Source: Humisphaera borealis (GTDB lineage Bacteria > Planctomycetota > Phycisphaerae > Tepidisphaerales > Tepidisphaeraceae). From it: DNA of 64,000 bases. The number at the start of each line of letters is the position of its first letter. The first letter of the stretch is position 1. The stretch lies in the NCBI RefSeq assembly GCF_015169395.1, contig NZ_CP063458.1, forward strand, positions 3,162,001 through 3,226,000, in the 5' to 3' direction. Below the pieces are notes generated by a model that was not told the origin of the DNA, did no database searches, and saw only the letters and a list, made by a program, of their open reading frames with translations. Below, piece by piece: positions 1-64,000 of the stretch. The position numbers were made by a program, and so were the translations under genes.

Positions 1-1971
1 CAAAGCCGTCGGGTCGACTTTAGTGAAATAGGTCAACGTCACACGAAGCCGAACCTCCGGCAGGGCGTTTACAATGTTGACGGGCAGCTTCAATGTGTAG
101 ACGTGACGTTGCCTCCGTCGCATCTCAGATGTAGCGAAGAAACATATCTCGGTCGGGAGCACTCCATCAAGAGCGGCTTGATCGGGGACGCCATGTCCAT
201 AGAGAAGATGCCGGGAATCCCTCTTGTCTTGATCAGTCCAATCAGCGGGAAATGGTCCTGCGGTCTCGGGGCACTGACAGACGTGTGTCAGATAAGCCTT
301 CGCGAGAAGCGGGGCATATCTCGTCTCAGCCGAGCTTTCGAATAGTTTCACGAGCCGGGCAAGCGCAAATGCCACTTTCGGCACAGCGAAGCTGGTCCCA
401 AAGTCCTTAGCCGTTCCAGTAGGAGCTTTAAGGCTCTTGATTGCGGCGTCATCGTCATCGTCAACATCGATCGCCACATCTGTGGGGTCGTCCGGATTAA
501 TACTAAGAACGCAGTTTCCCCCGGCTTCCGACAAATCAGGCTTTGGGAATTGCTTCGGACCTGGACCACGCCGCGAGTAAACGGTGGCATGGCCGGGATG
601 CGAGTATTCCTGCCCCACTTGGCGTTCCGCGTAACTCGAGACCGTTATAGCATTGAACGCCTCACCCGGCCGCCCCATCTGCGCATTTGGATCGGAATGC
701 CACGTTGCCGGGTCGAGAAAATTAGGCTGATCGGGCGAAAGCTGGTCACCCACGACGTTGGGAAGGTTCCCAGTAGGCAACACGAACAATACGCCGTATT
801 TGCGCGAAATCAGGTCAATGTTTAATGCTTGGGGACTGACGTTGTCACTATCGATCGGCACAGCTGTACTGACGGAAGCCGTGAAGACTTTCGTCCTTGG
901 ACGGAGAGCACTCACAGCCTCTGCGACCGCACCGTAGCTATCCAGGTTCAGTCCGCCAGGTATGCCTGCAAGTTCTACTCTCCGCGAATGCACAACGGCG
1001 CGAGCGTGAAGCCGACCGTCTGCTCGGACTTGCCTTTCCGGGTCTTCACCGTAAGCAATCACTCCGGCGACGAACGTTCCATGCCCCCCTTCCGGGTCAA
1101 AGTCGCTCAGATCGACTTGTGGGTCGCCAGTGAGGACGACTCCGGCCAAAAGCGGATGGCTGGCATGCACACCCGTATCGAAAACGGCAATCTCCGGGAC
1201 ATGCGGAGCAACAACCACTGACAGCTTGCCTCCGCTCCCGCCGGAAGCTGCTCGGTGTCTCGCAGCAGGACGTAACTCGCCAGCTTGCTCAACCAACGCG
1301 ACCGCCTCGACGCGCTTCGCGATATCTTCTGACAACGCGAGCGGTCCTTGCCATGTGCTGGTGAATCGACCGACACCGGCAACCAACTTTTGGAAGACCA
1401 AGCCTCTTGGCCCAAGCTCTTCCCTAATCGACTCGATAATGACGCTGATTTCCTTGGCGTTGTAATGAGGGTAAAAGACGAGCTCGAGGAGACCCGTGCG
1501 TGAGGTGTCTCCCCGCTCTAAGATCTCAAGGAGGCTTTTCCCGAGCTTGTCCTTGTAGTCGAGCCCTTTAATAGAATCGATGTAGTCTAAATCTGCAGTA
1601 ACCGCCTGTTTGCTACTATACTGGCCAATGTAGCGCTTCGAGTCATCGTAGTCCGCTCGTGATCCCCAGCTAGCGACGATACCACCATCCGGCAACACTC
1701 GGTGAACCTTGGCTTGGATACGGTCGAGGTTTCGGCGTAGGGACGGACGACCCTTCCAAGTACGTGCGGCGAAAAAGATGTGCTCGTCCGGTACGAGCGG
1801 ATCCTTAGGCTTAGACAACAGGGCTCGGCGTACCCCCGCAAGTAAGTTCGCGGCATGCGCGGGTCGGCTAAAGCCGTCCTCTCGCGGTTCACTGCCGCCT
1901 TGAGGTACAAACTCCTCGGTTGAGAACCACTGGCGTGGGAATCGCCGCAATGCCCGCCGTTGTTCGCTCAT
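1..1971 (-). CDS. Subtilisin-like S8 family serine peptidase (3' end beyond window)
   Basis: I translated the minus strand from an ATG at 1971 and found 657 codons with no stop up to the window edge. The catalytic set of the subtilase family is complete: Asp265 in VFDTGVHASHP, His297 in GGHGTFVAGV, the oxyanion Asn402 in VLPTGNL and Ser527 in GTSFAVPKVA. A YGHGVPD stretch follows, as is usual after the Ser. The first 260 residues form a charged domain with no signal peptide, so the enzyme should act inside the cell. Its ATG overlaps the TGA of the AAA ATPase gene (ATGA), so the two are surely cotranslated. The region is less GC-rich than the rest of the window. The likely role is ATPase-gated proteolysis, perhaps in defence or stress. 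The fold is certain, the biological role is inference. Confidence 0.9.
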   Translation of the reverse strand, partial: MSEQRRALRRFPRQWFSTEEFVPQGGSEPREDGFSRPAHAANLLAGVRRALLSKPKDPLVPDEHIFFAARTWKGRPSLRRNLDRIQAKVHRVLPDGGIVASWGSRADYDDSKRYIGQYSSKQAVTADLDYIDSIKGLDYKDKLGKSLLEILERGDTSRTGLLELVFYPHYNAKEISVIIESIREELGPRGLVFQKLVAGVGRFTSTWQGPLALSEDIAKRVEAVALVEQAGELRPAARHRAASGGSGGKLSVVVAPHVPEIAVFDTGVHASHPLLAGVVLTGDPQVDLSDFDPEGGHGTFVAGVIAYGEDPERQVRADGRLHARAVVHSRRVELAGIPGGLNLDSYGAVAEAVSALRPRTKVFTASVSTAVPIDSDNVSPQALNIDLISRKYGVLFVLPTGNLPNVVGDQLSPDQPNFLDPATWHSDPNAQMGRPGEAFNAITVSSYAERQVGQEYSHPGHATVYSRRGPGPKQFPKPDLSEAGGNCVLSINPDDPTDVAIDVDDDDDAAIKSLKAPTGTAKDFGTSFAVPKVAFALARLVKLFESSAETRYAPLLAKAYLTHVCQCPETAGPFPADWTDQDKRDSRHLLYGHGVPDQAALDGVLPTEICFFATSEMRRRQRHVYTLKLPVNIVNALPEVRLRVTLTYFTKVDPTAL

Positions 1972-2744
1972 CTTGACTTCCCAATCATCGACATGGCGTC
2001 GGCCCGTGCGCGAAGACTCCTTGCAGCCGCCGCCGTATCCGCCACCTTTAGGCCATGCTGGAGAGCGTCGACGACTTCGGCCGGAGACATCTTGCGTGCA
2101 AGCCGCACAAGTTCTGGCGACACTCGCTTCACCCCCGAAGCTTGGCGAACCAGCAACTTCGTATGGTCGACGCCTAGTGGCCGAAACGCAAGCATGTGTT
2201 GAAAGCGGCGGAGCGCAGCCGGATCCACCGACTCGGGCAGGTTTGTCGCTGCAACTACTGCAACTGAACCGGCCGTCTCGTCTAACGCACTTAGTAAGCC
2301 GACAACTGTCCTTCGGCTCTCGCCACCTTCGCGAGGATCGTCACGGCGACGCGCATACGCATCTAGATCATCGAACACCAATACTGCACCCACCTCGCGG
2401 GCAGCACGGAAAAGATGCGTTAAGTTAGATACAGTTCCCCCTAGAAAGGAGGTGATCAACCTGTCCGCACGTACCCACCAAAACGGTCGTGTCGATCCGA
2501 ATGCCCAGTTCCGCAAAGTCGCCGTCTTCCCGACTCCGGGCGGACCGAAAAGCAGAACTCGCGGGGCGGTGGGTGCCGGAAGCGAAAGCATCCTGCCTAC
2601 ATCGTCTACCGAGTCCTGCAAGGACTTGGGATAAACCAAGGCTTCACTTCGTGGTGGCCTAATCTGGTCGACCCAATCAGGAACGACCACTCCTGCCGCG
2701 CCGCGCGAGGCCTTTAGGTTTTTGATTTGAGGCCCAACCTTCAT
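1968..2744 (-). CDS. AAA family ATPase, partner of the S8 peptidase
   Basis: A 258-residue single-domain AAA ATPase. Walker A is GPPGVGKT at 67-74, Walker B is VLVFDDLD at 121-128, and the sensor-1 Asn is N168 in AATNLP, followed by DPAALRRF with candidate arginine fingers at 179-180. About 60 residues without a recognised domain precede the ATPase. A strong ribosome site (AGGAGAGG) lies just upstream of the ATG. The stop overlaps the start of the subtilase gene, which argues for a two-protein complex in which ATP hydrolysis remodels a substrate or switches the protease. The overall shape resembles small AAA proteins of the Cdc48/FtsH-like group, but without their extra domains. Its substrate and trigger cannot be read from the sequence. 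Confidence 0.9.
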   Translation of the reverse strand: MKVGPQIKNLKASRGAAGVVVPDWVDQIRPPRSEALVYPKSLQDSVDDVGRMLSLPAPTAPRVLLFGPPGVGKTATLRNWAFGSTRPFWWVRADRLITSFLGGTVSNLTHLFRAAREVGAVLVFDDLDAYARRRDDPREGGESRRTVVGLLSALDETAGSVAVVAATNLPESVDPAALRRFQHMLAFRPLGVDHTKLLVRQASGVKRVSPELVRLARKMSPAEVVDALQHGLKVADTAAAARSLRARADAMSMIGKSR

Positions 2745-3114
2745 CCGCCTCTCCTACTTACGTCCGGCGCTTGAGCAAAACCGACATCCTAACGGATTCC
2801 GAACTAAATTGCACGCCTTAAGTGCCGCGAACGCCCCATCTTTTGCGGTCTTTCGAGGAGTCGAGCCGGCGGATCCTCCGAACCGGCAGGTCAAACGACC
2901 TTTAGGGCTGAGTGTACTCGATCGGGCTCGGCCATAGGCATTCTGCGTCCAGTATCGTCCCCACAGGCAAGTCAGCGTTTGCCGGTCACGCTACAACTCG
3001 ACTTATTCCGACTGCGTCTCCCGGAGGCCCCGTATCAGGTTAGAGGCCGGGAAGGCTCCTACGGACAACGAGGTGGCGGCGGACGAAAAGGTGGACGAAA
3101 TACTTTCGGCGCAT
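2745..3114. other. Intergenic region upstream of the AAA/S8 pair
   Basis: About 370 bases between the AAA gene and the tRNA terminator. I see no convincing reading frame, RNA gene or repeat. It must hold the promoter of the leftward AAA/S8 operon, but no clear -35/-10 pair stands out. If the left side is an inserted island, the junction with the chromosome would be in or near here. Confidence 0.5.
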
Positions 3115-3144
3115 GAAAAAACCCGCGATTTTTCGCGGGTTTTA
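3115..3144 (-). terminator. Rho-independent terminator of tRNA-Glu
   Basis: Read on the minus strand, a perfect 6-bp CCCGCG/CGCGGG stem closes a six-base A-rich loop. It is flanked by AAAA before and a run of T after, starting directly after the tRNA 3' end. The A/T flanks also make it usable on the plus strand. Confidence 0.85.
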
Positions 3145-3145
3145 G

Positions 3146-3218
3146 TACCCCCAAGGGGAGTCGAACCCCTGTTCGCCGGCTGAGAACCGGCTGTCCTAGG
3201 CCACTAGACGATGGGGGC
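3146..3218 (-). tRNA. tRNA-Glu (anticodon CTC)
   Basis: The minus strand folds into a full cloverleaf: acceptor GCCCCCA pairing with TGGGGGT (first pair G-U), a D arm containing the CTAGTGG stretch, a GCCGG/CCGGC anticodon stem with loop TTCTCAG giving anticodon CTC, and a T arm AGGGG/CCCCT with loop TTCGACT. The discriminator is A, and no CCA is encoded. It decodes GAG. A terminator follows at once. The 3' half of such a tRNA is a common integration site, and here the accessory AAA/S8 genes lie on that side. Confidence 0.95.
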
Positions 3219-3462
3219 GTCTTAACGCACGCTTGGTGCATGGGGAAGGATTGTTGCAGATGGGCGGCGCGGGGTCAAGTGGCACCCGAGTCTCCAGCAT
3301 TCACGACGATCGCCTGTTGCTTTCGCCTCGCCGCTACAATTGGTGATCATCTTCGCCGGCCAATACCCTTCGGATGCCCAAGGAGCGGACCCTGTTTGAC
3401 CAGCGAGACTAGATAACGGGGGGGGTTGTTAATACGCGAAGTCCGCCTGGTAGACTTCCGAA

Positions 3463-4275
3463 ATGGCGAAAGCAACGAGCGTAGGGTGGACGCGAGAGCA
3501 CTTTCTGATCGCGCTGAACGTCTACTGCAAGCTTCCCTTCGGGAAGCTCCACAAGGGCAACAAGCTCATTATCGACGTTGCCGGCAAGATGGGGCGAACG
3601 CCAAGCAGCCTCGCCATGAAGTTGTCCAACTTCGCATCACTTGATCCCGTGTTGCAGGCCCGAGGAATACGAGGCCTGTCCGGCGCGACCAAGACCGATT
3701 GTGCGATGTGGGATGAATTTCACACGGAGTTCCCCGCGCTTGCCCCGGCCAGTGAGCAGTTGTTGCATGACCTGTTCACAAAGGATGACGGCCGCGAAGT
3801 GGATTTTCTTCATCGCGATAAGGTCCGGCTGGAGCCGGCGGCGAGGTTCATCGCATGGACGGGTCCCACGGAATCGACCGCAACAGTCAAAGTTCGGCGG
3901 GGGCAGCAGTTCTTCCGACAAGCTGTCCTTAACGCGTACAACGTTCGCTGCTGTATCAGTGGAATCCATGTCCCGCGCCTACTGGTTGCAAGCCATATCA
4001 AACCATGGAGCGGTTTTCCGAATGAACGGGTCGACCCACGAAACGGGTTGTGCCTGTCCAGTCTTCATGATGCGGCGTTCGATGCCGGATTGATCACCAT
4101 CGACGAGCAACTCAGAGTTGTGCTCGGCAAACAACTGAAGTCCTATTTCCCACAAGCGGCGTTGGAACAGAACTTCACTCCATTCGAAGGCAAGCCAATC
4201 AATCTGCCAGTGAAGCTGGCCGAGCCCAGTAAGGAGTTCCTGCTGTATCACCGCGAATCGGTCTTCATGCTCTGA
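3463..4275 (+). CDS. HNH endonuclease domain protein
   Basis: A 270-residue protein. The C-terminal half carries the HNH_2-type core: SHIKPW, then NGLCLSSLHDAAFDAGLITI, where the first His, the Asn and the second His are the metal-binding and catalytic set. The N-terminal half (about 1-150) has no recognised domain and probably binds DNA or a partner; its WTREHFLIALNVYCKLPFGKLH start is typical of stand-alone HNH proteins in defence-related regions. No methyltransferase is adjacent, so it is not a simple restriction pair. It is monocistronic between tRNA-Glu and aroA, and less GC-rich than aroA. No good ribosome site precedes the ATG, so the start is only moderately sure. Confidence 0.85.
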   Translation: MAKATSVGWTREHFLIALNVYCKLPFGKLHKGNKLIIDVAGKMGRTPSSLAMKLSNFASLDPVLQARGIRGLSGATKTDCAMWDEFHTEFPALAPASEQLLHDLFTKDDGREVDFLHRDKVRLEPAARFIAWTGPTESTATVKVRRGQQFFRQAVLNAYNVRCCISGIHVPRLLVASHIKPWSGFPNERVDPRNGLCLSSLHDAAFDAGLITIDEQLRVVLGKQLKSYFPQAALEQNFTPFEGKPINLPVKLAEPSKEFLLYHRESVFML

Positions 4276-4380
4276 CTAGCAGCGTGCGATCTCCCACCTT
4301 ATGACCGCGCCAAGGGACGAAGCGCACGCCGCCCCCCAATCTTTACCTTCCCCCTCCCATCCCCTACCCTCGACCGCCCG

Positions 4381-5685
4381 ATGAGCGACATCACCCTTGA
4401 GCCTCTCTCCAAGCCCTTTTCCGTCTCGGTCACCCCGCCGGGGTCTAAGAGCCTGACCAATCGGGCATTGGTGCTGGCGGCGCTGGCGGGTGGGTCTTGC
4501 TCGGTCTCCAACATCCTCTTCGCCGACGACACGCTGGTCATGCTCGACTGCCTGCGTAAGCTGGGGTTTGACGTAGCCGTGGATGAAGCCACTCGGACTG
4601 CCACCGTCGTCGGGCGGGGCGGGGTGTTGCCGGCGTCGTCGGCCGAGTTGTTCTGCGGCAACAGCGGGACGACCATTCGCTTTGTCGCCGCGCTGTGTGC
4701 CCTGGGGCATGGGGATTTCACGCTCGACGGCGTTCCCCGCATGCGGCAGCGGCCGATCGGGGAACTGGCCAACCTGCTGCACAACCTGGGCGTGCGGATC
4801 GAATACCCCGGCGAAACCGGCTTTCCGCCGGTGCGGATCGTCGCCGACGGCCTGCCCGGCGGGTGGGTGCGGTTCGGGCGCAGCCAGTCGTCGCAGTTCC
4901 TGTCGGCGTTGTGCCAGGTCGCACCGTATGCCCGGCATGAGGTTCGGGTGAACCTCGAACCGAACCAAACGAGCTGGCCTTACGTCGCGATGACGCTGCG
5001 GCTGATGGACGAGTTCGGCGTTACGCCGCACCTGGTCCGCGATCCCGACACCGCCGAGCCCACGCAGCTCATCATCCCGCAAGGCGTTTACCATCCGACG
5101 TCGTATCAGGTGGAGCCGGATGCGTCGGGGGCGAGCTACTTCCTGGCCGCAGCGGCGATCCACCCTGGCAGCAAAATCACGATCGCCGGCCTGGGCAAGG
5201 CCAGCCTGCAGGGGGATGTGGGGTTTGCCGACCTGCTGCACCAGATGGGGGCCGACCTGGTCTTCGGCAAAGACTTCATCACAATCGGCGGGACCGACCG
5301 GTTCGAGGCGATCGATGTCGACCTTTCGAAGATGCCCGACACGGCGCAGACGCTGGCCGTCGCTTCGCTGTTTGCCGAGGGCACGACCCGCCTGCGCGGC
5401 CTGCACACGCTGCGGGTGAAAGAGACCGACCGCGTCGCCGCGACGGCGACAGAGCTTCGCAAGCTCGGGGCGGAGGTGGAGATCGACGGGGACGATCTGA
5501 TCATCACGCCGCCCGAGGACGGCCGGCTGAAACCCTCCGCGATCGACACCTACGATGACCACCGCATGGCGATGGCATTCGCGCTGGCGGGGACGAAGTC
5601 GGCGGGCGTCACAATCCGCGACGCGGGATGTGTCAGCAAGACGTATCCGACGTACTTCCAGGACTTGGAAACGCTGCGGGGGTGA
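4381..5685 (+). CDS. aroA: 3-phosphoshikimate 1-carboxyvinyltransferase (EPSP synthase)
   Basis: This is the sixth step of the shikimate pathway: it transfers the enolpyruvyl group of phosphoenolpyruvate to shikimate-3-phosphate in the cytoplasm. At 434 residues it has the normal length. Family marks are PGSKSLTNR near 20-28, GNSGTTIRF at 93-101 in the PEP-binding loop, SQSSQFLSAL, the LRVKETDR signature around 350, and YDDHRMAMA near 393. No other aromatic-pathway gene is adjacent, so it appears to be a single-gene unit. The next gene on the strand starts about 550 bases on, after a large palindromic repeat. The reverse-strand open frames across it are shadows of its GC-rich codons. Confidence 0.97.
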   Translation: MSDITLEPLSKPFSVSVTPPGSKSLTNRALVLAALAGGSCSVSNILFADDTLVMLDCLRKLGFDVAVDEATRTATVVGRGGVLPASSAELFCGNSGTTIRFVAALCALGHGDFTLDGVPRMRQRPIGELANLLHNLGVRIEYPGETGFPPVRIVADGLPGGWVRFGRSQSSQFLSALCQVAPYARHEVRVNLEPNQTSWPYVAMTLRLMDEFGVTPHLVRDPDTAEPTQLIIPQGVYHPTSYQVEPDASGASYFLAAAAIHPGSKITIAGLGKASLQGDVGFADLLHQMGADLVFGKDFITIGGTDRFEAIDVDLSKMPDTAQTLAVASLFAEGTTRLRGLHTLRVKETDRVAATATELRKLGAEVEIDGDDLIITPPEDGRLKPSAIDTYDDHRMAMAFALAGTKSAGVTIRDAGCVSKTYPTYFQDLETLRG

Positions 5686-5721
5686 GCCTTCGGCGGTGAG
5701 CTTTCGTCGGTCCGAAAGAAG

Positions 5722-6031
5722 GAGATCACCACGGAGGCACGGAGACACGGAGGGCAATGGGGCGAACGAGGCGCACTCGTCACCCTGAGAGCGTGTGACA
5801 TTTTGAGGAGCCGCGCACGAAGTGTACTCACGGAGTAAGTGGGGACGACCCCGAACCGTCACGGTTCCTGCTTACCGTCAAGATTCCCGTATACTAAGGG
5901 CTCCCGCTTACTCCGTGAGTACACTCCGTGCGCGGCTCCTCAGAACGTCGCATGCTCCCAACTCCTGATGGCACGAAAGTGACACGTCCGTCGAGTCGCC
6001 CTCCGTGTCTCCGCGTCTCCGTGGTGATCTC
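5722..6031. repeat. Nested inverted repeat filling the aroA-carB gap
   Basis: Two inverted repeats sit one inside the other. The outer arms (5722-5755 and 5998-6031, 34 bases, two mismatches) are built on the ACGGAGRCACGGAG motif. The inner arms (5805-5843 and 5903-5941, 39 bases, two mismatches) contain TGTACTCACGGAGTAAG. About 60 bases separate the inner arms, holding a further small dyad around GAACCGTCACGGTTC. A relative of the outer arms recurs at 35700-35873. It has no coding potential, and the transcript would fold into a very long hairpin. Confidence 0.9.
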
Positions 6032-6235
6032 TCTTCTTCGCCCCAGCGACGCCGCTTAGCGCTCCCCAAAACCACGTCGTTTTGCAATCGCCGCCGTCAT
6101 CTGTACAGTGCTCGGAATTTTGCAGACGTCCGGGTCATTGCCGGGGACGTGGCTTCTGCCACATCTTCAGTCTTGTCCGGCACTTAGGATTGTTCGCCGG
6201 CCGATTACGCCGCACAGCGGTTACCAACCACGCCC

Positions 6236-9200
6236 ATGCCCAAGCGCACCGACATCCACTCGATCCTCATCATCGGCTCCGGCCCCATCGTCATCGGGCA
6301 GGGGTGCGAGTTCGACTACTCCGGCGTGCAGGCCTGCCGCGCGCTGCGGGAGGAGGGGTATCGCATCGTCCTGATCAACAGCAATCCCGCGACGATCATG
6401 ACCGATCCGGAGTTCGCCGACGCCACCTATATCGAGCCCATCTCCCCCGAGACCGTCGAGAAGATCCTGGAGCGTGAGAAGGCCAACGGCACGCCCATCG
6501 ACGCCCTGCTGCCAACCCTCGGCGGGCAGACCGGCCTGAACACCGGCATGGCCTGCTTCGACAAGGGCATCCTGACCAGGTACGGCGTGAAGATGATCGG
6601 CGCCGACCGCGAGGCGATCTTCAAAGGCGAAGACCGGCAGGTGTTCAAAGACCTGATGCTGAAGATCGGCCTGAAGGTGCCGCTGTCGGGCGTCGTGCAT
6701 ACCTTGGAAGACGCGCGAAAGGTGCTCGATGAACTCGGCCTGCCGCTGATCATCCGCCCGGCTTTTACGCTCGGCGGGACCGGCGGCGGGATCGCCTACA
6801 ACGTCGAAGAGTTCGAGACGATCGTCGCCCGCGGCCTCGACGCCAGCCCGACCAACGAAGTGCTCGTCGAGCAGTCGGTCATCGGCTGGAAAGAGTTCGA
6901 GATGGAGGTCGTCCGCGACCGCAATGACAACTGCGTCATCATCTGCTCGATCGAAAACATCGACGCTATGGGCGTTCACACCGGCGACAGCATCACCGTC
7001 GCCCCGATCCAGACGCTGACCGACAAGGAATACCAGCGGATGCGCGATGCGAGCTTCGCCGTCATCCGCGCCGTCGGCGTCGAGACGGGTGGCAGCAACA
7101 TCCAGTTCGGCATCAACCCCGCCAACGGAGACATGGTCGTCATCGAGATGAACCCGCGCGTGTCGCGAAGTTCGGCGCTGGCGTCCAAGGCGACCGGTTA
7201 TCCGATCGCCAAGCTCGCCGCTAAGCTCGCGGTCGGGTACACGCTGGACGAACTGCCGAACTACATCACCTCGAAGAAGGGTGCCGACGGCAAGTGGGAG
7301 TATTACACGTCGGCCTGCTTTGAGCCGACGATCGACTACTGCGTCATCAAGATCCCGCGGTGGACGTTCGAGAAATTCCCCGACGCGGATGAGACGCTGA
7401 CGACGCAGATGAAGTCCGTCGGCGAAGCGATGGCGATCGGGCGGACGTTCAAGGAAGCCCTTCAAAAGGGCATCCGCAGCATGGAGGTCAAGCGCTTCGG
7501 TTTCGGCCTCGACAAGTACGACAAGTGGCTGAACGCGCAGAAGGCAAAGGCGAGCGGCCCCGTCAGTGACACGGGCTTCCAGCCCGTGCCTGGTGCGGTG
7601 GAGTCTGGAAAGCGCACGACTGCCGACGCACAACACACCTCGCACGGGCTGGAAGCCCGTGTCACTGATGCGCGTGGCTTGCCGCCCACCGCCCGCGCCG
7701 ATGACGACCTGAACGCCGACAAGACCACGCAAGGCGAATCCACCGACGCCGAGTGGCCGATCCCCGAAGGCAAGCTTCGGCGGAAGCTCTCCGTCCCGTC
7801 GCAGGGCCGGCTCTACTACGTCCGCTACGCGCTGAAGATGGGGTGGACGATCGACGAGGTGCATCAGCTGACGAAGATCGATCCGTGGTTCTTGGCGCAG
7901 ATGTTGGAGTTGGTGGAGTTTGAGGAGATTCTTGCGTCGTTTACAGACGCAGTTTCGATTCTGAACTCTGGAGGACACTACTTCGGCAAAGACATCGAAC
8001 CAGTAGTTCATCAGGCAAAGCAGTGGGGTTATTCCGACGTTCAGTTGGCAAGTGTTTGGCGCACCACGCCTGCTCGCGTAAGGCGGATGCTTCAAGAGAT
8101 TGGGCTAAAGCCCGTATACAAAATTGTCGACACGTGCGCCGCTGAGTTTGAAGCCTCCACGCCCTACTACTACTCGACCTACGAAACGCCATACCACAAG
8201 GTCGGCATTCCGGGTGAGGACATGCGAACCTGGTTTGATAAGACTCCTGGCGCTGTTGCGATGGGCGGCGCCGCGCTGATGGCCGAGATCACCGAAGACG
8301 AAATCCGCCTCACCCAAAAACCCAAGGTCATCATCATCGGCGGCGGGCCGAACCGGATCGGCCAGGGGATTGAGTTCGACTACTGCTGCGTCCACGCCGC
8401 GTTCGCATGCCGGGAACTCGGCCTCGAATCGGTGATGATCAACTCCAACCCGGAGACGGTCAGCACCGACTACGACACCTCCGACCTGCTCTTCTTCGAG
8501 CCGCTGACGCACGAGGACATCCTCAACATCTGCGAGAGGCTCAATGGCAAGCCGTTCACCGAAAAGGGCGGGCTCGTCAAAGGCGTGATCGTGCAGTTCG
8601 GCGGGCAGACGCCGTTGAACCTGGCGAAGGGCCTGAAGGAAGCCGGCGTGCCGATCCTGGGCACCTCCGTCGAGTCGCTCGACGCCGCTGGCGACCGGGA
8701 ACAGTTCCGCGACCTGCTGCAGAAGCTCGGCCTGAAGCAGCCGGAAAACGGCATCGCGCGGTCGGTGCAGGAAGCCCGCGACATCGCCCGGCGCATCGGC
8801 TACCCCGTGCTGGTCCGCCCAAGTTTCGTGCTCGGCGGGCGGGCGATGGAAATCGTCTACGGCGAAGACCAGCTCAACTACTACATGGCGAACGCCGTTG
8901 ATGCCTCGACGATCGCCGATGCCCCGATCCTCGTCGACAAGTTCCTGGATAACGCCACCGAATGCGACGTCGACTGCCTGGCGGACTATCCGCCGGTGCC
9001 GGTGCCGCTCGAATCGCAGATGGGCAAGGTCCCGCCGGACGAGATCGACAAGGGGCAGGCGATCGTCATCGGCGTGATGGAGCACATCGAAGAAGCCGGC
9101 ATTCACTCCGGCGATTCGGCCTGTTCGTTGCCGCCGTTCTCGCTGTCGAAGGAGATCATCGAGAAGCTCAAGGTGCAGTCGAAGGCGCTGGCCAAGGCAC

Positions 9201-9961
9201 TGCGGGTGCGCGGGTTGATGAACGTGCAGTACGCAATCAAGGACGACGAAATCTACCTGATCGAGGTCAACCCGCGGGCCAGCCGTACCGTGCCGTTCGT
9301 CGGCAAGGCGACCGGACAGCAGTGGGCGAAGATCGCGGCCAAGGTCATGTGCGGCAAGACGCTCGCCGAGATGGGCATCAAGGAACTGCCCGACCCCAAG
9401 CACATCAGCGTGAAGGAAGTGGTGTTCCCGTTCAGCAAGTTCCCCGGCGTGGACATCATCCTGGGCCCGGAGATGCGCAGCACCGGCGAAGTGATGGGCA
9501 TCGACACCACCTTCGGCCTGGCGTTCGGCAAGAGCCAGCTCGCCGCCGGCACGGTGTTGCCGCTGGCCGGGACGGCGTATCTGTCGGTGCGAAACGAGGA
9601 CAAGCAGGCGGTCATCCCCATCGCCAGGAAGCTGGCCGACTGCGGGTTCAAGCTCGTCGCGACCGGCGGCACGTACGACGCGCTCAAGAAGGCCGGCGTC
9701 GCCGTCGAGCGGATCAACAAGCTCGCCGAGGGCCGTCCGCATATCGGCGACTTGATCAAGAACGGCAAGTTGCAGCTCATGATCAACACGCCGACCAAGA
9801 AGGGCCCGCAGACGGACGAAGGGAAGATTCGCGCGATGGCGGTTCAGTACCGCGTGCCGATCTTCACAACGCTGACGGCGGGCGAAGCAACCGCCGAGGC
9901 GATCGCCGCCATGCAGAAGAACGGCTGGGGCGTGCGACCGCTGCAGAGCTACCACGCTTAA
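6236..9961 (+). CDS. carB: Carbamoyl-phosphate synthase large subunit
   Basis: Makes carbamoyl phosphate from bicarbonate, ammonia and two ATP for arginine and pyrimidine synthesis, together with a CarA subunit not in this window. Two ATP-grasp halves are clear: the first opens with [22 protein letters not shown] near residue 9, the second with [20 protein letters not shown] near 698. An MGS-like allosteric domain follows from about 1118 ([12 protein letters not shown]). The protein is 1241 residues, against about 1070 for the usual enzyme. The extra length lies mainly in a linker at about 440-520, which includes a translated inverted repeat (residues 443-477), and in a second stretch of about 30 residues before the second half. 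The reading frame is open throughout, so the gene should be functional. Confidence 0.96.
7564..7667. repeat. Inverted repeat inserted in frame in carB
   Basis: Perfect 26-base arms at 7564-7589 and 7642-7667, each with an inner ACGGGCTTCCAGCCCGT dyad, separated by 52 bases. In the carB frame the arms read as SDTGFQPV and HGLEARVTD. The insertion lies between the first ATP-grasp domain and the oligomerisation region, where it only lengthens a linker. Confidence 0.93.
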
Positions 9962-10021
9962 CTGGCTGAGCTTGTCTGTTTTGCAACCGCAGCGCGGTGA
10001 TCAACGAAAGGCCTGGCCTTA

Positions 10022-10903
10022 ATGCGGTTCATTGTTCTTACCTTCATGGCAACGACCTTGTGGGCGACACTCGCTCACGCGGAGGACGCGAAGTCCTGGG
10101 ATCCAGGCATCCCGTTGTTCGAGGGCAAACCGCCGGGCTACATCGCTGATGCCGGCCCGGAAACCAATGACGGCAACGGCCGTTTTGGCAATGTGACGAC
10201 GCCGACGCTCGCCGTTCACCTGCCGCCAAAAGAACTGCGCAACGGACTGGCGATCGTTGTGTGTCCGGGAGGCGGCTACAGCCGGGTCGGGATCGGGCCG
10301 AAAGGCGACGCTGCGATCAAGTATTTCGTACCGCGGGGTGTGGCGATCTTTGTGCTCAAGTACCGAACCCGGCCGCCGTCGAAGCAGGTGGAAGTCGACG
10401 CGCTGGCCGACGTGCAGCGGGCCGTGCGGATGGTTCGGCATCGCGCCGCGGAATGGGGCGTCGATCCCGACCGCATCGGCATGCTCGGGTGGTCGGCCGG
10501 GTCTCACCTGATTTTGAACCTCGCATCCCACAACGATACGGGGAATGCGGCTGCCGCCGACCCGATCGAACGGCAGAGCTGCCGCCCGAACTTCGTTGCC
10601 GCGATGTGTCCCTGGCCGAGCCGATCCAAGCCGGCGAACTTCCCCGCCACCAAGCAGACGCCGCCGATCCTCATGTGCTCCGCCCGCGACGACAAGACGG
10701 CACCGACATCCTTCGCCAAGGCGCTGCGCGATGCTTACATTGCCGCCGGCATTGAGTGCACCCTGCACGAAGTCGAAACCGGCGGGCACGAGGCATTCAC
10801 CATCGAAGGACCGGGCGAGGGCGGCAAGTGGACGGAAACGTTCTGGCCGTGGCTGTCGAAGATCAAGATGGTGCAATCGGAATTGGAGCCGATGACGAAG
10901 TAA
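10022..10903 (+). CDS. Secreted alpha/beta hydrolase (esterase, acetyl-xylan-esterase-like)
   Basis: A 293-residue protein with an N-terminal signal peptide ending near THAEDA-type residues (LAHAEDA). The alpha/beta hydrolase core has the oxyanion stretch VVCPGGGYS, the nucleophile Ser158 in GWSAG, an acid candidate in ARDDKTAP near 225-230, and His256 in GGHEAF. This layout matches the planctomycete family often annotated as endo-1,4-beta-xylanase B-like or acetyl xylan esterase, which deacetylates plant polysaccharides, but the substrate cannot be fixed from sequence. It begins 60 bases after carB with no clear link to it, and a decayed gene follows on the other strand. Confidence 0.85.
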   Translation: MRFIVLTFMATTLWATLAHAEDAKSWDPGIPLFEGKPPGYIADAGPETNDGNGRFGNVTTPTLAVHLPPKELRNGLAIVVCPGGGYSRVGIGPKGDAAIKYFVPRGVAIFVLKYRTRPPSKQVEVDALADVQRAVRMVRHRAAEWGVDPDRIGMLGWSAGSHLILNLASHNDTGNAAAADPIERQSCRPNFVAAMCPWPSRSKPANFPATKQTPPILMCSARDDKTAPTSFAKALRDAYIAAGIECTLHEVETGGHEAFTIEGPGEGGKWTETFWPWLSKIKMVQSELEPMTK

Positions 10904-10927
10904 CGGCGGGTTCCTGCCGCGCGGACT

Positions 10928-11225
10928 TAGATCGCCGCGAGCGCCGACTTCAGCGCATCCATCATCATCTTCTGCTTCTCCCGATCGACCTGTCTCGCTT
11001 TGGCGGTGGCGGCGGCGTTCCGAAGGTCGACGACACCGAAGGCCGTATCCGGCCCCATTTGTCATCACCGGGCATTTGACGCCCTGGTCCTGGGCCGCCT
11101 TCAGCGAGATGGATTCGCGGAAGTACGCGAACTTGGCATTCGTGAGGATGTCGACCGCTTCGGGCGAGGTGCCGAGGAACGAGATGCCCAATACGCCATA
11201 CGGCTTGGTCGTTTCCTTCCGCCAG
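10928..11225 (-). pseudogene. Decayed C-terminal gene fragment with a frameshift
   Basis: On the minus strand one frame reads ETTKPYGVLGISFLGTSP and continues to CPVMTN near 11060. The protein-like text then moves to another frame (GPDTAFGVVDLRNAAATAK...SALAAI) and ends in TAA at about 10928. A TAG sits just before the first readable part. Both halves look like real, conserved protein, so this is the tail of a gene broken by a one-base change and truncated upstream. I do not recognise the family. It lies directly beside a stray 36-base copy of the uvrD Walker A coding sequence, which also suggests past rearrangement. Confidence 0.6.
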
Positions 11226-11279
11226 GTGGCCTATTCGTCACCATCGTGACTTCGTGCCTTCATGTTGAAATGGCGCCTT

Positions 11280-11315
11280 TGCTCATCATTGCCGGCGCGG
11301 GGTCGGGAAAGACGC
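11280..11315 (+). repeat. Orphan 36-base copy of the uvrD Walker A sequence
   Basis: Bases 11280-11315 are identical to 15376-15411, the stretch of uvrD coding for LLIIAGAGSGKT. The similarity stops on both sides and no helicase reading frame is present here. A 36-base exact match is far beyond chance, so it is a fragment of a duplication or recombination event. Confidence 0.85.
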
Positions 11316-11382
11316 TACCATGCCTGAGTACATCGAGCAGATAGCCGCCACTCCCGTCGCGGTTTGAAAGGCGTCGGTCGTC

Positions 11383-12435
11383 ATGCCCGCGATTGCCCTT
11401 TGTTCCGCCCGACGCCGCTTCTTTGCAGCAGTGCCCGCGTGCATCGCATTCGTCGTGTGGGCGGGTCTTTCATCGGCCGCCGATGCCGGTCCGGCGGCAA
11501 CGCAGCCGGCTCGAAAGCAGGTGGTTGCGTACGTCCCGAACTGGGTGGACCTGAACGCATTCGCCCCGACGATCGCCTACGACAAGGTCACCCATCTCAA
11601 TATCGCGTTCGAAAACCCGACCAATGACGACGGCGACCTGTCATTCAATCGGCACAATTCCGTGCTGATCAACCTGGCAGGGAAACACGGCGTCAAGGTG
11701 CTGGTATCGATCGGCGGCGGCTCGGCTTCCGGCGATAAGAAACTCCGCGCCCGTTACGATGTACTGCTCGCCGAAGCCCGCCGGAAAGCGTTTGCCGCCC
11801 GGCTGGCGGACTACGTCGTCAGGCACGGCTTCGACGGACTGGACGTCGATCTCGAAGGCCCGGCGATCACCAGGGACTACGGCCCGTTCATCGCCGACCT
11901 TGCCGCCGCGTTAAAACCGAAAGGCAAATTGCTGACCGCCGCCCTGTCCCAAGGCTATGGCGGCAAGAGCGTGCCCGATTCGGTCTTCGAGCACTTCGAC
12001 TTCATCAACATCATGGCGTACGACGGCACCGGCCCCTGGAACGCCAACGCACCCGGCCAGCATTCATCAATGGAGTACGCCAGGCGCAATGTCGACTACT
12101 GGTTGAAGCGCGGCCTGCCGAGATCCAAGGCAATTCTGGGCGTGCCGTTCTACGGCTACGGTTTTGGCGAAGCGTTCAAGAAACGAGACTACCCATACGC
12201 CGCGATCGTCGCCGAATACGCCGGCGCCGAGAGAGTCGACCAGGTCGGCAGGACGATCTGGTACAACGGCATCCCGACCATCAAAGCCAAGAGCAAGTAT
12301 GTCGTCGATGAGGGATTGGCCGGAGTGATGATCTGGTCGCTGGACGGTGACGGGGCGGGGGAGAAGTCATTGCTCAGCGCGATTCACGACACATTGGCGG
12401 CTGATCGCAAACGGGAATCACTTCCGACGCGCTGA
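11383..12435 (+). CDS. Secreted glycoside hydrolase family 18 (chitinase-like)
   Basis: A 350-residue protein with an N-terminal hydrophobic signal followed by an Ala/Pro-rich spacer. The GH18 barrel begins at VVAYVPNWVDL. The second conserved strand VLVSIGGGS and the catalytic DxxDxDxE motif (DGLDVDLE at 151-158, proton donor Glu158) are intact. Later family marks are NIMAYDGTGPW, GVPFYGYGF and GVMIWSLDGDG near the C-terminus. It should cut beta-1,4-N-acetylglucosamine polymers such as chitin or peptidoglycan fragments outside the cytoplasm. No carbohydrate-binding module is present. It stands alone; the 290 bases after it show no gene or recognisable repeat. Confidence 0.92.
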   Translation: MPAIALCSARRRFFAAVPACIAFVVWAGLSSAADAGPAATQPARKQVVAYVPNWVDLNAFAPTIAYDKVTHLNIAFENPTNDDGDLSFNRHNSVLINLAGKHGVKVLVSIGGGSASGDKKLRARYDVLLAEARRKAFAARLADYVVRHGFDGLDVDLEGPAITRDYGPFIADLAAALKPKGKLLTAALSQGYGGKSVPDSVFEHFDFINIMAYDGTGPWNANAPGQHSSMEYARRNVDYWLKRGLPRSKAILGVPFYGYGFGEAFKKRDYPYAAIVAEYAGAERVDQVGRTIWYNGIPTIKAKSKYVVDEGLAGVMIWSLDGDGAGEKSLLSAIHDTLAADRKRESLPTR

Positions 12436-12728
12436 GCGACATCGCCTCCGGTAGGCGCCAATGGCCGCACACTGCTTTACGCCCTGGCTCCGGCCTTAGG
12501 TACACCCCTCCGCGAAGCGTCAGCCGCCCGGTCTCCGCATGCCCCATGCCAGCGAACACCGCGTGGGAAACCGCCCGCTTTAGCGCAACGCTCATTCCAC
12601 GCCTGCTGCATACCTCACAATAGAGTCGCAAGCTGGGACCGAGATCAGAGCCTCGGGACCTGTCGTTTCACCTGACGCGATTGCGGCAGGGCCTCCCGAG
12701 CGTGGTCGCTTGTGACGGGAAGGTCAAT

Positions 12729-13469
12729 ATGGACTCGACACCGGCTCCCCTCGCCTCCCTGGTTCTGACAGGAGCTGTAAAGTCACCGGCCGAGTTCCCC
12801 GGCATGGCGGCGACGCGCGGAGATCGGCCTGCCACCGGCAGGAAGCCGGTGCGGGCGTGGGTGCTGCTCTCACTTCTCGCCGCCATGACCGCCGGGGGGT
12901 ACTACTCCTACACGGCTTACCTTCGATGGGAGTACTTCGAGCCCCGCAACTTTGCGGCCGTGGAACCCGGGAAGCTTTATCGCAGCGGTCAAATCTCGCG
13001 CCACCAGATCAGGTCAACCCTCACGAACAACAAGATCGGCGCGATCATTTTCATGAGCGAAGACAAAGCTGACCGTCCCGACGTACAGGCAGAAGCGGCT
13101 GCCGCGGCAGAACTGGGCGTCGAACGCTACAACTTCCCGCTCGCCGGCGACGGCACGGGCAATCCAGACCGCTACGTGGACGCGGTTGCCACGATCGTGC
13201 AGTGCCAGTCACGAGGCAAGGCGGTTCTTGTACACTGCCACACCGGCGCCCAGCGTACCGGCGGCGCGATTGCTTTCTACCGGCTGCTGGTGCAAGGCAG
13301 GACGGGCAAAGAGGTATATGCCGAGTTGAACGAACACGGGCACGACCCCACGGATAATGTCAGGATGATCCCTTTCCTGAACCAGAACATGGGCCGCGTC
13401 GCCAGGGGCCTTCTCGATCGCGGCGTGATACCCGCACTACCGGCCACCTTGCCGGTGATCGAGCCTTAA
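12729..13469 (+). CDS. Membrane-anchored CX5R (tyrosine/dual-specificity) phosphatase
   Basis: I place the start at the ATG at 12729, which is preceded by GGGAAGG; the open frame itself begins 48 bases earlier. About 45 polar residues precede one transmembrane helix (VLLSLLAAMTAGGYYSY), so the catalytic domain is probably outside the membrane. The domain opens with the family phrase EPGKLYRSGQ and contains the phosphate-binding loop HCHTGAQRTG, with Cys170 and Arg176. An Asp for general acid catalysis is likely in the SEDKADRPD or LAGDGTGNPD loops. It resembles the DSP/tyrosine phosphatase family found near cell-envelope genes. An ArnT-like glycosyltransferase starts 24 bases downstream, suggesting a joint envelope role. 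Confidence 0.85.
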   Translation: MDSTPAPLASLVLTGAVKSPAEFPGMAATRGDRPATGRKPVRAWVLLSLLAAMTAGGYYSYTAYLRWEYFEPRNFAAVEPGKLYRSGQISRHQIRSTLTNNKIGAIIFMSEDKADRPDVQAEAAAAAELGVERYNFPLAGDGTGNPDRYVDAVATIVQCQSRGKAVLVHCHTGAQRTGGAIAFYRLLVQGRTGKEVYAELNEHGHDPTDNVRMIPFLNQNMGRVARGLLDRGVIPALPATLPVIEP

Positions 13470-13493
13470 GCCACCGTTGAGGCCACCCACGGG

Positions 13494-15227
13494 ATGACCA
13501 GCGCACCAACTCAGGCCTCAATCCCCGCATCCACCGCTGATGTCGATGCCCTGATCGGCGAGCCCGCGTCGCCCGGCGACCCAGCATCGCTTACGCAAGC
13601 CGCGCAGCCGGTGTTGCCTTGGCCTGCCCTGGTCTGTTTCGTGCTGACGTTAACGCTGTTCCTGCCCTGGCTGAATCGCGCCCCGCTCGCCGGTACCGAA
13701 GGTCACCGCGCGCTGACGGCGCACCAGATGGTCGAATCGCGGCAGTGGCTGCTCCCCACGCTTTACGGCCGGCTCTACCTTGCCAAGCCGCCTTTGCACC
13801 ACTGGCTGATCGCGACGACCGAAACGATCGCCGGCACCGGCAACGAGTTCGTCTGGCGGCTGCCGTCGGTGCTCTCGGCGGCGGCGTTGAACGCGATGCT
13901 GGCGTTCTTTGCCGGCCGGTGGTTCGGGCGGACGGCGGCGTGGGTGGGCGGCGTCGCGGGCATGGCGCTGGTCGTCCTCTGGTCGCAGCAGTCCACCGCC
14001 GACATCGACTCGAGTAACACCCTGTTCGCGTGCCTCGCCGTGCTGTGCTGGATCGAACTGCTTTACCGCGGCAACAGGTCCTTCGCGTGGACGGCCGCCG
14101 CCGGCCTGGCGTTCGGCGCCTCGCTGATGGTCAAGGGGCCCGGCGGACTGCCGATCATCGTCGGCGTACTGGTCTGGTTCGCGATCGATCGGTACCGCTC
14201 CAAAAACCTGCCTGACCTCAAACGGTCGGCGGTCTGGCTGCCGGCGGTCATCGGGCTGGCGATCTTCGGGCTGTATGTGCTGGCGGCGGCGATCGCCGTC
14301 CGAAACCGCGGGTTCGATCCCGACCTCGACGGGCTGATCGAAGGGGGCAAGAACCTCGCCCCCGGTTCGTTGTCGCGCCTGTTGCAGGCTCTTTCCATCG
14401 GACCGCTCTTGCTGGCCTACGCCCTGCCGCTTTCGCTTTCGCTGGTCGCGATTCACGTCGGCGTCATCAGGCGATCGATCGCCGACGCCGACCGCAGAAT
14501 CCTCGTCGCGATCGCGGGAAGTTTTGTCGTCTCGCTGCTCGTCTGCACGCTGTCGGGAATGGTGAACCCGCGGTACGGCTACATCACCCTGCCGCCGCTG
14601 GCGATCCTGACGGCCGGTGTGGTGGCCTCGGCCATCCGACAGCCCGCCAGTGCCCGCGTCATCCGCGACGCTGCGGTCGTGCTGGCCGCGGCACTGGCGA
14701 TCGGAACGGCGGTGATGGCCGGCATGGCGTGGAAGCACCTGGGCGGGTCGGTCGCGCTGCACGCGCTGGTGGCCACGGCGGCGACCGCCGCTGTCGCCGT
14801 CGCCGCGCTTGCCGTGACCGGTTCCCGGGGCGCACGTGTCGGCCTGCCGCTGTTGCCGGCGATCGCGGCGATCGTCCTGCTGCTGTCGGTGCCGTTCGGC
14901 CTGATGCGTGCCGAATCGCGCGACGACGACTCGGGAATCATCGGGGCCAGGGCGCTGAACAAAATCGTTCCACGGGGCGCGCATCTCGAAACCGGCGCGG
15001 CCCTGACGTTTCAACCGGAACTCTTCCACTACGCCGGGCTCGATACGCTCGCCCACCCCAAGAAGTCGTTCACACCGGATGTGATCAGGCAATCGTGCTG
15101 GGTTCTCCTGACCCCCGGCGAACTGTCGCGATGGCGTGCCGCGGCCGGCGGTCGCCTCGGCCCGGACGCGACGATCCCTTCCAACGGCAGCAATCGTCTT
15201 CATGTGGCGTGGTACAGCGTGTGGTGA
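13494..15227 (+). CDS. ArnT-like GT39 family glycosyltransferase, membrane protein
   Basis: A 577-residue polytopic membrane protein of the dolichyl-phosphate-mannose/ArnT superfamily, which moves a sugar from a polyprenyl-phosphate carrier to a lipid or protein on the outer face of the inner membrane. After a 40-residue soluble N-terminus comes a first helix, and then the typical first periplasmic loop (RAPLAGTEGHRALTAHQM), in which Glu takes the place of the usual catalytic acid pair. The phrases YLAKPPLHHWLIA and FVWRLPSVLSA are family marks. About ten more hydrophobic helices follow. It lies 24 bases after the phosphatase gene and about 70 bases before uvrD. The acceptor is unknown. Confidence 0.88.
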   Translation: MTSAPTQASIPASTADVDALIGEPASPGDPASLTQAAQPVLPWPALVCFVLTLTLFLPWLNRAPLAGTEGHRALTAHQMVESRQWLLPTLYGRLYLAKPPLHHWLIATTETIAGTGNEFVWRLPSVLSAAALNAMLAFFAGRWFGRTAAWVGGVAGMALVVLWSQQSTADIDSSNTLFACLAVLCWIELLYRGNRSFAWTAAAGLAFGASLMVKGPGGLPIIVGVLVWFAIDRYRSKNLPDLKRSAVWLPAVIGLAIFGLYVLAAAIAVRNRGFDPDLDGLIEGGKNLAPGSLSRLLQALSIGPLLLAYALPLSLSLVAIHVGVIRRSIADADRRILVAIAGSFVVSLLVCTLSGMVNPRYGYITLPPLAILTAGVVASAIRQPASARVIRDAAVVLAAALAIGTAVMAGMAWKHLGGSVALHALVATAATAAVAVAALAVTGSRGARVGLPLLPAIAAIVLLLSVPFGLMRAESRDDDSGIIGARALNKIVPRGAHLETGAALTFQPELFHYAGLDTLAHPKKSFTPDVIRQSCWVLLTPGELSRWRAAAGGRLGPDATIPSNGSNRLHVAWYSVW

Positions 15228-15299
15228 AGCAACGGCGGCGACGTGCGGGCGGGGAATCGTTGAAAGTGCGTCGCTTGACCCGCGCGGTATAGTCCCGTC

Positions 15300-17900
15300 G
15301 TGATCGATCCGAAGTCCCTTCTCGACGATTTGACCGAACCCCAGCGCGCCGCGGCGACGCATGTGGACGGACCTCTGCTCATCATTGCCGGCGCGGGGTC
15401 GGGAAAGACGCGCGTCATCACGCGGCGGGTCGCCTACCTCGTCAGCCAGGGCATCCCGGCGTGGTCTATTCTTGCGATCACCTTCACCAATAAAGCCGCC
15501 GGCGAGATGAAGGAACGCATCGGCCATGTGCTCGGCCGGCAGGTCCGCGACTTCGGCCGGCTCGATCAGCCGTGGCCGACCGTCTGCACCTTCCACTCCC
15601 TCTGCCTGCGTATCCTGCGGCACTACAGCCAGCAGGTGGGACTGGGCGCGACGTTCAGCATCTACGATTCCTCCGACCAGACGAAGCTGATTAAAGAGGC
15701 GCTTAAGGCGCTGGACATCTCCAGCGACAACTTCAGCCCCGCCACCGTTCACAACGCGATCGGCGACGCCAAGAACAAGCTGATCACGCCGGAGCAGTTT
15801 GCCGAAGGCGCCCGCGATTTCTTCCATAAGACCGTCGCCCGCGTCTACACCAAGTACCAGGCACTGCTGAAGCAGAACAACGCACTCGATTTCGACGACC
15901 TGCTGATGCGCACCGTGCAGGCGTTTCGCGACGTGCCCAACCTGCTGCCGGAACTGCAGGACCGCTACCAGTACATCCTGATCGACGAATACCAGGACAC
16001 GAACCACGCCCAGTACCTGCTGGCCCACGCACTGGCGATGAAGCACCGGAACATGTGCGTGGTCGGCGATCCGGATCAGTCGATCTACGCCTGGCGCGGG
16101 GCCGACCTTCGGAACATCCTGGAGTTCGAACGCGACTACCCCGATGCCGAGGTCGTTCGGCTGGAGCAGAACTATCGCTCGACCAAGACGATCCTGGCGA
16201 TCGCGTCGCAGCTCATCGCGAACAACACGCACCGCAAGAAGAAAGACCTCTGGACCGAAAACGCCGACGGGGACAAGGCCGAGGTCACCTTCTGCCAGGA
16301 CGAGCACGACGAGGCCGAAGTGGTCATGCGCCGGCTGACCGAGTTTCACGCCGCCGGCGTGCCCTGGGGCGACATGGCGATCTTCTACCGCATGAACAGC
16401 CTGTCGCGCGTGATGGAAGAGTCGCTCTTCCGAAACAAGGTGCCCTACGTCATCGCCCGCGGCACCGAGTTCTACAACCGCAAAGAAATCAAAGACGTCC
16501 TGGCATACCTGCGGCTGATCGCCAACCCGAACGACGAGGTCAGCCTGTCGCGCGTGGTGAACGTGCCGACGCGCGGATTGGGCGATGCGAGCCTCAAGCA
16601 GATCGCGGCCTGGGGCATTGGAAATCAGCGGACGCTGTTCGAGTCGCTGGCGGTCGCGGCAAAGATCCCCGGCGTCAGCAGCCGGGCAGGCAACGCGGCG
16701 GTGAAGTTTGTCGAGTTGGTGAAGAAGTGGCGGGAGCTGGCGGGGATCCGCGTTGGCGGCACTTCCGACGGTACGCCGCTTGCCCCCTCCTCCGGTACTC
16801 CGGGGGAGGGTTGGGGTGGGGGTTCCGTAGACGCGGCCAATTCCGCTGAGATTTCAAACGCCGATTCGGAAGACAGCCAAGGTAACGCCGACGGTAGCAA
16901 CCCCCACTCTAACCCTCCCCCGGAGTACCTGAAGAGGGGACCGGAGGCCGGTGGAGAGATTCGAGTCTCCGATCAGGCGTCCCTGTTCGGCGATGAATCG
17001 GAATGGGATGCCGCTCCGCTGGACGAGGAAGAATCGATTGCCGACGAACCCTTCGCCCCTTCGGACGAGCCCTTCGCGCCGCCGGATGAGCCGACCGTTG
17101 CGACAGAAGATTCAGCACTCAGCATTCCGCCTTCAGTAATTCCCCCCATGCCCATCGGCGGCGTTCGGAACCTGATGGAAGAAGTGGTCCGTTCCAGTGG
17201 CATGGAAGCGCACTTGCGCAAGACCGGCGACGCCGATCTTTCGGAGCTGAAGAACGTCGAAGAACTGATCACCGCCGCCGCCGAGTTCGACAAGGAACAG
17301 CCCGAAGGCACGCTGATCGACTACCTGGCACAGGTCAGCCTGGTGGCCGATGTCGATCACATGGGCGACGGCGGCGGTTCTGTCACGCTGATGACCTTGC
17401 ACGCCGCCAAGGGGCTGGAGTTTCCGGTGGTCGCGATCATCGGTTTGGAAGAGGGCATCCTGCCGCACAGCCGCAGCCGCGACGACATCGACCAGAAGGA
17501 GGAGGAACGCCGGCTGTTCTTCGTGGGTATCACGCGGGCGCGGCAGCGCCTGCTAATCACTAAGGCGCAGGTGCGAACCGTCCGCGGCCTGCGTGAACGG
17601 ACGATCCCGAGCCCGTTCCTGCGCGAGCTGCCCGAGGACTATCTGAAGGTCACCGACCGCGCCGGCCTGGACGACATTGATGCCCGAGGCGGCTATGGGG
17701 GCAGCGCGTCCCGCGACGACCACAACGCCGGCAAGCTCGGCTTCAAGCGGGGCCAGATGGTCCGGCATCCCACCTTCGGCCTCGGCCGGATCGACGAGAT
17801 GACAGACACGGGCAGCGGCACTCGGGCCGTGATCCAATTCAACGCCGCGGGGCGGAAGACGCTGATTCTGGAGTACGCGCGGCTGGAGAAGGTCGGTTAG
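15300..17900 (+). CDS. uvrD: UvrD/PcrA-type ATP-dependent DNA helicase
   Basis: A superfamily 1A 3'-5' helicase acting in repair and in clearing proteins from DNA. It begins with GTG. Motifs in order: Q motif LTEPQRAAA, Walker A AGAGSGKT at 30-37, DEYQDTN from 229, VGDPDQSIYAWRGA, QNYRST, TLMTLHAAKGLEFPVV and the last motif EERRLFFVGITRARQRL. The C-terminus (RGQMVRHPTFGLGRIDEM) is the Tudor-like RNA-polymerase-binding domain of PcrA. In the 2B region the protein carries about 130 extra residues (roughly 485-620) of low-complexity, acidic and Pro-rich sequence, including a translated inverted repeat at 495-547. All motifs lie outside it, so activity should be kept. Confidence 0.96.
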   Translation: MIDPKSLLDDLTEPQRAAATHVDGPLLIIAGAGSGKTRVITRRVAYLVSQGIPAWSILAITFTNKAAGEMKERIGHVLGRQVRDFGRLDQPWPTVCTFHSLCLRILRHYSQQVGLGATFSIYDSSDQTKLIKEALKALDISSDNFSPATVHNAIGDAKNKLITPEQFAEGARDFFHKTVARVYTKYQALLKQNNALDFDDLLMRTVQAFRDVPNLLPELQDRYQYILIDEYQDTNHAQYLLAHALAMKHRNMCVVGDPDQSIYAWRGADLRNILEFERDYPDAEVVRLEQNYRSTKTILAIASQLIANNTHRKKKDLWTENADGDKAEVTFCQDEHDEAEVVMRRLTEFHAAGVPWGDMAIFYRMNSLSRVMEESLFRNKVPYVIARGTEFYNRKEIKDVLAYLRLIANPNDEVSLSRVVNVPTRGLGDASLKQIAAWGIGNQRTLFESLAVAAKIPGVSSRAGNAAVKFVELVKKWRELAGIRVGGTSDGTPLAPSSGTPGEGWGGGSVDAANSAEISNADSEDSQGNADGSNPHSNPPPEYLKRGPEAGGEIRVSDQASLFGDESEWDAAPLDEEESIADEPFAPSDEPFAPPDEPTVATEDSALSIPPSVIPPMPIGGVRNLMEEVVRSSGMEAHLRKTGDADLSELKNVEELITAAAEFDKEQPEGTLIDYLAQVSLVADVDHMGDGGGSVTLMTLHAAKGLEFPVVAIIGLEEGILPHSRSRDDIDQKEEERRLFFVGITRARQRLLITKAQVRTVRGLRERTIPSPFLRELPEDYLKVTDRAGLDDIDARGGYGGSASRDDHNAGKLGFKRGQMVRHPTFGLGRIDEMTDTGSGTRAVIQFNAAGRKTLILEYARLEKVG
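16783..16940. repeat. Inverted repeat inserted in frame in uvrD
   Basis: Arms of about 42 bases at 16783-16823 and 16899-16940 match as reverse complements with a few mismatches. They contain GGTACTCCGGGGGAGGGTT. In the protein they read SGTPGEGWGGG and SNPHSNPPPEYLKRG. A third copy, in right-arm orientation, lies outside genes at 31709-31750, so this is a mobile or spreading family and not a feature of helicases. Confidence 0.9.
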
Positions 17901-17920
17901 CTCACTGCTTCTTCCGGTGG

Positions 17921-18076
17921 GGCGGACATTCTTGTCTGACTCGCATGGCTGAGTGCCAGGCATTCTTGCCTGGTCGAAGTCATGAGAAAGAACGCCGACC
18001 TTCTCCGACGGCGATCATGCTCAGGCCGGCAGGAATGCCGGCAATCGCGAGATCGCGGCAGACAAGAATGTCTGCC
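17921..18076. repeat. Nested inverted repeat between uvrD and the acyl-CoA synthetase gene
   Basis: Outer arms 17921-17936 and 18061-18076 (GGCGGACATTCTTGTC and its complement, one mismatch) enclose two related dyads, CCAGGCATTCTTGCCTGG at 17956-17973 and GCCGGCAGGAATGCCGGC at 18025-18042. The whole is non-coding and would form a branched hairpin. The shared core is CATTCYTG flanked by complementary G/C arms. Confidence 0.85.
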
Positions 18077-18192
18077 TCACTGGAAAGGTTGCCCTACCGG
18101 GGTAACGCCTGTGGTTCCCCACGTTTCCCCCTTCCGGTATCCTCTCCGTTCGCCATTGTCTCACCGAGAACCACCGACGGAGGGCCGCGCCC

Positions 18193-19668
18193 ATGCTGTT
18201 TGAACACGTCTTCGCCAACGCCAAGCGGGATCCAAGCCGCGTTCTGTTCATTGACGACCGCGGCCAGACGACCGCCGAGCAGTTCGCGAAAATGGTCGCT
18301 GGGTTCTCGATGCTGTTCCGCAGCCAGACGACGCAGCCGCGCATCGGCCTGTTCCTGCCGACGACGACGGCCTTCGCCGCCAGCTTTTACGGGGCGTTGG
18401 TTGCCGGCAAGACGGTGGTGCCGATCAACTTTCTGCTCGGCAAGAAAGAGATCGCGCACATCATCAAGGACAGTGGCATCGACACGATCGTGTCCGCCCC
18501 GCCGCTGATCGACCGCATCAAGGGGTTGCCGATCAAGCTGATCGACCTGAGCACGCTGCCCACGTCGGCTCCCGAAGGCATGACAATGCCGCCCCTGCCC
18601 ACGCCCGCCGCGAGCGACCTGGCGGTCATCATGTACACCAGTGGCACGTCGGGCCTGCCCAAGGGCGTGATGCTGACGTACGGAAACCTGGCCGCCGACG
18701 CTCAGTCGGCGATCGACCACGCGCAGCTCAAGGGGGAGCATAAGTTCCTTGGCGTATTGCCGCTGTTCCACTCGACGGGCATGCTCGCGACGCTGCTCGC
18801 CCCGACGCAGCTCGGCGCAATGGTGCTCTACCAGGCCCGCTTCAGCCCGGTCGGCATGCTCCAGGCGATCCGCGATCATAAGCTGTCGCTGCTGGTGGCG
18901 GTGCCGAGCATGTATGGCGCGGTTGCTCGCCTGAAGAGTGCCGGGCCGGACGATCTTGCGCATGTCTACGCGGTGATCTCCGGCGGAGAGCCGTTGCCGG
19001 GGAACATCCGCGAAGCGTTCCTCGCCAAGTTCGGCAAGCCGATCATGGAAGGCTACGGCCTGACGGAAACCATCGGACCGATCTCATTCAACGTCCCCGG
19101 ACGCCACAAGCCTGGGTCGGTCGGACAGATTGTGCCCGGCGCGACAATCAAGCTGATCGACGACAACGGCAATGAAGCGCCCCAGGGCCAGGACGGCGAA
19201 GTCTGGATGAAGGGCGCGATGATCATGGTCGGCTACAACAACCTCCCCAAGGAGACCGCCGAGGCACTGACGCCCGACGGCTTCTTCAAGAGCGGCGACC
19301 TGGGACACCTCGATGCCGACGGCTACCTCTACATCACCGGCCGCAAGAAGGACCTCATCATCGTCGCCGGTGAGAAAGCCGTGCCGCGCGAAATCGAGGA
19401 AATCCTGCTGACGCACCCGTCGCTGGCGCACGCGGCGGTGATCGGCAAGAAAGACCCGTCCCGCGGCGAAGTGGTGGTGGCGTTCGTCGTCCCCAAGGAA
19501 GGCGAAACCGTGAAGCCCGACGAACTGCGCGAGCACTGCCGCGCCGGTGGGCTGGTGCAATGGAAGATCCCACGCGAAGTATTCGTGGCGACCGAATTGC
19601 CCATGTCGCCGACGGGCAAGGTGCTCAAGCGCGTGTTGGCGGAACAGTTGGCGAAGCAGCCGACTTGA
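18193..19668 (+). CDS. AMP-dependent acyl-CoA synthetase (long-chain fatty acid--CoA ligase-like)
   Basis: An adenylate-forming enzyme of 491 residues that activates a carboxylic acid, probably a fatty acid, with ATP and joins it to CoA. The AMP-binding P-loop YTSGTSGLPKGV lies at 148-159. Other family motifs are VISGGEPLP, GYGLTET around 286, the YLYITGRKKDLIIVAGEK hinge and core, and a C-terminal PTGKVLKR with the catalytic Lys. It is slightly shorter at the N-terminus than Escherichia coli FadD, as in many bacterial homologues. It could equally be an acyl-ACP or aryl-CoA ligase; substrate choice is not visible. No neighbouring gene of lipid metabolism helps. Confidence 0.93.
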   Translation: MLFEHVFANAKRDPSRVLFIDDRGQTTAEQFAKMVAGFSMLFRSQTTQPRIGLFLPTTTAFAASFYGALVAGKTVVPINFLLGKKEIAHIIKDSGIDTIVSAPPLIDRIKGLPIKLIDLSTLPTSAPEGMTMPPLPTPAASDLAVIMYTSGTSGLPKGVMLTYGNLAADAQSAIDHAQLKGEHKFLGVLPLFHSTGMLATLLAPTQLGAMVLYQARFSPVGMLQAIRDHKLSLLVAVPSMYGAVARLKSAGPDDLAHVYAVISGGEPLPGNIREAFLAKFGKPIMEGYGLTETIGPISFNVPGRHKPGSVGQIVPGATIKLIDDNGNEAPQGQDGEVWMKGAMIMVGYNNLPKETAEALTPDGFFKSGDLGHLDADGYLYITGRKKDLIIVAGEKAVPREIEEILLTHPSLAHAAVIGKKDPSRGEVVVAFVVPKEGETVKPDELREHCRAGGLVQWKIPREVFVATELPMSPTGKVLKRVLAEQLAKQPT

Positions 19669-19757
19669 GCTGTATTCGCGACGGCATGGGCATGCAATAA
19701 CGCCCTTGTCGGCTGGCGAGCAGCGAACACCGACGACACTTCGAACAAGGACGACAC

Positions 19758-20462
19758 TTACCGAATGGTCGGATCGTACCGCTGAGGCTGGTGCAGCCAG
19801 TCCCGCTCGACGTACTCGACGTGGCCGTCGGCGAAACTCGCGTTGCCGTACCGTCCGCCGTTAAGGGTCAGTCCCGTGCTTTCGTCGTCGGGGAGCTTGC
19901 GCTTCTTGTCGTGGCGGATGGAGAGAAGGTCGATGGAGGCGTTTCGATCGAGAGACGAGTTGCAATCGTCGAGGGTGTTTTCGTCCTCTTCGTAGAACAC
20001 TACTTTCTCGGTGGGGTTCAGGATTCTCGCGATCTTGAATTGTGACATCCGCAGGTTCATGGAGTAGCTGAACCGATACCCGCCGCTGCCGGTGTACTTC
20101 CGAGCCTGCACGTTGTCCGAAGGGCAGATCAGCAGTTCGCGATTCACCGGCCGGCCGAGGTAGGGGGCGAGGGTGGATTCGTCCAGGTTTCTGCCTGCAT
20201 GCCAGTAGAAGCAGTCCAGCACCGACTGCGTGCCGGTAGCGGACTTGGGGTACGAGCCTTTATTCTCGTTGGCATACATGATGCACGCCGTCGCAATATT
20301 GCGAAGATTGCTCAGGCATTTGGTCCGATTACCCTGTTCCCGGGCCGCCGCGAGGCTGGGCAGAATGATGCTGATCAGCAGCGCAATGATGCCAATCACC
20401 ACAAGGAGCTCCACGAGCGTAAAAGCAAGTCGCCCGTTTTTGTTCGTTCGCAGCGTCATCAT
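19758..20462 (-). CDS. Prepilin-like protein with type II/IV N-terminal methylation motif
   Basis: The open frame continues upstream to 21188, but the real start is the ATG at 20462, preceded by GGAGGAAACG. The product is 234 residues. It opens with a short basic leader and the prepilin cleavage motif LAFTLVELLVVIGIIALLISIILP, where the glycine before Phe is replaced by Ala. The C-terminus has the FADGHVEYVERDW signature (H-x-G-DG type) of the planctomycete DUF1559-like prepilin family. Such proteins are thought to be processed by a prepilin peptidase and to sit in the inner membrane or a pseudopilus. It stands alone and is transcribed away from the TPR gene. Confidence 0.88.
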   Translation of the reverse strand: MMTLRTNKNGRLAFTLVELLVVIGIIALLISIILPSLAAAREQGNRTKCLSNLRNIATACIMYANENKGSYPKSATGTQSVLDCFYWHAGRNLDESTLAPYLGRPVNRELLICPSDNVQARKYTGSGGYRFSYSMNLRMSQFKIARILNPTEKVVFYEEDENTLDDCNSSLDRNASIDLLSIRHDKKRKLPDDESTGLTLNGGRYGNASFADGHVEYVERDWLHQPQRYDPTIR

Positions 20463-20573
20463 CGTTTCCTCCGACATACTCCCGTTACTTCTGCACTTCA
20501 AAGATATGACGCTGGAGAATACCACGTGTTCGGCGGTCGGCCATAGGATTGCGGGGCACCAACTGATTGCGGC

Positions 20574-21920
20574 GTGACCGAACGACTCTTCTCGACACAC
20601 ATGAATCCCACCGACATCCATCACGACCGGGCGATGATCCTCTTCCAGCAGCGGCGGTACGACGACGCCGAGCGGGAGCTGCGATCGGCGCTCGGCCAGC
20701 AGCCGCACGACCCGCGCCTTCATGCCGTGCTGGCGATGACGCTGGCGCACCTGGATCGCTTCACCGACGCCTCGGCCGAGGCCGACCAGGCGGTCGGGCT
20801 GGGGCCGGACCTGGCGTTCGCGCACTTCGTCCGCGGGCTGGTGCTGCTGATGCGCCATCGCCACAACGAGGCCGAAGCCCCGGCGATGCAGGCCGTCGCG
20901 CTCAACCCCTACGACGCCGAGTACCACTGGCTCCTGGGCGCGATCCAGTTCGAGCAGCGCAAATACGCGCCGGCGCTGGAATCGGCTGACCTGGGCCTCT
21001 CGATCGACCCCGAGCACGCCGGCTGCATCAACCTGCGGGCGATGACGCTGGTCAAACTCGGCCGCAAGGACGAAGCCGGGCAGGCGATCGACGCCGCGCT
21101 GGCCAAGGACCCCGAGAACGCGCACACCCATGCCAACCGTGGCTGGACGCTGCTGCACCAGGGGGACCACAAGAAGGCGCTGGAGCATTTCCGCGAGGCG
21201 CTACGGTTGAATCCCGAGTTGGAATGGGCTCGGGCGGGCATCGTCGAAGCGCTCAAGGCGAAGAACCCCATCTACCGCGTGCTGCTCCGCTACTTCCTGT
21301 GGATGGGCAACCTCAGCCCGGGGGCACAGTGGGGCATTGTCATCGGCGGCTACCTGGGCTTCCGCGCCCTTAGTTCGGTCGCCGCGAGCAACCCCACCGC
21401 CGCAACGTACATCCGCCCGGTGCTGATCGCTTACGTCGTCTTCGCGGTCATGACCTGGCTCGCCGATCCGCTGTTCAACCTGCTGCTACGGCTGAGCAAG
21501 TTCGGCCGGTACGCCCTGTCGAAAAGGCAGACCTGGGCCAGCAACGTATTGGGCGTTCTGATCGGCGGCTGCGCGGCATCGGCGATCGCCGGGCTGGCGA
21601 CGGGGAACTTCGCGTGGTTTGTGCTGGCGATCGTGCTCGGCGGACTGACGCTGCCGGCCGCCGGATGTTTCCGCCTGGCCAGGGGGTGGCCGACCAACGT
21701 GATGATCGCCGGCACCGGCATGCTCGCCCTGGCGGGCTTGTCGGCGGCAGGGTTGTCGTTTGTCATCGAAGCCACGCCCGACCCGACCAACGCCGCCGAG
21801 CTTACCGCGCTTTCGAACCTGAACGGCACGTTCGGATCGATCCTGAACGTCTTCGCATTCGGAATCATGATCAGTCAGTTTGCGTTCAATTATCTGCGCG
21901 GCATCCAGCCGCCGAAGTGA
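20574..21920 (+). CDS. TPR-repeat membrane protein
   Basis: Residues 10-230 hold about six tetratricopeptide repeats (for instance AMILFQQRRYDDAERELRSAL and ANRGWTLLHQGDHKKALEHF), a protein-protein interaction scaffold. Residues 235-445 form four to six hydrophobic helices, ending with KNYLRG-like basic residues (FNYLRGIQPPK). The open frame begins with GTG at 20574; the ATG at 20601 (MNPTDIHHDRAM) is an equally good start. The TPR part should lie in the cytoplasm, and the membrane part has no recognised family. Its partners are unknown. The convergent SMC-like gene ends 20 bases after it. Confidence 0.85.
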   Translation: MTERLFSTHMNPTDIHHDRAMILFQQRRYDDAERELRSALGQQPHDPRLHAVLAMTLAHLDRFTDASAEADQAVGLGPDLAFAHFVRGLVLLMRHRHNEAEAPAMQAVALNPYDAEYHWLLGAIQFEQRKYAPALESADLGLSIDPEHAGCINLRAMTLVKLGRKDEAGQAIDAALAKDPENAHTHANRGWTLLHQGDHKKALEHFREALRLNPELEWARAGIVEALKAKNPIYRVLLRYFLWMGNLSPGAQWGIVIGGYLGFRALSSVAASNPTAATYIRPVLIAYVVFAVMTWLADPLFNLLLRLSKFGRYALSKRQTWASNVLGVLIGGCAASAIAGLATGNFAWFVLAIVLGGLTLPAAGCFRLARGWPTNVMIAGTGMLALAGLSAAGLSFVIEATPDPTNAAELTALSNLNGTFGSILNVFAFGIMISQFAFNYLRGIQPPK

Positions 21921-21939
21921 AGATGCTCAGGGCCGATGA

Positions 21940-22611
21940 TTAGCGGTCGGCCACGTCCGGGCGAAGATCGACCTGCTCGACCTTCAATCCGTCCGCCGTT
22001 GGCGTGAACTCATAGATGCGGTCGGCGAACTGCCGAAACAGCGCCGGCGAATGATGGCTGATCATCACCACCTGAAAGCCGAGCGCGCTGCCGGCGTCGC
22101 GGATGATCTTCACCAGCTTCGGAACCAGGTCCGGAGACAGCCAGCAGTCCTGCTCGTCGAGCACCAGGAATCGGCGGTGTTGTTTCTCGTCCAATCGCGA
22201 CAGCGCGAACAGCCGAAGCCCGACCGACAGAATGTTGGCGACCGATCCGCCGGTGCCCTTCATGATGTCTTCGGGCTGGCCGTCGCGTTCGATGTGCATG
22301 TCGAGGATAGCCGCCCCGCGCTTGAAGTCCGGCGAGACCTTCAGCTTGATCGCCTGGCCAAGCACTTCCTGGAGCGCGAGGGTGAGATTGCGTTCAAGGA
22401 TTGCCGACAGCTTGCCGAACATCTCCTGCCCGAGGATTTCCAGCGCCGACTCCACCGCCGGGGCGATGTTGAGGAAGCGTTTGACCTCTTCGAGTTGAGC
22501 TTCCTTGCGGTGCTGCTCGGCCATCAGGGCGCGTTGCTGGCCGGTGAGGCGTTCGAAACGGTGGCGGAGTGGCTCCGGCGAGGCGAGATTGTGGGATAGC
22601 AGGTCTGACAT
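21940..22611 (-). CDS. SMC/Rad50-like ATPase C-terminal lobe without Walker A
   Basis: About 223 residues from the ATG at 22611; a GTG at 22647, four bases after the previous stop, is an alternative start. The N-terminal 90 residues are helical and Glu/Arg-rich, like the return arm of a coiled coil. Then come an ABC-type signature region (KGTGGSVANILSVGLRLFAL), Walker B RFLVLDEQDCW and an H-loop VVMISHHSPA. There is no Walker A lobe in this gene or in its neighbours, so the protein cannot be a complete SMC-type ATPase alone. It could pair with a separate Walker A protein or be a regulatory lobe. It is probably translated together with the isomerase-like gene upstream. Confidence 0.75.
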   Translation of the reverse strand: MSDLLSHNLASPEPLRHRFERLTGQQRALMAEQHRKEAQLEEVKRFLNIAPAVESALEILGQEMFGKLSAILERNLTLALQEVLGQAIKLKVSPDFKRGAAILDMHIERDGQPEDIMKGTGGSVANILSVGLRLFALSRLDEKQHRRFLVLDEQDCWLSPDLVPKLVKIIRDAGSALGFQVVMISHHSPALFRQFADRIYEFTPTADGLKVEQVDLRPDVADR

Positions 22612-22650
22612 CGCCGACCACCCAGGGCGCGCTGAAGGCACTGGCACCGA

Positions 22651-23490
22651 TCAGGCCCCGGCGATGGGCACGCCATGCTTCTTGCACAGGTTCCGCAGCG
22701 CCGTCACCGCGACGCCGAAGAGTTCCGGCCCTGTTTCGCCGTGGGAATGACCGGCGACCTTCAGGTGGGGTTCCATTGTCACGAAGCCGCGGTACCCGCT
22801 CTTGTAGGCGTCTTCGAGGATAGGACCGATCTGGCCGTCGCCTTCGCCGGCGGGAACAACATGACCGTCCGCCATGCGCGCGTCCTTGATGTGAATGTGA
22901 ACCGTGTACGGCTTGAGCAACTTCCAGTTGTCGGCCGGGTTCTCGCCGACCTGCACGAAGTTGGCAAAGTCGAACGCACACCGGAGCTTGCCGGAATCGA
23001 CCGACTTCATCATGTCCAGGCAACGCCGGCCGATGTCTCCGTAGATGCCCTTCTCGTTTTCGTGAACCATCGTCACGGGGTGATCGACGATGTACGCCAC
23101 CTTCTCGCGGAACCGGCGGATCACTTCGTCGCGAATCGGATCGAGCGGCCCCTTGCCTTCGCCGCCGGCCGGGTAATAGCTGAACACCCGGATGAACGAC
23201 GATTCAAAGTACTCGGCGATCTCGACGGCCTTCTTGAACCGGTCGAAGTGCTCGGCCCAAGGCTTGTCGATCGCGACCTTACCGATCGGCGAACCGATCG
23301 AAATCACGCCCAACCCGTTGTCGGCGAGCTTGGTCTTGATCTCACGCCGCTCGTCGGCGGTGAAGTCCATGACGTTCTTGCCGAACACGCCGCGCAGTTC
23401 AAAGTGCGAGACACCGTTGGCACGGCAAACGCGAATCTGATCGTCAAGGTTCGGGCCGATTTCGTCGGCAAAAGCGCTGAGTTGGAGCAT
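22651..23490 (-). CDS. Sugar phosphate isomerase/epimerase family TIM-barrel protein
   Basis: A xylose-isomerase-like TIM barrel (AP endonuclease 2 superfamily) of about 279 residues from the ATG at 23490. Typical phrases are LSAFADEIGPNLDDQI, HFELRGVFGKNVMDF, FIRVFSYYPAGG, MVHENEKGIYGD (metal-ligand Glu), FDFANFVQVGE, HIHIKDA (metal-ligand His and Asp) and FVTMEPHL with the last Glu. The metal site is therefore complete. Members act on hexuloses, inositols or keto-sugars, and many planctomycete copies work in the breakdown of inositol-type or sulfated sugars; this substrate is unknown. The gene is on the same strand as, and just upstream of, the SMC-like gene, and 95 bases after the BNR gene. 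Confidence 0.88.
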   Translation of the reverse strand: MLQLSAFADEIGPNLDDQIRVCRANGVSHFELRGVFGKNVMDFTADERREIKTKLADNGLGVISIGSPIGKVAIDKPWAEHFDRFKKAVEIAEYFESSFIRVFSYYPAGGEGKGPLDPIRDEVIRRFREKVAYIVDHPVTMVHENEKGIYGDIGRRCLDMMKSVDSGKLRCAFDFANFVQVGENPADNWKLLKPYTVHIHIKDARMADGHVVPAGEGDGQIGPILEDAYKSGYRGFVTMEPHLKVAGHSHGETGPELFGVAVTALRNLCKKHGVPIAGA

Positions 23491-23585
23491 GGCGGAATGG
23501 TGAAGGGGAAAGGGGCGGACGTCAAGCTTTGGCGTTCGACGCATTGCATTTCATGCCGGACGCCTAGCGACGTCGCAATGCAGCT

Positions 23586-24689
23586 CTACCCCATCCGCAC
23601 CGCGTACACCGGCGGCAGGTGCTCTTCGAGCTTCTGCCAGGCCGCCCCGCCGTTCTCGCTGACGTACACATTCCCCGTCGTCGAGCCGAACACCAGCAGG
23701 TCGCCGCTGTCGTCGATGTCCAGGCAATGGCGGAAGACCAGGTCATAGTTGTGATGCTGCGGCAGGCCGACGCGCTGCTCCTGAAAGCTGCGGCCGCCGT
23801 CGCGGGTTTTCAGGACGACCAGCTTGCCGTCGGGCGGGTAGCGCTTTTCGTCCTTCACCATCGGGATGAACCACGCCGTGTCGGCGTCGTGCGGATGGAC
23901 GACCACGGCAAAGCCGCTCTGGCCGGGGCGTTGCGCGGTGATCTCCTCCCACTTCCGACAGCCGTCGGTGCTGCGGAAAATACCGTTGTGGTGCTGCGTC
24001 CAGAACACATCCGGCGACGACGGCGATTGCACCACCCGGTGCGGGTCCTGGACGATCGGGTCGAACTGCTTTTCCGGCGGCATGAACTCGGCCCGCATGC
24101 CCTGGCTGGCGACTTCCCATGTGTCGCCGTTGTCGCGCGTCAGCCAGCATCCGCCGCACGAAACACCGGCCACGAGCGTTCTGGAATCGCGTGGGTCGAG
24201 GCAGATGGAATGGATGCCCGGCTGATCGGCACCGCCGCCCATCCACTTCTTCCGGTCGGGGTGATCCCAAAGCGGTCGATTGATCGACCAGGAATCGCCG
24301 CGGTCGGTGGAATGAAACAGCCCGCCGGGAATGGTTCCGCACCAGAGTTCGCCGGGAGCGCCGCCGGCTTCCAGCGACCAGATCAGCTTCAGTGACCAGG
24401 GAATCTCTTTGCCGAATCCGTCGATCTCGGGCGGCGCGCCTTCGGGCTTCTCGGGGTACTTGGGGACGGCAATTTCCTTCCAGGTCGAGCCGCCATCGTC
24501 CGAGCGGTGCAGCTTGCCGCCGAAGTGCCCGTGATCCAGGGCGGCGTAGACCGCGCCGTCGCGGCGGTCGACGAGCACCATCGGCGAGTTGTCGCCAACA
24601 AAATGGGCATCGGTGACGGCCCATTTCCCGTTGAGGGGCGAGATCGTGAACAAACCTTTGCGAGTGGAGATGAAGACGCGTTTGGACAT
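23586..24689 (-). CDS. BNR-repeat beta-propeller protein (exo-sialidase/glycosyl-hydrolase-like)
   Basis: A 367-residue cytoplasmic or non-classically exported protein with no signal peptide, built of repeated Asp-box (SxDxGxTW) turns: SDDGGSTWKEI, STDRGDSWSIN, TRDNGDTWEVAS, STDGCRKWEEI, TRDGGRSFQE and SENGGAAWQKL. These mark a sialidase-type or photosystem-assembly-type propeller. No complete sialidase active site (Arg triad, Tyr/Glu pair) is evident, so calling it an enzyme would be a guess. It starts after GGGGAACC. Close relatives are common in planctomycetes and are labelled as WD40/YVTN/BNR or glycosyl hydrolase. It heads a leftward run with the TIM-barrel gene. Confidence 0.8.
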   Translation of the reverse strand: MSKRVFISTRKGLFTISPLNGKWAVTDAHFVGDNSPMVLVDRRDGAVYAALDHGHFGGKLHRSDDGGSTWKEIAVPKYPEKPEGAPPEIDGFGKEIPWSLKLIWSLEAGGAPGELWCGTIPGGLFHSTDRGDSWSINRPLWDHPDRKKWMGGGADQPGIHSICLDPRDSRTLVAGVSCGGCWLTRDNGDTWEVASQGMRAEFMPPEKQFDPIVQDPHRVVQSPSSPDVFWTQHHNGIFRSTDGCRKWEEITAQRPGQSGFAVVVHPHDADTAWFIPMVKDEKRYPPDGKLVVLKTRDGGRSFQEQRVGLPQHHNYDLVFRHCLDIDDSGDLLVFGSTTGNVYVSENGGAAWQKLEEHLPPVYAVRMG

Positions 24690-24792
24690 GTGGTTCCCCG
24701 AACTGAGGTGCGAAGGCGTTGGACGCAGGCAGTAAAGGTGACGGTGCCGCCGAACGACCGCACTCGCGGCACCGGACGGATCCCTTCGCCAG

Positions 24793-25470
24793 TTACTCTC
24801 CTCGGCGGTGGGTGATCCCGCCGATCAACTCTTCGTAACTGTACAGATTATCGTCGCGGGAAAGATAGTCGCGGTCGGGGCCGGCGGAGAGGAAAAAATA
24901 GGGCTTGTCGCGCGGGGCGGTGCCGATCCAGGGGTGCATCTGCGACATGAAGACGATCGGGCTGCCCCAGGCGTCGCGGACGAGCGACACATCGAACACG
25001 CTGACCGGCAGGCCGGACATCATCGTATCCGACTGCGGCGACTCGGCCCGAAGGGCCCGGACTGTGTCGCGGCTGTTGGCCAGCGCAGCCCGCAGAAGCA
25101 GCGGCCGCTGATCGCCAACCCGCGCCGGCGACGTTGCCGGCCGACTGCCCGGACGCGCCTCGAACGCCGACTCCGGCGCCACCGCACCCGGCGGTGGGAA
25201 CGCCGTCACCTCCGGCACGCGCCCCTGGTTGCGGTCGGCGTACTGCGTCATCATGGTATCGAGTTGCCGAAGAATGGTTTCGGTCAGCGCCTGGGCCGAG
25301 CGTTCGCGGACGTCGCGCGCCAGCGAGACCATCAGCCCCAGCACGATCACCAGCATCGCGACGGTGGTCAGCATCTCCAGCAGGGTGAATGCCCCCCGCG
25401 CCCGCGCGGAAGCGTGAGTAGAGCCGGAGATCAGAACGCGCTCCGCGAGAAGTTGGCGACGTCGTCGCAC
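24793..25470 (-). CDS. Prepilin-like type II secretion protein (third of cluster)
   Basis: About 225 residues with the prepilin motif ARGAFTLLEMLTTVAMLVIVLGLMVSLA after a basic leader of roughly 25 residues. The C-terminal half contains DAWGSPIVFMSQMHPWIG and a SAGPDRDYLSRDDN stretch, the calcium-site-like end seen in GspG-type pseudopilins. The start is uncertain: the open frame begins with GTG at 25470, 40 bases inside the preceding gene, and a later codon near that gene's stop is possible. Such overlap points to translational coupling. It belongs to an operon with two more prepilin genes and a GspF gene upstream. Confidence 0.82.
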   Translation of the reverse strand: MRRRRQLLAERVLISGSTHASARARGAFTLLEMLTTVAMLVIVLGLMVSLARDVRERSAQALTETILRQLDTMMTQYADRNQGRVPEVTAFPPPGAVAPESAFEARPGSRPATSPARVGDQRPLLLRAALANSRDTVRALRAESPQSDTMMSGLPVSVFDVSLVRDAWGSPIVFMSQMHPWIGTAPRDKPYFFLSAGPDRDYLSRDDNLYSYEELIGGITHRRGE

Positions 25471-26267
25471 TTGTTGGCGGGGGTCAGGGTGGCGGCGGAT
25501 GGCATGCCATACAGTTCATCGGGGCCGGCAGACCACAGGAGGTAGTCGCCGGTATAGGCCGGCGACGGACCGGCCGAGCCGTCGGTCTTGGCACCCATGA
25601 TGAAAAGGAACTTGGTCCGACCGGCGGCGACCGCCGGCGATGCCGCGTGGGAATCCAGCAGCGCCATATTGTTGTCGTTCGTGTTGAACATCGGGCGGAC
25701 ACCGGCCGCCGAAAGCGTGTAGCTGGCGTTCCAGATGTAGCCCTGGGCTGATGTAAGCTGCGCCGACTTGAAACCAGGGAAGTACAGGATCTCCTTCCCG
25801 TTGCGATCGAGGATCTTCGGATTCGCCGCGTTGCTGTCGAGTTTGAACTTGTCGGGCTCAAGGTACGGCCCGTAAGCCTTGCCCTGCACCGTGGTGCCGA
25901 TCGCCGTCCGCGTCCGGAATCCGAACCCGTCCTTGCCGTCGGCACCGGTCCCCGTCGCGGGGCCGGGCGCGATCAACGCCCGGCACAACACGACCGAACC
26001 CGTCTGGCTGGGAGTCGTGCCGGTGCCGTAGACCCGAGGGATGTCGCCGTGGTCCTGGCGATAGGCTTCCAGCGCCGTGGCGATGGATTGCAGGTCGGCC
26101 GCCATGCGCGTCCGAACACCCTGGTTGTAAGCGCGGTTGACCGCCGGCAGGACAATGCCCATCAGCACCAGCGCGATCCCGATGACTACGAGAAGTTCCA
26201 CCAGCGTGAACCCGCCACGGCGCGACACGCGGGATCGCGATTCGAGGATTTCCGTTCGGTTCGTCAT
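25431..26267 (-). CDS. Prepilin-like type II secretion protein (second of cluster)
   Basis: A 278-residue protein with leader RVSRRGG and the class III signal GGFTLVELLVVIGIALVLMGIVLP, with Gly at -1 and Glu at +5. The middle has the pilin alpha-helix continuation (MAADLQSIATALEAYRQDHGDIP), and near the end YTGDYLLWSAGPDELYG, shared with its two neighbours, suggests recent family expansion by duplication. Expected path: processed by a prepilin peptidase and inserted in the inner membrane as part of a pseudopilus. The 5' neighbour ends 53 bases upstream and the 3' neighbour overlaps. Confidence 0.87.
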   Translation of the reverse strand: MTNRTEILESRSRVSRRGGFTLVELLVVIGIALVLMGIVLPAVNRAYNQGVRTRMAADLQSIATALEAYRQDHGDIPRVYGTGTTPSQTGSVVLCRALIAPGPATGTGADGKDGFGFRTRTAIGTTVQGKAYGPYLEPDKFKLDSNAANPKILDRNGKEILYFPGFKSAQLTSAQGYIWNASYTLSAAGVRPMFNTNDNNMALLDSHAASPAVAAGRTKFLFIMGAKTDGSAGPSPAYTGDYLLWSAGPDELYGMPSAATLTPANKCDDVANFSRSAF

Positions 26268-26320
26268 GTCTGGTTGGGTCAGGTGGGAAAGCGGTTCAGT
26301 TCAAAATCGGAGAGGATCCC

Positions 26321-27268
26321 TCAGCGTGCGCCGCCGAAGAAAATGTCGTCACGAGTGCCGAAGACCCGATCAGGGCCGGCGCTGACGAGGATGAACTTAT
26401 CCTTGCCCCGGGGCTCGGTGGAAACGTTCGGATGACGCATGTAGTCATCGAGCGAGGCGAAGATGTCCGGGTCGGACGCGACAAAGTTAAAGTCGCCCGG
26501 GAAGCCGGCGTTGGCGCCACGCTTGTAGTAGTTGAACTCGTAGGTTGTGTACTGCTTAAGCGCGGCGGCGGCCGGATTCTGCGTCGCCATGGGCGAGGCT
26601 ATACCGGCCGCACCGGCGTTCGCCCGAAGGTAGATGATCGGCCGAGCCTGGCTGTAGGCGTCGTGAAACTCGGGGAAGCCGGAGTCGCGCGTCGGTGCTG
26701 CCGGCGGTATGCCGGCCTGATCGAGGTTGGTCGCCGCACACCCCGTGAGCGAAAACGGCAGCAGCGGCATGTTGGCACCCGGCGCGATGTCGATGTACGG
26801 CGTGCGGCGGGTGCGGCTGACGACCGACGGTGAGAAACTCATCGGGCCCTTGCCGATCGTGTACTTCGCGCCAGTCGAATTAAGTTCACACGTCGCCGGC
26901 CCGGTCAGATTGGCCGCTACCGGCTCCAGACCGCCGGCCAGCGCCGCCGCACCGGCTTCGCTCATCGTAAGCCTTGTACCCGCGCCCGGAGGTGCCGATG
27001 TAAACGTGACCGCCACCCCGGCCGCGATCTGAGCATTGCTGTACAACCCCGGATACGACTTTTCGTCCAAAAAGTAGCGTTCCATCGCGCCGGCGATCGC
27101 CGCGATGGTGCTCTGCGTCTTGGCCGACTGCGCCTGCACCTGAACCCGACCGACCACCGGCAGCAGGATCGACAACAGCAGCGTGATGATGCCGATCACC
27201 ACGAGCAGCTCAATCAGCGTGAACCCTGCCGGGCGGGACGACGACAAACGTTGGCGGCGGTCGATCAT
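26321..27268 (-). CDS. Prepilin-like type II secretion protein (first of cluster)
   Basis: A 315-residue protein. Leader MIDRRQRLSSSRPAG is followed by FTLIELLVVIGIITLLLSILLP, the cleavage and membrane part of a prepilin. The helix continues as SAKTQSTIAAIAGAMERYFLDEKSYP. The C-terminal part contains KFILVSAGPDRVFGTRDDIFFG, the same SAGPD motif as the two following genes. It is the first of three tandem prepilin genes and lies about 90 bases downstream of gspF, on the same strand. Different sizes with one shared core suggest a major and minor pseudopilin set. Confidence 0.88.
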   Translation of the reverse strand: MIDRRQRLSSSRPAGFTLIELLVVIGIITLLLSILLPVVGRVQVQAQSAKTQSTIAAIAGAMERYFLDEKSYPGLYSNAQIAAGVAVTFTSAPPGAGTRLTMSEAGAAALAGGLEPVAANLTGPATCELNSTGAKYTIGKGPMSFSPSVVSRTRRTPYIDIAPGANMPLLPFSLTGCAATNLDQAGIPPAAPTRDSGFPEFHDAYSQARPIIYLRANAGAAGIASPMATQNPAAAALKQYTTYEFNYYKRGANAGFPGDFNFVASDPDIFASLDDYMRHPNVSTEPRGKDKFILVSAGPDRVFGTRDDIFFGGAR

Positions 27269-27356
27269 GGGGCCCTCAGTCGTACCCGGTACGGAGTACC
27301 GGATACCTAGAAATCTGTCTTCAGCTCGCGGCGTGCTCCGTGCTCGGCACTCGAGA

Positions 27357-28616
27357 CTACTTGCTCGTCATGCCTTCGATCAGCGAGATCATCGGCATGA
27401 ACAGTGCGATAACGATGAACCCGACGATCACGCCGAGCACCACCACCATCACCGGCTCAAGAATGCTGATCAGCGAAGCCACCAGCACGTCCACGTCCGA
27501 GTCGTAATTGTCCGCGACCTTGATGAGCATCTTATCAAGATCGCCCGTCTCTTCACCGACGTCGATCATGTTCACCACGATCGTATCGCAGACTTTGGTC
27601 GCCTTCAGCGGCTCGGCCATGGATTCGCCTTCGCGGATCGCGTCGTGAACCTTGACCAGGGCGCGGGAATAGACCTCGTTGCCGCAGGTTTCCTTGGTGA
27701 TCGTGAGGGCTTCCAGGATCGGCACGCCGGCACTGATGAGCGTACCGAGCGTACGGGTGAAGCGGGCGATGGACGTCTTGCCCAGGATGCTTCCCAGAAT
27801 CGGCACTTTCAGCAGGATGACGTCGGTCGCATAGCGGCCGCCCTCGCTGATGCGGATCAATCGCCACGCCAGCGCGACGACGAACGGGAACGCAATCACA
27901 TACATCCAGCCGTTGTTGGCCATGAAGTCCGAGATGTCGATCAGGAGCTGGGTGGGTCCGGGGAGCTTGAGCTTGAAGTCGTCGAAGATCTTTTTGAACT
28001 TCGGAATCACGACGATCATGATCATCGACACGATACCGACGGCGATCGTGATGACGACCGCCGGGTAGATCATGGCACCGATGACCTTCTTTTTCAGCCG
28101 GGCGGCCTTTTCCATGAAGTCGGCAAGGCGGGCGAGGATCAGGTCGAGCACGCCGCCCGCTTCGCCGGCGGCGATCATGTTCGTGTAGAGCTTGTCGAAC
28201 GCCTTGGGGTACTTCGCCATCGCGTCGGAGAGCGAGCCACCGGCCTCAACCTCGTCGGCCACGCCGCCGACGATCGCCTTCAACAACCCCGGCTTCTGCT
28301 GCTGCTCGAGAATCTGGAGAGACCTCAGGATGGGCAGGCCGGCGTCCTGAAGGGTGGACAACTGGCGGGTGAAGTTCACCAATTGCTTCCGCGGCACTCC
28401 GCCGATCGCCATCGGCATCTTCTTCTTGGGTGCCCCTGAAGCCTTGCCACCGGCTTTCTTGGCGACCTTCTTCTTGGCCGCCTGCTCGCGGATTTTGGTG
28501 GGATATTGCCCCTTGGCCCGAATCTTCTGAATTGCCTCTTCGTTCGATTCGGCTTCCACCTCGTCCTTGACCTCCTGACCGGAGGCGTTCATCGCTTCGT
28601 AGGCAAAAACGGGCAT
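27357..28616 (-). CDS. gspF: Type II secretion/type IV pilus inner-membrane platform protein GspF/PilC
   Basis: A 419-residue polytopic platform protein that couples the assembly ATPase to pilin insertion. An N-terminal MPVFAYEAMNASGQEVKDEVEA start is typical. A Lys/Ala-rich linker at about 50-75 is unusual. Two T2SSF domains follow (NFTRQLSTLQDAGLPILRSLQIL near 85 and RFTRTLGTLISAGVPILEALTI near 290), each followed by GEAGGVLD or GEETGDLD and by transmembrane helices. The gene is first in the operon with three prepilin genes. The ATPase (GspE/PilB), the secretin and the peptidase are absent from this window, so the machine must be completed from other loci. Confidence 0.93.
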   Translation of the reverse strand: MPVFAYEAMNASGQEVKDEVEAESNEEAIQKIRAKGQYPTKIREQAAKKKVAKKAGGKASGAPKKKMPMAIGGVPRKQLVNFTRQLSTLQDAGLPILRSLQILEQQQKPGLLKAIVGGVADEVEAGGSLSDAMAKYPKAFDKLYTNMIAAGEAGGVLDLILARLADFMEKAARLKKKVIGAMIYPAVVITIAVGIVSMIMIVVIPKFKKIFDDFKLKLPGPTQLLIDISDFMANNGWMYVIAFPFVVALAWRLIRISEGGRYATDVILLKVPILGSILGKTSIARFTRTLGTLISAGVPILEALTITKETCGNEVYSRALVKVHDAIREGESMAEPLKATKVCDTIVVNMIDVGEETGDLDKMLIKVADNYDSDVDVLVASLISILEPVMVVVLGVIVGFIVIALFMPMISLIEGMTSK

Positions 28617-28857
28617 ATATCACGACTCCAAAGCGGGGTGACAGAATCGAGCTGCGGAGACACCTAAGGCATTATAGGCGATGGGCTTAACGCGAACCAC
28701 CGCCGATTCGCCGCCCGGGCCTCCTCACGCAACATCAGGGCCGAACGAATGGTTCGCGCTGTCCACCATCCGCACGCCCCCTATGAAACCGCATCGGCGA
28801 CGCGTTGGCAACTGAAACCTTTTGCGTCAGGCCTACGGTCCAACCTTCGTGCGGCCC

Positions 28858-28928
28858 AGGATTGAACGCCAAGACGCCCAGACGCCAAGTGTTGCGGTGC
28901 CACGGGTCGCGGTACTCCGAGACCCGTG
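28858..28928. repeat. Dispersed repeat and GGTGCCACGGGTC hairpin
   Basis: Part of a gene-free stretch at 28617-29289. It contains AGGATTGAACGCCAAGACGC, which recurs in the opposite direction near 31462-31482. It also has a hairpin with arms CACGGGTC (28901-28908) and GACCCGTG (28921-28928) around GCGGTACTCC. The hairpin family recurs at 30215-30312 and 31577-31606. The rest of the stretch next to gspF (28617-28850) shows nothing I can name. Confidence 0.75.
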
Positions 28929-29061
28929 CGTCAAGTCGCGTCGTCTCGGCACGCCACACCGGCAAGCAAAGGTACCCTAGCTCCAGGCAAACCCGCTTAG
29001 GAACTCGTCGAATTGAACCACCTGCTGTCGCGCAATCCCAAGTGATCTGGCGTTCGGATTG

Positions 29062-29173
29062 AACACGAAGGACACGAAGGCACGAAGAGCCACAAAGAAG
29101 AGTCGGATGATCAGAACAGGCGTCAAAAGCCTTGACGCGACATTCTCTTCGTGAACCTTCGTGCCTTCGTGTT
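29062..29173. repeat. Inverted repeat of the CACGAAGG family
   Basis: Arms at 29062-29089 and 29145-29173 are reverse complements with few differences and are built from CACGAAGG units. A smaller hairpin CGTCAA/TTGACG sits between them (29121-29137), so it is again a nested dyad. It lies just upstream of the PhyH gene and could affect its promoter or leader. Confidence 0.85.
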
Positions 29174-29289
29174 AAATCTGAGCCCAAGTCGGTCGTGCGG
29201 TATGGAGTTCTTGAAGTAGTCGTCGGCGTAGCGTGGCACCACACCCCCCAGGCTCGCACCGCCGGCGGCGGTCCGAGTACACTCCCCCC

Positions 29290-30192
29290 GTGCACATCGC
29301 CGACGAATACCTTCACCACCTCGACACCCACGGCTACGCCGTCGTGCCCGACTTCCTGTCCAAAGACGAGCTGCTGGCGGCCCGGCGGAACCTGTTTCAG
29401 TACTTCCCGCCGCCCGAAGAGCTCTGGTCGACACCCAAGCGATACGACTTCATCTTCGACGACCCCGCGCACCTTCAGATCGAGTTTCCGTTCATGGGCA
29501 ACCCGCTGAACGACCTCGCCACGCATCCCGATCTCATCGACGTCGTCGAACGAGCCCTGGGCGACAAAGAGGTTCTGCTCACGCAGGCGGCGATCTGGGC
29601 GAAGTACGCCGGCACCGGCGAGTTCGGCCAAGAAATGCACCTCGATTATCAGGGGAACACGCTGGTCGTGCCGCGCGACGAGGGCACCTTCCGCCAGGTG
29701 AACATGATCCTGTACTACACCGACGTAACGGCCGACCTGGGCGCGACGCGGGTCGTCAGTAAAACCAAGACCAGGAATGAATCACTCTGGCCCCCGTTCC
29801 GCCCGCGCAAAAAGTACCCCAAGCTCTACGCCGACGAGGTGGCGATTGAGGCCAAGGCCGGCAGCCTGCTGATGTTCCAGATGGGCACCTTACACCGCGC
29901 CGGCGAGATGACCGCCGACGCCCCGGCCGCCCGGTTCACGCAGCACCTGGTCTGGCGGTCGGCGAAACACCACTTTGCCGGCTATCACCTCTGGAGCCGA
30001 ATGGGGGAGAACGACGACCTCGAGCGGTTCATCGAACGCACGACGCCCCGCCAGCGGGAAGTACTGGGCTTCCCGCCGGCGGGGCATGCGTATTGGAACG
30101 AACAGACGATCGCCGGGGTGGCGGCACGGTACCCGAAGATGGATATGACGCCGTACCGGGCCGGGGTGAACGACGATTCAAATGCCGATTAG
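29290..30192 (+). CDS. Phytanoyl-CoA dioxygenase (PhyH) family Fe(II)/2-oxoglutarate oxygenase
   Basis: I take the GTG at 29290 (VHIADEYLHHLDTHGYAVV) as the start; the frame opens 57 bases earlier with an unlikely basic tail. The double-stranded beta-helix carries the iron triad: His117 and Asp119 in EMHLDYQGN, and His202 in TLHRAGEM. An Arg for 2-oxoglutarate is likely in AARFTQHLVW. Members hydroxylate lipids, sugars or small metabolites using oxygen and 2-oxoglutarate, and planctomycetes carry many of unknown substrate. It is a single-gene unit between two palindromic repeats. Confidence 0.88.
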   Translation: MHIADEYLHHLDTHGYAVVPDFLSKDELLAARRNLFQYFPPPEELWSTPKRYDFIFDDPAHLQIEFPFMGNPLNDLATHPDLIDVVERALGDKEVLLTQAAIWAKYAGTGEFGQEMHLDYQGNTLVVPRDEGTFRQVNMILYYTDVTADLGATRVVSKTKTRNESLWPPFRPRKKYPKLYADEVAIEAKAGSLLMFQMGTLHRAGEMTADAPAARFTQHLVWRSAKHHFAGYHLWSRMGENDDLERFIERTTPRQREVLGFPPAGHAYWNEQTIAGVAARYPKMDMTPYRAGVNDDSNAD

Positions 30193-30214
30193 GCTGTGTC
30201 TGAAAATCCAATGC

Positions 30215-30312
30215 TGGGGTGCCATGGGCTGACGTACTCGTCTGCCCATGGCGATGTTCCTGCAGCGAAGCTTCACCACGGGCAGCGGAGTACCGCAGCG
30301 CATGGCACCCTG
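30215..30312. repeat. Inverted repeat with 37-base arms of the GGTGCCATGGGC family
   Basis: Arms 30215-30251 and 30276-30312 pair with only a few mismatches (core GGTGCCATGSGCTG and GTACTC). Only 24 bases separate them, so the transcript would fold into a long hairpin directly after the PhyH stop and before the end of the convergent gene. It could serve as a two-way terminator. Single arms of the same family occur at 28896 and 31572. Confidence 0.87.
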
Positions 30313-30334
30313 AACTACAGTTTTCCGACGGCAC

Positions 30335-31180
30335 CTAGATTTCCTGAGCAGGACGTGCGGGGCGCTGGCCCTCGGGCTTGGCACCATCAGGTCGTGCACC
30401 ATCGGGCCGTGCGCCGTCCGGACGGCCTTCGCGCGGCGCGCCGTCGGGGCGGTCGCCGTTGGGACGCTGGCCGGGGCGTTGCCCGCCGTCGCGGATCATC
30501 TTCTGGATCTCGGCCATGAAGTTCTCCTTCACCTTGGCCTTCTGGTCGGCGGTGAGGTCAGTCTTTTCCAGGGCCGCGTTGAGGGCGTTGGTCAGCATCG
30601 CGCCGCGGCCTTCGCCAGGGGCACCGGGTGTGCCGGGCCGGGCCTGACCGAGACCGCCTTCAGGACGACCTTCTCCGGGACGACCTTCGCCGGGGCGTCC
30701 TTCACCGGGACGACGGGCCGGGACTTTCTCGGCGAACACCTTGCGCTGCTCCTCATTCAGCGTTGCTTCGATGCTGGACCGCAGTTCGCCCATCGCGGTC
30801 ATCGTCGCCTGGATGCGTTCGCGGGGTTCGCCTTCCTTCTGGCCGGCGATCGACTTCTTCGCGGCAGCGACGGCTTCGTCGATCTTGGTCTTCTGCTCGG
30901 CGCTGAGGTCCATGCCCGCGAGCACCCCCTGAACCCGCTCGATCATCGCGTTGGGGTCCATTCGGCCGGCGAGTGGACGCCCTTCGCCATCGGGACGGCC
31001 TTCCGGACGACCTTCGGGACGGCCCTGTGGTCGCGGTTCGCCCGGACGGGCCGGTGCGGCACCCTCTTTGGCCGGGGGCGGCGGAGCGGGCTCGTCGGCA
31101 GCGATCGACAGCGAGGTCATCGACGGCACCAGCACCAGGATGGCCGACAGGACGGCAGGACGAAGCAATGAGCGTGGCAT
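30335..31180 (-). CDS. Secreted Spy/LTxxQ-like protein with long Gly-Arg-Pro repeats
   Basis: The frame is open from 31393, but the ATG at 31180 has a GGAG site and starts a clear signal peptide (LLRPAVLSAILVLVPSMTSLSIAADE). The mature protein of about 255 residues has two helical units, each with an LTxxQ-like motif (DLSAEQKTKIDEAV and DLTADQKAKVKENF), as in the periplasmic Spy/CpxP family. Around and between them lie three tandem-repeat tracts made of GRPEGRPEGRPDG, GEGRPGEGRP and DGARPDGARP units. A role in periplasmic metal or envelope stress is possible by analogy, but the repeat tracts are a species-specific addition. Confidence 0.75.
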   Translation of the reverse strand: MPRSLLRPAVLSAILVLVPSMTSLSIAADEPAPPPPAKEGAAPARPGEPRPQGRPEGRPEGRPDGEGRPLAGRMDPNAMIERVQGVLAGMDLSAEQKTKIDEAVAAAKKSIAGQKEGEPRERIQATMTAMGELRSSIEATLNEEQRKVFAEKVPARRPGEGRPGEGRPGEGRPEGGLGQARPGTPGAPGEGRGAMLTNALNAALEKTDLTADQKAKVKENFMAEIQKMIRDGGQRPGQRPNGDRPDGAPREGRPDGARPDGARPDGAKPEGQRPARPAQEI

Positions 31181-31511
31181 GGGAAGACTCCAGAGATTGG
31201 GGTAGATCACACGTGCGGACGAATCTGCGGTGACAGACGGCCGAGCCGTCCATACCTGACCAGAACGAGGCGACCCGTCCTTTCTTACGACGCCAGTGAC
31301 GATCAAAGACCCTTGACCGACGGCAGAACCGGGCTCGTCGACAGCTTGCGGAACGTAAAGGGGATCAAGGAATCTGCTTGAACGGGACGCCAAAGACCGT
31401 ACAATATACTAACACAAGTGCGGCCGAGGTGCCACGGTCGCTGACCAAACAAGACAACTCTCGGCGTCTTGGCGTTCAATCCTGACGCTGTGAGACGCCG
31501 GCGGCTGGCTC

Positions 31512-31853
31512 GGGTTCGTTCGGCGATGTCGCGCTGGGTTCGTTTGGCGTGTTCGGTGTGGTGGAAGCGTTGGTGCCACGGGTCGCCGGTACGCCGGAGA
31601 CCTGTGCGGCGGGTCGAACTCGCGCAAGTTTCGGTCTTTCGATTCGATGTTCGGTGTTGGGCGTTCGCCTCGGGTTCGTTCGGCAATCCAGGGACGCGAC
31701 CTCGCCACAACCCCCACCCTAGCCCTCTCCCGGAGTACCGGAGGAGTGGACCGGAGGCAATCCTCGGGTTCGTTTGGCCGGCTCGGGTTCGTTCGGCAAA
31801 ACGTCGATTCTTGGGTTCGTTTGGCGGAACGTCGGTTCTCGGGTTCGTTTGGC
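31512..31853. repeat. Irregular array of seven GGGTTCGTTYGGC 13-mers
   Basis: Copies start at 31512, 31536, 31672, 31766, 31785, 31813 and 31841, all on the same strand, differing only at one C/T position. Spacing is 19 to 136 bases and irregular. Between copies lie a GGTGCCACGGGTC hairpin (31577-31606) and a uvrD-type repeat arm (31709-31750). The whole gene-free stretch from 31181 to 32297 otherwise shows no supported gene, although both strands have long open frames rich in repeats. Confidence 0.88.
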
Positions 31854-32297
31854 GGATTCGGCGCGTTGCTATTGGACGTGCGGCGTTCGGCCCTGCTGGC
31901 GGACCGATCGACACGCGACGCCCGACCTCCGTCACTCTTGATTTCGTAACGTTTACGATCGCTTCGAGTTATGATTGACCCCCCCACCGAGCACTGGTAT
32001 CTTCGATCCCGGTCACCTTGGCGGAGGGTTCTTGCCGCTGTTGCCGGTGGTTTTTCTGTTTCGGTGGTTGTCACCGCTGGCACCCTTTTAGGTTTACCTG
32101 TCGGGCATTCCCCACGGCGTCCGTCCCGAACAGGTCGTTCGGCAGCGACTGATGCCGCGACTCGGTCGGTGCCCGGCCGGGTCTGTCACGTGGGTTCGTC
32201 CGACCAAGAGCATTTGCGCCGCGGGCGGTTCGAGCGCCCGTCGGTCGTCTGTCCTGAACCGATTTCGACCACCACTACTGCCAGGAGCGGAGCACCC

Positions 32298-33578
32298 GTG
32301 AGTCAGTTCTCCTTCCCGCGTTTCCTCTGCCGATTCGGTCGGTCCCGTGTTGCGACCGCCCTGGTCGCTGTTGCGGCGTTGTCGGCGACCATGTTCTCCG
32401 CCGGTTGTGGCGGCGACGGTGAAACGCCCGGCGATATCCAGGTCGTGGCCAATCCCGGGTTTGCCCGCCAATGGGCGACCAACCTCAAGATCCCGTCCGG
32501 TGACAAGGTCCGCTCGATCTTCGTCCGCGACGCCTACATCGTCGTCTACTCCAAGCAGGGCGTGGTCTACGGACTGGCCCGCGAGAACGGCGACCCCCGC
32601 GTGAGCATGAAGGTGCCCGGCGGCGACTTCCGGATGTTCCCGCCGATCATCCTCAAGGAGCACCTGGTCTTCCCGACCCTCAGCTCGCTCGAGATTTACT
32701 CCCTGACCGGCGCCAAGGAGCGAACGCTCGAAATCGGCGCTGCCATCCGGGCCGACTGCGTCGGTGCCACGCAGAACGTCTTCGTGCCGGTCGATTCGCC
32801 CGATGGCGGGGCGCGCATCAAGCGGTACGACCTGAACAACAAGGCCGTCAACATCCCCGTGTGGGAACTGCAGGCCTGGAAGGGCGGCCTGGCTTCGGCA
32901 CCGGCGCTGCACACCGACACCGTTTATCTTGCGGCCGAAACCGGCACGGTCTATGCCGTCACCGCCCAGGACCGCGAGCCGATCTGGCCACTTCCGGGCA
33001 ACGTGTTCGACGCGCACAGCGCCGTCACCGCCCCGCTTCGTGCCGATGACGTCGGGCTGTACATCTCGACCGTCGAAGGCAAGTTCTATTGCGTCAATCG
33101 CACCAGCGGGCAGGTCAAGTGGCAGTGGTACGGCAGCGGTCCGCTGGAAGAAGCACCCGTCCCCCTCGCCGACACCGTTTACATCAAAGACCCTAATCGC
33201 GGCTGGGTGGCGGTGGACAAAGTGGAGAACCCCGAGATCAAGGCCCCGCAGTACAACCGCAAGGAACGCTGGGTCCGCGACGACATCCGCCAGGTTCTCT
33301 CCCAGGACGATCGTTACACCTACGCACTGACCAAGGACAACCGCATCTCGGCGCTGGACAAGAAGACCGGCCAGACCAAGTTCCAGAGCAAGCGGAACGA
33401 CTTCTACGTGTTCGCCACCAACGCCAAGGATTCGACTATCTACACCTGCAGCGAGCAGGGCCGCGTCGTGGCGGTTCGGCCGGTGTTGACGCCGGGTTCG
33501 TCCGGCGAAGTCGTCATGATCGAGCAGGACAAGTCCCCGGAAGGGGAAGTCGCGGTCCTGATGCTACCGGTGCCGTAA
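32298..33578 (+). CDS. PQQ-type beta-propeller lipoprotein
   Basis: The frame opens at 31971, but the GTG at 32298, preceded by CAGGAGCGGAG, begins a proper lipoprotein signal (ATALVAVAALSATMFSAGC, Cys37). The mature protein of about 390 residues is made of PQQ-like/quinoprotein propeller blades, for example YLAAETGTVYAVTAQDREPIWPL, YISTVEGKFYCVNRTSGQVKW and RISALDKKTGQTKF. No catalytic quinoprotein residues are evident, so a BamB-like scaffolding or binding role at the envelope is more likely than enzyme activity. The lipobox has Ser rather than Leu at -3. It is preceded by over 1 kb of repeats. Confidence 0.85.
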   Translation: MSQFSFPRFLCRFGRSRVATALVAVAALSATMFSAGCGGDGETPGDIQVVANPGFARQWATNLKIPSGDKVRSIFVRDAYIVVYSKQGVVYGLARENGDPRVSMKVPGGDFRMFPPIILKEHLVFPTLSSLEIYSLTGAKERTLEIGAAIRADCVGATQNVFVPVDSPDGGARIKRYDLNNKAVNIPVWELQAWKGGLASAPALHTDTVYLAAETGTVYAVTAQDREPIWPLPGNVFDAHSAVTAPLRADDVGLYISTVEGKFYCVNRTSGQVKWQWYGSGPLEEAPVPLADTVYIKDPNRGWVAVDKVENPEIKAPQYNRKERWVRDDIRQVLSQDDRYTYALTKDNRISALDKKTGQTKFQSKRNDFYVFATNAKDSTIYTCSEQGRVVAVRPVLTPGSSGEVVMIEQDKSPEGEVAVLMLPVP

Positions 33579-33613
33579 AGATCTGACCGTAAGTGGCAGC
33601 CGTTCTCCCATCG

Positions 33614-33755
33614 TTGTGAGCCATGACCACGCAGACGACATGCTTTCGAATTTAGAAGATGCGTCCCGAGTGGGCATGAGCGAACGGCACGATATCCCGA
33701 CGACGCATGCCCACGCGGGACGTCCACTTCGGACTTGAGTGCGAACGCGCGGCGT
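33614..33755. repeat. Degenerate copy of the CATGCCCACGC nested repeat
   Basis: The inner dyad GTCCCGAGTGGGCATG / GCATGCCCACGCGGGAC matches with one mismatch. The right outer arm GGCGTGGGCATGGCACACA (about 33745-33763) is well kept, whereas its partner at 33614-33632 has several changes. It is clearly the same family as 37099-37253. Confidence 0.7.
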
Positions 33756-33803
33756 GGGCATGGCACACAACTTGCGTTTTGAGACAGAGTTCGGAGGGTT
33801 TGG

Positions 33804-34625
33804 ATGCGTTCATCACTCCCCGTGAACATTGCGGCTCTCCTTCCTGCCATTCTGCTGATGTCCACTGTCGTCACAGCCGCGGATCCATCGCCGGTCGACC
33901 GGTTCGAAGCGCGCGTCCACGACAGCGGCGCGGTGGCTGGCGGCAAGCTGAACTACCGGTTCCTGATTCCCACGGGCTACGACGCCAAGGCCCCGGCGAC
34001 GTACCCGCTGGTGCTGTTCCTGCACGGTGCCGGCGAACGGGGAACAGACAACGCCGCGCAACTGAAATGGGGCGGTCAGCAACTCGCGACCGACCTTCAG
34101 AAAGCCGGCAAGTGCTTCGTGATCGCCCCGCAGTGCCCGCCGGGCAAACAGTGGGTCAACACACCCTGGGCCAAGGGAAGCTACTCGAGCGATAAGGTGG
34201 CGATCTCGGACGAACTGAAGATGGCGATCGAGGTCGTCGAGAAGGCCGTTGGCGATTACAAGATCGACAAGTCGCGGCTGTACGTCATGGGCCTGTCGAT
34301 GGGCGGCTTCGGGACCTGGGACGCGATCGTCCGCCGGCCGGACCTGTTCGCGGCGGCGGTGCCGATCTGCGGCGGCGGCGACCCTTCGAAAGCCGCGAAC
34401 CTGAAGGGCATCGGCATCTGGACCTTCCACGGCGACGCCGACACCGCCGTCCCCACCGCCGGCACCCGCGAGATGGTCGCCGCCCTCCGCAAGGCCGGCG
34501 TGACCCAGCAAACCCTCAAGTACAACGAGTATCCCGGCGTTGGCCACAATTGCTGGTCGAAGGCCTGGGAGACCAAGGGGCTCTGGGAGTGGATGCTGGC
34601 GTCGAAGAAAAGCAGCAGTCCGTGA
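33804..34625 (+). CDS. Secreted phospholipase/carboxylesterase-like alpha/beta hydrolase
   Basis: A 273-residue exported esterase. A signal peptide of about 25 residues (SLPVNIAALLPAILLMSTVVTA) precedes YRFLIPTGYDAKAPATYPLV. The oxyanion hole lies in LFLHGAGERG, the nucleophile is Ser165 in GLSMGGFGTW, the acid is probably in FHGDADTAVP near 212, and the His is in GVGHNCW. The layout is that of the poly(3-hydroxybutyrate) depolymerase/prolyl-oligopeptidase-like group (family names: esterase, feruloyl esterase-like). A second secreted esterase gene starts 62 bases downstream on the same strand, so the two may work on one polymer. Confidence 0.88.
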   Translation: MRSSLPVNIAALLPAILLMSTVVTAADPSPVDRFEARVHDSGAVAGGKLNYRFLIPTGYDAKAPATYPLVLFLHGAGERGTDNAAQLKWGGQQLATDLQKAGKCFVIAPQCPPGKQWVNTPWAKGSYSSDKVAISDELKMAIEVVEKAVGDYKIDKSRLYVMGLSMGGFGTWDAIVRRPDLFAAAVPICGGGDPSKAANLKGIGIWTFHGDADTAVPTAGTREMVAALRKAGVTQQTLKYNEYPGVGHNCWSKAWETKGLWEWMLASKKSSSP

Positions 34626-34686
34626 ACAGTGCCAGCCTGTGAACACTGCAGTGCCGGCCGCCCCGCCTTTTTCCGGAGGAACCCCC

Positions 34687-35685
34687 ATGATCCGCTCATT
34701 GTCCCGCGTCGCGTTGTCGATCGGCCTGATGACCGGCATCGCCGCCGCTCAGAATGCGCCGACGCCAAAGCCGGTCGAAAACTATCCGACCCACGCCGAC
34801 GCGGTGCGGAAGGAAGGCGTTCCCCTGGGCAAGGTGATCCAGATGCCCAGGTTCGCCGATTCGAAGATCTATCCCGGCACCGAGCGGGATTGGTGGATCT
34901 ACGTCCCGGCGCAGTACGACGGCAAGACGCCCGCCTGCCTGGCGGTCTTCCAGGACGGTGCCGGCCCCATCGGAGAGAAAGGGGACACGAGGGTGCCGAT
35001 CGTCTTTGACAACCTTATTCACCAGAAGGAAATGCCGGTCACCATCGGCGTATTCATCAACCCGGGCAACGATCCGAAGAAGAATCCCCCGCCGGCCAAG
35101 GGAGAGAAACGCGCCACCCCGTTCAAAGCGAGCAACCGGTCGGTCGAGTATGACACCATGTCGGACGCATACTCGAAGTACCTGATCGATGAGATCCTGC
35201 CGATCATCCAGAAGGAGTACAAGATCACCGATGATCCCAATGGGCGGTTGATCTGTGGCAACTCCTCCGGCGGCATCTGCGCCTTCACGGTCGCGTGGTA
35301 TCGGCCGGACGCATTCCGCAAGGTCGTGAGCCATGTGGGGTCATTCACGGACATCCGCGGCGGTCACAACTACCCGCCGATGATCCGCAAAGCGCCGCCG
35401 AAGCCGATCCGCGTATTCCTCCAGGACGGCAGCAACGACTTGGACAACCAGTTCGGCGACTGGTTCCTGGCCAACCAGCAGATGGCCAAGGCGTTCGCGT
35501 ACGCCAACCGCACCGCCGACGAAGCCGTCAAGGCGGGAGGCAAGAGCATCGCCCCCGACCGATACGACGTGAAGACCGTCTGGGGCGAAGGCGTCCACAG
35601 CGGCAAGCACGGCGGCGCGATCTTCCCCGACACGATGCGCTGGATCTGGCGGGACTATGCAGGCGTGAAGACGGCTGCGCGGTAG
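34687..35685 (+). CDS. Secreted esterase of the enterochelin-esterase/esterase D family
   Basis: 332 residues from the ATG at 34687, which has CCGGAGGAA in front; the longer frame to 34540 overlaps the previous gene and is not used. A signal peptide ends near GIAAAQ. The domain has an RDWWIYVPAQYDG start, LAVFQDGAGPIGE, YSKYLIDEILPIIQKEY, the nucleophile Ser193 in GNSSGGICAFTVAW, an acid in FLQDGSNDLDN and a His in GVHSGKHGG. Members cut ester bonds in siderophores, feruloyl-polysaccharides or mycolates, but no siderophore genes are nearby, so a role in polysaccharide breakdown beside the previous esterase is more likely. Confidence 0.88.
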   Translation: MIRSLSRVALSIGLMTGIAAAQNAPTPKPVENYPTHADAVRKEGVPLGKVIQMPRFADSKIYPGTERDWWIYVPAQYDGKTPACLAVFQDGAGPIGEKGDTRVPIVFDNLIHQKEMPVTIGVFINPGNDPKKNPPPAKGEKRATPFKASNRSVEYDTMSDAYSKYLIDEILPIIQKEYKITDDPNGRLICGNSSGGICAFTVAWYRPDAFRKVVSHVGSFTDIRGGHNYPPMIRKAPPKPIRVFLQDGSNDLDNQFGDWFLANQQMAKAFAYANRTADEAVKAGGKSIAPDRYDVKTVWGEGVHSGKHGGAIFPDTMRWIWRDYAGVKTAAR

Positions 35686-35699
35686 CGCGAACGAGTGAA

Positions 35700-35873
35700 G
35701 ATCAACATGGAGGCACGGAGACGCGGAGGGCAACTCGTAGAATGAAGCGGGACCACTCGCGTGAGATTTCGGGACCGGAGTGAGACGCTGTGCCAGGTCC
35801 CCTTGGGTCCAGCGTCTGGGTCCGGCGTCACGCCACCAGTTGCCCTCCGTGCCTCCGTGTCTCCGTGGTGATC
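35700..35873. repeat. Inverted repeat related to the aroA-carB element
   Basis: Arms at 35700-35735 and 35838-35873 pair over 36 bases with about six mismatches and contain GGAGGCACGGAGACGCGGAG. This is the outer-arm family of 5722-6031. The interior differs completely, so the arms travel independently of what lies between them. A short AGACGCT/AGCGTCT dyad lies inside. Confidence 0.85.
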
Positions 35874-35926
35874 CCCCGTCTTCGCCTCATTTACACTAGT
35901 CGGACAATCCGTTCTACTTTCCTTCG

Positions 35927-37051
35927 ATGAGCATGGATGCCACCACCAAAAGGACCGTGAAACTGCTGGACCTTACGGCCCAGTACCTCCCCATTCGTAA
36001 CGAGATCCGCCGGGCGATCGATGAGGTCTGCGACGCCCAGGCACTGATCCTCGGGCCGCACGTCGAGAAGTTCGAGAAACACCTCGCCGAGTATTGCGGC
36101 ACGAAGCATGCGATCGGCGTGTCCAGCGGGACCGACGCGCTGCTGTGCGCGATGATGGCGCTCGACGTCGGCCCCGGCGACGAAGTCATCTGTCCGAGCT
36201 TCACCTTCTTCGCGACCGCCGGCTGCATCGCGAGGCTAGGCGCGACGCCGGTCTTTGCCGAGATCGACCCGCGCACGTTCAATCTTGATCCCGCCGACTT
36301 GCCGAAGCGCATCACGAGTAAAACCAAGGCGATCCTGCCGGTACATCTGTTCGGGCAGGTCGCGAACATGGAGGCGATCAACGAGATCGCCTGCAAGAAC
36401 AATCTGCCGGTGATCGAAGACGCCGCCCAGGCGATCGGCGCACGGCGCAACGGCCGGAAGGCCTGCGCCCACGGCCTGATCGGCTGCCTGAGTTTCTACC
36501 CGACCAAGAACCTGGGCGCGTTCGGCGATGCCGGCGGCATCTGTACCAACGACGACAAGCTCGCCGAGAAGTGCCGCAAGCTCCGCGTCCACGGATCGGG
36601 TCATACGTACTACCACGACTACATCGGCGGCATGTTCCGCCTGGCGGCGATCCAGGCGGCGGTGCTGGACGTGAAGCTCAAGTACCTCGAAGGCTGGCAC
36701 GAAGCCCGCCGACGCAACGCGGTGATTTACAACGAAATCCTCGCCGGCAGCAACGTCGTCACGCCGTTCATCGAAGAAGGCAACTGGAGCATCTACAACC
36801 AGTACGTGGTGCGGGTGAAGAACCGCGACGAAGTGAAGAAGAAGCTCGGCGAAGCCGGCGTGGGCAACGGCATCTATTACCCCCTCGGCCTGCACATGCA
36901 GAAGTGCTTCAGCCAGTTCGGCGGCAAGGAAGGCGACCTGCCAGCGACGGAACTTGCGTGCAAGGAAGTACTGGCCCTGCCGATCTACCCGGAGCTGCAC
37001 GAGGACGAAGTGCGGTATGCCGCGGAGATGCTGCGCGAGGCCGCGAAATAG
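35927..37051 (+). CDS. DegT/DnrJ/EryC1/StrS family PLP-dependent aminotransferase
   Basis: A 374-residue fold-type I aminotransferase. Marks are SSGTDALLCAMMAL (phosphate loop), CPSFTFFATAGCI, EDAAQAIGA with the Asp that binds the pyridine nitrogen, and SFYPTKNLGAFGDAG with the PLP-binding Lys194. Lys rather than His at that site means aminotransferase, not dehydratase. It should aminate a nucleotide-linked keto-sugar, using glutamate, for polysaccharide or glycan synthesis. No other nucleotide-sugar gene is adjacent, so the product is not defined. It follows a palindromic repeat, and another repeat lies after its stop. Confidence 0.92.
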   Translation: MSMDATTKRTVKLLDLTAQYLPIRNEIRRAIDEVCDAQALILGPHVEKFEKHLAEYCGTKHAIGVSSGTDALLCAMMALDVGPGDEVICPSFTFFATAGCIARLGATPVFAEIDPRTFNLDPADLPKRITSKTKAILPVHLFGQVANMEAINEIACKNNLPVIEDAAQAIGARRNGRKACAHGLIGCLSFYPTKNLGAFGDAGGICTNDDKLAEKCRKLRVHGSGHTYYHDYIGGMFRLAAIQAAVLDVKLKYLEGWHEARRRNAVIYNEILAGSNVVTPFIEEGNWSIYNQYVVRVKNRDEVKKKLGEAGVGNGIYYPLGLHMQKCFSQFGGKEGDLPATELACKEVLALPIYPELHEDEVRYAAEMLREAAK

Positions 37052-37098
37052 TCTGCACTTGTTCGCGAGCCTGCCGGGCTTTGTCTCAGAACCCGGAA

Positions 37099-37253
37099 TG
37101 TGTGCCATGCCCACGCCGGCAGCCCGTTTTCGAGTGTCGAGGGCATCTCCCGCGTGGGCATGTCGAGTCGAGAAACGATGTCGCTCGCCCATGCCCACGC
37201 GGGACGCGTCGGCGGAATTCGAGGGCGGTTCGCCGGCGTGGGCATGGCACACA
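37099..37253. repeat. Nested perfect inverted repeats of the CATGCCCACGC family
   Basis: Outer arms of 22 bases (37099-37120 and 37232-37253) are perfect complements. Inner arms of 15 bases (37148-37162 and 37190-37204) are also perfect and share the core CATGCCCACGC. The element fills most of the gap between the aminotransferase and the SMI1/KNR4 gene. A small open frame from 37289 (starting MDLEIPPIMSVEEYLDFE) overlaps the next gene and may be a leader or nothing. Confidence 0.92.
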
Positions 37254-37367
37254 ACTCATAGTTTTCGGACAGAGCGTAGAATGCGAGTATGGACCTTGAG
37301 ATTCCTCCCATCATGTCGGTCGAGGAGTACCTGGACTTTGAGGATCCGTACGGACAGGAGAGATTGA

Positions 37368-37898
37368 ATGTCGCTCAAGGAAGTCGTCGAATATTTCGAG
37401 CGAGTCGATCCGAAAGTGTTCGAGTATTGGTGCTGTCAGGAAACTGCACCAGCGATGACCGACGTTGATCGCGTCCAGGCCGACACCGGGTTCACGCTAC
37501 CGGATGAGTTTCGTCAGTTCACGACTTCACGACTTGCCGGCATGCACATTGTGGTTCGCGAGGAAGTATGGCCTCGTCGCCAAGGCGGCGCGTTCTGGTG
37601 GTTCCTTTATGGGATCTCTGTGTTCGGAATTGGTCGAGGAGTTCCGGATTGGCTCGACATGCAAGCGCAGTATCAAAGATTTCAGGACGAAGACCGTACA
37701 GACCTTATGCCGTTTATGCGGGTTGTCGGCGATCCTGACCGCTATTGTTTCACGCGTGTCGGCGAAATCGTACGTTGGTCAAACAACCGCATAGATCCGA
37801 TGCCGATAAAATCGACGTTCTCCGAACTCATGATGCGCGAACTCATGGCGCTCGAGGAACGCAAGGATCGGGTGCTGCGCGATGGACTGACGCGTTGA
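37368..37898 (+). CDS. SMI1/KNR4 (SUKH) family protein
   Basis: A 176-residue cytoplasmic protein. The SUKH phrase DVDRVQADTGFTLPDEFRQFTT, with its aromatic-rich follow-up (GGAFWWFLYGISVFGIG and WLDMQAQYQRF), identifies an SMI1/KNR4 fold. In bacteria such proteins are mostly immunity proteins against secreted nuclease toxins, although some are free-standing. No toxin gene is adjacent: upstream is a repeat and downstream is a convergent sulfatase. Codon use is less GC-biased than in the neighbours, in line with a transferred gene. It may be an orphan immunity gene. Confidence 0.75.
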   Translation: MSLKEVVEYFERVDPKVFEYWCCQETAPAMTDVDRVQADTGFTLPDEFRQFTTSRLAGMHIVVREEVWPRRQGGAFWWFLYGISVFGIGRGVPDWLDMQAQYQRFQDEDRTDLMPFMRVVGDPDRYCFTRVGEIVRWSNNRIDPMPIKSTFSELMMRELMALEERKDRVLRDGLTR

Positions 37899-37981
37899 CC
37901 TGATACGACACTGCGTCCGGTTCCGCGGCACGTAAAGCCACGCGGCTGTCTGCGGTCGTTGCGACTTGGCTGACAGAGCGC

Positions 37982-39475
37982 TCACCTGATCTTCGCATCC
38001 GGCAACGCCGTCCCGATCCCCTGATCGACCGGCATCACATCCGGCTTGCCGTTGCTGTACTGCTTGATTTGCCGGTCCAACTCGGCGCGTAGTTCTTCGA
38101 CCAGCTTCGCGTGCTGCGGATCGGCGATCAGGTTCTTCGTCTCTTCCGGATCGCTCTTGAGGTCGTACAGCTCGGCCATGTGCTTGTCGGGGCTGCCGTC
38201 GCCGTGGGGGTAGCGGATGTACTTGTAGCGGTCGGTCCGCAGGGCCCGCACGTTGGGCGTGTAGGGGAACTGCTTCTCGTAATTGTATTCGTAGTACCAG
38301 CTCTTGCGCCAGTCTGGATCGCCGGCGGTGACGAGCTTCTTGAACGATCGCCCTTGCACGCCTTTGTCCGGGTGCAGTCCGCACATCTCCAGGATCGACG
38401 GGCAGATGTCGAGCGTCAGCACCTGTTCTTCGATCGTCTTCATCTGCGTGGTCGGCACGACGCCGGGCAACCGCGCGACGAGCGGGATGCGAAGGCTCGG
38501 CTCGTGTGCCGTGCGCTTATCGACCATGCCGTGCTCGCCGCTGAGGATGCCGTTGTCGGCCATGAACAGGATGAGCGTGTTGTCGAGCTGGCCGGCGGAC
38601 TTGAGGTGCTCGTACAGCTTGCCGACGCTGTCGTCGACGCTGAGGATCGTCGCGAGGTACGCGCGCTGCATCGCCTCAAAGTCTTTGACCGCTTCGGGGC
38701 TCCGGTCGGGGAATTTCTTTCGATAGTCGAACAGCGGGCCATAGATGCCGTGCCAGGTGTCGAGCCGCAGCTTGAACCACTCCGGCTTGTCATCTAGCAT
38801 GAACGCCGACTTGGGGTAGGGAAACGGCACCGCGTCGAACGCCTTCTCGTACTTCTTCTCGGGGAAGTAGAAGCTGTGCGGCGCCTTATGGCCGATCATC
38901 AGCATGAACGGCTTGTCGCCGCGTGGCTTCTTCAGGAAGTCGATCGCCATGTCGGTGACGACATGGGTGTAGTAGCCGGGGACGACCTTCCGCTCGCCGC
39001 CGTTGGCGCGGAACTCGGTGTCGAAGTACTTGCCTTGGCCTTTGTGGGTGACGAAGTGATCGAAGCCCGGGCGCTTGTCGTCGTTGTCCTCGCCCATGTG
39101 GTACTTGCCGATGTACCCGGTCTCGTAGCCGGCGGATTGCAGCGCGCGGGGGAAGGTGGCAAGCGTGTCGGGGTACTCGGTGAAGTTGTTGGTAACGCCG
39201 TGGGTATGGGCGTAGAGCCCGGTGAGGATCGATCCCCGGCTGGGCGAGCAGAGGGATGTCGTGCAGAAGTAGTTCTTGAACCAGACGCCCTCCTTGGCCA
39301 GGCGATCGATGTTGGGCGTCAGCGGGTGCTTGCTGCCGGCAATCGAAAGCGTGTCGGCCCGCTGGTCGTCGGTCAGGATGACCAGCACGTTCGGCCGCTT
39401 CGGCTCGGCGGCAAAACTTAAGGAGCCAGCCAAGCCGACGAAAGCCGCTGACAATACGAGCAATACACCCTTCAT
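37982..39475 (-). CDS. Secreted type I sulfatase (Cys-type)
   Basis: 497 residues from the ATG at 39475, which is preceded by GGAGAG; the frame runs on to 39613 but the added part has no signal. The signal peptide is [22 protein letters not shown]. The alkaline-phosphatase-fold start [17 protein letters not shown] gives two metal-ligand Asp residues. The sulfatase signature [11 protein letters not shown] starts at Cys76, the residue turned into formylglycine by a maturase encoded elsewhere. [15 protein letters not shown] holds the later Asp-Asn metal ligands. It removes sulfate esters from polysaccharides or similar, a hallmark trade of planctomycetes. The exact subfamily is not assignable by eye. 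Confidence 0.93.
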
Positions 39476-39556
39476 TTGGCTCTCCGTTTTCTGAACGACG
39501 ACACGTATTCCTGCTAGAATACAGCGGCACAAACGTGCCTGTCGGATACCACCACG

Positions 39557-40258
39557 ATGACGCAGCTTGCCGAACATGGTTCCGTCCACCAGATCGCTGA
39601 CCTGATTCATCACGCGCAGGTCTTCGGACGATCAGGCTGGGCAACGCGAGCACCAACCGGACCTTCTGTCATGGCTGAAGCCGCCGACTTTCCGCTTCAC
39701 GAGCAAGTGCAGAGACTGTTTACGCTGCTGAACAACCGCGGCATTCGGTATTTGCTCGTGGGCGGCGTCGCGCTGCTTCGCTACGTCGACGGTCGCAATA
39801 CCGAAGATCTCGATCTGATCCTCTCGGTCGAATCCCTCAAGCAGGTTCCCGAGTTGTCGATCGTCGATCAGAACACCAACTTCGCGCGGGCTCGATTTGA
39901 CGGCCTGCGAGTCGACCTTCTTTTTACGGCGAACCCACTGTTCGCTTTGGTCGAGGAACACTACGCGACGCGACATCGATTCGCCGAGGTCGATGTCAAA
40001 GTGGCAACCGTTGAAGGACTGATCCTCCTGAAGCTTTACGCCTTGCCGGCGCTCTACAGACAGCGCGACGGGCAACGTGTCGCGATCTATGAAAGCGACC
40101 TGCAGATGCTCCTGGTGCGTCATCGCCCGGATATGACGCCGCTGCTTGCGACGGTTCGTCGCTACGTCGACGATGGCGCTTACTCGGACCTTTGCACCAT
40201 CGTCGCAGAGACCGAGCAGCGCATCGCGCGACTGGATCGGCACTCCAACCCTTCGTAG
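39557..40258 (+). CDS. Nucleotidyltransferase-fold protein (AbiEii/MNT-like)
   Basis: A 233-residue protein with the polymerase-beta-like core: [28 protein letters not shown]. The GG pair is at 69-70, and the two metal-ligand acids are Asp84 and Asp86. A third acid is likely in RVDLLF. This matches the AbiEii toxin / DUF6036-type nucleotidyltransferases, which modify tRNA or proteins with nucleotides, often as toxins. No antitoxin-like gene is adjacent, so the gene may be chromosomal housekeeping or an orphan. The true start may be the ATG at 39671. The sulfatase gene is divergent, 80 bases upstream, and the SGNH gene is convergent. Confidence 0.75.
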
Positions 40259-40274
40259 TGTTCCTTGTCACGAC

Positions 40275-40958
40275 CTACTTCCCCGCGATCGCTTCATGCA
40301 CCGTCTTGGCGATGATCGCGGCGCCCTCGGCGTTGGGGTGGACCTTGTCGGGGATCAACGCGTCCTTGCCGGCAAACGGGGCGTAAAGATCGATCAATCC
40401 GCTCTTGGTATCCGTTGCGATCTGTTTGATCAGCGGCAGCATCTCCGGCTGCACGATCTCGTTGCGGATGCCGAAGTTCCCCTTGCCCACCACCGGCACG
40501 GGCAGGCAGCAGTAGACCTTCACGTTCGCGTTGGCGGCGTGGAACGCTTCGATCATCGCCTTGTAGTCGCCGGCGTAGTCGGCCTTGTGCTTGTCCCAGT
40601 TCTGCGGCTTGCTGTCGTTGGTGCCGAGCTTGATCACCACGATGTCGGGCTTGAAGTCGATCGCGTCCTTGTACGCCTTCTGCTTGTCGTAGGGCTTGTC
40701 GCCCTTCTTGAGCATCGTCGCGCCGCTGACGCCGAAATTCTTCACCTCGAACTTGTCGCCGAGCAGCCCGGCGAGCACGAACGGATAGGCGTTCTTCTCC
40801 CGATCCTTCACGCCAGCACCGAAGGTGATCGAATCGCCGACGCAGGCGACCTTCGTCTTGCCGTCGGCGGCGTGTGACAGGGACGGCAGCGCGGCGAGCA
40901 TGGCGGCGGCCGCGGCGACAAACGTTCGGCGGGACAGAAGGGTGCGGGATGAAAGCAT
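40275..40958 (-). CDS. Secreted SGNH/GDSL hydrolase
   Basis: A 227-residue lipase/acylhydrolase-like protein. The N-terminus has a twin-arginine-like signal (SRRTFVAAAAAMLAALPSLSHA). All four SGNH blocks are there: GDSITFG with nucleophile Ser43, the oxyanion Gly in NFGVSGATM, Asn in KLGTNDSKP, and DKVHPN with Asp204 and His207. It should deacylate a carbohydrate, for example acetylated polysaccharide, matching the nearby secreted esterases and sulfatase. The size and GTNDSKPQNW phrase point to the rhamnogalacturonan acetylesterase-like/arylesterase group. It stops 17 bases from the end of the convergent nucleotidyltransferase gene. Confidence 0.92.
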   Translation of the reverse strand: MLSSRTLLSRRTFVAAAAAMLAALPSLSHAADGKTKVACVGDSITFGAGVKDREKNAYPFVLAGLLGDKFEVKNFGVSGATMLKKGDKPYDKQKAYKDAIDFKPDIVVIKLGTNDSKPQNWDKHKADYAGDYKAMIEAFHAANANVKVYCCLPVPVVGKGNFGIRNEIVQPEMLPLIKQIATDTKSGLIDLYAPFAGKDALIPDKVHPNAEGAAIIAKTVHEAIAGK

Positions 40959-41065
40959 GATCTCCTCGTGATTCCTGAAAAGTGTTTGGCGTCGACGAAT
41001 CGGGCCTCCCCAAGCTACTCTGCCGGAGTACGTTCAACTACATGCAAACGTCATGGAGGCGGTAA

Positions 41066-42805
41066 ATGTTCCGATTCACGTACAGCGTAGTACTTTCGAT
41101 TCTCGCATCCGTGGCCGGGTGTGCCTCGTCCGGACGACCGCCGGCGGCGTCGGTCCCACCGCCGCCGGTCCGCAGCGGACAGACGCTGGATGCACAGCAT
41201 GGCGTAGTGGTGTCGGTCTGTCGGATCGCCTCGACCGTGGGCGCGAACGTGCTGCGGGATGGCGGCAATGCCGTCGATGCCGCCGTCGCAACCGCCTTCG
41301 CACTGGCCGTCACCTGGCCCGAGGCGGGCAATATCGGCGGCGGCGGGTTCATGATGGTGGGCGAACCCTCGCGCGTCGGTCAGCCGGCGGTCCATTTCAT
41401 CGACTACCGGGAAACCGGACCGGCGGAGGTCAAGGCCGATACCTTTGCCGGCAAGCCGACCAGTCATCAGTTGGCCGGCACGCCCGGCACCGTCCGAGGC
41501 CTTTTCACCGCTCATCAGACCTACGGCACCAAACGATTCGCCTGGAAGGACCTGGTCCTGCCGGCGGCAAAAATCGCCGAGGAAGGATTTGTCGTCGATG
41601 CGGCGCTGGCGGCCTCGCTGAACAGCGGGCTGGCCAGGAGTGAGGCGTTCCCTGAGTTCCGTCGGGTCTACGGCAAGGTCGACGGTTCGGCCTGGAAGGC
41701 GGGCGATCGCCTGACCCTGCCCGATCTCGCCGCCACACTGCACGCCATCGCCGAGCGCGGCCCCGGGGAGTTCTACGAAGGCGAGACGGCCAGTCGGATC
41801 GTCGCCGAGATGCAGTCGGGCGGCGGGCTGATTTCCGCCGGAGACCTGAAGAATTATCGCGCCCGGCTTCGCGAGCCGATCGTCGGCACGTTCAAAGGCT
41901 ACACGATCTTCGCCCCGCCGCCGCCCAGTTCCGGCGGGATCGCGTTGCTCCAGATGCTGAACATGTTCGAGACGCTGGACCTCAGAGCCGACCAGCGATG
42001 GTCGGCATCGACAGTCCATACGATTGTCGAAGCGATGCGCCGCGCCTTCGCCGACCGCGCGAGATATCTGGGCGATCCCGACTACGGCACGGTCCCCGTC
42101 GCGGAACTGGTTTCGAAAGACCACGCCCGGCAACTGGCGTCGACCATTGATCCACTCAAGGCAACCAGCAGCGAGCAAGTCGCGCCCTGGGCCCAACTGT
42201 CCGAGACCGGCGGGCAGACGACCCATTTCAGCGTTGTGGATGTCAACGGCTTGGCCGTCAGCAATACCTACACGCTCGAACAGTCGTTTGGCGGAAAGGT
42301 CGTCGTCCGCAGAGCGGGATTTCTGCTGAACAACGAACTCGGCGACTTCAACCCGCGGCCGGGGCAGACCAACCGGAACGGCCAGATCGGCACGCCTCCG
42401 AATCTGGCTGCCGGCGGGAAGCGTCCGCTGAGCTCAATGACGCCGGTCATCATCGCCCGCAACGGCAAAATCGTCCTGGTCACCGGCTCGCCGGGCGGGC
42501 GCACCATCATCAACACTGTCACGCAGGTGGTTGTGAACCGGCTCGCGTTTGGGATGAGCCTCCGGCAGGCGGTCGATGCGCCCCGGCTGCACCACCAGTG
42601 GCTGCCGGATGGCATTCGGGTCGAGCGGTCGTTGGCGGAGCAGCACCTCCAGACCCTCGAGGGCCTGAAGGCAATGGGGCACGCTATCGACGCGACGATG
42701 CCGTCGCGCCAGGGGGACGCACACAGCATTGAGATCGATCCGGCCACCGGACGACTGACCGGCGTCGCCGACAAACGAATTGGCGGATCGGCCGCTGGGT
42801 ATTGA
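41066..42805 (+). CDS. ggt: Gamma-glutamyltransferase (glutathione hydrolase)
   Basis: A 579-residue Ntn-hydrolase precursor that cleaves itself to give large and small subunits and hydrolyses or transfers gamma-glutamyl groups from glutathione-like peptides. The N-terminus is a lipoprotein signal (VVLSILASVAGCAS), so the enzyme should sit in the periplasm attached to a membrane. Large-subunit marks are GGNAVDAAVATAFALAVTWPEAGNIGGGGFMM and, further on, the Arg in YRETGP. The self-cleavage and catalytic Thr385 opens TTHFSVVDVNG. Substrate-site phrases PLSSMTP and GSPGGRTIINTV are intact. It stands alone. Confidence 0.95.
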   Translation: MFRFTYSVVLSILASVAGCASSGRPPAASVPPPPVRSGQTLDAQHGVVVSVCRIASTVGANVLRDGGNAVDAAVATAFALAVTWPEAGNIGGGGFMMVGEPSRVGQPAVHFIDYRETGPAEVKADTFAGKPTSHQLAGTPGTVRGLFTAHQTYGTKRFAWKDLVLPAAKIAEEGFVVDAALAASLNSGLARSEAFPEFRRVYGKVDGSAWKAGDRLTLPDLAATLHAIAERGPGEFYEGETASRIVAEMQSGGGLISAGDLKNYRARLREPIVGTFKGYTIFAPPPPSSGGIALLQMLNMFETLDLRADQRWSASTVHTIVEAMRRAFADRARYLGDPDYGTVPVAELVSKDHARQLASTIDPLKATSSEQVAPWAQLSETGGQTTHFSVVDVNGLAVSNTYTLEQSFGGKVVVRRAGFLLNNELGDFNPRPGQTNRNGQIGTPPNLAAGGKRPLSSMTPVIIARNGKIVLVTGSPGGRTIINTVTQVVVNRLAFGMSLRQAVDAPRLHHQWLPDGIRVERSLAEQHLQTLEGLKAMGHAIDATMPSRQGDAHSIEIDPATGRLTGVADKRIGGSAAGY

Positions 42806-43148
42806 GAACGGCTGCTGACTCTTGATCGATGGACTGATGGGGCTCGGCGAGCCAGCCCGAAAAACGTCGGGCGTAGCGTCGACCGCGGCACGAATGCCGG
42901 GCTCAGCTTCCGTTTATTCGGAAGTCCCACGTAGGGGGTGCGATCCAAGTGCCCTGGGGTGCGATCGCCGAAGCTGACGGCATTGGCGATGGACGAGAAG
43001 GCAATGGTTCGGGATTCTCATTGAATCCCGCACGCTCTGGTGTAACGGTCGCACCCGGAGTGCGCGTGCGGGCAACACCGTTCCCTCAGACACGTACGAG
43101 AGCCAATGGCGGCTGGCCATGTCATCCGACAATGACCAGAAATGGCAT
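42806..43148. other. Gene-free stretch after ggt
   Basis: Some 340 bases without a supported gene, rRNA or tRNA. It contains short repeated pieces such as GGGTGCGATC (twice, near 42938 and 42957) but no long inverted repeat that I can demonstrate. Confidence 0.5.
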
Positions 43149-43175
43149 GAGGGTCATCTGAATCAGATGACCCTC
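43149..43175 (-). terminator. Perfect 12-bp hairpin after the PEP-CTERM gene
   Basis: GAGGGTCATCTG at 43149-43160 pairs perfectly with CAGATGACCCTC at 43164-43175 around a three-base loop, 50 bases after the stop of the leftward PEP-CTERM gene. No T-run follows, so it may act as an mRNA 3' stabiliser or a factor-dependent terminator. Confidence 0.6.
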
Positions 43176-43224
43176 GTGCACATTCAACTTTCGACTTGGT
43201 GCCCGAAGGCATTCAAGTTGGATA

Positions 43225-44658
43225 TCAGGCCTGGCGACGACGACGGGCCAGAAGACCGACCGCTCCGATGCCCAGGAGGCTAAGGGTGGTCGGTTCCGGG
43301 ATACCAACGCCGTTGCGGTTGTTGTCGATGAACAGGACCTGATTGGTGTTCAGCTTCCAGCTGCTGTTCTGGAGGGTGAAGGTCAACAGACGGTGAGTGC
43401 CGCCTGCGACCGTGTAGTCATCAACTTTGGCGGGGTTGCCGCTGTCAGTCCTGAACCCACCGATGTTATTCGGAAGATCGACATCGTACTGGGTGGAGCT
43501 AAGGTTGCTGATAAGGATCGAGAGCCGGCGGGAAACACCCGCGGCCTGACCCGCCAGATCGTACACGCCTGACCAGATCGCACCCTTCGATTCGCTCGAA
43601 GCGGTGGAACCATTGGCTGTGATGACGGAACCCAGGTTCGCAAAAGCAAACTTGCCACGGCTGAAGATGCCATTGGCGACGGACGAGCCGGACCAGCCGG
43701 CGATCACGTCATCTCGGGCACTCTGACGGCTATAGCCGACAACCGAGCTGATGTCCGCTTCGAACAGGTTCACGCTGTCAGCACCACGCATACGGTAATG
43801 CAGGATCTGGGCTTGGAAGTCGCCACGCGACGGAAGCTGGCCGTTGGCCGGATTCGCCGCATTCTGGACGAACTTGAAGCCGTTGTTCGGGTTGCCGTCG
43901 GTATCGAGCGAGGCATTGCCCCAATTGTTGAATCGGCTGACCCAGGGAATGTGCTTGTTTTGCTGGTAACCCACGCTCGTCAGAGCCTGGGACGTGCTAC
44001 CCGCGCGGATGATCGGAAGGGTAAACAGGGCAGAGCGGATGTTCGGAGCCGTCGAGTCGCCGGTCGAGGGGTTGCGGAACTCGGGAGCACCCGGATACAG
44101 CGCTTCGGTCGCGATACGGTTGCTGTTCTTGCCCGACTTGGTCGCAATGATTCCGGTGTAGTCACCATTGGACTGAGCATTCGCCGCGCTGAAGCTGGAG
44201 GCGGTGCCGGAAACGACGCCGCGACGGGTCGTATCGCTGCCCGAGTTGGGGTACACGTTGAAGTTGCCGACGAACGCAGCCTGCGACTTCGTCGAGTTCA
44301 ACACCAACGTCGAGATCGCCTTGGTCTGGGCGATGTGGTCGGCGTTTTCGAAGTCCGCGAACACGTACTGGATCGCGTAGTTATTGAAGATCGCCTTGGC
44401 GGCGGGGGTGGTGAGGGGCGTGTTGACCTTGACCGCCAGCGGGCGACCCTTGGCCTGCGCCTGGTTCAGCGCTGCGATCGCCGCGGACAGCGTTGCCGGA
44501 TCGTCGCTGATGAACGGGGAGACTTGGAAGTTCGTTCCGGGAGACGTGTTCGTGTCCCAGTCGAAGAATCCGAGGGTACCGTTCACCTGCGCATTGGCTG
44601 CTGTAGACGCAGCCAGCACCGCACCGAGAAACGCGATTGTTCGTTTGGATTTGCGCAT
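43225..44658 (-). CDS. PEP-CTERM sorting-domain surface/exported protein
   Basis: About 477 residues from the ATG at 44658 (GAGGGG in front; a second ATG lies 12 bases upstream). A signal peptide (TIAFLGAVLAASTAANA) leads to a domain beginning VNGTLGFFDWDTNTSPGTNF, which I do not recognise. It is rich in Asn, Ser and Gly, as secreted proteins are. The C-terminus is a textbook PEP-CTERM tail: GIPEPTTLSLLGIGAVGLLARRRR, i.e. Pro-Glu-Pro, one transmembrane helix and an Arg cluster, recognised by an exosortase. Thus the protein is sorted to the outer envelope or matrix. The exosortase itself is not in this window. Confidence 0.9.
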   Translation of the reverse strand: MRKSKRTIAFLGAVLAASTAANAQVNGTLGFFDWDTNTSPGTNFQVSPFISDDPATLSAAIAALNQAQAKGRPLAVKVNTPLTTPAAKAIFNNYAIQYVFADFENADHIAQTKAISTLVLNSTKSQAAFVGNFNVYPNSGSDTTRRGVVSGTASSFSAANAQSNGDYTGIIATKSGKNSNRIATEALYPGAPEFRNPSTGDSTAPNIRSALFTLPIIRAGSTSQALTSVGYQQNKHIPWVSRFNNWGNASLDTDGNPNNGFKFVQNAANPANGQLPSRGDFQAQILHYRMRGADSVNLFEADISSVVGYSRQSARDDVIAGWSGSSVANGIFSRGKFAFANLGSVITANGSTASSESKGAIWSGVYDLAGQAAGVSRRLSILISNLSSTQYDVDLPNNIGGFRTDSGNPAKVDDYTVAGGTHRLLTFTLQNSSWKLNTNQVLFIDNNRNGVGIPEPTTLSLLGIGAVGLLARRRRQA

Positions 44659-45059
44659 CGTACCCCTCATCCTTTACATGTGAACTGAGCGGACACTGGT
44701 GAACTTCTCGATCCGTTCTCCGCAAGACGCCTTGCAAGCACGGTCAAATCGGAAGGGCTCCTTCCACTTCAGTGCCCACTTCTTAGCCGCTTGAAACATC
44801 CAAATCGGCGTGTGAACTTCTTCACCGTATCTCTTGCCAACTGTCGCGTCAAGCACTTTCTGGACGCTTTCCAAGAGACATACCTTCCCTTCATTTCACC
44901 TGAACATTACACCCCGCAATTGCGTCAAAAACCGACCTTTTTTGACTTTTAAACTAGGCAAAGCCCCTAGAAGATGCGTTCCGCTCTTTAGGTTCTCTAC
45001 TGTATCGGCGAAGGATTGGCAGACCGATAAAAACAGCTCTCCCTCGCCGCTATCGCTGC
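44659..45059. other. Intergenic region between purB and the PEP-CTERM gene
   Basis: About 400 bases, richer in A/T than its surroundings, serving as 3' region of purB and 5' region of the PEP-CTERM gene (both leftward). CTAGGCAAAGCCCCTAG at 44954-44970 can form a weak bulged hairpin, perhaps the purB terminator. A 66-codon open frame at 44674-44874, starting with TTG, has no support. The long leader might carry regulation, but nothing specific can be named. Confidence 0.5.
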
Positions 45060-46511
45060 TTAAACGCGAAGTTCGGCTTCCATCCCTATTACTTTCGCGA
45101 AACGTTTGCGGACAGGCTCGACCACTTCGAGCAGAAAGCGATCCACCTGCTCGGGTGCCCTGCCGATGAACCGCCTGGGATCGACGACATCGTGCAAGTC
45201 AATCTTTGAGAATGCGGCGTCGCCGCGCAGGCGATCCAGCAGATCGTTGGCAACGCCTTCGCTCTTCACGCGATGTCCGGCCGACTGTGAGTGATCTCGC
45301 ACGAGCTTGTGAAGTTCCTGACGGTCGCCGCCGGCTCTTACACCTGCCATCAGGATTTCTTCGGTCGCCATGAAAGGTAGTTCCGCCAGCACCGCCGCCT
45401 CAACGGTCTTGGGATAGACGACCAAGCCTCGCGCAACGTTTACAACAATGTTCAATGCGCCATCAATCGCCAGGAAAGGCTCCGGCACCGCGAGTCGCTT
45501 GTTACTGGAGTCGTCCAGCGTCCGCTCAAACCACTGCTCCGCCGCCGTCATCAGGGGACTGCTCGCCAGACTGATCACGAAGCGAGACAACCCGGTTGCC
45601 CGCTCGCACCGCATGGGATTCCTTTTGTAAGCCATTGCGCTTGAGCCAACCTGCTCTTCCTCGAACGGCTCTTCGAGTTGCTTGAGCCCGGCAAGAATGC
45701 GGACGTCGTTGCAGAACTTGTGAACGCTCGCCGCGATCCCCGCCAGCGTGCTGGTCACCTGCGCATCGACTTTTCGCGGATACGTTTGCCCCGTCACACA
45801 GAATGATTCGGCGAACTGAAACCGCTCCGTCACCATGCGGTCGAGCTTTTCGACCTTGGCATGATCGTTATCGAAGAGGCTCAGGAACGACGCCTGCGTG
45901 CCGGTGGTCCCCTTCACGCCGCGAAACCGCATGGTCGCGATGCGGTACTCCACTTCCTCCAGGTCGATCGCAAGGTCCTGCGCCCAGAGCGTGGCCCGCT
46001 TGCCGACTGTCGTCAGCTGCGCGGGTTGAAAGTGCGTGTAGCCCAGGGTCGGCAGGTCCTTCCACTTCTGGGCGAAGGTGCCGAGCGCGTCGATCGCATT
46101 GGCCAGCCGGGTCGCGACGAGCCGCAGCGCATCACGCATGATGATCAGGTCGGCATTATCAACGACGTATTGGCTAGTGGCCCCCAAGTGAATGATGCCC
46201 TTAGCCGCCGGGGCGACCTCTTCAAACGTATGGACGTGCGCCATAACGTCGTGACGGAGCCGCTTTTCCCAGTTCGCGGCCAGATCGAAGTCAATGTCGT
46301 CGAGCTTCGCCTCCATCTGCCGCAGCGCTTCGGCGCTGATGCGATCCAGGCCGAGCTCCCGCTCGCACCGGGCCAGTTCCAGCCAGAGCCGACGCCAGAG
46401 GCCGAACTTATGCTGCGGCGAAAACAGCCGCAGCATTTGCGGGCTGGCATTGCGGGTGGCAAGTGGAGATTCGTAGGTTTCGTGGCGGGACGGTTTGGCT
46501 TGGCTGCTCAT
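45060..46511 (-). CDS. purB: Adenylosuccinate lyase
   Basis: A 483-residue member of the fumarase/aspartase superfamily that acts twice in purine synthesis, splitting SAICAR and adenylosuccinate with release of fumarate. The superfamily signature [15 protein letters not shown] lies near 290-304, with the catalytic Ser loop. The substrate-binding His pair is in [13 protein letters not shown] and in [10 protein letters not shown], and [14 protein letters not shown] is the conserved second block. The C-terminal phrase [12 protein letters not shown] is also typical. The length is usual for the eukaryote-like long form. No purine gene is adjacent; it is transcribed leftward as a single unit. Confidence 0.95.
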
Positions 46512-46572
46512 AGAGCCTTGCGATGATACGCGCCGAGCCCGAGTCTCGCGAGGCGTCGCCGAACGCGTGGCC

Positions 46573-47391
46573 TCAATGCGACGGCTGCGTCGCCGGTCGA
46601 GTCGTCGGCAACGCCGCCAACGTCAACTTGTCGGCATAGAGCGTGACGTCAATGTCTTCCAGGATCATTCCCGGCACTTTCGGTGCGCCCGGCCGATCAC
46701 CCACGCGTAGCGCCAGCCCGAAATGGCCGGAGGCCATAGTGTCTGTCAGGAAGTACTTCGGCGTGTCCGACTCGTCGTCGTATTCGCGCACCGGATGGAT
46801 GAAGTAGTTGACGTGAGTCGGCGGATCAAACTCCACCGGCTTTCCGAATCCCTTCGCGGCACTTTCCTTGAAGGTTTTCGATATCTCGACAAAGCTCCGC
46901 TTCGCCAGGAAGTAGACCCGCGCGACCGACCGGCCGTCCTGGCCAGCGGGTGCCCCCGACGGCGAGTTGACGGGCTGGGTCGACGACTGCGCGGAAGGCT
47001 GCGTTGCCGCGCCGGCCGACTCCTCAATCAGCACCGCCGCGCCGTTGTAAGCGGGCTTGGCGGCGTCGTAGAGCTTGAGAATCTCCGCTCGCAGACCCTT
47101 CACCCGATAACCGCGCGAGAGTTCCGGCAGACACCGATCGATCAGCGCCTCGATCTTCGCCCGCTCGCCGGTCGCCACGCGCACGCTGTATCCCCGTCCG
47201 ATGTACACGCCGTCCGGCGGAAAGCCGGGGACTCGAACGCCTTTGGTCGCAGGTGATGCTGCCGCCGAAGGCCCCGTCGCGGGCGTCGGCTGCGTTGCGG
47301 ATGGCGGTGCTGCGGCTGGGGTATCGCAGCCCGTTGTCAGAGCGAAAGCGACGACGACCCAAGCCGTAAGGGTTTGCGCGGTGTTCATCAT
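46573..47391 (-). CDS. Hypothetical lipoprotein
   Basis: 272 residues from the ATG at 47391. The frame is open much further upstream (to 48171), but that part is the shadow of the methyltransferase gene. A lipobox is clear ([14 protein letters not shown]), followed by a Pro/Ala/Thr-rich spacer typical of exported lipoproteins. The folded part starts at [40 protein letters not shown]; it has no motif I recognise. A Ser/Gln/Pro-rich insert occurs near the middle. It ends with [11 protein letters not shown], a tail like many planctomycete exported proteins. It lies 41 bases after the methyltransferase gene on the same strand, so the two may be cotranscribed. Confidence 0.7.
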
Positions 47392-47432
47392 TCTTCTGGA
47401 TCGGCCGATCAGACCGGATGCGTGAGCTTGCC

Positions 47433-48245
47433 TCAGACCGACCGCAACCGCACCACGCACGCCGGCGGAATGTTCGGCCGTTTCGCCCAGGCGAAGGCGC
47501 TCTTGGCACTGCTCCCGACCGGGAAGCTTGGCTCTTCGAATCCGTCGACGACAAAGCCCGCCGCAAACGCCGACGCGAAGAGCGTCGTCAGCGACCGGTG
47601 ATAGGTGTAGTGCGGCTCCGGCTGATGAAGGATGCCGCTGGAAAGGTCCGTCGTCGTCTGATTGTACTGCATGATATGCACGCCAAACACCTGCTCCATC
47701 CGGCCGGCTTCGTTGATCAGTTCGGCCGTCATCCGTGCGCCGTTGGAGTTGAAGCACGGATGGGAGATCGAATAGACGAACAACCCGCCCGGCTTCAGCA
47801 GGACGTGCACTGCACGCAGCAGCGGATCGATCGTCGCGAAATCCATGACCGCCATCGAACAGACGACGGCATCGAATGCCCCCGGCTCGGCGAGCGCGAG
47901 CATGGCCGGCTCGTCGGTGGCGTCGCAATGCGCGTATCGGATCTCGCCGTCGGCAGGTGTCGTTCGGCGGCGTGCGTCGTCGAGAAAGTTCGCCGCGGCA
48001 TCGACGGCGAGCACCCGACATCCCGTCCGACCGAGCCGCCGGCTGTAGTTCCCGTTGCCGCAGGCGACATCCAGCACGCGCATGCCCGCCACCGGCCGAA
48101 GGAGCCGGTCCGTCGTCGGCATGATCAGCCGTAGTTGGAAATCGTTCCCTTCGCCGATCTGCTCGGTCCACCAGGGGGCGATGCGGTTCCAGATGTCAGC
48201 GGGGTTCGTGTCCGCGGGATTCACGTCAGCGGGATTCTCGGGCAT
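47433..48245 (-). CDS. Class I SAM-dependent methyltransferase
   Basis: A 270-residue Rossmann-fold methyltransferase (Methyltransf_11/UbiE-like). The AdoMet loop is VLDVACGNGNYSR near 58-70, then AVDAAANFLDDA with the ribose-binding acid, CDATDEP, and FDAVVCSMAVMDF (motif IV) followed by LLKPGGLFVYSISHPCF. The N-terminus has a threefold NPAD repeat (coded by a 15-base tandem repeat at about 48195-48240); the real start could be later, near IWNRIAPWW. The substrate is not visible. The neighbouring MltA gene is divergent, sharing a 130-base promoter region. Confidence 0.9.
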   Translation of the reverse strand: MPENPADVNPADTNPADIWNRIAPWWTEQIGEGNDFQLRLIMPTTDRLLRPVAGMRVLDVACGNGNYSRRLGRTGCRVLAVDAAANFLDDARRRTTPADGEIRYAHCDATDEPAMLALAEPGAFDAVVCSMAVMDFATIDPLLRAVHVLLKPGGLFVYSISHPCFNSNGARMTAELINEAGRMEQVFGVHIMQYNQTTTDLSSGILHQPEPHYTYHRSLTTLFASAFAAGFVVDGFEEPSFPVGSSAKSAFAWAKRPNIPPACVVRLRSV

Positions 48246-48378
48246 GCCGGATTGTCGAATGTGAATCGCGGATTGTCGATTGTGGAGTGCCGGGCAAACT
48301 CCGGTGCGTCTTGGTGCCGCAGCGTCGCGCGTCTACCGACGACTTCCCCTGTCGCGTATCATCACCGCGACCGCTTTC

Positions 48379-49638
48379 ATGGAGGAAAGTTTGCCCACAC
48401 TCTGCCGTACTGCATGCGCTTTGTTCGTTCTCTCCGCCATCGCCGGCTGCCGGCAGGAGCCGCCTGCCGTTAAGTCGCTCGACTACGCCCGGGAGTTGCC
48501 GCCGGGGCAGTTGGCGCTGCGAAAGATCCCGCCGGAGATGTATCCGAACTTCGATGTCATGCAGACGGATCGCACCGCCCTGCTTCGATCGATCGATCAG
48601 AGCCTGGTCTACCTCGACGCTCCCACCAGCCAGCGATTCTTCCCGTATCTCGATATCACGCACGCACGCGCCGTCGCGACGCTGCGGGCGCTGCGGGAGT
48701 TGGCGTCGTCGCCGACGCCCGACTGGAACGGGGAGATCCGCCGGCGGTTTGACGTCTACCAGAGCGTCGGCGCTCCGCAGGGCGACGAATTGGTTTCGCC
48801 GGCACCCGCGCCTGGATACAGCGGGCAGGTCCTGTTCACGGGTTACTTCACGCCGATCTATGCAGCCAGCCTGACACGCACGGGCCCCTATCAGTGGCCG
48901 CTTTATAAGCGGCCAGGCGATCTGGTGAGCGACGAGACCGGGGAAGCGGTCTATCGGCGGGCGGCGGGAGGCCCGTCGGGCCCGACGTCCGTCGGATCGA
49001 CCGCGATCGCACCTGTCGCCGCCAATCGCTACTGGACGCGGGCCGAAATCGAGCAAGGCGGGAAGTTGCGCGGCCAGGAACTCGTCTGGCTCTCGAGTCG
49101 CTGGGAAGCGTATGTGGTGACAGTCCAGGGTTCGGCCCGGCTCAAGCTGACGGACGGGCATACCCTTGAGATCGGATTTCATGGCACCAACGGTCACGCC
49201 TATGTCAGCCCCGGCCGGCAAATGCTCGCCGACGGCGTGATCACCCGAGACCAGTTGTCTCTCAAGGGACTGGGTCAGTACTTCGCGGCAAATCCCGAGA
49301 AGATGGACCGTTACCTGTCGCTCAACCCACGCACGACCTTCTTCACGGAGCGCCCGGGCGGGCCTTTCGGGAAGCTGAATGTTCCGGTCACGGCATTCGC
49401 CACCGTCGCAACTGACAAAGACGTCTACCCGCGTGCGATGCCCGCGTTCCTGGTGACGTCTCTGCCGACGGGAACCGGATCGCGGCCTTTCGGCGGGTTT
49501 ATGCTCGATCAGGACGCCGGCGGGGCAATTCGTTCCGCCGGCCGGGCCGATATCTATATGGGCGTCGGCCCGGTCGCCGAGCAGTCCGCCGGCCGGCAAT
49601 TGTATCCGGGAAAACTGTTCTATCTGGCTGTTCGATAG
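48379..49638 (+). CDS. mltA: Membrane-bound lytic murein transglycosylase A
   Basis: An outer-membrane lipoprotein that cleaves peptidoglycan between MurNAc and GlcNAc with formation of 1,6-anhydro-MurNAc. Signal and lipobox: TACALFVLSAIAGC. The MltA domain starts at VLFTGYFTPIYAASLTRTGPYQWPLY. Later come YWTRAEIEQG, FHGTNGHAYVSPGRQM and the 3D domain FMLDQDAGGAIRSAGRADIYMG, with the conserved catalytic Asp in GRADIYMG. The start used is ATG 48379, but the TTG at 48391 has a better-placed GGAGG and is a serious alternative. A planctomycete with MltA is in line with the now accepted presence of peptidoglycan in the phylum. Confidence 0.93.
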   Translation: MEESLPTLCRTACALFVLSAIAGCRQEPPAVKSLDYARELPPGQLALRKIPPEMYPNFDVMQTDRTALLRSIDQSLVYLDAPTSQRFFPYLDITHARAVATLRALRELASSPTPDWNGEIRRRFDVYQSVGAPQGDELVSPAPAPGYSGQVLFTGYFTPIYAASLTRTGPYQWPLYKRPGDLVSDETGEAVYRRAAGGPSGPTSVGSTAIAPVAANRYWTRAEIEQGGKLRGQELVWLSSRWEAYVVTVQGSARLKLTDGHTLEIGFHGTNGHAYVSPGRQMLADGVITRDQLSLKGLGQYFAANPEKMDRYLSLNPRTTFFTERPGGPFGKLNVPVTAFATVATDKDVYPRAMPAFLVTSLPTGTGSRPFGGFMLDQDAGGAIRSAGRADIYMGVGPVAEQSAGRQLYPGKLFYLAVR

Positions 49639-49657
49639 ACGGTTGTGGCGAATTTGT

Positions 49658-49729
49658 GTAGGGCCCGCCTTGGCGGACCGTCGAGCCACCCGTTGCATCG
49701 CGCCGCGCGTCCGCCAAGGCGGACCCTAC
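49658..49729. repeat. Inverted repeat of the CCGCCTTGGCGG family
   Basis: Arms 49658-49678 and 49709-49729 (21 bases) pair with one mismatch. Each arm is itself a palindrome around CCGCCTTGGCGG. It lies between mltA and the prepilin gene, with 30 bases in the loop. Confidence 0.9.
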
Positions 49730-49872
49730 TTGATCCCTGCCTCGGTGTCTCACCTAGACAACGCGGGCCTTCGCCGGACGTAGCGAATAATTGACCGACG
49801 CCGAATGCATGTCTGTACCGAGATTGGGTTCTGCGCACTTGTGTGCCCAGCGCTTTGTTGAAGGAGCCTTGG

Positions 49873-50727
49873 ATGCTTCCGCCCCGCCGTCAACGTCAGC
49901 CGGTTTCTGCCGGCTTTACCCTGGTCGAGCTCCTGGTGGTGATCGGCATTATCGCACTGCTGATCAGCATTCTGTTGCCCTCGCTTTCGCGGGCAAACGC
50001 GATGGCGCGTCAGACCAAATGCCTGGCAACCCTCCGGCAACTCGGTGCGGCCAATGCGTTGTACATGGCCGAGTTCAAGGACTGGAACATGCCCGTCCGC
50101 TGGGGATGGTCGCCCACGGTTCCACCCACCAATCCGCCGGCCATCGCGGCGAGCGGGCCGTCGCGGAGCTGGGCCAACCTCTGGACGCTGGGTAAGTTTT
50201 TCGGTTCCAAGAACTACGAGAACGCACGCCACCCGCGCGACGCAATGTGCCCGGACGCGACCAATTCGTTCATCTATTCCAATGCCAGCGATGCCAGCGG
50301 CTTCTTCATCACCCTCAGCTACGGCGCCAACACGCAGCAGCTGAACCAGGGGTACCCGCAGGTGGCCGACCACCTTGCCGGCAACACCGGTCCCCCGCAC
50401 TACCTTTCGGGATGGAAGCAGCGGGGCGTCGTCAGCGGGGCCGACAAGATCCAGTACGTTGATGCCATCGGCAGCGTGAACGCCGGCGGATCGCCGCCCT
50501 ACACCACGCGTTATTTTCTTCCGGGATGGGGCGAGATCTACGTACCGGCCGATTCGACGGGCGCGAACGGCAAATCCAACATCCTCGCCTATCGGCATAA
50601 CAAGGGTGCCAATGTGCTCTACTTCGACGGGCACTGCTCGTGGGAACCCGCAAGCCGCCTGACGGTGGACCCCGCCGACCCCAACACCAATGCCAACAAG
50701 CGGCAGTGGGAACCGCGGACCAAGTAA
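49873..50727 (+). CDS. Prepilin-like protein of the DUF1559-like type
   Basis: 284 residues from the ATG at 49873 (AAGGAG in front; the frame opens 30 bases earlier). Leader RRQRQPVSAG, then FTLVELLVVIGIIALLISILLP with Gly at -1. The helix continues as RANAMARQTKCLATLRQLGAANALYMAEF, close to the single prepilin at 19758-20462. The C-terminus has NVLYFDGHCSW, the H-x-G/DG mark of the planctomycete prepilin-like family. These are very abundant in the phylum and their function is unknown; they are thought to be exported via a type II-like route. Confidence 0.88.
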   Translation: MLPPRRQRQPVSAGFTLVELLVVIGIIALLISILLPSLSRANAMARQTKCLATLRQLGAANALYMAEFKDWNMPVRWGWSPTVPPTNPPAIAASGPSRSWANLWTLGKFFGSKNYENARHPRDAMCPDATNSFIYSNASDASGFFITLSYGANTQQLNQGYPQVADHLAGNTGPPHYLSGWKQRGVVSGADKIQYVDAIGSVNAGGSPPYTTRYFLPGWGEIYVPADSTGANGKSNILAYRHNKGANVLYFDGHCSWEPASRLTVDPADPNTNANKRQWEPRTK

Positions 50728-50767
50728 GCCGCGCGGCGTTGTTCGCCGCCCGATACTTCCCGCCTGA

Positions 50768-52495
50768 TTACGCGACCGTCACGCCGAACATGTTGCCCGA
50801 CGACTCGCTCGCCGGCGCGCTCACATCCACCGTCAGCAGTCCGGACGTCGTGGCCACGAACTTCGGCGAGACGACCAGTCGGAGTGAATAGATACCCGCC
50901 GCCAGCCCGGTGAATCGGAAGTCGCCGAACTTGTTGATCTTCGCGACGCGCTCGTCGGCCTGTCGAACGCCGTCCCCGTTCAGATCGATGAATACTTTCG
51001 CCTTGCGGAACGGTAGTTCGCCCTCATCGCGAACGCCGTTGGCGTTGGCATCGGTGAAGACTGTGCCACCGACGACGACCGACTGCGTCAGCCCGAACGC
51101 CGCGACCTTCGGGGGTTTCTGGCTGGCGACACCGACGTCGCGGGTTGTTCCGCCGGCCGATGTCACTTTCCAATCCGAAGTACCGGCGAGCACCACCTGA
51201 TAGAAGCCGGGGTCGAGGTCGCCGAAGGCAATGACGCCGTCCTCACCTGTCGTCACCGCGACTTCATCCTGTTGTCGGACCGCGTCGCCGTTGGCGTCGA
51301 GGAACGCCAGTTGTCCTGCCAGGCCCGGCTCCCTGCGCTGGTGTTTGCCGTCGCCGTTGACATCGTTCCAGACCGAGGTCGTGATCTGTCCACGCGCCGG
51401 TGGCGGCGGAGGGGGAGGAGGCACGGTCGGGGGAGAGGGCGGCGGCGACCTAGGCGGCGATACGGGTGGAGACACGGGTGGAGACACGGGTGGCGACACC
51501 GGCGGAGAAACAGGCGGAGAGACCGGCGGCGATGTGGGGGGCGAAACAGGCGGCGACACAGGCGGCGACACCGGTGGCGATACCGGCGGGGATACCGGCG
51601 GTGATACACCGGGTCGGAAATCCTGCTTCACATTGATCGACCCGACCACGACCCCCGAAAACTGCACCGGCGACGACAACTCGCCACCACTGGCCGTGAC
51701 CGTGTACGTTCCGGCCGGCACCTGCAGCGAGTACCCGCCGCTGGCCCACGTCGTCGCCGTGTATGTTCCGCCACCGCTGCCGACGGCGGTGATCGTCACG
51801 CTGCCAAGCCCTTCGCCGGGCGTATAGAAGCTGTCGGCGGTGACGCTGTCGTCGAATGCGATGCCGGTCAGAAAGCTGTTGCCGGACTTGTAGCCGAAGT
51901 CCTGCGTGCTCATCAGCGCGTTGTAGGTGTTGTAGACGCCGGTCGCGATGCCGATGCCCGCTTCCTTGAAGCTGGCGTTCATCAGGTTGGTGCGATGGCC
52001 ACGACCCTCGATGCCGGCATCGACGAACAGGTCCTGGTGCTCGGCGGCGGTGGTGGAAGTTGGCGGCGGCGTGCTCGGCTTCTGGCCTCGGTAGGCGATG
52101 TTCTCGCCCCAGCCGAACGAGTTCGCCACGCCATACCCCGCCGACGCCATCCGCCCGCCGGGGTTCGATCCGCCTGCGCCGGTGTGACTGAAGACGTCGT
52201 TATCGATCATCCACTGGCTGTGCTGGCGGGCACCATCAATGATGTACGGGTTGAACGCCAACGGCTGCTTGGCGGCGGTGGAGATTGTTCCCGGCGAGAG
52301 ACCTTCGTTGAGGTCGATGCCGTACCGCGCCGCCTCGGCCAACGGATTGGCCCGTGCGCGGTTGACCAGTTCGAGCATGTATTGCTCGTAGTCGCTCGGT
52401 GCGACGGCCGACATGAGCAGCCGGCCTTCCAGCGCTTCCCAGCGACAAAGAACCCGTCGTGCACCCATCGATGAAGTCTCCAACGATTGATCCAA
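50768..52495 (-). CDS. Secreted CAP-domain protein with Pro-rich stalk and SdrD_B-like repeats
   Basis: A 575-residue exported protein. The N-terminus (RRVLCRWEALEGRLLMSAV) is a variant of the planctomycete LEPR-XLL signal-like motif. Residues 35-195 are a CAP/SCP domain (YMLELVNRARANPLAEA, HSQWMIDNDVFSHTG, GENIAYRG, GHRTNLMNASFKEAGIG), whose conserved His and Glu are present. A carboxypeptidase-regulatory-like beta domain follows (SLQVPAGTYTVTASGG). Then comes a stalk of 14 SPPV-type units and two SdrD_B-like domains, each with a DxNxDG calcium loop (VNGDGKHQRREPGLAG, DANANGVRDEGELP). It probably acts outside the cell as an adhesive or protective protein. Confidence 0.87.
   Translation of the reverse strand: MDQSLETSSMGARRVLCRWEALEGRLLMSAVAPSDYEQYMLELVNRARANPLAEAARYGIDLNEGLSPGTISTAAKQPLAFNPYIIDGARQHSQWMIDNDVFSHTGAGGSNPGGRMASAGYGVANSFGWGENIAYRGQKPSTPPPTSTTAAEHQDLFVDAGIEGRGHRTNLMNASFKEAGIGIATGVYNTYNALMSTQDFGYKSGNSFLTGIAFDDSVTADSFYTPGEGLGSVTITAVGSGGGTYTATTWASGGYSLQVPAGTYTVTASGGELSSPVQFSGVVVGSINVKQDFRPGVSPPVSPPVSPPVSPPVSPPVSPPTSPPVSPPVSPPVSPPVSPPVSPPVSPPRSPPPSPPTVPPPPPPPPARGQITTSVWNDVNGDGKHQRREPGLAGQLAFLDANGDAVRQQDEVAVTTGEDGVIAFGDLDPGFYQVVLAGTSDWKVTSAGGTTRDVGVASQKPPKVAAFGLTQSVVVGGTVFTDANANGVRDEGELPFRKAKVFIDLNGDGVRQADERVAKINKFGDFRFTGLAAGIYSLRLVVSPKFVATTSGLLTVDVSAPASESSGNMFGVTVA
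51440..51610. repeat. 12-base tandem repeat coding the SPPV stalk
   Basis: About fourteen units of a 12-base repeat (GGCGGCGACACC-like on the plus strand) encode VSPP, with drift at third bases. Such tracts change length easily by slippage, without frameshift, so stalk length is likely to vary between strains. Confidence 0.9.
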
Positions 52496-52748
52496 GTAGC
52501 CGCCGGGGAACTATTGGCAGCCACCTTGTAACATCGCTCGCGACGGCCACCAGGTTAAGTCAAACCTCGCATCGAAACGTCTGATATGCAAATGAGCCGC
52601 GAACGGATGCGTCCGGCACGCAACTGCCTGCTGTCAATAGATTCGGTGCGCCGGTAGCGGTTGTGACGCCTCTGCGGCCGGGCTATAGTCAGGGACTTGT
52701 CAGCGCCGGCTGTGAACGCGGCGTTTTCCCGATCGCCCGACTGGTGCG

Positions 52749-53567
52749 ATGTTTACGTTTTCGCGAGGGAGCACACCGGCGGTGGAGCCGAACGAAGCCA
52801 ACTCATCTCCTCTGGTCATCAAAGACGCCGTCAAACGCTTCCGCCAGGGAGACCGCGAAGTCCGCGCTCTCGACGGCGTCAGCCTTGAGGTGCGATCCGG
52901 CACGTTCCTGGCCGTCATGGGTGCCAGCGGCTCGGGCAAGAGCACGCTATTGCACCTGATGGCCGGCCTGACCACCGCCGACGAGGGCCAGGTGCTGGTC
53001 AACGGGCAGGACATCGGAAAGCTCGACGACAAGAAGCTGACGCTCTTCCGCCGACACCAGATCGGGCTCGTCTTTCAATCCTTCAACCTGATCCCGACGC
53101 TGTCGGCCGAGGAGAACATCCTTCTGCCGCTGATGCTGGACGGCAAGGCATTTGCCAACCGCAAGGGCAACGGCGCATCGAACGGCCACGACAGCCGGGT
53201 GGAAGACCTGCTCCGAACGCTCGGCCTCGACAAGCGTCGCGGACACCGCCCCGACGCCATGAGCGGCGGCGAGCAGCAGCGCGTCGCGATCGGCCGGGCG
53301 CTGGTGACCGATCCGGCGGTGATCCTTGCCGACGAGCCCACCGGCAATCTCGACAGCGTCAACAGCCGAAGTGTGTGCGAGTTGCTCCGCGACCTCAGCG
53401 TCAGGCAAGGCCGCACCATCGTGATGGTGACCCACGAGCCGACGGTCGCCGCGTATGCCAGCGAAGTAGCCGTCTTGAAGGACGGCAAACTCGTCAGCCG
53501 ATTCAACACCGACCCCGACCACGGTGCCGAGAAACTGGCGGCGCGGTATCAGGAGAGTATCCGGTAG
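52749..53567 (+). CDS. ABC transporter ATP-binding protein (LolD/MacB type)
   Basis: A 272-residue ATPase subunit. Walker A GASGSGKST begins at 58, the Q-loop is GLVFQSFNLIPTLSAEENILLP, the signature MSGGEQQRVAIGRAL begins near 171, Walker B is VILADEPTGNLDS, and the H-loop is VMVTHEP. The GNLDS and Q-loop wording are those of the MacB/LolD/FtsE branch, which powers mechanical work rather than solute transport. A short insertion of Lys/Gly/Asn (KGNGASNGHD) after the Q-loop is not usual. The permease gene starts 80 bases downstream. The start may alternatively be the GTG at 52782. Confidence 0.94.
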   Translation: MFTFSRGSTPAVEPNEANSSPLVIKDAVKRFRQGDREVRALDGVSLEVRSGTFLAVMGASGSGKSTLLHLMAGLTTADEGQVLVNGQDIGKLDDKKLTLFRRHQIGLVFQSFNLIPTLSAEENILLPLMLDGKAFANRKGNGASNGHDSRVEDLLRTLGLDKRRGHRPDAMSGGEQQRVAIGRALVTDPAVILADEPTGNLDSVNSRSVCELLRDLSVRQGRTIVMVTHEPTVAAYASEVAVLKDGKLVSRFNTDPDHGAEKLAARYQESIR

Positions 53568-53646
53568 GCGCGGGAAGTCGGGAGTGCGTCCTCGATCCGC
53601 GCCGATTCGCGGCCTTACTGCTGACTCCCGACTTCCTCCTCTACCC

Positions 53647-56592
53647 ATGTTCCTTCGCAAACTCGTCATCTCCAATCTAGCCAACCGCCGGGTGCGCGTC
53701 GCGCTGACGGTGGCGGCGGTAGCGCTGTCGGTGAGCCTGGTGGTGTCCGTGACCAGCGGCTACGCCTCGGTGGTCGCGGCGCTCAACAAGTACATCGACA
53801 AGTACGTCGGCTCGATCGATGCCCAGGTGTCGCGCACCAATGACCCCCGCGGCGGGGTCAACGCGAAGATCATTGAAGCGCTTCGTGCAGACCCGCGCGT
53901 CAAGCGTGCCGAAGGCCGCGTCGAAGTTGTCGTGCCACTGCTCGATGCTGAAGGCAAATCCCTCGACTCGCGCATGGCGACGATCATCGGTGTCGACCGG
54001 CCGGCCGACACCCGCATCGAAAACCTCCGCTTCCACGCCGGCGAATTCTTCAACGTCAACGACGCGCCGGTCATCGTCATCGATCAGGCACTGGCCGAAC
54101 AGCAGAAGCTGAAGATCGGCGACACCATCGGCCTTGCCGGGCAGCGCAAGGTGATGCTCAAGATCGTCGGCGTCGTCCACAAACCCGAGGTCATGGCCCA
54201 GCACATGCAGACGGCGTACGTGCCGCTCAAGGTGCTGCAGCGCTACCAGGCGTGGGACGGAACCACCGCCGACGGCGAATTGGTCAACCGCGTATCGATC
54301 GAACTCAACCGCGACGCCAACCCCCGCGCCTTCGAGCAGCAGTGGAAAGACAAGCTCGTCACGCTCGACCCGGCCGCCAAGATCCGCCTCGTCCGCGACG
54401 TCCGTGAGGAGATGAACCGCAACATGGTCGCTGTGGAGCTGATGAGCTACCTCGGCGGCGCGGTGTCGATGCTGGCGGCGATGTTCATCGTCTTCTCGGC
54501 GCTGTCGATGGGCGTCAGCGAACGCCAGCGCACCCTCGCGATGCTGCGGGCCGTCGGCGCGACGCGCGGCCAGATCGCCCAGCTCGTGGTGTTCGAAGGG
54601 ATCATCCTCGCCGGCAGCGGGGCGCTGATCGGTGCGCCGCTCGGCTGGCTCTGGATCAAGATTCTGTCCCTCCTGTTCGACGACGTCTTCAGCGCCGGCG
54701 TGGTGATCAACGCCGGCGGCTTACTGCTGGGCGTCGGCGGGTCGATCGTCGCGGCGCTGGCCGCGAGCCTGCTCCCGGCCTGGCAGGCGACGCGCGTCAG
54801 CCCCTTGGAAGCGATGAGCCCGCTCGCCGCCGCTCCCAGCGCTCGCACACCGGTGCTCGCCGCCGTGGTCGGGACGCTGCTGGTCGCGATCGACCCGTTC
54901 CTGTTCTTCGGGCCCGTCGATCGCCTGGTCGCGTTGTTCGGCCCTGAAGACCTCGCGTCGGCGTCGCTGAATGTAAAGCTGGTGCTGCACTTTCTCCTGG
55001 GCCTGCCGGGGATCATGCTCGGGTTCTTTCTGCTGGCGCCCGTGCTGATCAAATGCGTGGAAACCGTCCTGAGCCCGGTCGTTGCGGCGGTGCTGCGGCT
55101 TCGGCCTTCACTGGTGCGACAACAGCTCAGCTCCGGCCTGTGGCGCGCCGCCGGCACCGCCGCAGCGCTGATGGTCGGCCTAGCCGTGCTGGTGGTGATG
55201 CAGATCCAGGGCAACAGCGCCCTCAAGGGCTGGCGGCTGCCGACGAAGTTCCCGGACATCTTTATCGTTTCCCCGCCCGGCTCATCGCTCGCCGGTATGT
55301 TCGGCGCCAAGACGCCGCCCAGTGGCGTCGAGATCGATCAGGCCAAAACGCTGGAGGAGATCCCCGGCATCCGCCAGAAGGAAATCATGCCGATCGCGAT
55401 CGCCTCCCCGCAGTTCGGGCATGGCGTCGGCAGCGTACTGATGACGGCGATGAACCCCGAGGCGACGATGTTCTTCGGCATCGATCCCGCCAAGGCGTTC
55501 ACGATGATGGAACTGGAGTTCCGCGAGGGCAACGACACTGATGCCCGCAAGTACCTCGAAGCCGGCGAGGCCGTCTGGCTGAAAAAGGACCAGACGCTGG
55601 TGCCGCTGTCCGAGCTGTCGCAGCCGCGCGCGGACGGCAAACCGACGCCCATGAAAGGCGTGACGCTCACCGCCGGCCAGTACGCCGTCCAAGGCATGGT
55701 CACCCGCACCGCCGCCGGCGACTACGTGGTCGACGCGCCCGGCCGCGGCCGGGTATCGATCCCCGCCGCAGCGGTCGATCGCGTCGAGCACGGCCGATTC
55801 CTGATCGTCACCAACGAGTTCAAGGAACTCAAAGGCTCCGGCGTTGGTGACGTCTTTGCCCTGCGCCGTGCCGACGGCAAGCCTGCCAACTACACCATCA
55901 TCGGCGTCGTCTGGTCGCCGGGGATCGACGTCATCGTCTCGGTGTTCGACATGGGCCGGCAGTTCGACCAGCGGACCGCCAACAGCGTCTTCGGCAGCGT
56001 TCGCGACGCGAAGGAAGACTTCGGCGTCGAGCGCATCTACCTCTTCGCCGCCAACCTCGAATGGGGTGTTCCCCGCGACGAACTGGTGAAGCTGATCAAC
56101 AAAAAGCTCCGCACCGAAGGCATGAAGGCCGGCGACGTCCGTGAGATCAAGGAAAAGATCGTCAAGGCGTTCGACCGCCTATTGCTGCTGGCAAGCACCG
56201 TCGCGTTCGCCGCGCTCGCCGTGGCGTCGCTGGGTGTGACCAACACCGTGATGGCCGGCATCCGTACCCGCCGCTGGCAGTTCGGCGTACTCCGCAGCAT
56301 CGGCGTGACCCGAGGCCAGCTCCTGCGGCTGGTACTCGCCGAAGCGGTCCTGCTGGGCATCGTCGCCTCGATTCTTGGCGTCGCCGCGGGCAGCGTCATG
56401 GCGGTTGACGCCCACATGCTCCAGGTCCTGGTCATCGGCTATAACCCGCCGCTTGCCGTGCCGTGGGGTATCATCAGCCTTGGCATCGGCGTGGTTTTGG
56501 CGATCGCGCTGGGCGCGAGCATCTGGCCGGCGATCAACGTGGCAAGATCGTCGCCGCTGTCGCTCCTGCAGGCCGGACGCGCGGCGTCGTAG
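53647..56592 (+). CDS. FtsX-type ABC permease (MacB/LolE-like, duplicated)
   Basis: 981 residues from ATG 53647; the open frame from 53524 overlaps the ATPase gene. One N-terminal helix (RVALTVAAVALSVSLVVSV) is followed by a large extracytoplasmic MacB-type core domain (about 45-270). The first FtsX domain contains MSYLGGAVSMLAAMFIVFSALSMGVSERQRTLAMLRAVGATRGQI, with the conserved ERxRExGxLRAxGA-like motif. A second outer domain and a final FtsX domain (RTRRWQFGVLRSIGVTRGQL) complete the duplicated, ten-helix layout. With the ATPase it probably extrudes lipoproteins, lipids or peptides across the envelope. Confidence 0.93.
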   Translation: MFLRKLVISNLANRRVRVALTVAAVALSVSLVVSVTSGYASVVAALNKYIDKYVGSIDAQVSRTNDPRGGVNAKIIEALRADPRVKRAEGRVEVVVPLLDAEGKSLDSRMATIIGVDRPADTRIENLRFHAGEFFNVNDAPVIVIDQALAEQQKLKIGDTIGLAGQRKVMLKIVGVVHKPEVMAQHMQTAYVPLKVLQRYQAWDGTTADGELVNRVSIELNRDANPRAFEQQWKDKLVTLDPAAKIRLVRDVREEMNRNMVAVELMSYLGGAVSMLAAMFIVFSALSMGVSERQRTLAMLRAVGATRGQIAQLVVFEGIILAGSGALIGAPLGWLWIKILSLLFDDVFSAGVVINAGGLLLGVGGSIVAALAASLLPAWQATRVSPLEAMSPLAAAPSARTPVLAAVVGTLLVAIDPFLFFGPVDRLVALFGPEDLASASLNVKLVLHFLLGLPGIMLGFFLLAPVLIKCVETVLSPVVAAVLRLRPSLVRQQLSSGLWRAAGTAAALMVGLAVLVVMQIQGNSALKGWRLPTKFPDIFIVSPPGSSLAGMFGAKTPPSGVEIDQAKTLEEIPGIRQKEIMPIAIASPQFGHGVGSVLMTAMNPEATMFFGIDPAKAFTMMELEFREGNDTDARKYLEAGEAVWLKKDQTLVPLSELSQPRADGKPTPMKGVTLTAGQYAVQGMVTRTAAGDYVVDAPGRGRVSIPAAAVDRVEHGRFLIVTNEFKELKGSGVGDVFALRRADGKPANYTIIGVVWSPGIDVIVSVFDMGRQFDQRTANSVFGSVRDAKEDFGVERIYLFAANLEWGVPRDELVKLINKKLRTEGMKAGDVREIKEKIVKAFDRLLLLASTVAFAALAVASLGVTNTVMAGIRTRRWQFGVLRSIGVTRGQLLRLVLAEAVLLGIVASILGVAAGSVMAVDAHMLQVLVIGYNPPLAVPWGIISLGIGVVLAIALGASIWPAINVARSSPLSLLQAGRAAS

Positions 56593-56734
56593 ACGATGCG
56601 ACAGACATCTCCGACAATCAAAGCCCGATCCCGGCGGGATCCCGAGAGCGACGATGAGGCCGACGAAATCGCCGCACCGAGTCCGAGCACCGAGTCCGAG
56701 TACCGCGCTCGACTAAAACGCAAGGTCATCTGTA

Positions 56735-57637
56735 TTGAGCGATCATCCCATACAACCGCTCGAAGGCTCTTCCAGTAGCGCCTCCTCCGCACCAACTCGG
56801 CAACATTCGTCGGGCTATGTTGGTGTTCTTTCCCGTCGAATTCGCCAGACCTGGCCCTTGCTGATCCTGGTATTGCTGTTTGTGATCAGCGACGGGTGGC
56901 AGCGCCGCTCGACCGGCGGCGAGACGGGCACTGGCCTGCAAGGCGATGCCCCCGCCGTTGCCTCCCGTCGCTTTCGCGTCGGCGTGTTCAATATCCAGGG
57001 CGGTGTCGGCAAGTCCGATGACGCGATCAACCGGATCGGCCAGGCCCTGCTCGCGACCGACGTCGCCGGCCTGGTGGAAGTGCGTGCCAACGCCTGGAGC
57101 TTTGGTGGCCGTGACCAGGCGCGCCAGATCGCCGAGTCGTTGCAGCGCGGCTGGATCTTCGCCCCCGCCGAGCGCCGCTTCTGGGCCCCCGCCGGGGGCA
57201 ACGGATTGGTCTCTCGTTTCCCGGTCGGCCGATGGACACGCCTTCCCCTGCCCGAGGCGTTCGACCCCGGCTCGCAGCGCAACATACTCCTGGTTGACCT
57301 GCCCATCGGCGATCGCGCGGTGCGGGTGATGGTGACCCACGTCGATCGCGGCGATGCCCACGATCGGCAGTTGCACGCCGTCACCCAGCTGTTCGAGTCG
57401 GTGGCCGGCCCGGCGGTGCTGCTCGGTGACCTCAACGCGGGCCCCTCCGATCCGCTCGTCCAGTCGCTGCTTCGGACCGGGGCAGAGGATGTCATCGGCC
57501 GGGCGACCGCCGGCAGCAAAGGTCGGGTGGACTGGATCATCACCAAGGGTCTGAAGACCGTGACCTCCGGGCATTCCAGTGACCCGGCGTTGTCCGACCA
57601 TCACTTCTTCTGGGCCGACCTGGAGTTGCTGCCCTGA
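56735..57637 (+). CDS. Membrane-anchored endonuclease/exonuclease/phosphatase family protein
   Basis: 300 residues starting at a TTG after AAGG. One transmembrane helix (TWPLLILVLLFVISDGW) is followed by an EEP domain (metal-dependent phosphodiesterase fold): FRVGVFNIQGG (Asn), LVEVRANAW (Glu), GGNGLVSRFP, VMVTHVDRGD, VLLGDLNAGPSDP (Asp and Asn), GRVDWIITKG and SDHHFFWADLEL with the catalytic Asp-His pair. The catalytic set is complete. Such proteins act on DNA, sphingolipids or inositol phosphates. The gene shares its stop with the start of the next (TGATG), so it works with a lipid-sugar transferase and a lipid or polyprenyl substrate is likelier than DNA. Confidence 0.88.
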   Translation: MSDHPIQPLEGSSSSASSAPTRQHSSGYVGVLSRRIRQTWPLLILVLLFVISDGWQRRSTGGETGTGLQGDAPAVASRRFRVGVFNIQGGVGKSDDAINRIGQALLATDVAGLVEVRANAWSFGGRDQARQIAESLQRGWIFAPAERRFWAPAGGNGLVSRFPVGRWTRLPLPEAFDPGSQRNILLVDLPIGDRAVRVMVTHVDRGDAHDRQLHAVTQLFESVAGPAVLLGDLNAGPSDPLVQSLLRTGAEDVIGRATAGSKGRVDWIITKGLKTVTSGHSSDPALSDHHFFWADLELLP

Positions 57638-59517
57638 TGCCGCCGTCGCTCGGTTTTCGCACCTTCGCCGACCCACCCGACGACGATCCGTCGCGGCCCG
57701 GGCGCGACGTCGCACCCGGCGGCCTGCCACGCCAACTCGATCCGTCGGCCGAACCGGCCCGGCTGTCGCGGCTATCAACGCTGCTGGTGGTTGCGTTCGC
57801 GGCGCTGCTGATGTTGCCGGCCCTCGACGGCTCGTTCAGGGTGCTGACGCTCCACGAAGTCTTCGCCGCCCAGACCGCCCGTGAAATGTTCCAGACCGGG
57901 GACTGGATCATCCCGCACTTCGCCGGCGTGCCGCGTCTGAATAAGCCCGCCGGCATGTACTGGCTCATCGCCGGGTTCATGTCGGTCTTCCAGAGCAAGG
58001 CCGAGTGGGTCGTCCGGCTTCCGTCGGCGATCGCGGGCATTCTGACGGCGGTGATGGTCGCCCGCCTCGCGGCCCGCTGGCTGGGCGAGTTCACCGGCCT
58101 GGTTGCCGGCCTGATGCAGGCGAGCTTTCTGTACGTCGCGATGCAGGCCCGCCTGGCCGAAGCGGACATGCCGCAGTGCGCCGCCGTCACGCTGGCGATG
58201 ACGGCGTTCGCGACCGCGATCGTCAACCGCCCCGGTACCGCCGGCGAGCCGTCACGCCGCCGCTGGCTCTGGCTCGCGTTTCTCTTCGGCTTGGGTACGG
58301 GGCTGGCGGTGCTGTTCAAGGGCGTCGGGATCACGTTCATCGTGGCCGGCTGCCTGCTCTGGATCGTCCTGAGCCGCCGATGGCGCGCCCTCGGATTCAT
58401 GTTCCACCCCGTGTCGCTGGTGCCCATGATTCTGGTCGCCGGCGCCTGGCCTCTGGCGGCATGGATGCGCGACCCGAAGATCCTCGACGTCTGGTACTTC
58501 GAAACGTTCAGGCGCGCCGGCGGCGCGATCCCCGACAACGACCCTTGGCACATCTACCTCTGGTCGGTGCCGCTCCTGCTGCTGCCGTGGCTACCGTTTG
58601 CGATTCGCGGCTTGGTCCACTGGGTGAAAAGTGACCGCGCCGCGAGGAAGATACTTCAAGCAGCGCGAACGCCGGTGTCTGAGCGTACCCGCGAAGACCC
58701 GGATCCTTTCCGCAGCGGCGCGGAGCATCCGTTGTCTCGCCCGACTCTCATCGCCCGCGCCGGTCTTTCGAACCGCGTCACGTTCCTTCTCGCCTGGTTC
58801 GCCGGCGGCATGGCGATCCTGCTGGTCAGCCTGGCCCGCCACAAGCATTACGCGATCCCGATGCTTCCGCCGATCACGCTGCTGGCGGCATTGGGGTTCA
58901 CCAACTGGCTGCAGACGTCACGACGACCGTCGCAAAAGGCGGCACGGCGGATGGCCGGCGTCGCGGTTGCCACCGGCGCGATCGCGGTTGCGGCGATCCT
59001 TTGGAAGATGCCCAAGGCCGCGCTGCAGACCGCCGCGATCGCCGGGCTCATCGCGATCGCCGTCGCCGCCGCGACCCTCTTCCACGCCGCCCGCCAATTG
59101 CGCCGAACCACGATCGCCTGCGTCGCGGGTGCCGCGGTCGGCGTGCTTGGTGCCCAGGCGTTCGTCATCCCGGCGTTCGACGACTACAAAGCCCAGACCG
59201 CCGTCGCCCGCGAGGCCGACCGCCTGACGCCGCCGGGCGAGCCCGTCTACCTCATCGCCCTGGGTCAGTCCCAGGCGGCGTACTACATCGATCATCCGCT
59301 GAAGCGCATTGATGCCCGCGATCCCGACAAGATCGCCGCCGCCCTGACCGCTTTCCAAACCGATCAGCGCGAGCGGTACGTGCTGTGTCCCCGATCGCTC
59401 ACTTCAAAGCTCACGACCTGGGGTCAGCCGCAGATCCTGGCGGAGGTGGATCATCTGCGAAAAACGGAGACGGACGGGATCGTGTTCGTGCGGCTGATCC
59501 GAGACCGATTGCCGTAG
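57637..59517 (+). CDS. ArnT-like GT39 family glycosyltransferase, membrane protein
   Basis: A 626-residue polytopic membrane protein. The start codon shares one base with the stop of the EEP gene. After a 45-residue soluble head and a first helix comes a loop with LTLHEVFAAQTAREMFQTGDWIIP, in which Glu (EVFAAQTAR) is the likely catalytic acid. GVPRLNKPAGMYWLIA and WVVRLPSAIAG are the family phrases also seen in the homologue at 13494-15227. About eleven helices follow, interrupted by a charged loop near 340-375. It moves a sugar from a polyprenyl carrier at the outer face of the inner membrane. Two such genes in 64 kb suggest active modification of lipid A-like or wall glycans. Confidence 0.9.
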   Translation: MPPSLGFRTFADPPDDDPSRPGRDVAPGGLPRQLDPSAEPARLSRLSTLLVVAFAALLMLPALDGSFRVLTLHEVFAAQTAREMFQTGDWIIPHFAGVPRLNKPAGMYWLIAGFMSVFQSKAEWVVRLPSAIAGILTAVMVARLAARWLGEFTGLVAGLMQASFLYVAMQARLAEADMPQCAAVTLAMTAFATAIVNRPGTAGEPSRRRWLWLAFLFGLGTGLAVLFKGVGITFIVAGCLLWIVLSRRWRALGFMFHPVSLVPMILVAGAWPLAAWMRDPKILDVWYFETFRRAGGAIPDNDPWHIYLWSVPLLLLPWLPFAIRGLVHWVKSDRAARKILQAARTPVSERTREDPDPFRSGAEHPLSRPTLIARAGLSNRVTFLLAWFAGGMAILLVSLARHKHYAIPMLPPITLLAALGFTNWLQTSRRPSQKAARRMAGVAVATGAIAVAAILWKMPKAALQTAAIAGLIAIAVAAATLFHAARQLRRTTIACVAGAAVGVLGAQAFVIPAFDDYKAQTAVAREADRLTPPGEPVYLIALGQSQAAYYIDHPLKRIDARDPDKIAAALTAFQTDQRERYVLCPRSLTSKLTTWGQPQILAEVDHLRKTETDGIVFVRLIRDRLP

Positions 59518-59611
59518 GTTTCGACGTGCCGAAACCCGGCAACGCACCACCCGGACACGAACGCTTCAGCCCGCTCCGAACATTCTGCAATGCGGCGACT
59601 ATGACGAATGC

Positions 59612-60991
59612 ATGAACGCCAGATACCCTTTGAAACAGCTCTACGTTGCACTCGCCGCGGTACTACTTGGCCAGTGCCCTGCACTGGCCGCCGAGCCGGT
59701 AAAGATCACCGACGCCGCCTCCATTCAGAAGGCGATCGACGCACGGCCGGGCGAGATCATCGACGTTCCCGCCGGCACGTATGAAATCGATACGCCGATC
59801 GTGATCACCAGTGACGGGTCCGGCCTATCGGGCTCGGGGCGTATCGTGCAGACGAACCCCAAGGCGCCGATCCTGAGAATCTCAAACGCCAAAGATGTTC
59901 GCATTCGGGACCTGACGTTGACGCGTTCGCCGGACAGGCCGGGTTCCACGTCCGCCCTCATGGCGGGCGGTTGCGACAACCTCTCGATTGAAGGCGTGCG
60001 CGTGCTGGACAACCGGGCACCGGCCGGCGCGATCAACCTCGATCGATGCATCGGGCCGCGCGTGATGAATTGCGACGTGATCAACTACGCCCGAATCAGC
60101 ATCGACGACCGCACCGCGAGCCTGGACTGGGGTTACGCGTTCAACTGCATCGACGGCACCGGCATCCAGATCACCTATTCGAAACAGGTACTCGTGCAGG
60201 GAAATCGCGTGATCGAGCGGGAGATGGTCCCGACACCCGAACTCAAGGAAAAGTACGCGCTCGGAAAGTTCGTGAAAAAGAACCCTCAGAAAGGGCTTCT
60301 GCCCAGTCAAGCCACGTGGGATCGAGAGTCCGTAGACAACTGGCACCAGGGGTCGGCGATCATCGCGACGGGTCCCGAGGTCAGTGACGATGTTCAGATC
60401 ATCGCCAACCGCATCGAAAACGCCGGCCAGGGAATCGACCTGCATTGCGACCACGCGATCGTCGCCAACAACGTGGTACGGAACGCGGCCGTCGGTATGA
60501 AAGCGATGCACGGCTCGCGGAACACGCTCATCACCGGGAACCAGTTCATTAGCAGCGATCTCTGGGCGATCGGGCTGATGCCCGGCGCCGGCTCGCACCC
60601 GGCAAAACCGCCGGGCCCGGACGGCAAGCCGGTCGCTCAGAACGTCGACGGCGGATCGATCATCGCCAACAACATCATCTCCGAGTTCGGCTACGGCAAT
60701 GCGAACTGGCTATGGGGGCACGAAAGGTCGCCCATCATCCTGGAGAGAGGCCAGAAGGACGAGAACCCGCCACTGCGAGACGTCGTGGTACAGGGGAATG
60801 TGGTCTACGATTCCGGGCGCGACGATCTGAAGCCCGACGGCACAAGAGCCGAGCCGCCTCGCTTCCGTTGGGCCTTCGTCGTGCAGGAGGATGTCGGCCA
60901 GCGTATTGGCCCGAAAAACGTTCGCCTGATGAACAACATCTTCCACCCTGGCGCACAGGGTGTTTCCAACATCAAGGATCTCCTCCCGTGA
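59612..60991 (+). CDS. Secreted right-handed parallel beta-helix protein
   Basis: A 459-residue exported protein with signal YVALAAVLLGQCPALAAEP. The mature part opens with ASIQKAIDARPGEIIDVPAGTYEID, the pectate-lyase-like first turn. Regular coils with a V/I-x-NN ladder follow (VIANNVVRNAAVGMK, LITGNQFISSDLWAIG, IIANNIISEFGYGN, VVQGNVVYDSG). Such proteins are polysaccharide lyases or epimerases, or surface adhesins; no catalytic motif is evident. It could belong with the esterases, sulfatase and chitinase of this region in polysaccharide use. The convergent histidine kinase gene ends 2 bases after it. Confidence 0.88.
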   Translation: MNARYPLKQLYVALAAVLLGQCPALAAEPVKITDAASIQKAIDARPGEIIDVPAGTYEIDTPIVITSDGSGLSGSGRIVQTNPKAPILRISNAKDVRIRDLTLTRSPDRPGSTSALMAGGCDNLSIEGVRVLDNRAPAGAINLDRCIGPRVMNCDVINYARISIDDRTASLDWGYAFNCIDGTGIQITYSKQVLVQGNRVIEREMVPTPELKEKYALGKFVKKNPQKGLLPSQATWDRESVDNWHQGSAIIATGPEVSDDVQIIANRIENAGQGIDLHCDHAIVANNVVRNAAVGMKAMHGSRNTLITGNQFISSDLWAIGLMPGAGSHPAKPPGPDGKPVAQNVDGGSIIANNIISEFGYGNANWLWGHERSPIILERGQKDENPPLRDVVVQGNVVYDSGRDDLKPDGTRAEPPRFRWAFVVQEDVGQRIGPKNVRLMNNIFHPGAQGVSNIKDLLP

Positions 60992-60993
60992 GG

Positions 60994-61896
60994 TCAGGTT
61001 CGCGTCGAGCCGGCAGCCGAACCCTCGGTGTCGGCAGCCGGAGCCGCCGCTGGCAGCCAAAGGTTAAAAGTCGTCCCCTTGCCCGGTGACGACTCGACTT
61101 CAATCCGCCCCTTATGCTGGGCGACAATCTCCCGACAGATCGCCAGCCCCAGACCCGATCCCTTGGCCTCGCCGCGCTTGGCGGTTCCCTTGGTGGTGAA
61201 GAATGGCTCGAAGATCTTCGACTGCAGCTTCTCCGGGATGCCCGGGCCGTTGTCGATCACCTGGATCTTCAGTTCGTCCTCGTCGATCGCGGCCGCCTTG
61301 ATCGTGATCGCGCCGTTTCGGCTGTGGCCCATCAGCGCGTGCCGCGCGTTGATCAGCAGGTTCAGCAACACCTGTTCGATCTGCACCGGGTCACACATCA
61401 CACACAACCCTGGCTGCACCTGTACGCGCAGCGCAATGCCGTCTTTCTGCGGGTCGCGGGCCAGGACCGACAGCGCCTCGTCCACCAGTTGCTGCACCGG
61501 CACCGGCCCGGAGGTCGATTCGCCACGAGCCAGCGCCAGCATGGATGCGCAAATCTTCCCCGCCTTGGTCGCCGACTGAAACGACTTGGCCAATGCCTTG
61601 CGGATCAGCGGCATGTCCGGCTTGTCGCTTTCGGCGCTGGTCAGGGCGAACTGGGCGTAGCTGACGATCGGCGTCAGGATATTGTTGAACTCGTGAGCGA
61701 TGACGGAAGAGATCGTCCCAATGGTGGCCAGCCGCTGGCTTTCGGTCAGTTGCTCGCGGACGGCCGAGAGTTGCTGCTGAAGGACATCCAGGTGGTGCAG
61801 CGGGTCGGCGGCCATGGAGCGCAGGACATCCGCCTGCCCTTCGGCGTTGGGGTCGGGCGGGCCGGGGGGCGAACCAAAACGGTCATCGGGGGGCAT
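60994..61896 (-). CDS. Soluble sensor histidine kinase
   Basis: 300 residues from the ATG at 61896 (an earlier ATG at 61941 is possible). No transmembrane helix or PAS domain is present. A short helical lead (HLDVLQQQLSAVREQL) is followed by the HisKA box TIGTISSVIAHEFNNILTP, with His68, and a complete HATPase domain: N box NLLINARHALM, G1 IDNGPGIP, F box IFEPFFTTKG, G2 GSGLGLAICREIV. This is the NtrB-like HPK4 type. No response regulator gene is adjacent, so it is an orphan kinase. The signal input must come from the N-terminal 50 residues or from a partner. Confidence 0.92.
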   Translation of the reverse strand: MPPDDRFGSPPGPPDPNAEGQADVLRSMAADPLHHLDVLQQQLSAVREQLTESQRLATIGTISSVIAHEFNNILTPIVSYAQFALTSAESDKPDMPLIRKALAKSFQSATKAGKICASMLALARGESTSGPVPVQQLVDEALSVLARDPQKDGIALRVQVQPGLCVMCDPVQIEQVLLNLLINARHALMGHSRNGAITIKAAAIDEDELKIQVIDNGPGIPEKLQSKIFEPFFTTKGTAKRGEAKGSGLGLAICREIVAQHKGRIEVESSPGKGTTFNLWLPAAAPAADTEGSAAGSTRT

Positions 61897-62149
61897 GGTC
61901 ACGTCTTTGGTGTATCGGTCCGGGCGACGACGATGCTGCAAAAGCGACCGAACTCCGAATACGTGTGTTTGAACAACGATCTTATTGGACCCGTAGCGCC
62001 CTCGGTTTTGACTCCGGGACCATCATGGACGCGCACTGACGCGCTGACCATTCGCACGGCGATTCTTCCGCATCGCGGGAAGAGGAACCGCCGGCCCGGC
62101 AACCAATCGGGTGGTTCGGGTGCCCGCATCCACTTATGGAGACCTCGTG

Positions 62150-63610
62150 ATGCTTCGATCTTCCCTCGGCCGACTTTGTTCCTCCGCTGCCATTGCCGGC
62201 GGCGTTCTGGCGATTCCGTGCGGGTTTCTTTTGGCGGCCGATGGGAACTGGCCTCAGTGGCGCGGGCCGCAGGCGACGGGTGCGGTTGCCGAGGCGTCGC
62301 CGCCGACGACCTGGGGCGAGGGGAAGAACGTCAAGTGGAAGGTCGCCTTGCCCGGCGAGGGATCGTCAACGCCGATCGTCTGGGATAACAAGTTGTTCCT
62401 GCTGGCGGCGGTCTCGACCGGCAAGGCCGGTCAGCCTGTCGCCGGGGCGGGTCCTGCGGCTCAGCCCGCTGGCGAACAGCCGCCTCCCCGCCCTGCTCCC
62501 GGTCCGGGTGGACCGGGCGGGCCACCGGGACGACGGCCTGGGGGTCGGCCCGGCGGCTTTGGTGGTCCGGGCGGTGGTGGCGGTTTTGGCGGTGGTGCGG
62601 CCCCCACCCAGGCCTACCAGTTCGCCGTCCTCTGCCTCGACCGCGTCACCGGCAAAACCCTCTGGCAGAAGAACGTCGCCGAGGTCGTCCCGCACGAAGG
62701 CCATCACCGCGATAACAACTTTGCCTCCTACTCCCCCGTCACCGACGGCAAAGTGCTGATCGCGTTCTTCGGCTCGCGCGGGCTCCACTGCCTCGATCTC
62801 GACGGCAACATCAAGTGGTCGAAGGAACTCGGCAAGATGCAGACCCGCAACAGCTTCGGCGAAGGGGGTTCGCCGGCGCTTTACGGCAACACCGTCGTCG
62901 TGCAGTGGGACCATGAAGGCCAGGACGACTTTATCGCCGCGTTCGATAAGGACACCGGCAAGGAACTCTGGCGTGCCCCCCGCAACGAAGCCACCGGCTG
63001 GTCCACGCCGCTCATCGTCGAACACGAAGGCAAGCCGCAGGTCATCACCGCCAACACCAGCAAGGTCATCTCGTACGACCTGGCGACCGGGAAGCAGATC
63101 TGGGAAGTCGGCCCGCTGACGGCGAACGTGATCCCGTCGCCGGTCTACGCCAACGGCATGCTCTACGTAATGAGCGGCTTCCGCGGGGCGGAATGCTTCG
63201 CGATCAAGCTCGGCAAGACCGGCAATCTCACCGGCACCGACGCGATCGTCTGGCAGCACCGCAAGGGCACGCCTTACGTGCCATCGCCGCTGCTGTATCG
63301 CGACCGGCTCTATTTCTTCTCGGGGAACAACGCGGTGCTGTCGGCGCTGGACGCCAAGACCGGCAAGCCGCTGATCGACAGCGAACGGCTGGAAGAGATG
63401 CAGAACGTCTACGCGTCGCCGGTCGGGGCCGGCGACTATGTCTACCTCACCGCCCGCAACGGCGTCACGCAGGTGATCAAGGCGACCAGCGACAAGCTGG
63501 AGGTCGTCGCCACGAACCGCCTAGAAGAAGGCATCGACGCCTCGCCGGCGGTGGTGGGCAAGACGATGTACCTGCGGGGGACGAAGTCGCTGTATTGCAT
63601 TGGGGAGTGA
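62150..63610 (+). CDS. Secreted PQQ-type beta-propeller protein
   Basis: 486 residues from ATG 62150 (GGAG eight bases in front; the frame opens 39 bases earlier). A signal peptide (LCSSAAIAGGVLAIPCGFLLAADG) and the family start NWPQWRGPQATGAVAEASPPTTW follow. Blades such as AFDKDTGKELWRAPRNEATGWSTP, VISYDLATGKQIWEV and LSALDAKTGKPL are PQQ repeats. A Pro/Gly-rich insert of about 50 residues (near 105-155) breaks the first blade region. It resembles the BamB-like/quinoprotein proteins widespread in planctomycetes. Whether it binds PQQ is not shown. Confidence 0.9.
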   Translation: MLRSSLGRLCSSAAIAGGVLAIPCGFLLAADGNWPQWRGPQATGAVAEASPPTTWGEGKNVKWKVALPGEGSSTPIVWDNKLFLLAAVSTGKAGQPVAGAGPAAQPAGEQPPPRPAPGPGGPGGPPGRRPGGRPGGFGGPGGGGGFGGGAAPTQAYQFAVLCLDRVTGKTLWQKNVAEVVPHEGHHRDNNFASYSPVTDGKVLIAFFGSRGLHCLDLDGNIKWSKELGKMQTRNSFGEGGSPALYGNTVVVQWDHEGQDDFIAAFDKDTGKELWRAPRNEATGWSTPLIVEHEGKPQVITANTSKVISYDLATGKQIWEVGPLTANVIPSPVYANGMLYVMSGFRGAECFAIKLGKTGNLTGTDAIVWQHRKGTPYVPSPLLYRDRLYFFSGNNAVLSALDAKTGKPLIDSERLEEMQNVYASPVGAGDYVYLTARNGVTQVIKATSDKLEVVATNRLEEGIDASPAVVGKTMYLRGTKSLYCIGE

Positions 63611-63661
63611 GGGAGCGGGCGATCAGGAGTTCAGCAATCCGCGCCCCCCGGTGAACGCCAT

Positions 63662-64000
63662 TTAGACGGTGTCCATGAACCGCCGGAGCAGTGTTTCGGC
63701 TTCGCCAACGGTGGCTTGTTTCAATGTTTCAATCAGCTCCGGACCGCCACCAAGGCATTTCACCTCCGATATCAAACGTCCGCGCCAGACCGGCCAGCCA
63801 TATATGTCCAAGAATCGAGTTAACGAGATCAACGAGCTGACTGCCTCAATTTCGTTCCACGCGTCAAGGTAGCAACGTAGAAGTTCTTCTGATAGTGACT
63901 TCACGTCGCCTTCGTCGGGCGTCATAACCACCCAAAGTCCAAAGGAGAGGGTCGCAAGCCTGAACCACGGCATATGCAGACCGGTCCGAATCAGCTTGAT
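63662..64000 (-). CDS. Hypothetical protein, N-terminus beyond window
   Basis: The minus-strand frame is open from the right edge (reading IKLIRTGLHMPWFRLATLSFG) to a stop at 63662, giving 112 visible codons; a Met at 63973 is internal or an alternative start. The C-terminal part (LSEELLRCYLDAWNEIEAVSSLISLTRFLDIYGWPVW, then GEAETLLRRFMDTV) is helical, amphipathic and well formed, so this is probably a real gene. I do not recognise the family. Codon use is less GC-biased than in the PQQ gene beside it. Confidence 0.6.
   Translation of the reverse strand: MKLIRTGLHMPWFRLATLSFGLWVVMTPDEGDVKSLSEELLRCYLDAWNEIEAVSSLISLTRFLDIYGWPVWRGRLISEVKCLGGGPELIETLKQATVGEAETLLRRFMDTV

Follow-up and report, generated by a model that had tools for sequence, protein, structure and literature searches.

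The two genes at the extreme left edge of the window, which is the whole 64,000-nucleotide stretch analysed here (positions 3,162,001-3,226,000 of the single-contig 7.19-Mb genome of Humisphaera borealis), are a divergent and unusually small member of the catalogued IetAS family, and no new kind of system. They probably act as a toxin-antitoxin-like defence module, in which a cytoplasmic, zymogen-like subtilase would be restrained by an AAA+ ATPase and released on infection. Yamamoto and colleagues reportedly gave the names ietA and ietS to two genes of plasmid pTiC58 in 2009, and an anti-phage role of IetAS is said to have been described by Gao and colleagues in 2020.

The gene pair and its family

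The ietA-like gene (positions 1968-2744, minus strand) encodes a compact AAA+ ATPase of 258 aa. In a PADLOC search, four IetA models matched this protein (best 1.2e-36), and Pfam AAA was found at residues 63-187 (4.7e-23). The ietS-like gene (positions 1-1971, minus strand) encodes an S8 subtilase, of which residues 1-657 of 759 lie within the window; a further 308 bases extend beyond the left edge, and the full ORF was read from the genome (L002:11692-13971, 759 aa). Several PADLOC IetS models matched the subtilase (best 1.1e-42), and Pfam Peptidase_S8 covers residues 261-562. By inspection, an AGGAG ribosome-binding-like sequence (2751-2755, minus strand) lies 6 nt before the ietA ATG. A sequence-only reading of this DNA had claimed that the stop codon of the ATPase gene overlaps the start codon of the protease gene, and the ORF coordinates agree, with the four bases ATGA being shared at 1968-1971 (minus strand). 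The catalytic set that it named was also recovered: Pfam, together with sequence and structural alignments, places the S8 catalytic domain at 286-1191 (minus strand), with D265, H297, N402 and S527 at exactly those residue numbers, and these are conserved with few exceptions across 89 relatives. The pair thus has what identifies IetAS, namely a subtilase matching IetS models, an ATPase matching IetA models and located directly upstream on the same strand, and intact catalytic residues.

The N-terminus of the subtilase (MSEQRRALRRFPRQWF...) has no hydrophobic signal stretch as judged by eye, in line with the earlier claim that the protease lacks a signal peptide. That reading had also assigned about 260 residues in front of the catalytic domain to an unknown domain. 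Such a region is indeed present (residues 1-255; 1207-1971, minus strand), but it proved to be the ordinary N-terminus common to IetS proteins. When it was compared by hhalign with 32 other IetS N-termini, similarity extended over residues 34-196 (Prob 81, E 1e-5), so the region is no private domain; the PADLOC match starts at residue 114.

The NCBIfam "anti-phage IteS/IteA" models were matched as well (IteS NF042956, 6.5e-38; IteA NF042959, 5e-33), although both proteins missed the equivalog cut-offs (130.5 vs 900 bits for IteS and 114.8 vs 510 bits for IteA). Because these bit scores fall so far under the cut-offs, the pair belongs to the same wider IetAS family only, as a different equivalog, and its function could have shifted. 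Identity to any relative found was only about 20-30%, and the search of 84,980 genome species found no close relative of the subtilase; the sole match in that search (L069) was rejected as a spurious frame within a catalase-like gene. The earlier idea, that the protease acts in the cytoplasm under control of the ATPase encoded beside it and that the two are probably a conflict or defence module, holds in outline through membership of the IetAS family. Its novelty, however, must be denied, because IetAS, SgiAT and mycoplasma AAA/subtilisin pairs have already been described.

In the general plan of the locus, the H. borealis pair resembles IetAS/IteAS in the ATPase-then-subtilase order, the shared strand and near-overlap, the AAA and S8 domains, the IetS N-terminal region and the catalytic residues. 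An AAA-ATPase antitoxin gene likewise adjoins a subtilase toxin gene in pTiC58 ietA/ietS and in SGI1 sgiA/sgiT (type II-like). Those pairs stabilise a mobile element, whereas the H. borealis pair is chromosomal, with no proven element around it, and its toxin is a putative one. Mycoplasma TA132/133 (353 and 757 aa) agrees with the H. borealis pair in its two-gene design and in the size of the subtilase, but its ATPase is about 95 residues longer and its host is very distant. The sgiAT genes of SGI1 form a toxin-antitoxin pair in which the ATPase neutralises the toxic subtilase (PMC5006074). Moreover, in a mycoplasma AAA/subtilisin pair, deletion of the ATPase gene only was lethal, whereas the double deletion was viable (PMC8562856). 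The anti-phage mechanism of IetAS has been termed undescribed (PMC9958689, PMC11878078).

Partner linkage, distribution and neighbourhood

Searches of relatives, of the phylum and of the class yielded a planctomycete set of 29 loci with the best subtilase matches. In 28/28 evaluable loci (the 29th, cut by a contig end, was left out of this count) the ATPase gene immediately precedes the subtilase gene on the same strand, and the adjacency proposed as a test of the original idea was therefore observed. In six viral-contig scans, IetA was present at 99/99 loci with IetS; this set was partly recovered by IetA queries, and its unbiased subset consists of the loci recovered by IetS queries. One viral contig (L226) departs from the usual order: its two genes are convergent, at 3998-6388 (plus strand) and 6415-7422 (minus strand), and the ATPase gene lies downstream, on the other strand. 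In Planctomyces sp. SH-PL62, plasmid pPL62-2 carries a gene for an IetS-like subtilase immediately behind parA-parB (L068:3134-5689), and its catalytic residues are intact. No IetA gene was seen in the stretch of roughly 3-4 kb covered on each side, and this subtilase looks like an orphan toxin within a partition locus. In two related planctomycete IetS proteins (L059 and L063), Thr takes the place of the catalytic Ser (GTT for GTS); these are natural test cases for the need of catalysis.

The immediate neighbours of the H. borealis pair are those that had been reported. A tRNA-Glu (CTC) gene (3145-3218, minus strand) is the upstream neighbour, outside the system, and an HNH restriction-type endonuclease gene (3463-4275, plus strand; PADLOC HNH 3.8e-92, Pfam HNH_2) is a neighbouring defence-like gene. 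At the level of the family, the expected enrichment in defence islands was also found: 118 proteins encoded next to 20 planctomycete pairs gave matches to 213 PADLOC models, and 118 proteins taken from control loci within that group gave matches to 29. The comparison gives a direction and no exact ratio, as PADLOC models are redundant, those for methyltransferases especially. Named neighbours of the planctomycete pairs include a defence reverse transcriptase of type UG36 and a DrmD/HKD-Snf2-like helicase. On an Acidovorax plasmid, an integrase, iteA, iteS and Shedu follow each other in series (iteA-iteS as annotated by NCBI). The pairs do not occupy a constant housekeeping locus with conserved neighbours, and the N-terminal region of the subtilase corresponds to IetS and to no metabolic partner; the opposite of either had been named beforehand as a refutation of the conflict role.

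The GC3 values of the local block are low (ietA 0.575, ietS 0.586, a trypsin-like protease gene 0.66 and the HNH gene 0.68, vs 0.72-0.88 for the flanking metabolic genes), which is consistent with horizontal gain. It could be argued from the placement of the pair between metabolic genes and a tRNA in H. borealis that the two proteins are a housekeeping or stress protease pair with no tie to conflict. We already disfavour that reading and consider it highly improbable, given the foreign-like GC3, the defence-rich neighbourhoods, the carriage of IetAS on plasmids and viral contigs, and a patchy distribution (15/101 relatives at E <= 0.001 and 17/397 class genomes at E <= 1e-8) in which related genomes hold different IetAS subtypes.

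A compact ATPase, predicted folds and a proposed mechanism

Where the H. borealis pair departs from IetAS/IteAS is in its ATPase, the shortest of 85 IetA proteins compared (258 aa, with the others mostly at 320-420). Most of the N-terminal region is missing: only 66 residues precede Walker A, the fewest of the 85 (median 133), whereas this region usually comprises about 120-180 residues. In one relative (L065) it is also short (73 residues), so the IetA N-terminal region is common rather than defining. The C-terminal HTH carried by some IetA members is absent too. A frameshift or a wrong start was rejected as the cause, since none of the upstream frames held a remnant of an N-terminal region and the annotated ATG is preceded by a good ribosome-binding site; both points argue for the short ATPase as a real form. 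The AAA+ core (2184-2561, minus strand; Pfam and alignment) retains Walker A (GPPGVGKT), the aromatic residue of the pore loop SFLGG (Phe100; Tyr or Phe in 72/85 IetA proteins), the sensor Asn168 and the pair Arg179/Arg180. At the Walker-B catalytic position, however, this ATPase alone has Asp (codon 126, GAT; 2367-2369, minus strand), with Glu in 84/85 of the proteins compared, although the Glu is no published defining residue of IetAS. Given the lost N-terminal region and the Walker-B Asp, the ATPase may hydrolyse ATP poorly. Reduced nearly to the AAA+ core and altered at one catalytic residue, it points to what IetA might be able to do without, and as a compact, highly diverged member it could help define the working needs of IetA.

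These features allow two further readings. The islet could be a decaying remnant of a once active IetAS, whose ATPase is degenerating and whose protease has become weak enough for the cell to tolerate it. Such decay would account for the shortest IetA of the set, for its being the sole one without the Walker-B Glu, and for the length of its branch, the longest in the ATPase tree (2.83); foreign composition with no integrase nearby would fit as well. Both frames nevertheless remain open over 3 kb, the overlap and the ribosome-binding site are intact, neither the other AAA motifs nor any of the four catalytic residues of the protease has been lost, and both parts are predicted to fold, and we regard decay as rather improbable. 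A speculative reading, to which we give little weight, is that this stripped-down IetA with its Asp in Walker B would be a slow or non-hydrolysing, nucleotide-bound clamp and no unfoldase. Sitting on the zymogen-like subtilase, it would make a minimal brake-and-toxin IetAS, with the protease freed by the nucleotide level or by a phage factor.

AlphaFold models were built for the two proteins separately, with IetS covering residues 1-657. The IetA model (pLDDT 87) shows a full AAA+ module, and its best fold matches were proteasome Rpt subunits, Msp1, Vps4, p97 and bacterial TRIP13 (Z 20.6-21.9). The IetS model (mean pLDDT 75) has a subtilisin fold (1wmd, Z 27.5, 309 residues aligned, 3.1 A). 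When the IetS model was aligned with the proenzymes pro-Tk-subtilisin, pro-subtilisin E and EpiP, the alignments began at residues 156-160 and spanned about 65-80 residues beyond those with mature subtilisins (3whi_A 318 and 2e1p 324, vs 243 for mature BPN'). From these longer alignments, residues about 156-240 (1252-1506, minus strand) would be propeptide-like; the model suggests that they occupy the place of a propeptide, which is a lead at the pLDDT of 33-78 in this region. Like the H. borealis IetS, these subtilisin proenzymes have the S8 fold with a pre-catalytic region at that place, but they are secreted, whereas IetS lacks a signal peptide and has a further N-terminal alpha/beta segment.

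Under the reading that we prefer, that of a toxin-antitoxin-like defence module, IetS would be a cytoplasmic subtilase whose N-terminal region probably folds as a propeptide-like brake. By analogy with its relatives, IetA, an AAA+ ring of the p97/Vps4/Rpt type, would serve as the antitoxin and hold the protease harmless in the uninfected cell. A phage or another element could disturb IetA or engage the complex, by which IetS would be released or activated, and the freed protease would then cut cellular or phage proteins and bring growth or infection to a halt. We infer in this way that the H. borealis copy is active, together with its likely trigger, its likely substrates and the role of its propeptide-like part, which gives a specific model, open to test, of how the protease may be restrained.

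Alternatively, the two proteins could work as a proteasome-like machine, in which IetA unfolds selected phage or damaged proteins and feeds them to IetS, so that defence would come from degradation of the target and involve no suicide. The ATPase belongs to the unfoldase clade, its top folds including proteasome Rpt, p97, Msp1 and Vps4, and the retained aromatic Phe100 of the pore loop would suit threading of this kind. Classical subtilisins, on the other hand, are monomeric, and IetS has no compartment-forming protease domain. The subtilase of relatives is toxic without its ATPase, which means that the ATPase is not needed for its action, and the H. borealis ATPase has Asp in place of the Walker-B Glu. 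A proteasome-like role consequently appears unlikely to us, and restraint of a toxic protease by IetA is the reading that we retain.

The trypsin-like gene and the tRNA-Glu repeat

A trypsin-like protease gene (L002:10430-11422, plus strand; GGDSG motif, Pfam Nal1_C 2.6e-8) lies 0.6 kb to the left of the window and is convergent with the subtilase gene. It was rejected as a third component of the system, as it had no match in the 40 related genomes searched and was unmatched at the other IetAS loci examined. Its distant plasmid relatives include proteins annotated as DNA/RNA non-specific endonucleases.

Insertion of the islet at the 3' end of the tRNA-Glu gene was also considered. A 13-bp copy of this 3' end, together with a similar terminator hairpin, occurs at L002:10104-10129 and at L002:15131-15156 (window 3131-3156), 5,027 bp apart and in the same orientation, and the two repeats enclose the trypsin-like gene, ietS and ietA. 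Genome sites within one mismatch of the 14-mer number two, exactly this repeat pair, and chance alone would give about two. The 68 nt that follow the tRNA-Glu gene are conserved in the congener and in family members, which argues that the flank is native, and no integrase gene was found near the pair. With a repeat count at chance level, a conserved tRNA flank and no integrase nearby, insertion at this site is unsupported. Relatives were also compared for an empty site near the enolase, tRNA and aroA genes, but synteny within the family was too poor to decide the matter. In the congener (G001, locus L096) and in other relatives, about 65 nt past the tRNA-Glu gene, beyond the terminator, are conserved, and homology then ends abruptly at nearly the same point, which marks a possible recombination hot spot.
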